Below, in pieces: positions 1 to 64,000 of a DNA stretch of 64,000 bases. Location: NCBI RefSeq assembly GCF_964204645.1, contig NC_134025.1, positions 24,148,001 through 24,212,000 of the forward strand, given 5' to 3'. The DNA is from Tubulanus polymorphus. Its lineage: Eukaryota; Nemertea; Palaeonemertea; Tubulaniformes; Tubulanidae. The first letter of the stretch is position 1; every line of letters starts with the position of its first letter. A program made the translations under genes and the position numbers. The notes beneath the pieces are model-generated. The model worked only from the letters and a program-made list of their open reading frames with translations. It did not search any database and was not told the origin of the DNA.

Positions 1-102
1 TTTACAACTATCAATCAACCCTGGTACAAGTGTGGCTTTCACTGTGATGACCACTCACTGAGAAACTGCATTATTTCAAATTATTCATTTCGCTATTTTC
101 AG

Positions 103-2166
103 GTCCAGGGTCATCGCATGCCCCTCCGCCGAGTCGCAACTATCCGAGCAGCCATCCGGGCGGATTTGGCGGGCGTGATCTCGGCCCTCCGGATGAGCCG
201 TACAATAATGGCTACAGTCGACATCCTCCTAGCGGCTATGGGTATCACCCTCCACCGGAATATGGCCGAGGTGCTTATGGTCGACCGGAATATGGACGCG
301 AACGTTACCCACCCTCCGTGAGTCATATCTTACTATCACATGAGTTCATTATTAATTGAATAATCCAGGTGTCCACTCAACTGGAAATCAGGGAATCTGC
401 TTTTTTTTTAAATCAGGGAATTTTGTTTAAAAAAAAGTCAGGGTAATTTGAGATTTCTAGATCGCGCGTAAAATCGAACAATTTCCACCTATGCTTTATG
501 TTTTTGACTGTAATTGATTGGATTATTAGCATATCAAGTCAGGGAAAATTCGGGCAAAAAGCAAGACAAACAAAAGTGGCCACCATGTAATCATTCATAA
601 GAATCATAGTACTTAACAAACAATTTTGCAGGATCCGTACGGACCCCCTGAACGATTCAACGGGCCAGTGCCCCCGAGTTACGGCAAACCTCCGATGTAC
701 GGAGATAGGAATAGTGGCCCGCCGCCTGGTTCTATGCACGAACCGATGGTTACCGGCTCGGGTATTCCTCAACAAGGAGCCGTTCTAATGGTGTACGGTT
801 TGAATATGGAGCGTATGAATTGTGATCGTCTCTTCAACATGTTCTGTCTCTACGGTAATGTCGTACGGGTAAGTTGTACTCTTCGATGCGGATCGCTTTC
901 TTTTCGTCTTTGTAATCCTCGTGTTTTACATATGAATTTTTCATTCCTTCATCGCAGATCAAGTTTCTCAAATCGAAAGAAGGCGTTGCGATGATTCAGA
1001 TGGGGGATGCTTTGTCGGTGGATCGGTCTCTTGTGAATCTCAATAACAGTTTCTTCTTTGATTCAAAACTTCAACTCGGGTATGTTGTTGTAGCCTGTAA
1101 CTGCATATGGACATTATGATGATTTGCCGTTATGAAGTACGTAATAATGACAACTTTTTCCCTGTTTCAGAAAATCAAAGCAAGCATTCCTTCAAGATGT
1201 ACCAAATCCTCATGATCTACCCGATGGTACACCCTCGTTCAAGGACTACATGGGCAACAGGAACAATCGATTCACGAATCCGGAGTCGGCTCAGAAGAAT
1301 CGAATTCAACCACCAGCTAAAGTCCTCCATTATTTCAACGCTCCGCCGAATATGTCCGAGACTGAAATCAGTGACGTAAGTAAAGAACTAAATCGCTCAC
1401 ATTCGCATTGAAATATCCAGTGTTTAGGCTCACTTGATAGAATATTTCTCTAACTTGATTTAGCCAGGAATATCTACGCAGCAAGGCTATTAGAAATAAA
1501 AATCTGAATGGATCCACATGATATATAAATTTTGTGTTTACATTTCCCGCACATTTTTTCAGTTGTTCGAAAACAAAGGTATCAAAGGTCCAAATCGAGT
1601 GAAACCATTCCCTTCGAAGAGTAAGTGTAGCGAATCCTTTAACTTGAATGGCAAAAAAAGCATTAAAAGCATAAAGAACATTTTGATGAATGACCATTTT
1701 GGGATTGTTTCTGTGTAACAGGTGAAAGGAGCTCAACAGGGCTGATCGAATTCGAAAATAAAGCCGAAGCTATGGAAGCGCTGATATGTGCCAACCATGA
1801 ACAGGTTCCAAATCCGAGTACGTATATTTCTAATCTGTTTTCCGGATTATAACCGGTATTTCAAATTATCGTTTTACAGTCAAACCCGCTTAATCGGGAT
1901 TAATTCCATGCGAGAAATTCAAATTAAACGTCTTAAAACATATTTTACGTACATTGATTTATTGGTGGAACATGAATAATATCTGGATAAGATTGAAATC
2001 TGGATTAAATTGATCGGGACTAATCCAGTTTGACTATAGTAGTAGTCTTAAAGATTTGAAATTAAACGAGTATGTGTTTCGTTCTCTTTTAGATGGAAAA
2101 AACCCGTACATATTCAAGATGTGTTTTTCGATGGCACCCATCAAATCGAACGATCATCAGCAATAA
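103..2166 (+). CDS. HNRNPL: hnRNP L homologue, 3' part (RRM3 and RRM4)
   Basis: Partial gene; the 5' exons lie before the window. Exons by phase-consistent GT-AG junctions: 103-317, 632-868, 958-1079, 1171-1375, 1563-1620, 1722-1817, 2093-2166 (stop TAA), giving about 334 residues. The first exon and the start of the second encode a Gly/Pro/Tyr-rich linker. An RRM follows with QGAVLMVYGLN and later NNSFFFDSKLQLGKSKQAF. A second RRM begins PAKVLHYFNAPPNMSE and contains SERSSTGLIEFENKAEA; it ends in IFKMCFS a few residues before the stop. This matches the last two RRMs of hnRNP L / hnRNP LL, nuclear proteins that bind CA-rich RNA and regulate splicing and 3'-end choice (known for the family). 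L and LL cannot be told apart here. No frame break is seen. Confidence 0.93.
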
Positions 2167-3370
2167 GAGTTTGAACTGTCGGCTGTTCTCCCCGTTTTGT
2201 AAATAACTCTGTCTTTCTGTTAACAACAACAGGAAAATTTTCACGTCGTTTACCGCGTAATTGCGACCTTCATTTATTTCTAACCAGCGCGCGAAATGGA
2301 TGATTTTCCTTCGTGTGTTCATGATATGGATGTAAATTCGTGTAATCTACTTTCAGAATTTTAGCGAAAAATTCTGACTATGTGTACAGTTTTCTAGCAA
2401 TGCCTGTCAAAATGTTTGTTTCAAATCAATGGCACAATGTCCTTCATCCAGTTCCATGCTTGCGAGTTAGAGTTAATTCTTAAATTAGTTCGTTTTCATC
2501 TTTGTTATCTTTGAGTCAAATCTTCAACTCAAATTAGACAAAACTGTGGAACTTGGTCCTGTGCATTGCAATATATAGATTCTTGATCCCCAGCCATAAT
2601 ACAGCTTCACTTTTCATCTTGATTACAATGATAATTTTGTTTAATTTTAGCCCCTTGAACATGACAATTAACTGTTTTAGTGGTCAGCTTTTATTTTTAG
2701 TACTGTTACTCAACCAAAATTCAGTTGCAAAAATTTTGCGAGCAAATTTTTAAGTTTAGCAAGTGTACTGTTAAATTTCAGTTATTAGTGGGTGTTGACT
2801 TCAAAAAATTTGACTTGCTGGTGTTATTTTGTTAAATGTTTTCGCAGTGTTGCAATTTTTTGCGACACTCCGTTGGAATTGCATGTTGTTCGCAACGCAA
2901 CTTATGGTCATTATGTATTAAAGATTCCACGGCTAATTTCCGTAGTTTTGTATTACATGTTTATGATACCGGGTAAATACATAAAAAATATATAGACACT
3001 GTTGCAAGTGTGCATCTATTCTGAAGCTCCTCGACTTATTTGTCTGGTTGCAGACGAAAAAAATTGTTACTAGAATATGAAGGTGACACAATTTCAAAAA
3101 GGAAAACATTACTAGAAGTTATTGTTAATATTCCACTGAAATAATGTAGCCTATTTTTATAATGAAGCAATGTACATATAACACATCAATGTTTCACCCC
3201 ATTTGAAATTATTGTCCTTCAATCGTTGAATCGTTTGTAGTTTGACAAGTATATTAATTAATTACTGGTGAATAATGTGAAGATTTATTATTACCATATT
3301 TACAACTCCATCACTGTACAGATCCAATAGGTGAAAAAAATAAAGAATGGCTTTGTGTAAAATATTTTGT
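2167..3370 (+). other. hnRNP L 3'UTR with poly(A) signal
   Basis: About 1.2 kb of AT-rich DNA follows the hnRNP L stop with no coding exon visible. An AATAAA at 3339-3344 is followed by a T/G-rich stretch (TGTGTAAAATATTTTGTTATG), so the transcript probably ends near 3360-3370. The exact cleavage site is inferred. Confidence 0.6.
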
Positions 3371-3776
3371 TATGATTTTTGCGTTCTATTCTGCATCCGG
3401 ACGGGAAGGTTCATTTGTTGTGCATGTAGGGACTTGTCACAATTGATAGCAAATGAATAGAACCAGTCTTTGACCAACAGCTGTTGGTTACAGTAGGATC
3501 GCAGTAGAGCGACGGAGATCTAGTGGAAACATCCTCTACCAGGACGGTTAAATTCCGAAAAAATACTGATCACGCCAAGCGAAATTCCGGGGGCCGTACG
3601 GTGCTGCCACCAAGTCATTCATGGCTCTCACGTACACGATCGAGTCTGTTTTCATTCAGATTTGACAGATGCTCCCAACCCAACGACGGCAAAAATGCGT
3701 GTTCTGTGAAATGTGAACGTATATTGATTTCACCTGCTATCCAAAAGTTTATGAACTAACTAAAGAAGCTGTAAGG

Positions 3777-6700
3777 ATGGGAGCCGGTTGCAGTGGGGGT
3801 CAACTGTCTTCTAGAAATGTGGAGAAAAGTGTCGTTAGTAAGTGTAATCAAATACCAACAATTAATAAATATGTCAATACCAATCAATTGAAAAGTAACC
3901 CTTTATTGTGCTCTGAAATCTTCGATAACTTGTTTCTGAGCAATCAATAAAACAGATCAAAACTGTGTTTTTCAGATTCTCTCATTGAAAATATTCCTTC
4001 ATTCAAGATTATTTTAGTTGGCAAGTATTATTTTATAAATTATAGGTAGTAAGCAGCCAGCCCATGATTATAATTTTAATTGAGCCATATTAATTGATAT
4101 CTTTGATTGACAGGTGATCCTGAAGTTGGCAAGTCGAGCGTGTTTAAGCGATACATGAAAAATCAGTTTGATTCGACGTACGCCCCGAATAAACAAGTCA
4201 GTATCCATAACGTTGTACGGAAAATAAACATTCCTGAAAATACTGTTGTTGCCGTAACGATGTGGGATTTACCAGGGAGAGAAGATATGGACCTCAGGAA
4301 GACCTATTACAGAGATGCTGATGCTGCTATTGGTAAGAACAAGGTCTAAAGCTCGTTGCTAAGTTTTTAACTAGAATTTTTTTGTAAAACACAATTACCT
4401 ACTAATGGCAAAGCGAGCTGTTGCGCTCTTTTCATCTTTCATTCCGGATCTGTCTTATCGAGTATACCAGACCACATCCAAGTGATGGTATCCCAGGACC
4501 CCTAGTAATCGAAAATAGAAGTGATGAATATACCATAGCAATAAACTAAGATCAAAATTTTAGATTTACTTCCTTGTGAAAACCAGTCCCTGTGTCTTAA
4601 ACAATTTCTCATGTTTAAATCACAGAATGCAAATCTTTTTTAGTCGTCGTTGATATAACCGATATTGAGAGTATTGAAATGGCTGGAACATGGAAACATG
4701 AAATTAGCAACAACGTTACGGTAAAACAGATCACTACAATAGTTGATGAGAATGGCCAAGAGACAAAGCAGACAAACTATGTAAAACCTCCATTAGGCTC
4801 AATACCGGTGATTCTTTTTGGAAATAAATACGACTTGGTGAGTGGAAAACCTTACATTGGTACAATTTAAAATGTCAAGTTACATTACTGACAGACTTAC
4901 CTCTTTCATATGGTTAAGTTGCTTATTTGTCTAAAAAAATTCATACTCTATAATACTACGATGCCATTGATACCTTTTTTATTGCGGGTGTTTAAGAAAA
5001 CTCTAGTCAGCTCAGGTGAAATCTGACTTCAGCAGTAAGCCTACATAAAGATTGTCTGGAAGACAGCAGTGCAAAAAGATATAGTGTCTTTATTTTGTTT
5101 CAGATTGATCAATCGTCTTCTGAAGCAAAAGATGAAAATGAAGTAAAAGAAAAAATGTTGAAAGCTGAAGAAACATGCGATGCGAAAAATGCTGAATCGA
5201 TAAAAGAAGACAAAATCGATGAAACTGATAAGCAAAATGACATCCTCGGCGTTACGAAAATTCCAGGTATCGATTGATATACAAACATCTCTTGTGAACA
5301 TCAACCAAATATGTACTCATTACTCGTTTACTCGTATAGTTTGAGTAAAATCTCGTTTTCATTGTCTTGAAGAGACGTACAGAAAAGATGGTAACGTGCC
5401 CGATGAGTTTTTCATCAACGATCCGTTAGAAAATTCAAAACTCGTCGAGAAGAATAACAACGTGAATCAAAATGCGGATTATGATGAAGATGAAAAGGCA
5501 GCGATTGAGGATGAACGGAAAGAAGAAAACCTTCCCGCGTGTGTTCAACTTTTACAAGAAATTGAAAAAGCCTATGGCTTTATATCGAGGTTATTAAACA
5601 CTGCGTGTCAAACCTTTTTTTAAAGCATATATTGACATCAATTCAAGTAAAACTAAACATTTTTTAATGTGTACACATTAATTGATTAGATGTCTGTAAT
5701 TTTTAGTTTTCACTGTTCTGCAAAAAGTGCTGAAGGTAATATCGATATTGCGGTTCAAGCGCTTATTAGACACCTTCTACGCAAGAAGGGGACATTTGCA
5801 AGTTTCGACAAAAAGAAAACTTCACAAGAAAGCGGAGAAAAACTTACAATTATCAACGACAACCACAACAAACGTGTCAATGCGAAGCCTCAACGAAAAC
5901 TACAAAACAGAGTTATCGATCTGGAAAATGTTGGAATAACAGAGGTTAGAAGAGCATGTGCTAGTTTATTGCTGCATTATGTATCATTATTGGAATGTTA
6001 AAGCCATGTAAATTTTCTTGATAATTAGATCATAATTTTTCAAATTTCATTTTCAGTTGGATGATCTGTTTGTTCAGTGTCACGTCCCGTTGGAAATGGC
6101 AGTCAAATTCAAGAAAAATTTGAAACGATCTTTAAAATATTTCAAACAAGAGTGCCTTTTGATGGGTGTAGTTGATGATGAACACTGCAGCTTGGAGGAT
6201 TGTATTTTCTCGCTTCGAACTATGCTTGGTGATGAAAAACTTCTCATTGTAATTACTTTGTACATTATATATTTCCCTTAGCAGAATCTATATCAGAACA
6301 AGAACTTATCAACTTCAGAAAGTAAAATGGTAATTATTGCGTTTTGGTTTCGTGAAATTTACATGTATGTTTTTGTTCACACAGGCGAATGAAGGTGACA
6401 ATTTCATAAAATTAGAAGTTCATGGTTTGACGGAAGAACTCGATGATAATATTCAGAAAGTTTTGTCTCATTTTAATGATAAGGTAATTTTCTCGCTTTT
6501 AGAAAAGCTAATCTTCGATGTTTAAAGCTGCTACTGTCGAATTCAGTTCACGATAAGGACAACAGTTTATATACCGTATATATACACTATAATTCAGCGT
6601 ATTTTACTAGTTTTCTGTATGTATTTCAGTTTGGCATGGTTTGTCAGACGATCTTACGCGATAGTCCCGCTGTAAGTTGCTTCCTCGAAAAAACACACAA

Positions 6701-6932
6701 TCTCATCAAAGTACGTGGAGAAGAAATCATTGAAAATTATACTAACATGTCAGCAGATGATACCGACCAACAACAACAGCAACAACGTTGTGCAAAACCA
6801 AATATTGCAGCTTTAGTCAGAAAGATCGACGCTAATCGAGCGAAAATCATGCATGCGCAGGAACTTATTCATCTAAATGTCGAACAAGTTGAAAAGACTG
6901 CGAAAAAAGTACAGACCTCATTGATGTGGTAG
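3777..6932 (+). CDS. Atypical Rab/Ras-type GTPase, N-terminal lipid motif, long acidic insert
   Basis: Exons 3777-3837, 3976-4020, 4114-4332, 4644-4837, 5104-5266, 5373-5589, 5707-5944, 6057-6248, 6282-6329, 6385-6483, 6630-6932 join in phase to 592 residues. Residues 1-6 MGAGCS fit N-myristoylation plus a palmitoylatable Cys5. GTPase boxes: P-loop GDPEVGKSS (36-44), G3 WDLPGRED (86-93), G4 NKYD (169-172), G5 SAK (304-306). The Gln that follows DxxG in Rab/Ras proteins is Arg here, so hydrolysis may be impaired (inference). G4 and G5 are about 130 residues apart, far more than in ordinary Rabs, because of a Glu/Lys/Asp-rich insert (about 174-295). The C-terminal 200 residues look helical with a short Gln run and end TSLMW, with no prenylation Cys. 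Intron 2 has a GC donor. No named orthologue recognised. Confidence 0.85.
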
Positions 6933-7830
6933 GTTAGGAACAACAGATATGTCGTTATATCACGTTTAGTCGTTTAGTAGTAGAACGGAATCTTTGAGCA
7001 TGTTTAGGCCTTATAATGGATGTTTCTCAAGTCATGCATTACTGGCTGTTGACTCAACTGATTCCACCAGATGGCGATTGGTTGTTTCATTTTGATAAAT
7101 TTTATGGCATGAAATTCTATTATGGGACTTTTTCGTCTATACAAAGGAAGATATTTTACTGTTTGTGATCAGTAAGAGAATTTATCTTTGTATGCGAGGC
7201 TGCAAGTTCAATTCTTGTTGACACTTACAAAATGCACACGAAGCAAAATGATTGAGAATAATTCTAATTGGGAAGAATATGGTAGTAGTCTATCTTCTAT
7301 TGTTTAGTTCATTTAGTATTACTTACCTCTGTCAAGAAATTAATAGCGAAAATCAAAATGAATGGGTATTCTATTAGTAACCGTACAATGATTGTGCAAT
7401 AATTTCTATTTTACACGCAGTTTAATATGCATAAGTTTTTTTAAAGTATTATGCAGCATCTTTATGATTATTGGATGGCTTTATGAAACTGTACGGTGCG
7501 CTCATGTTTATGAGGTTAGTTCATTGAAATTTTGTTCAAATTCGATAAGAATCGTGTTCCATTTCTGATTGAATCTACATTAGTATTTTATCGTGTATCG
7601 TTATGAAAACTGCTGATTATTTATGTATTTATTAAAATGATCTCTTGTTGATTACTGCTGATCAATGATAACAATAAGCATAGTTTTATAGACTTTATCT
7701 TTATAAAAAAAACTGTTGATCAGTTGATGCAAATATTTCTGTAGTAAATGTATAGTAGATGATTACCAAGTTGAGCTGGTTTCACTTGATTAAAAATTGG
7801 TGATTAAATAAATTGATTATATTCAATGAA
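6933..7830 (+). other. 3'UTR of the GTPase gene, convergent end
   Basis: AT-rich, with no exon-like stretch. AATAAA at 7807-7812 is a likely poly(A) signal for the GTPase gene. On the opposite strand, TTTATT at 7628-7633 (AATAAA in reverse) could serve the lectin-astacin gene that ends at 7965, so the two 3'UTRs probably overlap by up to about 200 bp. Confidence 0.5.
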
Positions 7831-7964
7831 TCATTGTTTTCCGTTTTTGACTTGGGGATTCCAATGGTTCGAGGAAAAGGCATGCCTTTTTTCGATGTAC
7901 GAATGAGTGAATATGAAATAAACAAAAGGAAGGATCAATGCTGCAGTATATATATTGCTACGAA

Positions 7965-10900
7965 CTAAGGACAGGCTTGTTCATTACACGCTAACGATGA
8001 AGTGCTCGATCCGATGATACAGTCGATACCACCTCTGGCAGGTGAAGGATTAGTACACGTACGGGTTCGAGTTCGGGTCCCTCCACCACACGTTGCTGTA
8101 CATTTGCTGTACGCTGACCACGTTGACCAATATCCCTCCATTGGACCTAGAAATAGGCAGAATCAATAGAAACTAAATAGACAACTGTGTCCTCTGAAAG
8201 ATGATTTAGAACTTTGTTGTTGAATGTTTCGATTGATAGCAATATGATTTCGAAATTTCCGCTCACTTGGCCGACACTTTTCAATCTACCATGCAATCGT
8301 AGTTAATTTGTACAAATTGGAGAAAACCGAAAATATCAACAATTATATATGTATCATCAAGACCCGATTTTTCATTTGAATGTCGAGACATTCTATAGCT
8401 AAGATCTATGCATTTGAATAAAATTGTTCTTCATTTGTTACCGTTCCCGAGTTGGTATACGTCAACGGCGGAATCGGTCCCAGTTCCGCCACCTGTGCAA
8501 TCATCTGATGGTTCAAACAATGTGTGAAGGGCAACACTGTAACCGGCGTAGCAGTAACCGTCAAATCTTAACAAAGCGTACTGATAACCGAGCGCTTCGT
8601 TAGCTAAAACACATTTCTGAAAAAGGAGGAGTAATGTTCTAGAATAGTTTTCACCAAGAATCATTTGGTTTTTTTTCGTGACGAAAAGAAGAATCATAAT
8701 TATCTCGTTTATAGTAGATACGTAGGTCAATGTTCCAATTTTTCAAAAGTAAATTTCATTGTCAATGGTTACCTCAATCTTGTTCGTTCGATTCTTGTAA
8801 TATTCTTCCAGGTGCTTGCGGTTGTCTTCCAAACTTTCCATAATGTCCATCAGTTCATCATCCCAGCAACCAGCCCATGTATACGCCACTGAAACCGACA
8901 TTCTTAATGTGCAAGGATTTTTGAAATGAAAATGATTGAAGACATTGTTTTTCTTCGCACATATATACCTGATGTTGGACAAGCCTCGGTCATGCAATTC
9001 TCCGTCTCACTTGACGACCCGCTGCATGGTTGACCCTGTAGTCCAGGAACTGGGTTATCGCATTGTCTGCTTCTCTGACGAGAGCCGCCTCCACAAGTTT
9101 TTGTGCATTTTGTCCACGATCCCCAACTTCCCCAGTTACCGTCTACAACCAAATGATTTAATGATTTAAGTAATGATTTTCGTTAATCAACCGAAAAAAC
9201 TGCAGTTTCTTTTAATCGAATAAGTGCCACGTAAGTGTGAATTTTACCTTCATCGCAGTTGTACAAACGACGTATTTCTTTGATATCGAGATCACTGGGT
9301 CCATCACGTTGGCCAATCGAATCAAGAGTAGTCTCTTTTAGAGGAATCAGTGTCATCACTGATCGGTCGATGCCAAACGCATATAAACTGTAGTGCATAA
9401 CGCTATTGTAATCGTACTCAAACCCATTCGTGACTGAGTCTCCTTTCTTTTCGAAGTTTACTTCAGCTCCTATATAAAGATGGAGAAATTCTTCCACTTC
9501 TAGCTACCGTCTTAGCCTTATAACTAAGATCGATTGTATGAGTTCCATAATGGGAAATGGAGGGATGAATATACAATCTAATCTCTTTTTTAAGGCTTGC
9601 AGTTTGCGCTTTAAGAAAGCAGCCCTTTAACTGAATACAATGATTATACCTGGTTTAAGGTTATCTAGATTCACTTTCACGTATTCATCCCTATCCGGGC
9701 GAACGTGCTCGTGCCAAAATCCCATCGCGTGCATCAGCTCGTGCTGCACGGTTCCTGCGTAGAATAAACAATCCGGATGTAGGTTCATTTCTTGTCCACC
9801 CTCGGTTCGCAAATTCTCAAAATCCGTCTGTCGTCCAACATAAGACCAACACCTGAAGAAAAAGGTGGCGGAGAGAGTTCTGCACGACTGTTATTGATCT
9901 CAGTTAATGAGCAAAACCCACAGTTGATGATAACACAATTTATTTTGTCAGTTTCGTAGTTTTGACTAAACTTCATCATCAGAGAAACAACAAAAAAAGA
10001 ATATGTGTTTTGTTCACTAAGAGGTCTGCATTTTCATCGAAATTTGAATTTAAAAGATACATTAAACATTCTAATACTGGATACATACGCGTAAAGATCG
10101 CCTTTTATGTAAATATAATGTTTTTCGTCCGTTCTTTCGACGAATTTAACACATGTTTTGGTGTGGAAGAATTCCATATAGCTCTTTATTAACTGTTTGT
10201 CGTATGATGCTGAAAACAAAAATATTTTTTCTTTTGTCAAAATTTCATTGCAATTAAAACTGGTATCATAACGGTCAATTAGGACTTACCCATTTCTGGA
10301 CTAAAGGTGTATGGAATGATACCATTTGGCCATCGATATGTTTCTCCGATCAGTGCACTCCTCTTCACGTGTGTACTAAATAAAGGGTATGAATTTTCAC
10401 TATGATGATATTAGTTGAATTGAAGTTGAAGTTTGTAAACGAAATTAAATCAAAACCTTCTTTCTATTCTTCTGATAGGGGGTATATCTCTCTTGTTGGT
10501 TTTCTTCCGGCTGCGGAAGCGTTCTCTTCGATGGATAGCATTCTGTACCTCCTTTGGATTGTTCGGATCCTTTCCATCATCGAGAGCCAATTTCTGACCG
10601 GGTGTTAGTTTGATATCCATCTCGAAAAGTCCAGCCATTCCTTAAGCATACATGAGTACATGAGAGATTATTCAAACGGAGAACAAAAGGCGAGATTTAA
10701 TGCGAAAAGTTCGAATAATTCACCAAGTTTCTCGTTTATTTTCTCCAAGCGATCGAGCGATTGTTTTTGCTTTTTCATTTTTTCTTTAATTTTCCTGCGT
10801 TTTTCAATTCTAGCATTCATTTCTTCCACCACTCTTTTATCCTCTGTTAATAATAAAGCAGCTTCCGGTGATTTGTGTGAGAAATAGTACATAATTTCTA

Positions 10901-12956
10901 TTTCCGATTAAGACGGCCAATCATCGTATAGGTTTACGGTTCCCCTGCTCGTGAGATAAACGAATTTTCACTTACTAGGAGTATCCAACTCACAAAGAAA
11001 TTTTAGTTTCTTTTCGCAATCGACTTTTTTTAATTTCATGTTGCTACCTAATGCCATACAATGGCCTTCCGAGATGCCTTCATCCAAATACTTCCAAATA
11101 GACTAAAATCAACAGACAGCTAGCAATAACATGTGTTTTATCTTCCTGTCAAACATATTCAAAATATCACAATATAGGAAAAGTTCTTGGCAAAAAAAGG
11201 ACTATTTTCGCAGCTGTCGATGGCTAAAAGTCGACCTCAAGTTCAATTTTGTTTTGTCTATTGCCCAAGAATTTATTCATTAAACTTAGACTTCAACTGA
11301 ACTAAGCATAAGCAAGATCTATTGAATCTTAAGGATCGATTTCATTCAATTTCCTGTTCGTCAAGAGCTATTTTCATTATGAAATATCGCGAAATAATCA
11401 ATCAAATAGATTTTTCGAATCGGATATTTACCCATCTGCTCGATTGATCGACCACGGAATCATCGACCCATTTGAACAATCCAGTTTCATTGCGCAAACC
11501 TATCCAAACATCGCCATGTGACGACAATTCATGTTTTTCCTTCTTTCCTTTGTGCGCCCTGAAATTCAAAATCACTTTTCACACAAGATATTAGGATGAT
11601 TTCAAATCATACATATATTCCCATACTTATTGAAATATTTACACACAATAAGCCAAACACTCGCCAAGTGTACAGTAATCTCAAATCTGAGTTAACTCTA
11701 TAGACAATGAACTGATTTTACCTCAGGGTTAACTCTAACTCACAACTGTGGAACTGGATCCAGGGAACCATGTTTCTCGTAAAACGCGCACGACACAGGA
11801 AAACCTGTCTCCCTCCAGTTTCCGTGTTTTCCCTTCGCCGTTGAGCGTACGTTGGGCTTAAATTAGCTTTAGGGAAATGTAATGTACGACCACATACCTA
11901 GTTTTATCTTCTAAATGGGGTTTTATTTTTTTGAAATCGAAAAGTCGTTTGATCACCGCTAATTGTCCATTCTTTTCGCATTCCGCTTTCGCCTGATGCC
12001 AGGTTTTTCTTTTCGCCGGCAGCCTATAACATTTATCTCCTACCGCGAAACCATTTCTTTTGCAATCACTTGCAGCTACAATAAATTGATTAATTGAAAA
12101 TGTGATGCATTCTTTTGAAATGCATTGTTTTGATCTTAAAATAGCGGTTGTAATTTATTTGTTATTCATTTGGTTGGTGAATTTCGTTTGATGTTTTAAT
12201 TGAGTGTCCCTTACAGACCCACCACACCTACCGGGAGCGAAACAGGGGGTTTTATTTTGAAATCGAAAATCGAAGTACAGATATAGTTTTGTGATCGGCG
12301 GTCGAGTATACATAATTTTTTGTTTAAATTGAAGTACATAATTGGGAAATTCGGATGTTAGCGTATGCAAGACACGATACCAGCGTTATCCATATGCTGG
12401 AATTTCAAAGGGGCTGCATTCATTGTCAAGTGTCGTGGCGGCTCAAGTATCAAGACTTCCGATTTCGATCCCCAAGAATATAGGAAATTTAAGCTAAATT
12501 TTGGTGTAATCTTCTATTTTTTTCACAGTAGATCAATATGTTTCAAAGCAATTATCAACATTGATATAATCTTGACATCCAGACTGGAAGAAGGGGGCAG
12601 AAGAAGGGGCAGAAGATATTTTGTAAAGGGTGGCTGAGTTTCCGAGTGTTGATGTGAAAATGAAAGGGGTGCCGGCCACCCCGCTAAAACCTGTTGTGGA
12701 GAACACTGCAATTACACCAAAAATTTGAGTTTAACTTTTTTGTGAAACTGAGCCCAGGATACCAATCATTATACTTTTTCAGTTTCTTGCATTAATTTTT
12801 CTTTTCAAGGAAAGAAGAAAAAGTAAAATACAACTTGCCTTCTGTCGTAGCTATTTTAATCGGGACATTTCTGTCGTGGGCTAAATCACGATGGCGACCA
12901 CTTCCAACTTTTAACAAAGCGAAACATAAACAAAGCAATACCCATGTAACTTTCAT
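7965..12956 (-). CDS. Secreted C-type lectin - astacin metalloprotease - TSP1 multidomain protein
   Basis: Fourteen phase-consistent exons (minus order): 12839-12956, 11898-12075, 11432-11558, 10976-11102, 10724-10861 (or to 10897), 10457-10640, 10290-10375, 10089-10209, 9650-9852, 9248-9469, 8969-9142, 8773-8888, 8442-8616, 7965-8146; about 716 residues. Signal peptide (MKVTWVLLCLCFALLKVG); C-type lectin fold about 42-183 (CYRL, DVWIGLRN, FKWVDDS, GHCMAL, DCEKKLKFLCEL); a basic, coiled linker; a propeptide with the aspartate-switch-like FEMDIKLTPGQ and KKTNKR/VKRS cleavage sites; astacin catalytic domain about 320-500 with HELMHAMGFWHEH near 396 and Met-turn SVMHY. Then TSP1 (WGSWTKCTKTCGGG), a Cys domain starting YTWAGCWDDE, and a second TSP1 (WSTWSAYSKCTATCGGG). 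Zinc ligands are intact, so it should be active. Intron 1 has a GC donor. The exon 5 acceptor is uncertain. Confidence 0.88.
12076..12838. other. Intron 1 of the lectin-astacin gene
   Basis: A 763-bp intron between the signal-peptide exon and the first lectin exon. It holds short ORFs without splice or family support and a G/A-rich patch near 12590-12640. No gene or clear repeat was found in it. Confidence 0.5.
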
Positions 12957-15200
12957 GTCGACTCGACTCAAAGTTGCAGACGATAAAAACTAATTTCAAT
13001 TCTGTCCACCTTTTATAGGGAATGTTTTTTTAGCAATAACTATCAATCTAAATGCTGACAAAGCGTATCAAAATTCTTTATTACTATCAGCCGCTTATTT
13101 GCTCGACAAATTTCCACTTCGATATGAATTGTTCAGCGCGAAAAATTTGGCACGTTCCTCGCGACGAGAATAATTCATCGAGTTGTAAAGCACGTAAACT
13201 GATATTTCATCGATAAAATGCAACCGAAATATAACCATACTTTTTAAAAAAAGGCATATGTTTTATATATACATATTGCAGCTCGGATGCAAAACAAATG
13301 GTTGTCAAATATTTAACCCACATGTGTTTAGAATTTGAGAGTTTTATGTTCAAGTATATATCGATTTGTATGTAGATCAATGATTGTATTTTGCATGTAG
13401 AGTACCAACAGACTTATAAAAAGTATCAGTCCACTTTTAAGACAATCTTAAAAACTCTCCAGATTCTTCTACCTGAAATTAAATGAATTGTTAGTTGTGC
13501 GTTTGTTTAATAGAAATTACCATGTCATCCGAGATTCCAGTTAGTAAACCCAGATTTTTCACTATTGTTTGAATTTATGGTAGAATAGCCACCAATAAAC
13601 GTGGAGAACAGATGATAAGATAAAAATCCACAATATACAGATTTGAAACTTTTGAATCTGTACATAGTGGATTTTCATCTAATTGTTTGAACTTAATTCC
13701 ATTCCATTGCAAGATATAATCCGAATTCAAAGTAGACAATAGAATTGTTTGTATTTCCTCTCCAGATTAGACACTTCATTTAAAAACAAAAACATCAGAT
13801 TCCTCATGTTGTCTGATTTTTATTCTATATTGACTAGATTTGAAATGGTCAAGTAGACAATGCAACATTATAGTCTTCATGATTTACTTCATCAGATAGA
13901 CTGGACGGTAAACAATAGATAACTCATCATTTGTTTATGACTAAAACTCATCATTTACATGTATTCATGACTAGATTGACTGTTACACCACTTATGGAAC
14001 AGAAATACTTAAATTTTACATGACAAGATTTGATATTTGTCTTTAACGTAAATATAGACTTCAATAATGTTTCGTTTACGTTTACAGAAACATTTGAATT
14101 ATATTTCATCACAAGATTCGATATTTTGTACTATATTTGAAGCACACAGTGGCAGTTTCCTGCACGGAAGCGTCTGGAGTTTCAAAACTAAGAATAAACC
14201 TTGACTGTTTTCTACATCTAACTAATGCATTTTGAGATTCATTCTGATTTGCATTCAAATGTGTATCCCGGACACTTCCGTACTAGTGGGATTTCAAATT
14301 TAAAGGGTACCTGTTGGAGCCACACATTATAAAATTTACGAGCCAGTATATTGCATATTTCGTCTATCAAAATAATTAATGATATGTAACTTTTAAAGAT
14401 ATAACTATCATGGTACATGTTTAAAAAGTATATCGATGTTGTTGTACATTCATTGAAATTAGTTTATAAAACTATATAGATTACATAATTTTGGTAAATA
14501 ACATATAATCTGTATACAATATGGTTGTACACTGTACTAAGTTGCCAATTGTTTCGGGTATATAAAAACTTCAGGGTCCAGGGCATCATGATGGCGAAGA
14601 GGTTTGAAATGTTCGACAGTCTGAAAATTTCAACATTCAATGCTGAACATACTGCCACAATCATGTCACGAGCTGCGATTCAATAATTGAATGCAGTAAC
14701 AAAATACGTCAGTATACAGATGGAAATACTAAGTTTTTGTACTATTCAAGGCCCCCTGGTTACCATATACAAAACCAATAACTGTGACTGAAAGTCACCA
14801 CAATCATAGAAAATGTCATGAGATTTAACCATGAAATTGATTGTGGTAACAAAATATGCATAGGCACCAATATAAAAAGACAAATTACATATATCGAGGT
14901 AATTTAATATTCAACTCCTGGTGGTGAATACGAAAAAAACTGGATAATCCCAATTCCATGAGGAGATATATCCTATGACAGTGCTAAGAATTATCAAATA
15001 TCAAGAATATAAGTTAAAACCTATATTTTCCTCAAAAAACTTTCCGTCGACAAATGAGGACTGATGACACTAAGATGGCCGCCAATTGCGTGACATTGGC
15101 CAAACCCTTTAAAATCGAATATTGAAATAATTATTTGTGGCAGGATTCTATAGGTATAAGAAAATGTAGCATATTTCGCGTTCGTATAACAAAATCAATC
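12957..15200. other. Intergenic AT-rich DNA, no gene seen
   Basis: Upstream of the lectin-astacin start codon on the minus strand, so its promoter should lie just above 12956. No exon with splice sites and family similarity was found. Stretches near 14160-14600 and 14740-15130 have the patchy look of old transposon debris, but no termini could be fixed. Confidence 0.4.
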
Positions 15201-15259
15201 GAAAGCATTGAAAAAATCGGTAGTTTTATTAAAACTACCGAGTTTTTCAATATGCTTTC
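15201..15259. repeat. Near-perfect inverted repeat (hairpin)
   Basis: Left arm 15201-15227 and right arm 15231-15259 pair through TCGGTAGTTTT / AAAACTACCGA around a 3-nt centre. Pairing continues through GAAAGCATTGAAAAA and its complement, with a two-base bulge. The transcript of either strand would fold into a stem of about 25 bp. It may be a remnant of a foldback element; no target-site duplication was seen. Confidence 0.75.
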
Positions 15260-15299
15260 ATAGTCGTTATTCCTGCATTTAATATTCCACCTTTATCGT

Positions 15300-16080
15300 A
15301 ATATCTCCCTCCATCCTATGAAAGACCTACTCTAATTCTGAAAACTCCTCTCCCCTCTCTCTCTCTATAAGAAATACCTACACAATTCTACCAAATAGTC
15401 TCTCTTTTTCTTACTCAAATTCAAATAATTCTTCTTTACTACTCGAAGACCTAAGCACCTACATAAATTGTTGTAATACCTATCTATCTCACCTTATTTC
15501 TCTTTCCTAATAAATACCTACATAGATTTTCATAATTTCTCTTTCTACTCTAAGATCTAAGAACCTACACACATTTTGATAAATCTAAGATATACCTATG
15601 TACGTAACGAAAGACATACATGTATACGGGGTATTCTAATCATCTCACTGTCCTAAGAAAGATCTGACACCCATACACAATTCACATTGCTCTTACTACT
15701 CTAATAAGACCCACGTTAGCAAAGTCTTGTATGACATCCATCTCATTCTTTCACTCCTGATGAAGACCTAGGCCTATACACACGCAAATCTTAATAATAT
15801 GTCTTACTACTTTCTAAGTAACTAAATAAATCTCTCCGACCCTCTAAGATGATATACCTACGTACATAAAGATCGACACATTCAAATAATCTTTCTCTCT
15901 GACCTAAGAAAGAACTAACACCCCTACACAATTTCTCATCAGTTTTTGTATCGCTCTAAGTAAGACCTACACTTATCATACACGAAATCTAATAGAATTT
16001 CTATCTCTGCCCTAAGAAGACCGAAACAAGTTCTAACAATTTCTCAAAGCACTCTAAGACAAACCTACACACATAATCGA
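15300..16080. repeat. Degenerate interspersed/tandem repeat tract (CTCTAAGAAAGACCTACACAC-like)
   Basis: A pyrimidine-rich tract in which units resembling CTAAGAAAGACCTACACA, followed by an ATTTCTCTCT-like segment, recur about every 45-80 bp (for example near 15360, 15520, 15650, 15900, 15965, 16000 and 16060). Copies are strongly diverged and spacing is irregular, consistent with an old satellite or low-complexity array. No coding potential was seen. Confidence 0.6.
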
Positions 16081-17020
16081 TTTACGGTGTTTTTTTTTCT
16101 AGATGACTGGTAAATGAGTTATCATGTTTGGTTTACCTAACAGTATTTGCACAAAATATGCTTTATTTTCATCATACCTCAAATCCTGCCATTTATATGA
16201 AATATGTTGGGTGGGGCTGCCTGTCACACTATCTGTTTTGAACATGGGTTCGAATCAATTGGCAACTCTTAATGGTTAGAACAAGTAAATATGACTAGCA
16301 GCATTTTTGCAATAGCACCATGAAATTGCATAAAATCTTAAAAAATGTAGGTAAATATTATTGAGTATCGAGATGTTTGACTCCAACAGGTCCGTATTTC
16401 GTTTTGATAGTCTAATACAGATATCATTGCATTGATAGTGCTTTGGATAATATGAATGTCAAAAATTCATAAAGGCTAAGTCTTTAATAAGACTTGTCGT
16501 AATTGTGGATCTGGAAAACTTTAATGTTGTATGAATAATTGAGCAATGATATAAGGATTAGGTTATGATTTACTGTAGCCAGATTCTCCGCACTCGGTCG
16601 CTAATCCAATGAACAATTAAGTTGTTTGTTTTTTTTTTTTAAAGAGAGTGATAGAGAATCTGACTAGGTAAATCCAATGCCTATTGGCTATTTGGGTACT
16701 GGTTTGGATTGACCTACGACTGCGAGTGAGGTTTATACAGTATATACTTCACTCGCAATCAGATAGGATAGTTCCAAGGTTAGATTCCTCATTGTTTTAC
16801 CAACTAAAGTACAGATATTATTCTAATATATGCTCTGTTTTAAAGATATCAATGAGTAATCTAGCTTGGAGTTACTATGAAATTATCATAGTTCCAGGGC
16901 CCCTATTTCCTCACTAATAAGCAAGAAACAGGGTCCCGAAAATGGATTGTTCAGAGCAAATTGAGATATGTCGTTTAAGTTCTAATGCGCTATTTACAAA
17001 ATTCCGTTTTTCGAAGTTGT
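16081..17020. other. Intergenic / probable 3'UTR of the pseudokinase gene
   Basis: No exon seen. TTTATT at 16162-16167 reads AATAAA on the minus strand and is a possible poly(A) signal for the pseudokinase gene ending at 17021, which would give a 3'UTR of about 850 bp. A T10 run lies near 16630. Confidence 0.35.
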
Positions 17021-20000
17021 CTACAATTCGGTTGTAAGCACCTCGCCACGCGGACATTTCTTCCTGTATTCGGCAATTTCGTGAATGACATCTGCAACCG
17101 CGTTGAAGGGCGGACGAAACAGCGGATCATCCAACGTGCACGCCATCGCCACGTATTTCAATTCTAAATCGATATCGCGCACGTAACTCTTCAAAGCCTT
17201 GATGAGCGTTCCCAAGAGAAATACGTCCGATTTTTCGCCGGCTCTGTACAACTCGCGAACTTCGTGCAGCTCGGGAGCCCGATATTCAATCGGAGAATCG
17301 CAGAAATTCGCATAGGTCGGCACGAGTTTTCCGTCTTCTTCGTGAACGAAAATATTTCGCAAGCCGATATATTCGAAAACGATGCCCTTATCGTGAATTA
17401 TCGTCATCGCGTTCGCGATCGAATCGATCAGCTCGTTCCAGACTTGTACGCCGTATTTAGTCGGTCTTTCGTCATTTACAGCGGCCGCATCTTCTCTGAG
17501 AAGGTCTAAGAGACGACGCTTGCCTTCTTCGCGCACGTTTTCAACCACTAACGCCCAGTCACAGTAGACCGCCGAGGGCATTATCGGAAACAGCCCGTAA
17601 AGTTTCGGTACTAATTTCGTTTTCTGCAACGTCGACAGCACGGCGGCAGTTTTGAACATTTCCGAAACGTGTCGATTTTCCTGCTTATACAACACGACGC
17701 TGGCTGGTTTTCCCTTGTAAATCGCTTTCAAGGCAATGCCGTATTTATCGCTTTGCAATTCTACGCAGCGACCAGCTTTATTCGTCGTTATTTCGAGATC
17801 CTTATGACCATCTTTTATAAGCTCGCTTAGATCGACTGATTGGCGAATCTTTTTAGGTATCATCGCACGGCACATTTTCATCGCGCCGGATTTGAATTTT
17901 TTGCTCGTTTTCAAGAACGCGATATCGCGATCGACGCATTTCTTTTTTGGCTCGGGCGCTTTATCGATGTGTTCTACCCACTGGCCATCTTCCAACTTCC
18001 AGTGTCGGGTAAAGTCGATGAGGGGCTTGAAGACCTTTTGAAATTTCGTCACCGGAATTTCGGGAACTTTATAATCACCAGCCGCCTGATTGGTACACGC
18101 AGTTGGCTGTTCCCAATCATTATTATTCAAATCGCCGCATTGTTGCACGCACGATTCGGACTGGGTGACTTTAACGGTTGACTTATCTTTTCGAGATTTC
18201 TTCCCTGGAATTAGAAAATTATGCAAAATGTTAAGCAAAATATTCGACTTGAGCTATTTTGATAGCGTCTGCGGGCAATCTAACGCTCGCTAGCTAAAAT
18301 GGTTGCGTCCGAGGAAAAGAAAAAAAGGTGGAATTTACTGTGCACATTTCTCGCTGAAAATAGTTTTTCTCGCAGATTCAAGTCCTGCCTGGATAAGACA
18401 AATTTAAATTCTTTTCTCCAGTGAGTTTATATTTTTCATCTGAGAATTCAAAGTTCAGATCCATAATCATTGAAGTGATGTTTATGAAGTGACTATATGC
18501 ATACGCCTGTATTTCGTATGCACTTTTCACTGCAAAACACGGGCTCTACGTTGATTTCGTATTTATTTGACTCGTTTGTAAATCAAGTTAGTGAAAATTT
18601 CTAAAATTAAAAAGTGTAAACCAAAAATATACATTTGATACTGTCAGATTTTAGTGCTTAAGAGATGAAATGCAAAACAGGAAGCAACATAATTGCGTAG
18701 GCCCTATCATGTTATTAGATTTAATTGTATCCTTTTTCAAAATGCTAAATTTGCATGGTATTTTGTTAAAAGAGCTTATAACTTCATGAATTCAAATAAT
18801 TTCAAGTCAACAATGTGATTATAGTCGAAACCCTGCGCCCGCATTGGATCATCCGGGTTATCTAGAATGAACAGGTAATTCTCATTTCATAGAAACGCCA
18901 GCGTTTATTTTAAGCTTTATTTTATAGCGATCGATTTTGTTGAATAAGCTATTCTGCTTCGGCAGCGATTTAAACGATAAACAATAATTTACCGCGTATA
19001 TGGTGTATTAGACAGGGCCTTTCCCTCTCGATATCGATGTACACGTATTTCTAAAAAGCGTGTTTGCATTACGTATACCTGTATAGTACCTATTTATACT
19101 CCTGCAAAGTGATTTTTGGTTTTGGCCAACTTAAGGGCACCTTGCAAGTCTTTTTTTATGATATGACAATTATAATTAATTTTGTCATATAGGCCCTATG
19201 AGTATATGGAGGTGACAGTGAAAAATAAAATATATATTTTTTGGTGGGTACGAAATGTTTTTCATTCGAACGAAATTATTTTTTCCTCGATTTTTAACGA
19301 GAATGTGTGACATGGAAATAGGGCGTAGAATATATTGTTTCTTTTTACAACTAAACAACTGTGGGTGAAAAATGATTAGACCCCTATATTTTTTTTTCGT
19401 GGGATTTTTGGCCACGAAATCTATTTCGTTCAAATGAAATGATTATTTCTTTTTTCTATTTTAAAAAAAATTAATACATTTCTCACCACGTCACCTCCCG
19501 GGGCTCCAGACATGACGGGATATCGAAAACATGCAGCAAATAAACGTTGAAAAGAAGAGCACAGGGCCCCTAGTCCCATGCCAAGAGCGCCTATAGTCCC
19601 ATGCAGAGGCTTTGGGGAGATCAGTTGCAGCCCCACAAACGAAACGAGAGTTTATTCTATCATCATCTTTTTTCAGTCCTGAACACGAGTGAAAAGGCTA
19701 TAGCGTAGACTGCTTAGTTTAAGGGCCACATTAGCTTATTAATCTTACACCTAAAAACGTTAGTTTGTTAGTATTAGAAGCACCAGCCGCAGACTGGTAT
19801 CAAATTGATTAGTCGAACACACACACTACAGACACATGGGCTTACCTGCAAGCGATACAAATTTATTCCTAGGTTTATGAAATAGGTTTCAACACCTATT
19901 GAAAGATAAACCCTCTATCTAAAATCCGAAGCCATTATCCGCACCTAGAAAATGTCCCCTGACTAACTCGAACTTTACAGATCAAGAAAAGTGTAAGGGT

Positions 20001-21513
20001 TTTTAAAAAGGGAAACAAAAATATATGTTATGATTAAATTCCTGACACATTTTAACGCAGTTCTCCGGAAGCCCCTAGGTGACATACGAGAAAATTTTTT
20101 CACAATTTCGACTTATTAAGTCGAATTTCGACTTAATAAGTCGAATTTCGACATAATAAGTCGAATTTCGACATAATAAGTCGAATTTCGTGTTAATTAA
20201 GTCGAATTTCGACTTAGTAAGTCGAAATTCGACATAATAAGTCGAATTTCGTGTTAATTAAGTCGAATTTCGAGTTAATAAAGTCGAATTTCGAGTTTTA
20301 TTTTCATGTCGAATTTCGACTTAATTAACACGAAATTCGACTTATTATGTCAAAATTCGACTTATTATGTCGAAATTCGACTTATTACGTCGAAATTCGA
20401 CTTAATAAGTCGAAATTATGAAAAAAATTATCTCATATGTCACCTAGGGGCTTCCGTACGAAACGACCTTTCATGAAAAGACAGGAAATTACATTGGAAA
20501 AATATGTAGTAGGCCCTACAATTTTCAAGAATTAAGAGAACTCATACATGGCTATCAGTTTATTTAATTTCATTCAGAAAAACTTACCAAAAGGATTAGT
20601 GAACCTATCCTTATTCAACTTGGTCTTATTAACACCTTCATCGCCAATATTCCGCTGAAAAATTGCAAGAAAATACATTTATTGGTTTTTTTTTTATAGC
20701 TCAAACCGGCATGTAATATGTACACACGTGTACAGCGTCGATGGCATAGGAAATTTTTGAATGAAAAAACTGAAAAGTTTTTTCACAAACTTTCAGGCTC
20801 GAGTTAAAAAAAATGATTAACGCCTGAATCGGTTTGAGATTGAATTAAGATTGACGAACGATGAAGTCCAAAAAATGTTTCCTAATAATCAGGGAGGGAC
20901 TCCTGAAGATGACTATTAGGTTATAGTCGAAACGTCGAATGAATAAAAACACATCAGCTATAGGCCTATAGGAAACATTTTTTCGGACTTCATCTTTCGT
21001 TTTATCAGTGTGGGATTCTCTACTATATCATCGTTACAACACGGAATAGTGTTTCTTCGATGGTTGTAAATGTTTGAAGTATCTCCGGCCGGCCCTCCCG
21101 CATCACCTCTTCGTCTTCTGACTCTGTGCACACCACACACACGCAGCGCAGCAGAGGGGTCGTGATAGCGATACCACTGACTGACTGGCAAGGTTCTGAA
21201 CTAAAAACTTTTCCAAAATTGAAGCGGGAATTGTTGATGCCGATGGACGACGAGAAAGTCGCCAGAAGCAGGAATCGGGTAGGACTTTGTCGCCTTTCTT
21301 AAGGATTTTTGGGAAATTTTAAAAATATGAACTTCATCGTCATGACCGATTTCAAGCCAAGCCAAGGCCAAGCCGGCGAAAGCATTGGGTTAATAAATTG
21401 CTTGTTTCGACTCAATATATTTTTACCTCACATATTGAGACCTCAAGTGCTGAAGTCTCTTTCTTTGTTTTCTCATCACCACAAACCACCTTCTTATTCT
21501 TTTTAAAAGGCAT
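17021..21513 (-). CDS. Divergent protein kinase-like (pseudokinase) protein
   Basis: Exons 21427-21513 (ATG, MPFKKNKKVV...), 20588-20654 and 17021-18204 join in phase to 445 residues. The long last exon carries a kinase-like fold. SVVLYKQEN looks like the beta-3 strand with its Lys. The catalytic loop reads FEYIGLRNIFV where active kinases have HRDxxxxN, so the catalytic Asp is Tyr. The DFG position reads NFC. YRAPEL matches the APE motif, followed by GEKSDVFLLGTLI, the usual helix-F region. This pattern indicates a catalytically dead kinase, probably a scaffold or regulator (inference). No signal peptide or membrane segment is seen, and the N-terminus is Lys-rich. It lies in tandem, about 180 bp downstream of the small minus-strand exon at 21.7-21.9 kb. 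Both introns contain inverted-repeat elements. The first two exons rest on splice motifs and phase only. Confidence 0.7.
18205..20065. other. Intron 2 of the pseudokinase gene, distal part
   Basis: Non-coding apart from a GC-rich patch at about 19490-19640 that contains a possible alternative start exon (see findings). The rest is AT-rich without recognisable repeats, up to the foldback element at 20066. Confidence 0.4.
20066..20456. mobile_element. Foldback MITE with 20-bp perfect termini and palindromic tandem core
   Basis: The ends are an exact 20-bp inverted repeat, CGGAAGCCCCTAGGTGACAT. Inward lie an A/T stretch and then about 18 short units of TCGAATTTCGAC...TAATAAG type. Those in the left half run in one orientation and those in the right half run inverted, so the whole element forms one long hairpin. 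There is no internal ORF, so it is non-autonomous. No clear target-site duplication. It sits in intron 2 of the pseudokinase gene. Confidence 0.88.
20854..20999. mobile_element. Short inverted-repeat element with a hammerhead-like core
   Basis: Arms of about 29 bp (20854-20883 and 20970-20999) are nearly complementary, with one indel and one mismatch; the common core reads GGACTTCATC on the right. The middle contains CTGAAGA, a stem GACTAT/ATAGTC around a 6-nt loop, then GAAACGTC. This order resembles a hammerhead ribozyme core, but one extra base separates CTGAAGA from the stem. It lies in intron 1 of the pseudokinase gene. Confidence 0.6.
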
Positions 21514-21688
21514 TTTGAATGAAAATATGAAGCGTCTTCGAAATATTTCAGGAGCGTTTAGTAGTATAACTGCACACTTCGAAAAGCAAGCGAAGAATGG
21601 CAACACGAATGTAAACAAACCGTTGTTGACAAGCCGGGGTTACTAAGCAACATTTTTTATGATGACGCACGACACCTTCCCCTGGGGG

Positions 21689-21913
21689 TCAGGCGTAGGT
21701 GTAAAGTTCCAAATAGGCGGAGCTGCCCGTCGATGGATCGAGTTTGCGGGCTCCGCCGTGCGGCCTGGCGCTAGGCTCGTAATTTCCCAAGCAAATATCC
21801 CAATCTTGGTGATGTTTTAATGACCCAAACTGTTCATGTTTCTCATTATGAATGGGCTGCACTTGCAGTAGGTCACGTAAACCTTCCTGACGACGAAATG
21901 AGTCAATTTTCAT
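21689..21913 (-). CDS. Small protein or terminal exon, family not recognised
   Basis: An open frame of 74 residues begins at an ATG at 21913, with an in-frame stop just upstream, and ends in SSAYLELYTYA. The sequence is well mixed and hydrophilic (LRDLLQVQPIHNEKHEQ, HHQDWDICLGNYEPSARPHG) with GC-rich codons, unlike the AT-rich flanks. There is also a good acceptor (TTTCGTCGTCAG) nine codons in, so this could instead be the last exon of a longer minus-strand gene in phase 0. Function unknown; no membrane segment or signal peptide. It lies just upstream of the pseudokinase start, on the same strand. Confidence 0.5.
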   Translation of the reverse strand: MKIDSFRRQEGLRDLLQVQPIHNEKHEQFGSLKHHQDWDICLGNYEPSARPHGGARKLDPSTGSSAYLELYTYA

Positions 21914-22149
21914 ATGATGGTACCTTTATCGTACACATCCAACTCATAATTCTTGTATAAACAAGCAAATTTTCATAATTTAACAATTATTCAAATGCTT
22001 TACGATGGATTTCTGAACAGTGTGTAAACATTTTATCGGAGGGCTGGAGCCGGATGTTATACATACGTAGCATGACATACATAGTTTAAAACAGTCACCA
22101 AACTGCATGGGACAGTGTACTTAGACCTGTGAATCCAGAAAATAAGCAC

Positions 22150-23163
22150 ATGGCGGCGTCAGCTATGGATTCTTTTTTTGTGGGTCGCGTGTCCGTTACT
22201 GTGTTGTTTTGGCTGTTCAGCGTTCTTGTAAATTTGTTTTTGTTTCTCATTTTGGTGCGTTCGAAACGACCGATGCTGCGACGTGGTCATTATAAATTCG
22301 TTGCGAACTTGTTATTTGCAAATTTCCTAACGATGTTATTGAGCAACGTCCATTCAACGCTAGAACTTTTGAATTTGACGAACTTGACGAGTTGTCGGAC
22401 ACTGATGTTACTGGCGATGATACCCGGTTCAGTATCAACGATCAACGTAGCCGCTATCGCCGTTCATCAATACATCAAGATCACCTATCCGACAGTGGTC
22501 ATTTCGAATTGCAGCATCATATTCGCTTCCGTAGTTTTGTGGATAATGCCGATGGTTATTTACATACCGGCTGAAATCGGTACCGATTGGCATTGTCTGA
22601 TCGTACCGATAAGACGCAACGAGACTCGAGCTATCTGCTCGTACGGTGTTTGTCACGATGACGCGATACGAAAGCACTGCGGCCTGGCGATGATAATTTT
22701 GACGATCTTTCTTCCAATGCTTCTCATCGGGCCGTTGTATGGTTTGATTACCGTAAAGATCCACTCAAAGGAATCGACTCGTCGACTGTCGCAAATCAGA
22801 CGTAGTAGACCCACGAGTAATTATAACGGGAAATATTTTGGATTTCTTAAGGATATGATGCGCGATAAAAGATATCGTGTCGTCTGCACGATGGTATTTG
22901 TTTACGCTTGTTTCGTCTGTTTCACGATGCCGTTCGGAATAACGATGGTCGTATCTGCCTTCATCCACGTCAGCACGTTCATTCCTCGAATCACGTCGTG
23001 GGTAATGGGTCTCTATTTCGGCATGAATTGGTTGATATTTTTCATCACCGACCAAAAGATTCGCAAGGAGATGCAGCGGTATTTATGTTGCGGCAAATGC
23101 TCGGCGCAAAATAATTCCGCCGATTCGGATACATCGTCGCATTATGTGGGATCTTTATCATGA
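22150..23163 (+). CDS. Rhodopsin-type orphan GPCR, single exon
   Basis: An intronless frame of 337 residues from ATG 22150; a second ATG at 22165 is possible. Seven hydrophobic segments are visible, starting VTVLFWLFSVLVNLFLFLIL and ending SWVMGLYFGMNWLIFFIT. TM3 ends AIAVHQYIKITYP, where the DRY motif is replaced by HQY. TM7 lacks NPxxY. Cys residues before TM3 (TSCRT) and in the second extracellular loop (WHCL) fit the conserved disulphide. The third loop is short and basic, and the tail has CCGKC, a possible palmitoylation site, then a Ser-rich end. Ligand unknown. It converges with the 7TM gene at 23684. Confidence 0.82.
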   Translation: MAASAMDSFFVGRVSVTVLFWLFSVLVNLFLFLILVRSKRPMLRRGHYKFVANLLFANFLTMLLSNVHSTLELLNLTNLTSCRTLMLLAMIPGSVSTINVAAIAVHQYIKITYPTVVISNCSIIFASVVLWIMPMVIYIPAEIGTDWHCLIVPIRRNETRAICSYGVCHDDAIRKHCGLAMIILTIFLPMLLIGPLYGLITVKIHSKESTRRLSQIRRSRPTSNYNGKYFGFLKDMMRDKRYRVVCTMVFVYACFVCFTMPFGITMVVSAFIHVSTFIPRITSWVMGLYFGMNWLIFFITDQKIRKEMQRYLCCGKCSAQNNSADSDTSSHYVGSLS

Positions 23164-23683
23164 CAAGATACACTTTATATTCAAATTACTAGACAGAGGA
23201 ACAATATACAAGAAACATTGAAGGAACATGTGCATTGACTACAAGTTCGATTTGAACGGGTACCGCTGAAGTTACCATTGTAAATAAGAATATGAATAGA
23301 TACGACATCAATTGATAGTACGGTATAATGTTTATTTTTCAACGTACGCATTACAATAAACATGTGTGTATCATAGGATTTCCAAACAATAGTGCTATGT
23401 AAATGTACCCGATTTATTTTGAATAAAACGATTTGATTACTGATTATGACATCTCACAATGAATGTATATACAATGTGACCATTAGGGTTTCATATTGTT
23501 ATATTTTATGAATAATCCAAGTTAATGCTAATAATAATCTTAGTTATACTGTTTCAGTGTAAATACTCTTATCAACCTCATCTTGATTTAAGTCAAAATG
23601 TAGTATACATGTATTTTTAACGAAATACGCATATCACGGAAGTGTCGTATTCACGTGCATGCTTGAAAGTACAAAACCTCGCA
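23164..23683. other. Shared 3' region of two convergent receptor genes
   Basis: AATAAA on the plus strand occurs at 23355-23360 and 23422-23427. TTTATT (AATAAA on the minus strand) occurs at 23331-23336 and 23413-23418. The two 3'UTRs therefore probably overlap. No other feature was seen. Confidence 0.5.
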
Positions 23684-25003
23684 TTAGACTGAGCTGGATG
23701 TGTGGCCTACGCCCGAACTCTTGGTTGATGGAGTTTCGTTGGTACTGCTACTTTCATCTTTTTTCGTACCCGACCTCGTCGTGTATCTCCTGAATACGGT
23801 ATACGCGGAGAAGTTGAAAAACCCGCCCATGTTGGTGAAAAACACCGTCGCCATTATGAGCGGGACGCTCGGAACAGAAACTAACGCCCAAATCGAGTAC
23901 ATCACCAAAGTGGAATATTGCAGAACGTACGCCGACACGAAAACGGTCATCGAATACGCGGCAAGGTAAAGTTTTCGTTGTCGGTTGATGCTGTCGCTGG
24001 TCTTATACGTCTGTAAGCGCTTAGCGACGAGCTTGATGCGCCACCAAGCCATCGCGTACAAGATGCCGTTGATAAAAAACACGAGCACCATGATAATCGA
24101 GTGCACCATGTTCAAGGCTTCCTTCCATTTTACGCGGCTGTCGATAAAACACCTGAAAATATATACATGTATGTTCAAAACATTTTCGTCATCAGATAAT
24201 ACTTTTCAATACTTGGAAATTAACACAGCGCGGGGCTCGTATTTGAAGTTTGGGGGTGAACGAATAGTAGCTTATATCATCCTGTATCCCCAGAATACTT
24301 GAGATGCTGTAGGATCTAAGCTACTATTCGTGCATTCCCAAACTTCAAATACAAGCCCTGTGGAAATCAAGCAAAACCTTCAAACCAGTTCAGTCATACT
24401 TTCTTTTGTAATTTCGATATGATTATTCTAAACTAATGCTTATATTGAATTGATATTTCAAAAATACATCGGCAAAAACACGTACCAGGCTCCACTTGGG
24501 CCAAAATACGGGATCGCAACTCCGGTAATACCAGTTATGAATGGTATGACCATCGGTACGAGCCACAGTCGCCAGTCGTACGCGCCGAAACTAATCTTCT
24601 TATCCATAACGACCATCAGAAACGTGTTGAACGCGATGGACATCGTCATTAACGGCGTTGCGACCAGAAACTGTTGCAGAAAGAAGGCGAACGTTATGCA
24701 AAGACTGTCCGGAGGGTGCGATTTCATCACGAATATGTAGATATGGTCGATCAAGTGGCTGACATTGAACATAAGATCGCACGCTTGCAGATATACAACG
24801 AAGCGATCTACTTGTTGCTTCTTGCGAAAATTAAATCTCGGCTTTTCCAACAAAATGAATGTAATTACGGTAACGCTAATCACAACGCTGATGCTGAGGC
24901 TTGCCACGGCGATCGTATGGATCTGTCTAAATATTGGTCCAGGATAACCGACTAAAATCGCACCAGTAGGATCCCTATAAAATAAGGTCTGGTTTGATGC
25001 CAT
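23684..25003 (-). CDS. Orphan 7TM receptor, two exons
   Basis: Exons 24486-25003 (ATG) and 23684-24152 (TAA) join inside a codon (TG/G, Trp) to 328 residues. N-terminus MASNQTLFYRDPTG carries an N-glycosylation site. Seven hydrophobic segments follow, from IAVASLSISVVISVTVITFI to the last, GGFFNFSAYTVF. A long intracellular loop 3 reads RIKLVAKRLQTYKTSDSINR. The tail is Ser/Thr-rich (SSSTNETPSTKSSG) and ends HTSSSV, a possible PDZ ligand. No DRY motif is seen, so this is either a very divergent rhodopsin-type receptor or another 7TM class; ligand unknown. Its single intron carries the snapback element at 24231-24360. Confidence 0.8.
24231..24360. mobile_element. Snapback MITE-like element (GGGGCTCGTATTTGAAG termini)
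   Basis: Left arm 24231-24274 and right arm 24317-24360 are inverted copies of 44 bp with about five mismatches, around a 42-bp centre. The outer end CGGGGCTCGTAT is shared with the inverted repeat at 25857-25977. No ORF is present. It lies wholly inside the intron of the 7TM receptor gene. Confidence 0.8.
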
Positions 25004-25530
25004 GATCGATTCGGATTAACGATTGCGATTGAATTAACCAATGTTTAGTTAAAACATGTTTTCCGGGGTGAAACCCATTCAAATTCCTATATACATCGAA
25101 AAGTCTTTATCAATCTATTTTTATTATTTTTTTTGTTGTCAAATTCATGTTTACCTGAATGTAATTCGGGAAGTTAATTATGAACACATCCAGTATCGAT
25201 CATGAAAAGCGAGACAATAAGTTTTAAGGATAGTCAGATGTATCTTGTTTCAAGCATCAGTCGGCCGGTCCCAAAACCGCACGGCCACCAAGTCGATCGG
25301 GATGGAAGTTTCGCACTACCGGGTGCCTGTCGGTGAAAAATAAATCAAAATGGCGTAGAGCTTGAACCGGTTAGTCAGTACGACGGCTTCAGCGGAATTT
25401 GTTTAACCTTTAATAGGATTTTCATATTGATAATAAAATGCATACGCGGTGTTCGATGAATAAATTGAATTTGAATTCGAACTTGTCCGAGTCCTAGACC
25501 ATAATCCTCCGCCGAATATTAGGGACAACT
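25004..25530. other. Intergenic region between the 7TM gene and GNPNAT1
   Basis: Upstream of both the minus-strand 7TM gene and the plus-strand GNPNAT1, so both promoters should lie here. At 25254-25338 there is a GC-rich open stretch, readable on either strand with splice-like flanks. No family was recognised and it is not called as an exon. Confidence 0.4.
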
Positions 25531-25640
25531 GCCAACATGGCAGCTGTTTCCGTTTTCATTTCGCAATTTTCTCGATTTTGGTGTTGGGTGAAAAGGCTTT
25601 TAAACTTTTACCAAATCCTATGACACTGTCCTGACAAACA

Positions 25641-27204
25641 AATGCAGGTAAAAACCCCAATGCTAATTGTATTTTAAACAAATCTTCAAACAACAACAAA
25701 CACCAATCAACGAACAATCACACGTTCTCTGTCGTCATGAAGAACACGTAAATTAAATAAATGACTTTCGATTTTAGTTTTTTGATGGCTGCGGCTTTTA
25801 CCGAATTGAATACTTCGTCTTCGAAATTGATACATCATCAGCCCACCTACCCACCCACAGGGGCTCGTATCAGAGTTGTAGGTAATGTAAAAACGATAAT
25901 CTGTTAATCCAACTATAGACATTGGATTAACAGATTATCATTTTTACATTACCTACAACTCTGATACGAGCCCCTGTTAGCCCAACAAGACCACTAAATT
26001 CAACGTGTCTACATTGAATGCCTTAATTTGAACCTGGTTATATTTTGTAGCAAGATCAGCAACATGATAAATGTGTAGATGGTGAGAATGGTGTCACCAA
26101 TAATACAAATGGTCATCGCGTCGCTGTAATTGAAGATATAGAATACTTGTTCGACCCAAAATTTCTACAAGACATAAACTTTGAACTAGAGTGTTCGGCG
26201 AGCTATAATCCTGTGATTTCAATACACAACCCTGGTGAATCTTTAACAATGAGACCACTGAGTAATTGTGATTATGAAAAAGGTATCTCTAAAAAAAGAG
26301 ATGTGTCTCTTCTGACTCGAAAAAATATAGGATCACACAGTCATCGCTTTATGTATTTACGTAATAACAAATTTGGTTAATTTCCGAAGATTCATGCTTT
26401 TCAGCCTAGATTATCTATATTCGGCTATTTGTGACCATTAATGCAAGTTGTGATGAATTAAATTTTCTCTTAAAGGTTTTATTGAGTTACTTGGACATCT
26501 CACAGTTGTGGGAAACATCACACGCGATTTATATTTAGGTAAGTAACTAAGCATCTTCAAATCTATATTGAAGTTATCATATCCAATGACAATGAAAATA
26601 TAATTCAGAATCTGAGATTGTGGTAAATAAATGATGGCATTTCTTTCGTGAACAGAAAAGTTCCATGCCATGAAAGCTTGTCCAGGTACATATTACGTCG
26701 CCGTCCTTGAAGATACCGATTTGCAACAAATTATAGGCAGTGCTACGCTGGTGATCGAACATAAATTCATCCGAGGTACAGTTGTGGTAAGTTACGTACA
26801 TGTATCTATCTATTCTCAAGTTTTTTAGTTCGATTATAGCACCTGCATTAAGAAGCTTTATTCGACCCTCGTGACAATTTTTGAAATGATTTTCAGAGGG
26901 GTCGTATAGAAGACGTGGTTACATTGGACTCGCATCGAGGAATGCAATTGGGTAAATTGTAAGTTCTCATCCTTTCTCTTGATGTATTTAATTGAATGTA
27001 CACGCGCCAATATTTATTCTTACTGAATTCCTTGATTTCAGATTGGTGGATGCTCTAACTATATTGAGCAAGCATTTAGGCTGTTACAAGACTACCCTCG
27101 AATGTAAAGATGATAAGATGCCATTTTACAACAAATTCGGATACGTCAAAAGTCTAGGCAATAATTACATGGAATGCAGATTCAATGAACCGCATTCGAC
27201 GTAG
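25641..27204 (+). CDS. GNPNAT1: Glucosamine 6-phosphate N-acetyltransferase
   Basis: Well-supported exons: 26051-26282, 26476-26538, 26656-26786, 26897-26958, 27042-27204 (stop TAG). The body matches GNPNAT1: YLFDPKFLQDIN, NPGESLTMRPLSNCDYEKGF, ATLVIEHKFIRG, GRIEDVVTLDSHRGMQLGKL (acetyl-CoA loop), LGCYKTTLECKDDKMPFYNKFGY, NNYMECRF. The enzyme acetylates glucosamine-6-phosphate in UDP-GlcNAc synthesis (known). It has an N-terminal extension of about 30 residues relative to the vertebrate protein. No ATG lies in frame in exon 26051. The best start is ATG 25641 followed directly by CAG and a strong donor, adding only MQ. The alternative ATG 25537, with its own donor after TGTTGG, is also in phase. 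Intron 1 holds a long snapback repeat. Confidence 0.9.
25857..25977. mobile_element. Near-perfect 56-bp snapback inverted repeat
   Basis: Left arm 25857-25912 and right arm 25922-25977 are inverted copies with a single mismatch and a 9-nt spacer. The outer ends read ACAGGGGCTCGTAT, shared with the element at 24231-24360, so both probably belong to one MITE family. It lies in intron 1 of GNPNAT1; any transcript through it would form a 56-bp duplex. Confidence 0.9.
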
Positions 27205-28307
27205 TTTTTCAAATGGAAAACCGTGGACAAACTGCTGTGATGATACATAGGCGTATCGTGTCGATGAGTTAAAACTCCTAGTAGATATTAGGGAACCTAG
27301 ATATTACAGTATTTTGGGGATTGAAATTTTCCTCCATAATATCGAGTAATATCATATTGGGATATGGATCTAAAACTAAGACTGTATTGCATTCATTATG
27401 TAATTCTGAATACTTATGAATCTCTTTTTCTATTGGCAAGTCTTTTAGGTTTACTTTCTTCTCTCAGCTGATCTCTCTGTTGAGGCCCCTGTATACATCC
27501 GAGGAGCCTTAATCTTAAATTCATTTGGTGAAATATGTTTTATCCGTTATTCTATCTTTCCTAAAAAAAACAAAATAATAATATCTTATTTGAAATAAGT
27601 CATTGTTCAAGGCAAGCAGACACCACTGATCTGTGTACGAGTAAAAACATTTCTACTTATATTTTAAAAATACCTTTACATTCTTTTATAGACATATTTT
27701 CAACACTCTCTTGACTTGAATAACTGAACTTATTGACTTGAATAACTGAACTTAATCCTAAGTTAATATTTAATTCGAGGAAATGGGATGAAATGTATCG
27801 TTGTAACAAACTCTGTGGAATAATAGGTTTACTGATTATGTAGTCAAGTATTCGTGGGATGGACACATGATATTCATGTTAATCATCCAAGAGGTTGTTT
27901 CCAGATCCTGTGGATCTATCAATCATCAGCTTCATTAAAATGAACAAAAGGTTAACTATCACTGATATTTATTTATTGTTAATCAAGAAACATATCATTG
28001 GCAAGAATATAAAATAAACTATTCTACTGTTTAAGGTAAAACATCTTCATTTCGATACAATTTTTGGAGCAGTAGATGTTTCGTGATTCGACTGCAGTGG
28101 AGGATATATGCATACCCCGAAATTCACTTATTGATAGCGTTGTACAGCGGAACCTCATTTTATAACCAACTTCAGGGCACCCATGAATCTATTGCCATCG
28201 ATGCAATGAAATATAAGGGTCACAATTCTAGATTTGTTGTATTCGAGATTATAAAAGAGGTTTCACTGAACCTAGCAATGGGAATAGAAAACGTTATTAA
28301 TATCCAT
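27205..28307. other. Overlapping 3'UTRs of GNPNAT1 and NDUFAF1
   Basis: AATAAA at 28013-28018 would end the GNPNAT1 transcript. TTTATT at 27968-27973 (AATAAA on the minus strand) would end the NDUFAF1 transcript. The signals have passed each other, so the two mRNAs are probably complementary over some tens of bases. A 21-nt direct repeat (GACTTGAATAACTGAACTTA-like) occurs at about 27713 and 27734. Confidence 0.5.
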
Positions 28308-29525
28308 TCAAACATTTACTACAGCAGGATTCGCTTTATATTGTTCATATGCAAACTCTTCAGTGTGGTTCATGTCTCTATACAACGCTACATAGTCTAA
28401 CTCCAACTGAAACGGCCCACTGTATTGATTAGATGCTGTTATTCCGAAATTAGCGACTCGTTCCAAAATGACCTTTTCTTGTTTGTCCTGAATTCTTCCT
28501 TTGCTGCCGCGAAAGAATTTTGAAAATGGTATCTGAAAATAATCATCGAGAAAAAATGCAGGATTTTTGTTTATTATATCATTCTACAGCAGACTAAAAT
28601 TGCCTCCGAATCACCTGGGACCAATAGATTCTCTGAGAGGTTTCCAGGGCAGCTGGAGCAGGGATGGGTTGTTATCATAAGAATTGGTGTAAATGAAATC
28701 TTACTTATTTATGGGCATTCAATAATCCAAGGAATTGGCTCCTTGACGAGCGAAGTCTAGCTGTAGCAAACGAAACAAATTAGAACGCATACCTTAGACA
28801 CTTGCCAATAAGGCCCGCCATGGGTAAAAAGTACATAACTAAATAAATCATTCCACGTCACATCGAAGTAAGCATCAATTGCAATATTCAACAGGTAAGG
28901 TCGGCCATCGCCACGACAGCGGATAACGAGATGAGTGTAGTCGGCCCAATCATACGGTACTTTTCTCTTAAACGATTTCTGAAATTAAAGATGTTTTTCT
29001 TTAAACCTATCAAACGTGCAATGAACAGAAATTCGGATAAGGTAAACGAAAGCTAACCATATTGCTCGGCGAGCGAATATTGCAGTAACCAGCTTTCTTA
29101 ATTACTCCGTCTTTGATAGGTCTTGTGTCTAACGTGCCATGAAAGAGTCCTTTTTTCTCTTTACTCATGTCGAAATTCGCAACACTTCGGCCTTCACCAT
29201 GGTCGCTATCTGCCGATACAATCCAACTCTTATCTTTGAAAGCCTGAGGGCGATCAGCCTTCCAAATGTACTCATAGTCACCATGTTCTATCATTATGTT
29301 CACATCCATTTCTATCTTTGCCTTCATTTCTCGGCCTAACATAGCAAATTCCTTTTTCATATCGTTCAAGCCATATTTTATGCCCTCTTTCATTGGCACT
29401 TTGATTTTAGTATCGTAGCCCCCTTTTCTACGCTCCCAAAATGACGCTTTTAACAATTCGACATTTCCGATCCATAAAGCACTTAAAAATGGCTTCCGTC
29501 GCAGGAGACTTGTCTGTCGATGCAT
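28308..29525 (-). CDS. NDUFAF1: NDUFAF1 / CIA30 complex I assembly factor
   Basis: Exons 29058-29525, 28793-28978 and 28308-28532 all join at phase 0, giving 292 residues (human about 327). The N-terminus MHRQTSLLRRKPFLSALW is basic and Ser/Leu-rich, like a mitochondrial presequence. The CIA30 domain is clear: WIVSADSDHGEGRSVANF, HGTLDTRP, KAGYCNIRSPS, PYDWADYTHLVIRCRGDGRP, FTHGGPYWQVSKIPFSKFF, GPFQLELDYVALY and HTEEFAYE near the end. NDUFAF1 acts in the mitochondrial complex I intermediate assembly complex (known). An acceptor lies 21 bp upstream of the ATG, so at least one non-coding 5' exon is expected. It is divergent from MAD2L1BP, with a tRNA between them. Confidence 0.93.
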
Positions 29526-29546
29526 GATGTTCTTCAAAGTACCCTT

Positions 29547-30136
29547 AAAATAAAGGAAAGCAAAAGTCATTCGATTTGTACAGTGTCAGTAGAACTGTAT
29601 AGTGTAGTAGCATGAATGAGTCGAGTCGACATTAACGTCATTGATTGGGGTCAGGACATTTCTTGTTGGTGTAGCAGGATACCTCCTGAAAAAAATTGTT
29701 GGCTAAGACCGACAAATGGGGACATACTTATGCTAACATTTTTCCCTACTGGTTAGCGTCTAGCAGTAGCGGTTAATTAGTAGGCTAATTAGGACGTAAT
29801 TACAAGCGCGGACAAGGCCAGGGACAAGTTGTAAAAGGAACAACAGTAGTAGTTCTCGACGACCTTTAGTTAAGGTGAGACAATAAAACACGGAATCGGA
29901 TCGAACGGCCCTAATACTGCTGGAACAAAACAGAATGGCGGCTTTTTGGATCGCAGAAGGGTTAATTATTAGGTTTTAGGGTCGACGTAATACATGGTAC
30001 ACTTGAAATCAAATTTCATTTGACGTGATACTCCTTGATACTCCTCATGCTAATCAACCAATCCTCCAAGATCTTTCCATTATAACAGAAAAAAATTACA
30101 GTTAGTCTACCATCAAATTGAGAACGGCAAAACAAG
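29547..30136. other. Upstream region of NDUFAF1
   Basis: No coding exon assigned. It probably contains the NDUFAF1 promoter and a non-coding first exon, neither of which can be placed from sequence alone. A stretch near 29640-29690 has an acceptor-like site on the minus strand, but no ORF of note. Confidence 0.35.
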
Positions 30137-30208
30137 TTCCCACACCGGGAATCGAACCCGGGCCGCCTGGGTGAAAGCCAGGAATCCTAACCACTAGACC
30201 ATATGGGA
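30137..30208 (-). tRNA. tRNA-Glu (anticodon TTC)
   Basis: A 72-nt cloverleaf on the minus strand. The acceptor stem TCCCATA pairs with TGTGGGA (one G-T pair), followed by discriminator A. Internal promoters are intact: A box TGGTCTAGTGG and B box GGTTCGAATCC. The anticodon loop CTTTCAC gives TTC, and CCTGG/CCAGG forms the anticodon stem. No intron, and no CCA encoded. It lies 110 bp upstream of the MAD2L1BP start codon, on the opposite strand. Confidence 0.96.
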
Positions 30209-30274
30209 CTTGAAATAATGGCGTTGTTTACTACTTTTTGTTGTTCTCCCAATAGTAAGCACTGACTTCACCAG

Positions 30275-30352
30275 ATGGCGCAAAATTCGCGGAAATTTCA
30301 AAGTTTGATACAGGAGAATGACACTCTGTTTCCAGAAGAAAATTCCCCATAA
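30275..30352 (+). promoter_or_regulatory. Upstream ORF overlapping the MAD2L1BP start
   Basis: ATG at 30275 in a reasonable context (CCAGATGG) opens a 25-codon frame, MAQNSRKFQSLIQEND..., that stops at 30352, past the main ATG at 30318 in another frame. Ribosomes using it would bypass the main start. It could lower p31comet output, or it could mark a missed splice or sequence error at the N-terminus. Confidence 0.45.
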
Positions 30353-31395
30353 ATTTTGGGAAATAGAGTACGACGGTGTTTTATCATCACAAGTAACTTG
30401 CAGAATTGTTACAGAATTATTGAAATTCATCGTGTTCGAAAGACAACAAATTCCAGCACCATTTGAACAGCTTCTCCAGTCGCAGGTAAAAAATTAGAAA
30501 AAAATCAAATACAAATTTATTTTTAGTAATAAAAAGTTAGCCTGTTAGAAAATTTCCAACAATACGCTTTTAATGAATCCGATATACCCAGTAGGATTTT
30601 CATTCCAAATGTTTTTTCTCCTTACAGAATGAAGAAGAATTTAGTCGAAAACGAATTCATAGTAGAAAGACTGGTGTATCTCTGAATAGCAAACGTAAAT
30701 GTCATTTCGTCGAAAACTTTGAAAGCGTCATAAGAAATTTGGAATCGGCGTTTAAATGTTGCCATAAAATCGAACAAATACTGGTTCTACTTGGCGGGAC
30801 TGTCGTTAATCCGAAGGAGATATATGTTATCAAGTTACCTACACCCGGAACTTACGAGGGAAAATTACTGAATATGAAACCGTGCATTCGTAATTTCTTT
30901 CGTAAAATCATAACCAGCGATTTGTTCGGCGACTTGAAACTTCTTCCAACCACCAACTTATACGTGTTGATACAAGCGCCGAGAAACGCGAAAATCGAAT
31001 GGTTCCTTCCGAAATTGACGTACAATTTCAAACATCCCTCGCGTGGAAGAGTATTGACGTTGAGTATCTCGTCCAATTGCATCGTTCACGAGACTGAACT
31101 AACGCTAGGAAATGCTTCCGCCTTCGAAATTTCCGGAGTTGAGCCCTTATTAGATGGTACTCTCGATAACGGTGTGAATACATCCCTGTATGATAATCTG
31201 TCCAATTTGTGTATAAACGATGGCAGCACTTCTGATGAATTGAGCTGCGAAAACATGGCTGTCCAATTGCTCAACAATACAACATCTAATGAAATAGATG
31301 ATGAGTTAATTTGGTTTCAGGCTCCTGTATCTGTGAAAGGTTTTAAAGATAAAGTAACCACTAAAACTTCTAAAGCAACAGATATTTGGGGATAA
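30318..31395 (+). CDS. MAD2L1BP: MAD2L1-binding protein (p31comet)
   Basis: Exons 30318-30485 and 30628-31395 join at phase 0 to 311 residues. Family motifs in order: TCRIVTELLKFIVFERQQIP followed by FEQL; a basic stretch KRKCHFVE; LVLLGGTVVNPKEIYVIKLP; WFLPKLTYNFKHPSRGRVLT; and near the C-terminus ELIWFQAPVSVKGFKDK, the family signature. p31comet mimics and binds closed MAD2 and, with TRIP13, silences the spindle checkpoint (known). A poorly conserved Asn/Ser/Asp-rich insert of about 70 residues separates the last two motifs, longer than in vertebrates. An in-frame TGA lies a few codons above the ATG, which fixes the start. AATAAA for this gene is at 31470-31475. Confidence 0.93.
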
Positions 31396-31876
31396 ATATA
31401 ACTTTATTCTAAGAAATATTGTCTACAAATGTGATTTCTAATTAATATATTCGGCAATTTTTTGGAGTGAATAAAGAAAATATTCGGATAGCCTATGTGA
31501 AGATTTGTCAGTCCTCTGCCTCTTGTTTAGTTCCAAGCCTGAAACTTTGGCATTTTCGGATCATTCGAACAATGGAACTAATATTCCAATATGATGATGG
31601 CGATAACATGGTTTAGTTTCAGTGAAAATTGTCGAGCAGACTTCAATATTTCAGTTTTTCGCTACACCACGACCGGTCTATTCCTTTGCCCAAAATTGGG
31701 TGGGCTATTTTGACAGAGCCCACTTCAGGTGGCGCCACCAGCTGGAACCCGAGGTTGTCTCTGAAGATTTTATTTGTTTACATCAAGAATTCCAGAAAAA
31801 CATATTATTTTCCCCTTAATTTCTATACTTACACCTTTTAGATTTTGATAAAGGGCATAATATTCTGAGATAAGAG
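31396..31876. other. MAD2L1BP 3'UTR and NPHP1 upstream region
   Basis: AATAAA at 31470-31475 ends MAD2L1BP. The remaining 400 bp to the NPHP1 start must contain the NPHP1 promoter. No core element stands out. Confidence 0.5.
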
Positions 31877-34800
31877 ATGCCGAAAAAAGTTTCTAGTCCG
31901 TTACAAAGTTCCCAAAAAGAAGTTGATTCCCTCAAGAAGAAGGTAACTAACTATGCACAAAACAGTAGATAAAGTCAAATGAAATTTATTGATTATTTTT
32001 CTGCGCACAAACTAAGTAGATTTCAAAAATTTGGGGCCCAAGAGCTCTGCTTGTGAATCCTAGCATACCTGCGAAACCTTAGAAAAACATTGATTTCGTC
32101 CCTAAAAAAGTTAATTCCAAAGATTTCAATCTTGTCTTTCGTCTTTTTTTAAGATTGATGACTTCATTAAGGAATGTGAGAAGAAGAAATATGCTGATGA
32201 AAAAGACAAGAATTCTAACAAATTCAAGAAAGTAGTTAAAAGGTTTGAGTAAAGACGATACACCTATTTTTGATGATGAGAAATATGAACAAGTTGTTGT
32301 TAAAATCTACTGAGCCTAAGTTGGAGGCATTGCCATTAGGTTAACACCTGCATTCCTTTATTTAAAACCCAAAACTCCGATCCTACAAACTATTTAAATC
32401 ACGCCGCATTATAGAAAATTATATTGTTGCCAACAACTTCACAAATCGCCGCGATTTCTCCAAATTACGTCTTGGGTCCCATAATCTCCGTATTGAAACT
32501 GGACGACATCACAAACCTCCAATACCGGTTCCCGATAGGATCTGTCAATTTTGCTCAGATCAATCTGTTGACGATGAACTGCATTTTCTGATCGACTGTT
32601 CATACTCCGACAGTGCCAGGTCTGATATTTTCACGTATTTGGACACTTTTACCGATTTCAGGACCATGTCTCACTTTGATAAATTCGCCTTTCTAATGTC
32701 TTACAATAACAACGATCCCGAAATTTCCACAATTGTATGCGATTTGGTCAATAAACTGGTTAAGCTAAGACTCGACTCCATTTCATAGTAATTCCTCAGC
32801 TTTGCGACTGAGGGCGCTTTTCTAATTATTTCTTGTATAAGTTTTTGTTTTTGTTTTTTTTTTTTATGCTACTATGTATTATGTATTCTCTATTTAATGT
32901 CATTCTTTAATGTTTTGTCCTGTAAATTTATTGCATGTCTTATCCTATGTATAAATGTTATATACGGCGCAATAAATATAAGTTCAAGTTCAAGTTCAAG
33001 TTCCTTTATTCAATATTTTCAGAGGCGATGACTTAGTAACAGAATGCGAGAGATTACATCTAAAAGTAGAGAATTTGGATTCAGTAAGTCTTGGGATTTC
33101 ATCAAGCAAATATAAAATCAGGGACAGATCATGGAAAATTGGAAGGTGGTTTGAAGAGAAAGTGAAGGGCCACCCCTGCAAATTGATTGAGAGGGGCCGA
33201 TACCTTTCATACTCGATGTCAGGGAAATGCGTCTCTTTATGTGGTGTTTAAATTTTAACCATAGGAAAATGAAGCCAAGGAGATCAGTGACTTTGATGAC
33301 CAAAAGAAAAGCCTGGAACAAAGTGTTCTTGAGATCAAGGTGAAATTTTGTTGTGAACAGTTTCACACACCGAGTGAAATATAGGCTGTGCATGAAAATA
33401 TTAGAATTTTCTTTATTTTTCCGATCTCGGTCAATTTAGAAATCGCTGAGTAGAACATTGAGATTCATACAAACTGGTGAAGAAGAGGAGGAGGAGGATG
33501 ACGATGACGATAACGATGAAGATGTTGAAGAAGAGGAAGAAGACGATGTGGAAGAAGAGGAGGAGGATGTAGAAGAGGAAGAGTCTGAAGATGAAGAAGC
33601 TGAGTAAGTATTTGTACACCATGCACATTTCTTTGTTTGTTATGGCACATAGTTGTTTGGTTAGTTCCATATAAGGGAAATATTAAATAATTGACTATAG
33701 AAAACAATAATTACTTTCAAAAACATTTGCGTTCAATGTTCAAATTCTTCTAATGTAGAAAATCAGATGCACCGAAGAAAGACATGGAAAAACATGCGAA
33801 GGATGATGTAGATGGTAAGCATGCAAAGAAGAAGGTTGAAAAGGATCATTTAGATGGTAAGCAAGCGGATGTAAAAGTAAAAAAGGATGATGAAGAAGAG
33901 GTTGATGAAGAAGAGGAAGAAGAGGAAGAGTAAGAAATCAATTTGAATCTTAGAAAAGATAATTTTCATAAACATGTTGTACATTATTGATTTGATTGAT
34001 GTATGGCTTATTAAGAGAGGCTAGTGAGGAGGAATATGAAGAAGAGGAAGGTGAAGAGGAAGAAGAAGAGGAGGAGGAAGAAGAGGCTGAAGAGGAAGAA
34101 TTTTCTGAGTCAATGACTGTATGTAAATACTATTGATCATTCTATCTGAAATGTAGCAGCTCTAAACTGTACAGAAGATGTTGTTTTTGATTGTAGATGA
34201 GACAGTTTGAAGCAATAGTAGACTATGTGGCTCAACAACCTGAAGACCTTGGTTTTGAAGTTGGGGACATCCTGACTATTCTAAGCACTCGGTAAAATTT
34301 ACTGATTCGAAAAAATACGTCGTTTTGGTATCAGATACCTTTCGGTATGAATTTTTGAAGATCGATAGTTACAATTTTTTAGGGAGGACGGTTGGTGGGA
34401 AGCCATAAATGCCGATGGGGAAAAAGGAATGGTGCCCAGCACATACTTGAAGGTATATTTTAGACTTAAATTTGACAATTCATATATCAGTTGTGTCAGG
34501 ACATGTATTTGTAAACCTGTCTTTCTTTTTAGGAACATAATAAGTATGCTGCCATTCAAAAAGAAGAAGAAGGTAAATGAACAAATTTTTTCGTGATGTC
34601 AATCACACAAAAAATCAACAAAAATATCTGTATTTTAAGTGGTTCAACGTATTTATTTGATTTCCAGAACCATCTGAATCAACTGGAGAAAGTACAAGGA
34701 AAAGGTACGGTATTAAAAACGTATTGAAATCTATGTCAGAAGTAACAAGATATGGAACACTGCGTTCACTTATCTGAATCAAAGTTTTGCTGAATTTTAG

Positions 34801-37800
34801 CCTAATTGGTGCTATCGCATTCACTTGCAATCTGACTTATTTTTGGAAGTTCTAAAGATGCTTCGATGTATTTTCTTGATATTTAGTTTATGAATGTATT
34901 TACCATACACGCATCTGCCCAATAATAATGCAATCAGATTGAAGATGGCTGATTGCTGTATGTATTCACCAAGCCAGGGGTCACATGGTATTTCCATATG
35001 TATTGGTGCTTACGCTTATTTTGTAACCAAAATCAATTGCAGAATCTTAGCACATTTTACAAGTTGTATGATTGTGGTGAATTTCAAGCTGCTTACTGTA
35101 TTTGTTCACCAGGGGATGTTGATTATGGAATTTGTCAGATTGAAGTTCCACCAAATTCCACCAATTGGCCTTATCTTATTTATTCAGATTTTATTCGAAT
35201 TCATTTAACGATGATATAACATTCACTGTTTATTATTTAGGAGTGGCTCAGATGTAGACAGGTATATGTATACAATATTTATATATGTATATAATTTACT
35301 TTATCCTTGGAGTAACGATTCTGTGATAATGGATATCTTCCAGTTTCACCATACCATATTTCACAAACAAACAATTGCTCTACAAAACCGTTGATTTAAC
35401 TCCTACCCTAAAATAATTTGTAGAATTATGTCCAAATTATATTGGATCATGATCAAATTTACTGAAAATTCTATGAATCAATGATAAAAATCTGGGAAAT
35501 ACTGGTAATTTCAAATGCTTGCTTCTCAAATGAAAAACTTGAAACTGGGGTGTTGGTTTCAACTTTCATTTTTTAGTAGAATCCCTTCCTAAGTGAGATT
35601 TATCCTCGATTATTAGAACTCATACTGTATCTAAAATCCAAGATTCTAGGTTTATTTACAGTACCAAAGAATAAATACGATTTATTATGAAGATATGTGG
35701 TTGTTAAATTCTTTTCAATGGGCTAATGTATTACAATATTTTTGCTTATGCTTTGTCTTTATATTTGGGCGAAATGTTTCAATTCCGAGGTTGTTTGCTT
35801 TACATGTATTACTTTATTTCAGGTAGAACAGAACATACAATTTGGCTTTGGGATAATCTTTTCTTAATTACTTTTTTGAAGTACTGGACATTTCACTTAG
35901 AATCACAATAGACGCATACATCAGAAATACATAAATTTGTAATGTATTTTTGTGTACATGTAGATATTTGTTAGTGCTCATATTCATATGATTATTGTTC
36001 CGTTATGATATTATTTGATACGTTTATTCCAATGTTTTTTCAACCATAGAATGTGTTTAGTATTATTTATCTCCATATTCGAGCAACATGAAAGCTTTTA
36101 TTTGTCATTCATGATTGTTGTTGTTTTTTTTCATTTGGATCATTGGACAGAAATTTTTGAAAATTGAAAACTAAAAACAAAAATCTGAATCTTTTTCTGT
36201 TTTCAGTGGAAAGATGCTCTGGAAGGGAATTAAAGATGCTATAAAAGAGGTGAAATGATTTTCGATAATTTCGAATGGATCATGTACATGAATATATGAA
36301 GGTGAATTCACAATTCAAGCAATATCTCTGGTTTTTGTAGACTAGCGCTACTGATGTTTTACATGCACTCGGTGCTATACCTTCCGGATTCAGACAAAGC
36401 ACACTGAGTATACTTCAAAAAGATGGTAACATTGTTTTCCTGCAACATTTATGATGATATTTCTTCCTTAATAAATGTAGAAATGTTGCGTTCTTAATTT
36501 TTACACAGACGTTTACACCATGAAAAATTACCTGGCTCCGAAGTTGAGTATTTCAAATGTATTTTACAAGGATCTGTTTCTCAATCCTAGCACAAACAAG
36601 GTACTTATATTCCTATGAGGCATTACACATATTTCTATGCGTTGATTGAAAAACTAAAGCTTGTTTTTATGAATTTTTTGTAGATTCGTGCAAGAAATGT
36701 GAGAGTTCAGCGAATTTTACAGATTCAGTCTTGTCGACAGATACCTTTACCTGGCTCTGGTAAAATCATAATTTGTGTTGTAATTCTGAATTCAAATTCC
36801 TAATGAATGTAATTCCTAAAATTGATCATATTTCTTTATTAATTCAATTTATCTTAATCCGATTTTACCGTTGGAACCAAAAATATACCATAATATCAAT
36901 TTGTTTAATAGGTGTCGAAATATCTGGTCGATGCATAAGAGTTTGTCTTTTTGATGGAAAAAATGTAAGTCAGATCCATTGATTAAGCTCTCTAGTCTCT
37001 TCTTTAAGTATTTTTCTAAGTGCAAATCATTTCTAGAATTTATATTTTCAAAATCTTGTGCAAATATATTTTTAGGTCCTGAGTAACATTCACGTTATCC
37101 GTTGCCAAGCTCTGGATAAAGAAATGAAAACATGGGGATGTAGTTTAAAGGTATAGTTTTTAGCCCATTTGGGCTATTGTGTTCACTCTTTGTTCCTTGT
37201 TTCATATGCATATTGGTGTGTATCCCTCGGGGGCTCATCATCCTAAAGAAATACAGGCAGGCTTTTTGATCATAGAGTTTTTACACAATTGGAGGCCAGC
37301 TTAGTTTCATCAGTGAGAAAGGTTGTTTGAGGGAATGTCAACAGGTTTTGATCTATAGTCTTAATATTTGTAAATTGTTAGCATTGTCATAGGACAAATC
37401 AATTGCAAAATTGTAGCTCATGACAAGTTCATCGAGTGTGGAGAGTTACCAGCTCATTGATTACCATATTTGTTTACCAGAATGTTGAAATTATCAGGTT
37501 CTCAACCATTTCACCTTGTGGGCACGGTGTCCCGGGATCCCCAGTTAGAATTTCCACGATCATATATCTTTTACTCATGAGCTGATTGAGAACAAATTTC
37601 AATGATAATCTCAATTCAGGTGAACGATATCATGAAGTGTTTGGATTATGGAGAGTTTTTCATCAGAACAAATTCATCGGAAGCTGAACTAGGTATGTAA
37701 TAGATTTCTGATATTGAACAGGGTAATTCATTAGCGCTTAAATCTGTCTGCGTTATCGTGTTATGAATACATACGTATATTTATGATTTTAGGTATTTTA

Positions 37801-40800
37801 TTTGAAATGTCATATCAGTTTGTGAGGGTAAGTTTATCAGTGATTGTTAATTCATTAATTTTGAAAAATTTCCATGTTGCTTTTTATGCTAATGAAGCTT
37901 GAAATTTCATATCTTAGTAACTGATATTATAAAAGAATGAGGAAAATGCTTTCTTAAGAGGTTAAAAATTGATATTTAATTATCAAATTCACTATTGTTA
38001 AAGTTTATTATCATTATTGGACTTTGAATTGTTGAGTGAATAGTGTTACTAACGCTATGCTTTTTGGCATGATTCTTGACTAGGTTTTTCCAACATGATT
38101 AACAGTTGTGTGCGTGCTTTAAACTGTACTGTAATTACCAGGCCATTAAATATTCATATCAATCACTATTACCTGCGGTTCAACTGCTTATTGTTCTACC
38201 CACTCGGCGTTTCAACTTGTTGATTGCCAGGTATATTCTTATTGTCGTTTTTTGCATTCACCGATTGCGATCGCGTTGCATTATTCATAAAACCCAGTCT
38301 CGAATGTCATCTTCTCGATTGAATAGCATTTTCAGCTGAATTATTATCTTGCATGTTCTGATTTTGCGGAATATCATTGTTCGGTGTATTCGTAGATTGT
38401 CTTGTGAAGCCCACGCCGTCTTCAATAATTAATGAAATTGCATATCAGCTCGTTTCTCTTTCTCTGCGTGGTATGTTGACCTTGCGAGATTGAAAAGCAT
38501 CTGAATACTGAACTTTTTGACTGAATTAATGCACGATTGTCTCGCTATGTAACAATTGCGTGTTTGGTAACTGTCATTGATACCTAGACTACCTTAAAAA
38601 TAAAATGAAGAAATGACTTGAACGAATTGAAAAGATATCTTGCTAAGACACTTTTTAAAATTTTTTCTAACATATGCTTGTGTCCTTAACAGAAAACTGG
38701 AGAGCAAGGAGAGATGAGTGTTGGTTGGGTTAATTTACCGCTGTTTGAGCAGAATGGTGCTCCAATGGCCAACAAGTAAGAACTAGTTTCAGTACAAACT
38801 ATTCAATGTGTATTTCATGCAGTACAATGATTTCTATATGATTTCACTGTATTGGATGAATTAATGCTCTTAAATGAGACCTAGGGAACTATAGATAGTA
38901 GATAACTAGGACAATGAAGACCTTGAATAATTATTTTCGTGAATGTTCAAATCAATTTGGCTCTTTCAGGAACTATGATTTGCCAATAAATGGTGGTACT
39001 ATTCATGAAAAGGGGGTCGAAGTTGATCCTGATGTTGGAAAAACAGGTGAGTTATCCGAGAAAGAGTGAATTTAACGATCAATCATGATTGTTGATAATT
39101 CTGAACCCATACAAATTGAAGCTATAGAATCTCAATGGTATCAATTAATTTGTCATGAATGAAAGAATGAAATCTTTGAAAGCAGTTGTACTGTCTTCTT
39201 GTACCTTTTTCATTCTTAATTTACTTGAATTTTGTACAAAACACATTAAATTCAAAACAATTTCAAGTACTAAATTTTTCTTCCGGTACATCTTAAATTA
39301 TCTTGAATTTCATGACAACTCACCGTTTTGTTATGTTATTTGGTTGGAATGCACCTGTGATACTATTTCAAGCCTCTTATACCAGTATATTGTTACACCA
39401 TCCTCTCAACGACCGTAACTGTTATGTAACCTTTTACTCCCTTAAATATGGACCACAGAACACCATTTACGCACGCATACCGGCTCAGGTATGGTAATCT
39501 ATATTATCATATTATACATACCAATTACTGCGTATGTGCAAAATCTTATTTTCTTTTTCCAATCATTTCCCTATTATTTTGAGAGTTGCTTTGATTGATT
39601 CTAGGCTTTTTAGTATATGTATTTCAATATCTGATTAGTACTTTCAGGCAAAACGCCTTCTTCAAGGGAATTATGTATCTTTTCATTATCGATGGCTTTA
39701 CCTGTATCCTTCTTGCTTCATATCAGTGGTACATGTGACTAAGGGACAGTGGGTTTTCTTTACCACCATCTGAAACACTTGTATGCCCTTTCTTTTCTTT
39801 TCTCATTGTTTTGATAGTGATGGTGATAGAACCATGACTTCTGGTTGTCCATTCACTTATTTTCATTTGTGCGAAAATACCGATACTACTGCAATTAATT
39901 TCCTGAGAATATTTCCTATGAATCTAATAATGATATTCTGTAATCTTTTTTCAGATAAAGGTTCGTAATGAAAAAAAAGCTTTACAATATCTATTACTTT
40001 CCACCATAAAATCAACCATCCTTGGTTCACCTTGACATACTAATAAAAGTCCTTCTGTTGATTACTTACGATACATTACTTTCATTAGATATTACAATAT
40101 TTTTAGCCCACTCTATACTTAAGTTCCAGCAGGCTATTGCATTCACATTATCTGCAGCCCAAAAACTGGCGCGATGAGAATCAAAATGGCAGACTGGCGG
40201 CCATTTTCCGCCAATTCAACACTTAACACATTTTTGAAGATTTCGAGTGATATTTTGAAGACACTGGTATTTTGATATAGATGTGCATATTATATACGTA
40301 TAATGGTACCTATTCATATTTTGTAACCAAGCATGGTGTCCCCGAACCCCTAGTTTGTTACTTGGGTATGTATTATTGTAACTAATGATGCAGCTGTGGA
40401 AAGCTTTGCAAGTGCAATCAGTGGGTGAAAAGAGGAAATTTAACAGCTACCTGCTAGCCTCGAAAACCTGTGGTATACATATCCAGGATTATGAGTTTAC
40501 TTTGAGTAACTGACAGTACCATTGAAAATTATTGACATAGAAAGATTCACACTGAATACACAAATAGTCACACTGGCATAATTTTTTCAATGCATTAGGT
40601 TAATCTTCATAAATCCCCAGAGATGATAGTAGAAATTGTAGGTTTATCTTTTAGAAGAGAAGGGCTGTATCTTTGAATATCTTATTGGTTGATTTCTTAC
40701 CACCCCCTACAGAATCATTCCTTGCTTTGCCAAAATGCTGTTCATTTCTTCTTAATCATCTTTTGAAAAGCCAGTTACACTTTTCATAACGGATATTGCA

Positions 40801-43111
40801 GTCTTTCCTTACATAAATCTTGCTCTATTAGCATTTAAATTCTTCCTTTTTCGATACTATCTGTGGTAAGGCTGGAATTCCAGTTGGCGCTTGATAGAAA
40901 ACACTGAAGATGATATCAGTACCACAATTTGTCCGTTTATAGCTGCAGAGACTAAATTGCTTATAAAAGGTATTCAGGGTAAAATCAAATGATTATCCAC
41001 TTTGAAAGTGGTTCCTTGACTGTTCAAATTGTTATATTGAAATTCATCAGTTATGTTTGAAGTTCTATGGTTGCTAATTTGATTTTTGATTTTTCTTATC
41101 TCCTGATTAATCAAATTGGTAGTTTAATGTATATATCTGTGAACCTTAAACCCGATTGTTGCCCTTCTGTGTCAATAGATATTTTTTATTTCACCTATAA
41201 ATATTTGAAAAAAGGTAAGCTGTGTTGACTGTTAGAAGCCCGCAAATGTATATTTTGCTGTTCTCATACAAATGTATGCCTTCGCTATTCCTTTTGTTGT
41301 AAAATCTTTCATTTCTGATTTTTCCAGCTGGTACAAATCGATTGAGAACGTTGATGTCCAGTAAAAAACAACCACGACTGTTAGTGAAAGCATTCATGCC
41401 AAACAGAGAACAAAAGGACCAGTTAGAGTAAGAAAGTGACAGAATTTCAGCTCCAGTTGCTAGTTGTATTAGTCAAGTGCATCTGTATATACTATGTAAA
41501 TGCCGTTGTAATTTTTTCTTTTCAGTATGTTGCCAGATGTTATCGTAGGCAGTAGTATACATATACCTTTTCTATCTTATTACCGACAAGTTTTGGCTGA
41601 TGAACTGCTCCGCGATCGTGTTGATATCAATTCAACCGGTAAGATTCATTCCGCAATTCAATTGCTTTGTAACGCAACTTCTCAAAGCTTCCGAACATCT
41701 TCAAAATTTGTCGTCCATTTCGGAAATTTGGATGAGCCTCATAATAACTCGAACAAGAGTTGCAGTTTCTCGGCTCACTTACAAAAGTTTGATGAAATCA
41801 TAACGGTACATTTATGATTTCAGAGATCATCCACAATCCAATGCTTGTATCTTTCCCGACAGCAGCTGAACAACATGATATCATGGATGCTATTAGGGTG
41901 AGATATCTATCCAAACGAATTACTTGTTTTTCTATGTCCTATTGTAGACTTGTTTTGAATGAAACGTTCTTGATCTGTTTCGACCATTTTCAGTTCGCGT
42001 GGATTGAGAAATTGAAAATCACAAGAAGACAGGACAAAGTAAGATCATTGGACTTGCATGTCTTGTGTAGTTTAGTATTTTTATCCAAACTCATTCTTCA
42101 TTGTTACTGATACAGGTTCAATTTGGATCCCGGTTTCACGCACGTGTTGTATGATATTTTTATTTTTCTCCCTTTGGCTAAAAACTTATTTTAGTGATTG
42201 CCGTAGATCACTTTCCTTGATGAGATTTATTATCAAGTTTGAAAAATAATTTCTCCCTGCCTAAATGAATATGTCTTTAGCATCATGAAGTACATACTGC
42301 TTATCTATCCAAAATTGATTTTAATTTTGTAAATCAAACCATGTATTCATCATTCTATGGGCTTGTCGCAAATTATTTGGTAAATAGGGAATCTTGCTCC
42401 TGATTCGTATATAACTATATGTCTTTTCCAACTGTTTGAATAATCATGTTGACAAAAAAACTTGGATAAAAGCCAATTTTATGGCATCGAGACTATTTTT
42501 GTTTGACTTGTTTTTTATGAAAAAAATCTTTTGTGCTCACTGATTCACTTTATGTGTCAGTACTACATGTACCGGTACTTATGACCTCTATACATCCGAG
42601 AGCTCCATAGTGAAAACATTCAAGAGGCCTGAATAATTTTTTTGTGTGTAATTATTTTCTAGAAAGAACAAGAACAGCTGAAAGACTTATTTAGTCAAAC
42701 GTACATGGAGTCTGGTTATCCCCTACTAAATCTAAACTCATTACCCAACTTTATACTTGGTAACAGTAATACAGAAGATGTAAGTATTGCGTCTGCAACC
42801 TCTTGCTGTCCAAATCATTGCTTAATCTGATTTGTTAAAAATAATCAATGTTTCCTAGACAACAAATGTTTCCTAGATATCTACTTTATACAAAATCATT
42901 CAGTTTACAACATATATATTTAATTGAAATATGAAATCTTATTACATTTTTTCAGCTGAGATTTGCAGAAATCAGTAAATTTACTCAAATTATACGCGAC
43001 AAGAAAACCGTTCTAGCAGCCCTGCTATCACCAGATATAAATTACCAGCCGTTTGATATCAAAGAATTATCATATGAAGTAGCAGGACAGTTTTGTCTCA
43101 TCAAACACTAG
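31877..43111 (+). CDS. NPHP1: Nephrocystin-1
   Basis: Twenty-eight exons, all phase-consistent, give 762 residues (human about 730): 31877-31942, 32154-32242, 33023-33083, 33265-33339, 33440-33603, 33759-33929, 34016-34118, 34197-34291, 34383-34452, 34533-34572, 34668-34704, 35241-35261, 36207-36249, 36341-36425, 36509-36600, 36684-36759, 36912-36964, 37076-37150, 37620-37692, 37793-37827, 38693-38775, 38970-39046, 41328-41427, 41526-41638, 41824-41897, 41994-42038, 42663-42779, 42956-43111. Domains: N-terminal coiled coil (1-115), a Glu/Asp-rich region (about 115-243), SH3 (244-300, FEAIVDYVAQQPEDLGFEVG, DGWWEA, GMVPSTYL), then the conserved nephrocystin C-terminal region (SNVFYKDLFLNPSTN, GWVNLPLFE, YYRQVLADEL). 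It acts at the ciliary transition zone and cell junctions (known). Intron 2 holds a LINE fragment. Poly(A) signals are at 43371 and 43382. Confidence 0.95.
32340..33003 (+). mobile_element. 5'-truncated non-LTR retrotransposon (LINE) with (AAGTTC)4 tail
   Basis: An open frame on the same strand as NPHP1 encodes the C-terminal end of a reverse transcriptase ORF2, including a zf-RVT-like Cys/His motif (ICQFCSDQ, DDELHFLIDC). It ends KLVKLRLDSIS-stop at about 32788, followed by a 3'UTR and four AAGTTC copies at 32980-33003. The upstream RT and endonuclease parts are missing; the frame closes near 32385, probably the truncation point or a frameshift. The tail ends only about 19 bp before the acceptor of NPHP1 exon 3. 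Confidence 0.85.
39047..41327. other. Long NPHP1 intron with possible repeat debris
   Basis: A 2.3-kb intron. Around 40130-40390 it contains CAAAATGGCAGACTGGCGGCC and CATGGTGTCCCCGAACCCC, the latter similar to segments at 4484-4510 and 37523-37548. No ORF with family similarity. Confidence 0.4.
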
Positions 43112-43879
43112 ACCACAGAGATTCATCATAGTCAATATATCTTTCCGTCCATTTATTAGATCTACTTAGATCTGTGTAATTCTCTTTTCTATGATTATTT
43201 GTGTGATGGATAAACTGTTATTGCACATAATTGCTGGACTTTAGCTAGGCATTATTTGTCATACATCTATTATGCTGCATCATAAGTACCTGTCAATTTT
43301 ACTAATTACGTTTTATGATAGTATTGTTAATGTACGAAATATTTTAAAGTATATATAGTAAAAATTTGATAATAAATATTTAATAAACCTAAAATGAATA
43401 GTTTTTGTTTGTTCATTGTCTTTTTTCCTGACATAATAAATCTTCGTGGCGAAGTAGAACCAACTTACTATGGAGTGAGGACAGCCTGGACAAGGTGGAA
43501 AAGAACATCAACGTGTTTTATCTTGGACAAACAAATTGCGCATTTTAGGGGTTCGAACTCGATATCGGAAAATCAAAATTCCCGCAATAAACTTCTCCAG
43601 GCATGACGTAAAAAGGCGCGCCCTCACGAATGAATGACCCAAATGGACTGCTGTGGTAGTTCCTGGAAATCCCCTTGAGATCAGACTGCGCGCGCTCGCG
43701 TGAGTTGCTAGCGTCTTTCGTTTATTCTACGTATTCTACCGATTATCTTGCAACTCAAACAAACTACTGCAATACAGGATAACGTTGGGTGACCCGGTAT
43801 CATTAAATGAGTTTTATTATAATCGCCGTTAACTACGAAACACAGTTTTCGAGTTTGTTGGGCGAGTGCCAGCAGCTAG

Positions 43880-44049
43880 CTCTCTATGATTTGATTGGCT
43901 ACGAGAACCTATGACGTCTCAGATCAAAACAAACTAACGTGGCTCTTTACGAGATTGTTTATAATGTTGTTTTGGAATTTGCAGAAGCGCGACTTGTTTG
44001 ACAATTGACATAATTTATCGACTGTTAACGGGACTAATAAGTTATTGAG
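43880..44049 (+). promoter_or_regulatory. Putative promoter and non-coding first exon of the downstream gene
   Basis: The region 43600-44050 is GC-richer than its surroundings. It has an inverted CCAAT box (ATTGGCT, 43894-43900) and a CRE-like TGACGTC (43912-43918). About 130 bp further, a strong donor GAG|GTAAGA ends a candidate 5'UTR exon at 44049. The next good acceptor on this strand with a coding exon is at 45831. The link is inferred. Confidence 0.35.
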
Positions 44050-45830
44050 GTAAGACTTTATCAGATGAATAAAGTGAACTTATATGTGTTCAATCATTGT
44101 CATGCTGGATAGTAGTGCTTTTTGGCTTGTTAATGCAGTGAATCGAATGATGGTAGTAATTAAACATCACACCTTTTCTTGTGGCTTTTATTTCTTGCTT
44201 CCTTTCAGCTTTCACAGGAACATGCGTAGGCGCCAGAGGCAGGGATTTATTTTGTGATCAGGATTATCAGAATTCTTTTTTAAACTCCTCTTCAGAGTTT
44301 AAACCTAGCCTATAGCCTATAGTATAATTGTCTTTAGACTTAGGATAATCAGACTTATAGAAGCTGGGACTACTTCAATGAGTGTTGCAGAGGAACAAAT
44401 ATTACAATTATAGTATAGTACATTTTAGTATAGTATATTTCAGACAGCATAATTCATGTCAATGCATGACATTTCATTGCATTGCCATTGGCAGCGTGAA
44501 TGTCAATACATAACAATATCTACTATAGGCCTAGCCAAGTTGCGCAATATTTGAAATGCTTTAACAGGCGAGAAGTTTGTGTCCTCATTTCGTCAAGCTA
44601 AAAGTGCTTCGCACTTTTGAGAAAGGTGTCTGGGAATTACATGAAATCTCGATAATTCCCGGCCATATTGTTTAACTTATTGATTATGCATGCACGTATG
44701 CGAGTACTATTGATTGTGGTTTGCTTTCGGTGTGGATGTTGTTGTAAAAACTTCACTAAACAACCGCTGCATCGCGCTAGTGTGTAGCGCGCGAGTCGTG
44801 TTGTGACAGGTATACTTGGCATCATTTGTAGATGAACTATTACTGAGCCAGCATGTACTACGGATAATTTTTCAATTTGCTGGTATGAAATCACTTCAGG
44901 ATTTAGGATAAAAATATCTCTGCTTCAAATATTATTGGATTATCGACATTGCATGGGAAATATTTTGGTTTGTATCCGATATTGAATTTTTCTGTGGAAA
45001 TGATTTATTAAAACTTCAATCTCTGAAATGAGTGTTGATAAAAAAGTTGCCAGTGCTTTTTAAGTTATTGCTCATTAATCTTAATCTGACCAGCTGTGCA
45101 GCTGAACAAAAATCTCTATATTATATCGGGATAATTTATCTTTCCTTTAACCTTTTCATTTTTTTCTGCTTGAAATTTTCGCTGAAAATTAGAATAAGAT
45201 TATCATTGAAAATTAAAGGCATTTTTATTATTTTTCATTGATAAATATTCTTAAATGCTTATACTCATTTAAGTATCTTTTAAATCGTTTTCTGTGACGC
45301 ATATGGTACTTACTTTTGTTAATTCTAATTATCAAATAAGATGCTATTCATATTCTTAAATTTTTCTTTATATCCATATTATATTTTATAAGATTTTATT
45401 GTTTAAGAATTAACGAATTCAACCTAAAGATATTATTCATCTTGATTCCTTATGAAAAAGGTTGAAAAACCAGCTCATCTGAATAAGTACAATTTTGTTT
45501 GCTTTAGATTGTCGTGAGTAGAATTGTACTTAGCCCGAGTTGAGCTAATGGGAATTTTCAGCGTGCTCGCTGTTTGGAATTACCCATTTGAATTACGGCT
45601 TTAGTGAAAATAGACCACTCTACTGTTAGTTAATGCACAAAAAGTACACAGTCAATATTTGTCGAGAAATTTGCCATGAGATTTTCAGTTGCTGAGAGCG
45701 AAAACTTTTACTCAGTTTTTCATTGGCTGTAAAGGTAATATATGAGAATGCATAAGCATTCATTTGGGAGTCGTGACTGGTCGAATCTTTCTTTTCGTCG
45801 TAATGAATATTTTTCGCGTTGTATTTTGCA
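44050..45830. other. Non-coding, probable first intron
   Basis: AT-rich DNA between the candidate 5'UTR exon and the coding exon at 45.86 kb. No exon or clear repeat seen. Confidence 0.4.
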
Positions 45831-45862
45831 GGAGGTTTAGTCATCACGCGTACGGGTCGCAA

Positions 45863-46553
45863 ATGACAGACCAGGAAGAAGACAGGGTTTTACCGGTGCC
45901 TTGTAGGGACAAGGAGAAACAGTGCCCGCCAGATCTCACCGTTCAGGTATCGTCTAGTTCCGACAACCCGGACATCACGTCGCAGATATCCGGCGCCAGC
46001 GCGTTGCCCGACGATGTCCGGCGTCAGCACCAGCTATCCCCGATGGCCGCGTGCCTCTACGCCGGCAAACGCGACAGTGGATATCTAACCGACTCACCTG
46101 CTAGTCAAAGTACGACGCAGTTCACGTACGATCTCGCGTCGACTCCGGAAGACTTATCCGGCGAATTGTTCCGACTCAGTATATCGACGTCGGAAATTTG
46201 CGAGGAGGACGAAGACGAAGATGACGACGATGACGCCGTTTTCACGAATGATCCGATGCCGGATCGATGGTTTGGGCGGATACCGACCACGCAGCCGATC
46301 GCGATACCGCAGCGCCGGTCGGGGTTGAACGCGCCGGGGCCGCCGATACACACGTCATCCCCTCAACCGCGTCCGCTGCGACATATTCGATATTCTACGG
46401 GATCTTTACCAGTCGGCATTTCAGTAAATCACGGAGATGGCCCCGGACGGCTGCACGTTTCCACGCAGACGCCGCGGTGTTATCTTAACGAATATCTCTA
46501 CATGCCGTGGTACATCGGAGAAGAACCACCTAGAGCTCTCCGGCCTGATCAAG
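45863..46553 (+). CDS. First coding exon of an unidentified gene (disordered N-terminus)
   Basis: After an acceptor at 45829-45831 (TTTTGCAG), ATG 45863 opens 230 codons ending with a donor CAAG|GTAGGC (phase 1). The protein is Ser/Pro/Asp-rich and probably disordered: MTDQEEDRVLPVPCRDKEKQ, KRDSGYLTDSPASQSTTQF, a run of about 15 acidic residues (EEDEDEDDDDD), then a more ordered end with RCYLNEYLYMPWYIGEEPPR. GC-rich codons contrast with the AT-rich flanks, supporting real coding. The remaining exons were not found and probably lie beyond the window. RDSGYLTDSP resembles a phosphodegron or kinase site (inference). Family not recognised. Confidence 0.72.
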
Positions 46554-47017
46554 GTAGGCTTAATTCTTTTTCATTTTGAGATTACATGAATCGCTAACTT
46601 CTGACATTTCTTTCGGATGGAATTGATTACTTCTGGAAGCCATTTCAGAAAATTGCGCTGTAATTGTGTGTGCTGACATTCATTTTTACAATGTTTGATT
46701 TTGTGTGTATATGTTACAATGAACTTATGATGTGATGACCTCAGGCGGAATATATCGGATTAGATTACTGTAAACAGTCGATAAGCTTATTAGGGCCCAT
46801 TATTTAAAATGATACTAGAATTACAGGTGTATGTAGTATCCTTGGCAAGTTATCAGTTTGCAGAGAAATAGTCGTCATCACCGCATGATGCCTTTTCCTG
46901 TTGCACCCAAACAAATCACAGTTTGAAAATATGCCAATTCATTTTTCCAGCATTTAATTGCACATCTCTTCTGATGCTGATGACTTGGCGGGGTAGGATA
47001 AGTACTTCCCTGTAAAA

Positions 47018-47058
<41 letters not shown>

Positions 47059-49091
47059 GTATACACACAATGCAACCCATATTTATTTTTCAAATAGCGC
47101 AAATCATCATTTTATACACGTGCGTGTTTATTATTGTGAAATATGTTTTGAGGTAAAAATCTTTTTATCAAAACTCAATTTTATAAAGATGCTTTTTAGA
47201 AATTTATGTTGCAACTGAGAATTAGTGTCTCGGATTAGCTTTGCGACTGCTGCAACTTCTTCAGTCAGTAGTACGTCTGATTATGATGATACGAGCAAAT
47301 ATTCCGCTCTCGTCTTCGAGCTAATTAAAGATCTGGCCGCTCGGAATACTTTGTTTCAATTGAAATAAATCCCAGTTGGAGTTTTTTTTTATGGAGGTTT
47401 CTCGCGTGGTTGATTTGCTCAGGGCACTTTTGGGCTTTCACATACACATGTCTCACCATTCACGCTGTGAGGATCCGTGCGATATTGGATTATCTCTGGC
47501 TGTTTGATTGATACGTCGATTTCTAATTAAATTAACGGTGCTAATTTAAGCCGCTTTCATCAAATGATCGCACGTCAATTACGGCACATTTTATCCACTG
47601 GCTCTATATGGTGGAGGGGATGATACGCAGTATTTGATGCATAGCATCAATTAGTTATTGGAATTTTAATCAATTAAGATTTACTTTGTAGATAGGGGTT
47701 TATCACTTCCGAAAAGTCCTATCGAAATGACCTAAATTTTCTTTTTAACCTACGTATATGATAGCGTTGATTGTGATTACTTTTCATTTTTGCTATCCAT
47801 TATTAGAGTGCAATTTTTTCTTACTAAAAAGTTGATGTACACGTTGGATTTTTAGTGCGTAAATAGCTAAATATATCGTAGATTCAGTAAATATTTGTCC
47901 GGAGGGGTTTTTCTGCTGTGTAACATTAAATTGTGTCATATTTGTAGTACGAACAGATCAGTTTATTGCTGTAGAGAAAGTCAACTCCGATGTTAACAGG
48001 AAATGTATTTTTTAAAATTCCAATTCCATTTACCCAGAGGTTTGGTTTGAAAACGTTTATGTACCGGTACATGATAATACATCCCCGTAAATGTTACTCC
48101 TAGTCGGTTTGTATCATCTTAAGCGAAATAGAAATAAAAGCGAAGGTTTGATTATTACTCTAATTGAATAGAGATTTTACCTCCTGGCGATAGCCTAGAT
48201 CTCTTCCTGCGTTCGGAACTTCGGTAGCAATAGATGACAGATTATTTGACCGAATTTTTCTCATTTTCAAATTAGATATAGTAATCTTAATGATTCTTTA
48301 ATTGAAGTATCAACTGAAATTTCATTTATCACAATTTTTCACTTATAGGTTTTACAGGTTTTGTTACTGTTTCTGAAATAAGTCGCCATTTCGGAAGTGC
48401 TAAAGGGGAGGATCCAGGGGGACTGATAAGACTTGTACTAGTTCATCAAAATTTTGCCCTTTTTTCATTTTGTCAACAAAGAGGCCTAGTGCATTTCATT
48501 GTGGGACTATTGACTTTTTGGACATCAAAGTGCCGTTTTGGGACTTGACAAGTTTTCCAAAATTAGCCCCTCTGTGCAGCAGTGAGTACTCCTAATATTG
48601 TCTTTTGGGCATCAAAGTGCCCTTTCGGGATGTAGCAAGTCCATCTCAATATTGGCCTTGGGATCCTTGTCCCTGTGCTAATCATAACGATTACTTGAAT
48701 CTGTGTTCCCTTTAAATCCGTTCATCAAAAACACTAGTTTTTTTTCTTAGTATTCATCTTTTGCTAATATTCATTCATGATTCTTATATTGTGTAATCTA
48801 TTGATAAAAAAAACTGGCAAAGTCTAGACATTATATCTGCCTGTCCGTCTGTCTGTCTGCCTACTGTGTCATTTATTGACAACTGTCCAGGGTGCTGTAT
48901 ATATTAATGTTGATTTCCAGGATTTCTGTTGAATGTGATTTGCCAATAGTTCAAGGTTTGTCAATATCGCAATGTTTGGAATTCATATTAGTATTAGCGC
49001 ATTGGCAGCATTTTCACTCAAATGTTCTCGACGATCGATGAGAGAGGAATCAGTTAAGTAATTTGCGGTCAGTTTACCCGGTGTTGCTAGC
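46554..49091. other. Long intron, no exon seen
   Basis: AT-rich. It contains an (AT)n microsatellite at 47020-47053 and an imperfect direct repeat ATCAAAGTGCCSTTTYGGGA at about 48528 and 48609, probably transposon debris. The stretch 47220-47345 is less AT-rich and free of simple repeats, and could be a conserved non-coding element. Confidence 0.4.
47020..47053. repeat. (AT)n microsatellite
   Basis: About 16 uninterrupted AT units following an A-run. Confidence 0.95.
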
Positions 49092-49134
49092 ATGGATCGG
49101 ATTAGGATTAAATACTGCAGTAAAGATGATTTCG
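49092..49134 (+). CDS. Candidate alternative first coding exon
   Basis: ATG 49092 (context CTAGCATGG) encodes MDRIRIKYCSKDDF and then splits the next codon at a consensus donor G|GTAAGT (phase 1). The exon at 45863-46553 also ends at phase 1, so both could splice to the same downstream exon and give isoforms with and without the long disordered N-terminus. The evidence is only start codon, donor and phase. Confidence 0.4.
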
Positions 49135-49754
49135 GTAAGTGCCGTATGAAGCCCGATTTATGTTAAATAACAATAAATGGATTGTCGAGTAGGATTTTTT
49201 TTCTTCATCAGGGAAAATGATATTTGGGATGAAAATGTCCAACTTTATGAGGTTACTTGATAATTCTTTTGTGACCTTTGCGAAAATGATAGTCGTAAGC
49301 CATATTTATTTCGAAAAAAAAGGAATTACCATTTAGGTATTGAATAACGATGTATGATAGTATTACGCAGCTGCAGCTGGTGCACATGTCGATATGGGTG
49401 GAGACGTTTTCCGTTTTTAAAGCTACGCTATTCGTAAATATGTGGGTTATTTTCATTAATAATCGCCGGAAATGAACTTCTTCGTTTTCTTTCTATTCGT
49501 TCGAAGAAGGGGAGTCGCTCTTCGCTGGAGAATCGAAAAGGTGAATTCCACGGAGCAGACGGTCTCGAAGGAAATCACGAAAATGCCGAGAGATTAGACC
49601 GATTAGATTCGAAATGACATTACAGACGCGGAAACCTTTACTGAATGTAGGTCCCTGTAGGACGATTCTCCGTTGGAAAGTAATTACTAGTACTACTAAG
49701 TTTTAGTATTCAAATTGTATTCAGAACGCGGCCTGAAGTCTTTATTCACTTTAA

Positions 49755-50005
49755 AACCCTTTCAGTGCTGATCAATTCTTACCCTAAGGTGCTGGAGATG
49801 ATTGAATGAAAATTTTGAAAAATTCCAACCCAGTGCGTTGTATAACGGGCACATCACTATGGCGTGTCATGGTGCGGTGTATCATTAGTTACTTATTTAT
49901 AATCTTTGAAAACTGCTTATCTGCAGTGCGGTGTATAAGCGAAGTCCATCACCGACTTATACACTGCACTGCAGTGTAGTGTAGTGTAGACGCACTGAAA
50001 GGGTT
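49755..50005. mobile_element. MITE-like element with 14-bp perfect TIR
   Basis: Ends are AACCCTTTCAGTGC and its exact complement GCACTGAAAGGGTT. The 251-bp interior has no ORF and carries GTGCGGTGTAT/AGTGTAGTGTAG-type sub-repeats. No target-site duplication is certain. Confidence 0.7.
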
Positions 50006-50287
50006 GAAACCAGTCATTAAATTTAGGTTAAATAGTTATTACATAGTTATTTCTCCTGCCGATTACAGTTTAACGGAAAAAAAAATTATCGTTCTCTTGG
50101 CTATTGATTTTCACCGGAGAACGCGATTCTCGTCAGGTTTTGTTATCGGGTTTTTGAATCGTCATTCGGTGTTTTTCGTATTGATGTTTTTTGCTGCAGC
50201 GCGCGCGTGCAATTCAATTAACGCGCTGCTTCTATAGTATTTTCTAATTCCTCTGATGTCTTTTTTTAGTAACATGAAATTTTAATT

Positions 50288-50333
<46 letters not shown>
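50288..50333. repeat. (ATC)n microsatellite
   Basis: About 15 uninterrupted ATC triplets. Confidence 0.95.
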
Positions 50334-53129
50334 CATCAGACTGTAGTGTAACAACCTGAAGTCTTCATACGCTGTTACTCTCTGTAACGGGTTGTCCTAG
50401 TTTGTTTTTTAGTTATTAGCGGTAATTAATCGTAGCAATAATTATCCGCATGCAGATTTATTTGTTATAAGGTACACTTTTTTACCGCAGAATATTTCCT
50501 AGAATTCCTTCTAAAAATACAGTTGCGAGTGTGCTTAGCTTATCCAGAAATTGTTTTATTATTTTATGCACTTGTTCGGTGTAAGTATAAAGTATTTTGA
50601 TCCTTGAATGTTGGCAACTGTATAGACTGGCATAAGATCAACAATGCTCGAGTTCAAGGTCGATGAACATTTTGAAAAGAATTGTGGCATGATAGCGAGT
50701 CTTATGATACGATTGTGTTGGAATATGCCAGAATCAGCTTGCAATTTTTCAAAAAAATTTTTGGTTCGTATCCCGTTATTGCAGTTTCTATTGAATGAAG
50801 ATTCAATAATTCAAAAGCAGTTTGAAGCGCAGTGCGAGGGATGAAATCTGACTGAAGATATATAGTTTGGTCAAGATTGATTGAGGCTGTAGGTATATTA
50901 ACAGACTGCTTAATCAAGTAACTTAGGCCTTCTTTGATTACTTGGAGTACTGATTTTTCAAGAAAATAAATGGTTGGGCGAAGGTAATTTCTTTTTATGA
51001 TAGGCTTTTTAAGATGGAAGGGAACAGGAATACATTTTTCTATTTATTATATGAGTGTTTTCCACATGAAGCTCGGAAGGACTGCAGAAAAAAATAAAAA
51101 AAGAAGTGAAAATTATGATGAATTTGATTCAAATGATAGAAGAAATGAAAAAAAAACTTTTATTATTCGCAAATCACAAGCATGAAAATTAAGATGAATG
51201 TATTTTTTATAATTTATTTATTAGATTGAAGATCAAGACGGATATAACAAAAAAAAACTTTTTCTACTGAAAAATTATGATGTAGACAAAGGACTGAAAA
51301 AAAACTGATTTTTTCAGAATTCTGGGAGGCAGATGTAATTAAGAAAAGGCTTTAGGGCATTGATGATATTTGTTGATGAAGAGTTAGATTTCATGCTCGT
51401 CCCTCCAAGGAATATTGGAAGAAATTATCATATGATTTTCAGCGCCGTATGAACACTGTAGTGTGCAAGATAGTATACGCCTATAGACTTTAACCTAATA
51501 ACTGTTTGTTCGTCGTTGCTCTATCTACTCTTTATATGGTCTGGTTTACGATGGCGCTAACTTTGTCGTCGACGACGCACACGATCTCCAGACACTTGTC
51601 GAAAAATAATCGATATTCCGGTGTTTTTCGAAAAATTACGATCGTGGTTAATGGACGCTTTTCGGTGAATCCTGAACAAATAACCGGTCGCCTGATAGAA
51701 AATTAATATCAACAACTTCTTTTTTGATGAGCGTACGATCAATATTTTCATAATATAGACTCATCAGCCATTGCCCGCGCCGCGGCTGTCTTTCATGAGC
51801 CATTCATATTGCCGTTATGTTCTAAGTGGTCAACTGGATTGAGATTGACAGCTGAAATGAATTCGGTCTTCCATGCATTAATCATCGGAAATGTTTTATG
51901 TTACAAATCGCAGGTATCGGAAAATATCGCTCGTTTAAGACAAATTGATTCCGACGCGGAAAACAGTCAACGATGAATATGGTGCCTTAACCATCATTTC
52001 AATTCTTGAAATGAAGTTCTTGCTTGTAATGTTCTATTGAGCTTATAGCTGTTATGTTAGCTTGCAAGGATGAAAAATAATCCAATCCAGTTAGGACATT
52101 GGAACAAGTTTGGGGCGCATTTGAAAGACTCTAGTTTGGATACCTGCGCTATATAGATAACAATCATTATTATTATTTTTATTATTATTATTTCTATTAA
52201 CATTGTTGGATTATGTTGATGAGATTATTGAAATGCGATCGTTAAATTTCTAGATAACTCTTTGTAAAAAGTCAAATTTTCACAACTCCCTGTTGATTTT
52301 ATTGACATAGTTTTCGTCATAGCCTATAGTGCTGTCTGCTATTTTAGTGAATAAAAAGCATTTTTCGACGAAACGATCGACGCGGATCGATTTGCGGCGT
52401 TAATGTAACCCCTAGATACCGACATTGTGTCAAGAATCGTAATATCGTTTCGTGAATGGGAGCCCGATCATCCCTCCGGTTCGGCACAGAAATTTCATGA
52501 GCATTTTATCATTTCGGATCGATGAAGCCGATGGGGGATATTTTCGTAGCGTCGTCAATGAAAAAATAAATTGAATATCTAACTGAGAAATCAGCGAGCG
52601 CGATGATGATACGCTACCACGATGCAGGCTTCTAGGTGTTACATGATTTAGGTTTACCGGTCTAAAAGCATAGATCTTCTATTTGCCAACATAGACAAGA
52701 ACAAATATATATACATCATTTCTATATACTTGATTGAGTTTTCCGAATGACAGTCCCTACTTAAGATTATACTGCATGGATGGGGAAAAATGGGCTGCGT
52801 GACCCCCATAATCTATTGGTCATTTATTGGATGTTGTCCACCGGCGTCTAGACCTATCTCGACCGGTTGCTTGGTATTGACCGAAAGGACTTGTTAATGA
52901 TATTGATTTACCTTGTAATACCGGGTTAATGCTGTATATACAGGTTTGAACATTCAGTTGTTGAATTAGCTTGTTACTGTGCAAAGCATCTAATGACCGT
53001 AGTGCTTCTTCTGTGAATGCCATTGTTTTGTGACTCATCAATCGGGCTATGGTTGACAAGGTTAAGACCCAGGTTTCAAAATTCCAATCTATCAACGCAG
53101 GTTTATAGGATGAATAGTGACCACAAGCC
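50334..53129. other. Non-coding, no exon seen
   Basis: AT-rich intronic or intergenic DNA. Small ATT/TTA triplet runs occur at 52168-52198. Patches at 51520-51660 and 52360-52560 are richer in CG dinucleotides but have no supported ORF. Confidence 0.4.
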
Positions 53130-53463
53130 TATAGCCGCGATCACACGGAGACGATTTGGCCCGGCCCAAATTGGCACGGATCAGGCTCGGGCGAAATCTG
53201 GCCCGTGTCTAATTAGAGAGTGCGCTCACACGTAAACCATTCACTCGATACTAAACAATGCTCAAACAAAGAGAAGTGGATCATTTCCGGTACCAGTTGC
53301 AATTCAAACGCAATCATTTGTCTGGTGCTCAAATTTGGCTCGGGCCTGGTCCGACATTTTTGGTCGGACCGAACAGGCTCGGCCCCATTTGGCACCCGTG
53401 TGAACAGTTGTTCCGGGCCAAATTTGGCACGGGCCAGAAATGCTTGTGTGATCGCGGCTTATA
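53130..53463. mobile_element. MITE-like element with GCCGCGATCACAC termini
   Basis: Left end TATAGCCGCGATCACAC and right end GTGTGATCGCGGCTTATA are inverted copies. The 334-bp element is GC-rich inside and repeats GCCCGGGCC / AAATTTGGCACGG-type words in both orientations, so it folds on itself. No ORF. Confidence 0.75.
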
Positions 53464-54265
53464 TTTGGAACTTTTTAGATAAACAGGTCAGTGTCATCTG
53501 TCTCGTGTCTCTTATCCGACTGCAGATGCCACAGCTGGGCGTGAGTCAACATTTGAGTTAAAAACAATTCAGAACAAAATTCGCGGAGCTTTCCCCCGAA
53601 AATTCCAGGGGAATGTAACAGGTGAAGTGTCGCATAGTAAAATGGGAGCATTCGCGCGTGTGTGCGCGGCGTGCTGTGCGTGCTGTGGAGTATCTGCGCG
53701 TAAATTTTAATTCATCATTCATTGATGATAGAAGAGATAATCCTCATATATGTCATAAATATACTCACATATTGTAATATCCTGATACAAGAACATCTGT
53801 GACTGTACGTAATAATAATATCAACAACAACTATTACTACTACTATTACTACTACTATTATTACTACTACAACTACCACACAACAACCTGTCTTGTCATT
53901 CTACTGCTGAAAAAATCTATTCTAGCAGAAGTTAGGCTTTTCATCTAAAAAAAAAACTCAATTACATCCTGTAATTTGTGACCCCAAATAGAACACCCCG
54001 ACTTTCAAATCATAGCAGGTGGCAAGGATGGACATTTTTTTATTGTGTTACAAACTACTATAGTCATGACTTATCATTTGAAAACTAGTTTATGGAACTG
54101 TAACTAAAAATGAATTATTCTCCACGTGTATAATTTCATCTCTACTAAGTTATACGGACTGCGTAGAAAATTCTATCAAAAGTATTTGGCAAACGGACAA
54201 ATTTTGCACAGATTTGCCGAAGTACATATTCTCGAGTTACACCGCGATATCCATCTGCGATCTAC

Positions 54266-54330
<65 letters not shown>

Positions 54331-55429
54331 ATATGATATGTTATTACTTGAAAATTTCAAAATATGTGGAAGAAGAATTTGGCGATCGCGCCGGTGAGTC
54401 ATCATTGTGTGTTTGGCGCACGCGTGTGCGCGGCGTGCCGTGGGAAAATGCGTTAAGAGAGCATAGGTGCGCGTCGGCTGAGTCGATCCGAGGATTCAAG
54501 ACTCGAGTCGTAGTACACATATTTACACTGAAATTAATAGAGCACGAAAAAGAAAATTCAACGTCTGCAGATGTTGTGAGAGTCAATTTCTCACGCTCCG
54601 GCGGCGATGATGATGACGATGATGAGGATGAGAGAAGATTCTAAAATTTGCTCAGCGTCGGCGGTGCAGGCAGCGTTGAAAACAACCGACTCTCGTTATT
54701 GAGCTCTGTCAGGGCTTGTATATGATGAATGGTAGATTGTGCAATCCAACATAAACACCATCTACTATTTAAAAAAAAGGATTCTTCCCCGTTTGTAAAA
54801 AGCGGCGGATTACATCAGTTTGTTTTAACGGCTCTTTACATCAGCGCCGAACTTCGTTTTTAATAATTTAAACGATGTGTTGACGAGTTTGTAACTTGGT
54901 AGGCTATGTAAGAACACGGTGGCCGTGATTTTCGACTAGCTCGCTATTTATACATTCAGCCCTCCGCTTTCTATTTTCGTCGATGAATAATTATTTCTAG
55001 GTCTAATTTCGACTACAACGGTTAAGTCAATGTAGGTTATCGTAGTCATTGTTTTGGCTGGGTTACAGAACGATGCTTTGATAGGCGCTAAATTTTGAAG
55101 TCGCAAATACTCCGAGCTATGGCGCACCAACTATTATACCAGTGATTATGCAACCGAGGGTCATCTGATCTTGAATATATACGCATTTGCTTATGTCAGC
55201 ATCTCGGGAGTCAGCCACCGACTGGCAGCCAGCCAGATTGTTTCATGTTTTACTCATTGTTTGATTGACTGCCAAATAATGACTTGTGTGACTTCATCTT
55301 ACAGTGCATCAGGACAATAAAAGAAATCGCTTATGCTACCCTAATAAAGGAATGGAGATGCAGTAAATAATAGGGGTTGAAGATGCAGTAAATAATAGGG
55401 GTACATCATAATGAAAACTGCTTTTGTCT
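53464..55429. other. Non-coding with simple repeats
   Basis: Contains an ATT/ACT triplet-rich stretch (53811-53876), the (TA)n tract at 54267-54327 and a GATGATGAC run near 54605-54632. A long open frame across the (TA)n is an artefact of the repeat. Confidence 0.45.
54267..54327. repeat. (TA)n microsatellite
   Basis: About 30 uninterrupted TA units. Confidence 0.96.
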
Positions 55430-55655
55430 TTGATAGAAACTTTTGACACTTCAGCTTTTGGACAGCAAGTTTTTCACGTCTCGCCCCGAGACTTTGGAAT
55501 TAATCAAATCTTTCCGATTTGTGTCGTCTCAATCTGGATCAGTTTGAGAGACATCTCAAAACCGCCTAGTTCTGCGTCTAATACGATTAGATTTTCCCTG
55601 AGTGGCGCCTTTGAACCGTATTATAGGATCTTTGCACCGTATAAGAACAATTAAT
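55430..55655 (+). mobile_element. LINE relic (end of a reverse transcriptase ORF)
   Basis: One frame reads APRLWN-stop-SNLSDLCRLNLDQFERHLKTA-stop, which matches the common non-LTR retrotransposon ending of the type APRLWNxLPxxLRxxxxLxxFKxxLKTxLF. Stops break it, so it is dead. It is unrelated in sequence to the LINE in the NPHP1 intron as far as can be seen. Confidence 0.6.
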
Positions 55656-58600
55656 GAAAAATTTGGCCCAGGCGATTGTGCTTCGAGACATAATCTATAG
55701 AATTCCCATTCCTTTCACGAGGCACACGTTTTCACCTATCTTCTGTTGGAGACGAATTAGTACGGACAATTTCCGTCGATATTGGCTCAAGTGCATCTAC
55801 AGGTGGGTGAGCTCGTGGCTGAGATTTTTGACAAAGCGCAAGGTGCACCTTCAAATATTTAAACAAGCAGCTGAACACTTTTAACAATGCATGGTTTTAT
55901 ATTTTGTGATGATTTCAGATGGATTTTCCCCGGGGATGACCCGTGCTTCAGGAATTTGTGTGGGTGTCCACCAAACAGGTGTTATGTACAGCTGTATGTT
56001 ATCAGTGGCGTGAGGACTATTTTTACATCGGGGCCTCGTAATGAAAAAGGCCGCGCCGAAATATTTCCCAATCGTCAGTCGGTACAATATGTTCATTCGC
56101 CCACGTAGAACGCGCAAACCGACGCCAAAAACGCGTGCCCAACGACGGACTGGCACATCCTTTCAATATCAAAGCACTTTGTATTCCAAATTTACTGCAG
56201 GTGTGTTGAATGCAGTATTATGATTTGGACAATTACTCGCCATCTTCATCAAAGTTATTTTCTTTCTTCGGCCTCTGTTTAGAATTCAAATTGTAGCTTT
56301 GATAGCTTTAATAGCAGTGTTATTATTGTCAAGCAGACAAAACATATTAAGCACTGTTTTGGTAGAAGATGCGTTGTTCGGTGGCAATGACCAGTAGATA
56401 AATGCGGTGTAGTTCAATCAGACCGAGTCCATTATTCTTCAGTCACCGTTTGATGACAGCTGAGACTTTCGGATTTTTATTTGATATGGATATAGCCCGA
56501 CGAATAAAGCGGGAGATAATGATGATTTTACGATATGATATCGTAGACTTATGACTTATCAACATCGTAAAAAGTCTGCAGTCGCTGAGTTGCATCGGAC
56601 ATCGTGAATAATAGATATTATTACATTATGCTGAAGATATATCTTGCATCATATCAGCACCAAAACTGTGTTTATGAAACTTGAAAGGATCGACCCTGTG
56701 GCGTCCCAAAGAGGGTATGCAGGGAGATTGAAACCATTTTTTGTGATGGTGTGCTCTTGATCTGAAAATTAGAATATAAGAATATTATTAGAATATTCCC
56801 CAATATTAGAATCCTCGACAGGGAAGATAAATTTAAACTACTTTCACTCCATCTATTAGCGAAAAAAATATTGACAAATTTGTAGGCCTTGAATATCTAA
56901 TTCCATATCCACTTTCTTCGACTATTAAACGTGGTAACTGGCGTTTATATCGATTTTCTTTTATTATTCTGCGAACAAATTATATACATCATCTTTTTTC
57001 TATGCACAAATTTTATGTCATCCATCCACGATATCGTGTAATGTTTCATGATGAATAAACGTTGAATTGAATTGAATTGTCACAGCAGCGATGGCAGGCG
57101 TAGTCGTCGTCGTCGTCGTCGAGCCCGCGTCTGACTTGTCTCCACTTAAAAAACCATTTGCAGTAGTCATTGAGTTGTAAATATTTAACAAAAACTGGTA
57201 CCAGATTGAAACTGTGTTGGCAAATAATTAGAGCATCATCGTCTATGAATTTTCATGAATAGTTTCGCGAAAATTATCATATATATCGAATAATATTCCG
57301 GTTTTATTTGATGACTGATCGACGACTTGTGAAGAGCGTTCATCAAGTTGGCGCAGCGTGCGCGCGTATATGATATATGTACATACCCTTATGCGCGCCT
57401 ATTTTTGCATCCGTCGCGATAAATTGTCAAAACTCAATATTGATATTCGGGTCAAGCCTATTACCACGTGCGCTGAGCTTTATTAGCAGTTATCCGTTAA
57501 TTGTTTGATCTGAATCAATATACGTATGATGGTGGAATGGATTTATTTAATGAAAGTTAACATCGGCATTAATGGCCGGCCACATATTTTCGTCGTGTGG
57601 TGTGTCTAGCTCGACCCTTGACTGATATATTTCGATATAGTCGAGGCATTGATTTCCGAGCTATTTGGACTTCGTTAAGGGCGCATAAGCATCGGCTTAC
57701 TCCGCGCAAAATAAACAATGAAGATATATTGCACGACAGACCACTTCGTGATAATTATTCGATGATTTTCATTTGCTTACAAAAATCTAATTTCGTATTC
57801 CAATTTCGACGCGTATGGAGAATATATTGCACGGGATTTGATGTTTATTGTGGCTAAGATTAGTAATGATTGTTTTTCATCGTGGGGTCACTTGTACAAA
57901 AGTTTGTTAAAGATAACTGGTGGATAAATACTAAAGTTACATTGAAATTTAGATTGTCACTATTCCACTGGTTATAACTCTAACCAATTTTTGAGCCACT
58001 GGCCCCTGTTTGTTAGCCCAGTGCTGTTGTTAGCACTAGCTATTTTTATTCCAGGGTATAATTCGATTTGGAAATATCATATTATCTTTATGATATTTTA
58101 TGTCATCGTTTTCATGCGTATAAATAGGCATTATTTCACAATATATTGATCTAACCTATTACCTATATACATGGCACTCTTCCGACATGGACACGGAGTA
58201 TTTACTCTAGATATTTATCGCTAATAAGGTCTCAGTTTGGAAATAGTGCGAAGTCCGCATATAGAAAGTTCTGATATGTTATGAATAATGTATCGCAATG
58301 TGAAGTGTCCTACTGGAGAGGATGCTGGGTTAGCAACAGCTGTCTCGATGACTTGACAGCAACAATAGCCTACTGCTGAAAGATGCTGAAACATCCTTGA
58401 CTGACATTAATATGCTTTTCCATATACAGCCGATCTTCATACTCGGGTTTTTGAGACGTGCATAGTTTTTTGCAGGTGAATACAAAATAGAGGTATATGT
58501 ATTTATATATAGGGATATATCTCTTCCAAAATGAGGATCTATGAAGTCATTCAAAGCTTTTAGGAGAATATCGAGTTAGCGTTTTGCAGATTTCAGCTTC

Positions 58601-59673
58601 TGGCACTCATTAGATCATCTGCAGCATTTGCGTTGCCACGTTAATACGTAGATCAGTGCAGTTTAATGATTGTTTATCCATGCGAAAATTTGAATTTAAT
58701 GCGATTTTTGTCCCCGCGGGTCCCATTCCCTTTAATAACTTTTGCGCCCCCACTCATGTTTTAATTCACTGACTCATTCACCCAATTATGATATATTCAT
58801 TCAGTGACCTCGCCAGCAACGTAGTACATTACAACCATAGATGTTTTCATGTTTCTGTATGATGTGCTATTGGCTTATTTTGACTCGAGTTCAATGACCT
58901 TTCGACTTTTCAAGGAAAATTCAGAGAAATCGTGGTTATTTATGTTATCCATCATTGTTACCACCCCATCTATAGCTATTGATGGTGTCAGTAGTTTCAA
59001 CATTCTTGTTTGATATGTCCACTCCACTGTCCAGAAATGAATGTTATCTTGACATTTCGTAAAATTCTTAACAATTCATTTTCATAACAATTGATCGAAT
59101 GCTTTGCCACGATTTATCAATAAAAATTGGAAAAATTTCTATTCTATTTCCTCGGTAGTCACAGCGATCATTTCGTTCTCAATCTCAATTCAGTTTACGA
59201 TTGAAATAAGGATTTCTTGTTCTTGTACCTTAAGTACTTCCACTTCAATAATTAAGTAGTTAAATGACCTCGAAGTAAGTCATTTTTGTAATCCGTAGTA
59301 GGATAAACGGAACGATTATGAGCCGCCGGGGACGATTCCTCCCCCTAAACGAAAACGCGCCTGAAGCATGGATAGAATAACCGAGAGCCATTTCGCGTGG
59401 ACGTTTCAGAAGAGGTCGTTCGACGTATCGAGAATTGCTAATTCGTGACATGCGATCGTCATATTGCACCGCGATCATTACTCAAAACACTTTCAAATCG
59501 GTCACATTATATTCGACTAATGTCGTTTTATGTTGCGGCATATGTTCCGCGTTTGAAAAGTTCCGTTATCGCCGTTTTTGCCGGCGTTCGTTTGTTTTTC
59601 TTTTTTTGCGGATAACGGCTCACGAAAATGATTACGAGCACGCTAATTTTTCATTACGATTGAATCACGAGTT

Positions 59674-59707
<34 letters not shown>

Positions 59708-60065
59708 CGACGATGATGGTGATATTTTTTGTCCCGTCTGCTTTTGATATTTATAACAACTGCAACGAACTGCGTTATAGTCGACTGAGACAATAAGTAA
59801 GAATGCAGAACCCGAGTCAATAAATCCAGGGGCGCAGCGTTTCTATAGATCGGCGCGCTACGTGTCTGCCAACGCGCGTATCTGATAATCTATTCTATGT
59901 CATCAGTTTTTCTGTTGTGTCTTCGAAAAATCTGTGCTTTCAGAGAATAGAACAAAACAACGACGGCATGCGTTATATGCACGATAATTTTCTATAGACG
60001 TTATCGGACTGAATCTAAAAAAATTTCAACTCTACTCAAGTACAACATTCTTGACTACTCTATCT
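55656..60065. other. Long stretch without a supportable gene
   Basis: AT-rich with CG-richer islands at 55890-56170 and 59280-59460. A (GTC)5 run lies at about 57106 and (GAT)n at 59673-59707. The island at 55919-55978 has an acceptor and a weak donor and reads in several frames; it is not called. Confidence 0.4.
59673..59707. repeat. (GAT)n microsatellite
   Basis: About 11 GAT triplets followed by degenerate GAC/GAT copies. Confidence 0.9.
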
Positions 60066-60340
60066 CATGGGCGTCCCCAGGATTTTTTTAGGGAGTTTGT
60101 TTTCTGGAATAGAGGGGGTCTGGCGGTCTAACCCCAGAAGATTTTTGAAAATTTCGTGCAAGCAGGCGCGTTCTGGTAAAGGCCGAGGCCGATAGGTAGA
60201 CTGGTTCTCATTTACTTTGCATGTATCGATTTTATTTTGCTAAATTAGCAAATGCAGACCATGTGCCTAAGGTCGTTGACGTTTGAAAATTCAAAAAGGG
60301 GGTTCGTTCGAACTACCGAACTCCCCTAGGGATGCCCATG
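60066..60340. mobile_element. MITE-like element with TATCT target-site duplication
   Basis: Left end CATGGGCGTCCCCAGG and right end CCTAGGGATGCCCATG are inverted copies with two mismatches. The five bases TATCT occur exactly before the left end (60061-60065) and after the right end (60341-60345), as expected for a 5-bp target-site duplication. No ORF. Confidence 0.8.
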
Positions 60341-62053
60341 TATCTGGCAATGGACTACTTTTCTGTAATACATGTATATTTTGATTATGGCACACCACAT
60401 TTTTAGAAATTTGGTTGGACTGCAACGTTATTTTGCAGAAATTCCAATGATTTTGGGTTCGAAATCGTGGCAAATTCTCGCTCATAATTACGAATTAGCA
60501 ATTATACTTTTTATGGATCGTGAACTTATTTTCGCTTATAGAAAAAATGAGTAATGAAAAATAGTAAATGAATTGTTGACTAGATACTCAGGTGCTTTTG
60601 AAACTGAAGTGCTTAATGTGTGTGTACTTCCTCCCGTATTTGCGCTGTATTCAAACTAGATTTATTTCTGTTTTAAAACGTCAATCCGAATTTGATAAAC
60701 AGGAAAAAGCTGTTTTTAAGAAGGGGACATTTTTGAGTGTGTCTGCGCGACGTGTCTGACAGAAATCCCGCGTATGTCGCGATAACAACCCGGAGTAGAA
60801 CCTGAAAAATTACAGTTCATCGCATCTCGTCAAAAGCACGACCACTCCAAATGCTCCTGCGTCGGACATGAGCACTGTTGAATTTCTATCAAGTATATGT
60901 ACATGCAACTTGCGTGTATTGACATATGACAATTTTTCGCTTCGCATCGGAACGCGCACGGATAGCTTAGATTATCATCGTAGGGATTCTTACGTCTTTT
61001 TCGCTAACCTGGACAATATTTCAAAATTTCTCATGAAAAAATTCTTGTCTGAATATCGTCGATGCATGTGATAATATTTCACTACACAAAAAATCTTAAC
61101 ACTATTAGAACTCGAATGTTACTTAAGCATGATTGCCTTCACCTCTACCAGGTTAGGTAATTAAGGAAATTAGAATCCTATTTTTAAACATGCTCCAAGG
61201 ATGATTAAACTGAATTGTCAATTTCCGTAGCTTCATAGCTCACAGTTGATATAGTATTTCATTTAAAAAAAGATGCACTCTATCACTGCGTCATATCAGC
61301 AACTTGACACAATCATCTTCCCCATTCAGCTTACAATCTCCAAGAGATTTTCTGGGCAGACCCATTTAAGTATGAAGACCACAGGGTGCAAGGGGTTTGC
61401 ACTCCTCCCCCTTAAAAGTCGAGGACCCTTAAATTTCACGGGAAAATGAATATTAAACTGAAACCTTAAAAAAGTTTTGAATTCATTAGCTTGTCCTCTG
61501 TATTTCCAAAAATTGGCTAACGTGTGCCCTTTTGACTATATGCTGTGCTTTATCCTGAGGGGGGGGGGGCACCCCTCCGTGAATCAGACCCTAGATCCGC
61601 CCTGTAACCCAAAAAACTTAAACACTAATTCACTTTTCATTTTCCCTACAACTTTGCCTAAATCATAATAATGTTCTCAAATTTCCAAAATACTCATGCG
61701 CTACGAAAAGAAACTCGAGACAAAATTTGTTTGAAATTCGACCTATGACTTTTCTTCGCTTGAAGTTGTATATTTCATCACAGTCGACGTAATCTAGCAC
61801 CGTTTCGTGGATATAATGAGGCTTTATTTCCGCGGACTACTCGCGGTCGATCCGTTATTGGGTAAGCCACCGGATATACTTTACGCCAGTTAATTACATA
61901 GCCACCTTCCACCAGAGTTTTCTTGTCATTGATTATGGCGTACGTATACATATTACTCGCGAGTGACAATGATCAATGAATGTTTTCGATCCTCCTCGTA
62001 GTAACGATGACGATATATACTACGGAGTTGTTTTTATGTCTTTGAATTTCCAG
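60341..62053. other. Non-coding, no exon seen
   Basis: AT-rich. A 67-codon ORF at 60868-61071 has no splice or family support. A G10 run lies at 61560-61569, within transposon-like debris (about 61370-61610). Confidence 0.4.
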
Positions 62054-62198
62054 GGCACTCCGATGATTTATACCGGGGAAGCGCTCTTTGTTTTTCTGCA
62101 ACATCTGATCGCGGAAACAAATTCAATGAAATTTTATTACGTACATCGTACTGCAAGAACGATAATCCATTCATTAGTGGCATTAATATTTGTTTTAG
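62054..62198 (+). CDS. Possible internal exon of a multipass membrane protein
   Basis: Acceptor TTTGAATTTCCAG precedes an open stretch reading GTPMIYTGEALFVFLQHLIA and then KFYYVHRTARTIIHSLVALI before a donor TTAG|GTATCA (phase 0 in, phase 1 out). Two hydrophobic segments separated by a short basic loop, with His residues at the start of the second, resemble part of the cytochrome b561 fold (GEALxVF...xxxH). However, the usual HP before the first segment is TP and one conserved His is missing. No partner exons were found in the window, so the gene assignment is open. Confidence 0.4.
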
Positions 62199-64000
62199 GT
62201 ATCATAATTGGCTTCATTCTTTTTACTAAACTCACTTTCAATTTGGATGGTTTTGTTCAAGATCCATCCCCCTCTCAAAGAAGCTCCCTCAGGAAACAAT
62301 TCCCAATATTATCACGAGTGCATGAAATTCATTTCTATATGACAATTTTGTATGTATCTTCATTACAAACGTAATGATGTTTGCCATGATCTACACAAGT
62401 TGAGTAGCTAGCTGAAGGTTATGTTGATAAATACTGGCAATTCTCTTTTTATCTCCAGCAGCTGAATACATATATCTTATCCCAGGTGTTTGAGCAGGGT
62501 TATTCTCAACATAACGACTACTTGGGAATGAATATCTTTTGCCCACAATGTTCAATTTCACCTCGGTAGACCTGCTGATTCGACTGGGAGTTGAGGAAGT
62601 GTGGGAAAGTTTACAGGTGTTCCATGTATCTTAGAGCTACTCAGGCCATTGTCGACTCATAGCTAAGTGAACCAGCCACAATCTAATTCTCTTAGCTTTT
62701 AAGAAGTAAAAGGATCTACTTCGATATCTCAGACTCTGAGAACAGAGCACCACTTCTGCAATGCCGAAGATGGCACCACAGTACAGCGTTAAAAGCACTT
62801 AATTTATTGCTGGAACCAAAAGCAGTGATGGGGCCTACTGAATGACTTTTATGTATTATTTATTCCCTGTGCAAAAAACTGTTGATGCGGATCCAGACTG
62901 AGGGGTGTGTTGGTAGCAAATGCAACCCCCACAAAAATGCAAGTTCCGCTATTTTTCTTCAAACAAACATTTTTAGACTTCATTATCACTTGATTCTCAG
63001 TTGTTTTTTACTTCAGTATCTCTAAAATCATCCGGGAAATGCATCTAGAACGCTTCAGATTTTCATGATATTTTTGAGGGATGCTGCCAAATGCTTTGCG
63101 CCTGTAGCGTTTGCGAATGACTTCCACCTAGGCTATATTCACATAAAGGCCTGTCATCACCAGGGGAATTAGTAATAAAAAACCAACTTGAAACCAACAT
63201 CATATAATCGATATATATCCTTAATTTCCGATATGCGGCTTTGAAGTTGCCCGTCCGCTCTTTCCGAGAACTCGTAAGTTTCACCTCGTTTATGGCTTAA
63301 CTTATTACCTGAGCCGGCACGGCTTGATTCTAAGTCCCGCTGAGCCAACGTCTTTTTATCGATAAGCGCTAATAATAATAAATCTATAGTCGCTCTTGCC
63401 ACTGCGTCTCGTCATCCCTGCATCGCCGTTATCCCCAGATTCGCTCGAGGCTGCTACACGTTTAAGCCTCTGATTAACACTAGGGTTTGAATGCATCGGA
63501 AAAAATCTTCAATTTCGATCCAGGACACTGGTAAACACACGCGGTAGAAGATAATCAGGAGACGATCAACACGTGTTTGTTGTAAAAAAAACGTGAATGC
63601 AGAGGTGGTTGCTATTCTAGATGTTCTATACCGAACTAAACCATTAGGAATGGTAATCAATACCGTATTCAATATATTTATAAGCTCATCGATATTGTGC
63701 CTGGATTTTGAAAGTAAGGTTGTTATTCAAAAGTGTTATCGGAGATAAAATTAACCAAAATCAATATCGAACGTTGTTATTCAAGATGCTATATGTTCGT
63801 TATGACACATACCCTGGTTTAGGTGTTTGAACTACACCGCATTCAATCAAATTTTTTTTCACAAGACGCTTTTTCACGGACACTTTTTTATTGATCGATG
63901 GAATGAATATTTTACTGTTTACAGGCAAGTCTGATTCTTTTTTTTTTGGTTGATATATTTCTGCAATTTATTACAACGCCTACCAGAGAACCCATAAACG
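62199..64000. other. Non-coding to window end
   Basis: No supportable exon. The stretch 63180-63470 is less AT-rich and CG-containing but has no long frame with splice sites. T-runs occur near 63850 and 63937. Confidence 0.4.

Follow-up and report, generated by a model that had tools for sequence, protein, structure and literature searches.

A gene on the minus strand of the window, by which we mean the whole 64,000-nucleotide stretch of Tubulanus polymorphus DNA that was analysed, is best read as a member of a small astacin subfamily in which a C-type lectin-like domain (CTLD) appears to be built into the prodomain. The lectin and astacin halves very probably form a single-gene fusion, and the product is, as judged from its sequence, an astacin (M12A) zinc protease zymogen that is predicted to be secreted. 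Reading of splice sites and frame yielded a 710-residue open reading frame without a break, assembled from 14 minus-strand exons between the ATG at 12956 and the stop codon at 7965 (Table 1), which encodes in order a putative signal peptide, the CTLD, a basic linker, the astacin propeptide, the catalytic domain, a TSP1 domain, a WSC domain and a second TSP1 domain. A first-pass annotation had proposed that 14 exons chain in phase into one predicted secreted protein, and both this continuous frame and the N-terminus MKVTWVLLCLCFALLKVGSG, which is hydrophobic as read from the sequence rather than by a predictor, bear the proposal out. All introns end in AG and all donors are GT except that of exon 1, which is a strong site (AG/GCAAGT) of the rare but tolerated GC type, versus GT (GTCAGT) in the paralogues described below. 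The junctions proposed earlier kept the frame, but one acceptor, 10861, has a poor pyrimidine tract and was replaced by 10843 (TTTATTATTAACAG), which keeps the frame as well, fits better and agrees with exon 5 of the paralogues, a homologous 114-nt exon with the same phases.

Table 1. Coordinates of the lectin-astacin gene and its flanking signals in the window
Feature	Position	Strand	Content
TATA box CTATAAAAG	13010..13018	-	54-62 nt upstream of the lectin start codon
Exon 1	12839..12956	-	Start codon, putative signal peptide MKVTWVLLCLCFALLKVGSG, N-terminal stretch; GC-AG donor
Exon 2	11898..12075	-	CTLD part 1; 178 nt in all four genes
Exon 3	11432..11558	-	CTLD part 2; WIGL motif
Exon 4	10976..11102	-	CTLD part 3 with its last cysteines; the next intron has an in-frame TGA within its first few bases
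Exon 5	10724..10843	-	Basic linker, 15 K/R and 8 D/E in 40 aa
Exon 6	10457..10640	-	Astacin propeptide; FEMD, aspartate-switch-like
Exon 7	10290..10375	-	Predicted processing site HVKR/SALIG and start of catalytic domain
Exon 8	10089..10209	-	Catalytic domain
Exon 9	9650..9852	-	Catalytic domain; zinc motif HELMHAMGFWHEHVRPDRD
Exon 10	9248..9469	-	Catalytic domain; SVMHY Met-turn and last catalytic-domain Cys
Exon 11	8969..9142	-	First TSP1 domain
Exon 12	8773..8888	-	WSC domain part 1
Exon 13	8442..8616	-	WSC domain part 2
Exon 14	7965..8146	-	Second TSP1 domain and stop codon
AATAAA, candidate polyadenylation signal	7628..7633	-	About 330 nt past the stop codon

Searching of the genome (268 Mb, 77 contigs) revealed a weak match of the lectin region to a tandem cluster that lies 3.6 Mb from the window gene, at 20.53-20.60 Mb of the same chromosome, C1. 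Three complete genes, A, B and C, were modelled in this cluster (C1:20527000-20602000), each encoding a signal peptide, a CTLD, a linker, a propeptide, an astacin domain, a TSP1 domain, a WSC-like domain and two further TSP1 domains (CTLD-astacin-TSP1-WSC-TSP1-TSP1). In all three, Lectin_C scored over the Pfam cut-off N-terminal to Astacin, which was followed by TSP1, while the WSC-like domain stayed under the Pfam cut-off in A and C yet aligned with the WSC of the window protein. The acceptor of exon 7 in gene C was set 12 nt inside the aligned position, where the AG has been lost; the frame is kept. The paralogues share 37-39% identity with the window protein overall and 26-29% in the CTLD, and therefore the split between the window gene and the cluster is an ancient one. 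Each of the 13 introns in the window gene is identical in phase to its counterpart in A, B and C (1,2,0,1,1,2,1,2,1,1,1,0,1), and since three paralogues repeat the exons with identical intron phases, the lectin-astacin pattern is not due to chance. When the comparisons between A, B and C were pooled, dN/dS was 0.36 for the CTLD, 0.42 for the linker (based on about 37 codons), 0.44 for the propeptide and 0.52 for the catalytic domain. The values of the CTLD and linker thus fall in the range of the propeptide and catalytic domain, as expected if all of these parts are translated, and they indicate that the CTLD and linker of the paralogues are under purifying selection. With the N-terminal regions of the window protein and its paralogues as queries, a search that weakly conserved members could escape, no further member was found beyond the four genes and one fragment, namely a CTLD exon 2 fragment at C1:20542732-20542812 which, together with a TSP1 piece near C1:20558090, represents the remains of a further copy. 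The comparison indicates that the four genes in this genome inherited their arrangement from one ancestral gene, and in genomic terms they are a clear case of an ancient fusion by exon shuffling that has kept every intron phase.

The domain assignments of the window protein were made with Pfam. Astacin was matched at residues 299-493 (E 1.8e-54; 184.7 bits against a cut-off of 22.5), two stretches were over the cut-off for TSP_1 (E 8.8e-19), and the Cys-containing domain that had been left unnamed between the TSP1 domains could be given an identity, since it scored 31.0 bits as WSC when scanned alone (cut-off 27.8), although it stayed under the cut-off within the whole protein (24.8 bits). The nearest solved structures for the protease are crayfish astacin and proastacin. 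The zinc motif HExxHxxGxxHExxRxDRD and the Met-turn SxMHY are intact and the catalytic-domain cysteines are conserved, so that the protease should be catalytically active, as predicted from its motifs. In the propeptide, FEMD retains the Asp of the FxGD motif with the Gly changed to Met (YQGD in the paralogues), and this aspartate, D232, is invariant across the four genes. The predicted cut at HVKR/SALIGETYRWPNG falls at the position where mature crayfish astacin starts, ALIGETYRW aligning with AILGDEYLW, and the distance between the cut and the Trp agrees with that in crayfish astacin. In the paralogues the site reads RRKR or RGKR and is clearly of the furin type, whereas furin is no strong fit for the window gene because its P4 residue is His and not Arg or Lys.

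The N-terminal domain has the fold characters of a CTLD, namely six cysteines, a WIGL motif and a Lectin_C match over the cut-off (residues 62-179; E 1.2e-10; 42.6 bits against 22.6). However, motifs of the EPN/QPD and WND types are absent from the CTLDs of all four genes, so the label of a carbohydrate-binding domain that it had received is not supported, and a classical calcium-dependent sugar binder is unlikely from the sequence; in the same genome, the C-terminal CTLD of an astacin-type gene on C2 has both QPN and WND (Lectin_C, 57.8 bits). The lack of these motifs therefore favours the view that the domain serves the zymogen by binding protein or as a structural element. The domain might instead bind carbohydrate by another mode and localise the zymogen to glycans, in line with the first-pass annotation, whose idea of a zymogen localiser is a reasonable one. 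This is conceivable inasmuch as some CTLDs, for example dectin-1, bind sugars without the canonical motif, and a profile comparison places the domain nearest to solved CTLDs of the mannose receptor family (LY75/DEC-205, which ranks first, and PLA2R; E 3.8e-31 for the whole chain and 2.8e-8 for the best single domain). We consider sugar binding by another mode unlikely, as both motifs are missing and contact with matrix or glycan is better ascribed to the C-terminal WSC and TSP1 domains, which would stay with the active enzyme. In the mannose-receptor-family proteins the CTLDs are repeated in an ectodomain, whereas the CTLD of the window protein is single, soluble and situated within a protease zymogen.

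That the lectin and astacin exons make up one gene, as the first-pass annotation claimed, is further argued for by the junction between exons 4 and 5. The same junction occurs in the three paralogues, where the intron measures 122, 93 and 111 bp (132 bp in the window gene), neither AATAAA nor ATTAAA occurs in this intron in any of the four genes, and the donor of exon 4 is the strong consensus GTAAGT in 4/4 genes. A TATA box precedes the lectin exon only, as no second copy of TATAAAR was found from this box down to position 7705, the gene interior included; paralogues B and C carry a TATA-like TTATAAAA at a similar distance, and A has CATAAAA. One gene could still yield, besides the fused protease, a lectin-only isoform: if intron 4 of the window gene were retained, translation would end at the in-frame TGA next to the donor. 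We regard this as improbable, since none of the three paralogues has the intron 4 stop and the donor is strong in every gene. The division into two neighbours, a small secreted CTLD protein ending in LDTPSK* after exon 4 and a downstream astacin-TSP1 gene, was rejected on the paralogue, promoter and gap evidence as scarcely credible, for although that in-frame TGA lies directly past the exon 4 donor and a lectin terminating there would have a normal length, intron phases and length, selection, TATA placement and the absence of a signal peptide combine against it: the gap is just 132 bp and holds no polyadenylation signal or TATA box, the paralogues share the junction and lack the early stop, and an astacin gene starting near exon 5 would not be secreted because the frame leading into that exon (SEIEIMYYFSHKSPEAALLLTEDKR) has no signal peptide.

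For the fused gene, the following course of events may be proposed. The protein would be secreted as a zymogen kept latent by the propeptide aspartate (FEMD), which would occupy the active site. A protease specific for basic residues would cut on the C-terminal side of HVKR, so that the enzyme would begin with SALIG, the canonical start of a mature astacin. Such cleavage would separate the CTLD and propeptide from the enzyme, in keeping with the earlier suggestion that the lectin would go on activation, and hence the CTLD would act at the zymogen stage, by placing the zymogen, stabilising its latency or recruiting the activating protease, probably via protein contact. The CTLD-linker-propeptide piece would then be released or kept only non-covalently; as the linker and propeptide contain no cysteine and the CTLD has six, no disulphide is expected from the sequence to hold the detached piece on the enzyme. 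The paralogues have seven cysteines in the CTLD and one in the linker, and a CTLD cysteine could pair with that of the linker. To judge from its anatomy, the TSP1-WSC-TSP1 tail would remain on the active enzyme and direct it to matrix or glycan. A zymogen-stage role of the CTLD, suggested by its position and its missing motifs, is put forward tentatively, at somewhat less than an even chance. The fuller proposal, that this astacin subfamily uses a CTLD that does not bind sugar as a working part of the prodomain, one that positions the zymogen or maintains its latency and is lost when the enzyme is activated, is more tentative still. If it is true, the protein is addressed by one set of modules as a zymogen and by another once active.

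The accessory domains of astacins are for the most part C-terminal to the protease and accompany the enzyme once it is active. The conservation, in four genes that have diverged, of a recognition-type domain before the propeptide suggests that control at the zymogen stage has been selected for. Compared with crayfish astacin, BMP1/tolloid and meprin, the window protein is alike in the zinc motif, the Met-turn, the cysteines, the Asp of the propeptide motif and, for crayfish astacin, the spacing of the cleavage site; it differs by the CTLD and linker inserted between signal peptide and propeptide and by the WSC domain in its tail. A review of the family defines the astacin core as signal, propeptide and catalytic domain (Gomis-Ruth and Stocker, 2023; PMC9848320), and in the available part of its text CLEC and TSP are counted among the accessory domains and WSC is not. 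The description of the architecture as unusual is thus upheld only in part: no CTLD ahead of an astacin propeptide, and no WSC-astacin, was found in the open-licence literature, but a C-type lectin as such is already an accessory domain of astacins (PMC9848320), its position not being given in that portion of the review. The placing of the lectin before the propeptide would therefore be a new domain arrangement within a known kind of astacin.

Other astacin and CTLD loci were observed in the same genome. At C2:3819800-3824899 (3.82 Mb) and C11:7605300-7611299 (7.61 Mb), which represent another class of astacin, astacin and CTLD likewise occur in one same-strand series of exons, but the CTLD stands at the far end, past EGF, CUB, kringle, probable ShKT and Sushi exons; these genes are only partly modelled and several of their domain matches are just under the Pfam cut-offs. 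The nearest astacin gene, about 90 kb from the window, contains an astacin-like exon (C1:24056938-24057141) whose open frame (LLTVLGMKPEHRRPDRD) has lost the first HExxH, which suggests either a homologue without activity or a gene that has decayed; no recognisable CTLD exon was found within 4 kb upstream of this locus (C1:24.056 Mb). At C8:9029600-9037999 (9.03 Mb), CTLD exons are followed by two TSP1 exons, with a possible discoidin-like region, not confirmed by Pfam, in between, and the inspected reading frames there contained no astacin exon. Elsewhere in the window, receptor-like frames without a Pfam match were seen at 23687-25015 on the minus strand. On the plus strand lie an RRM exon at 617-991 (RRM_5, E 1.2e-14; hnRNP L/PTB-like by eye), a rhodopsin-type GPCR in a single long open frame at 22090-23160 (7tm_1, E 2.7e-17) and an exon of the Mad2-binding p31comet at 30595-31392 (E 1.8e-25), and the minus strand carries a kinase-like open frame of 410 aa at 17024-18253 (PK_Tyr_Ser-Thr, 25.7 bits).
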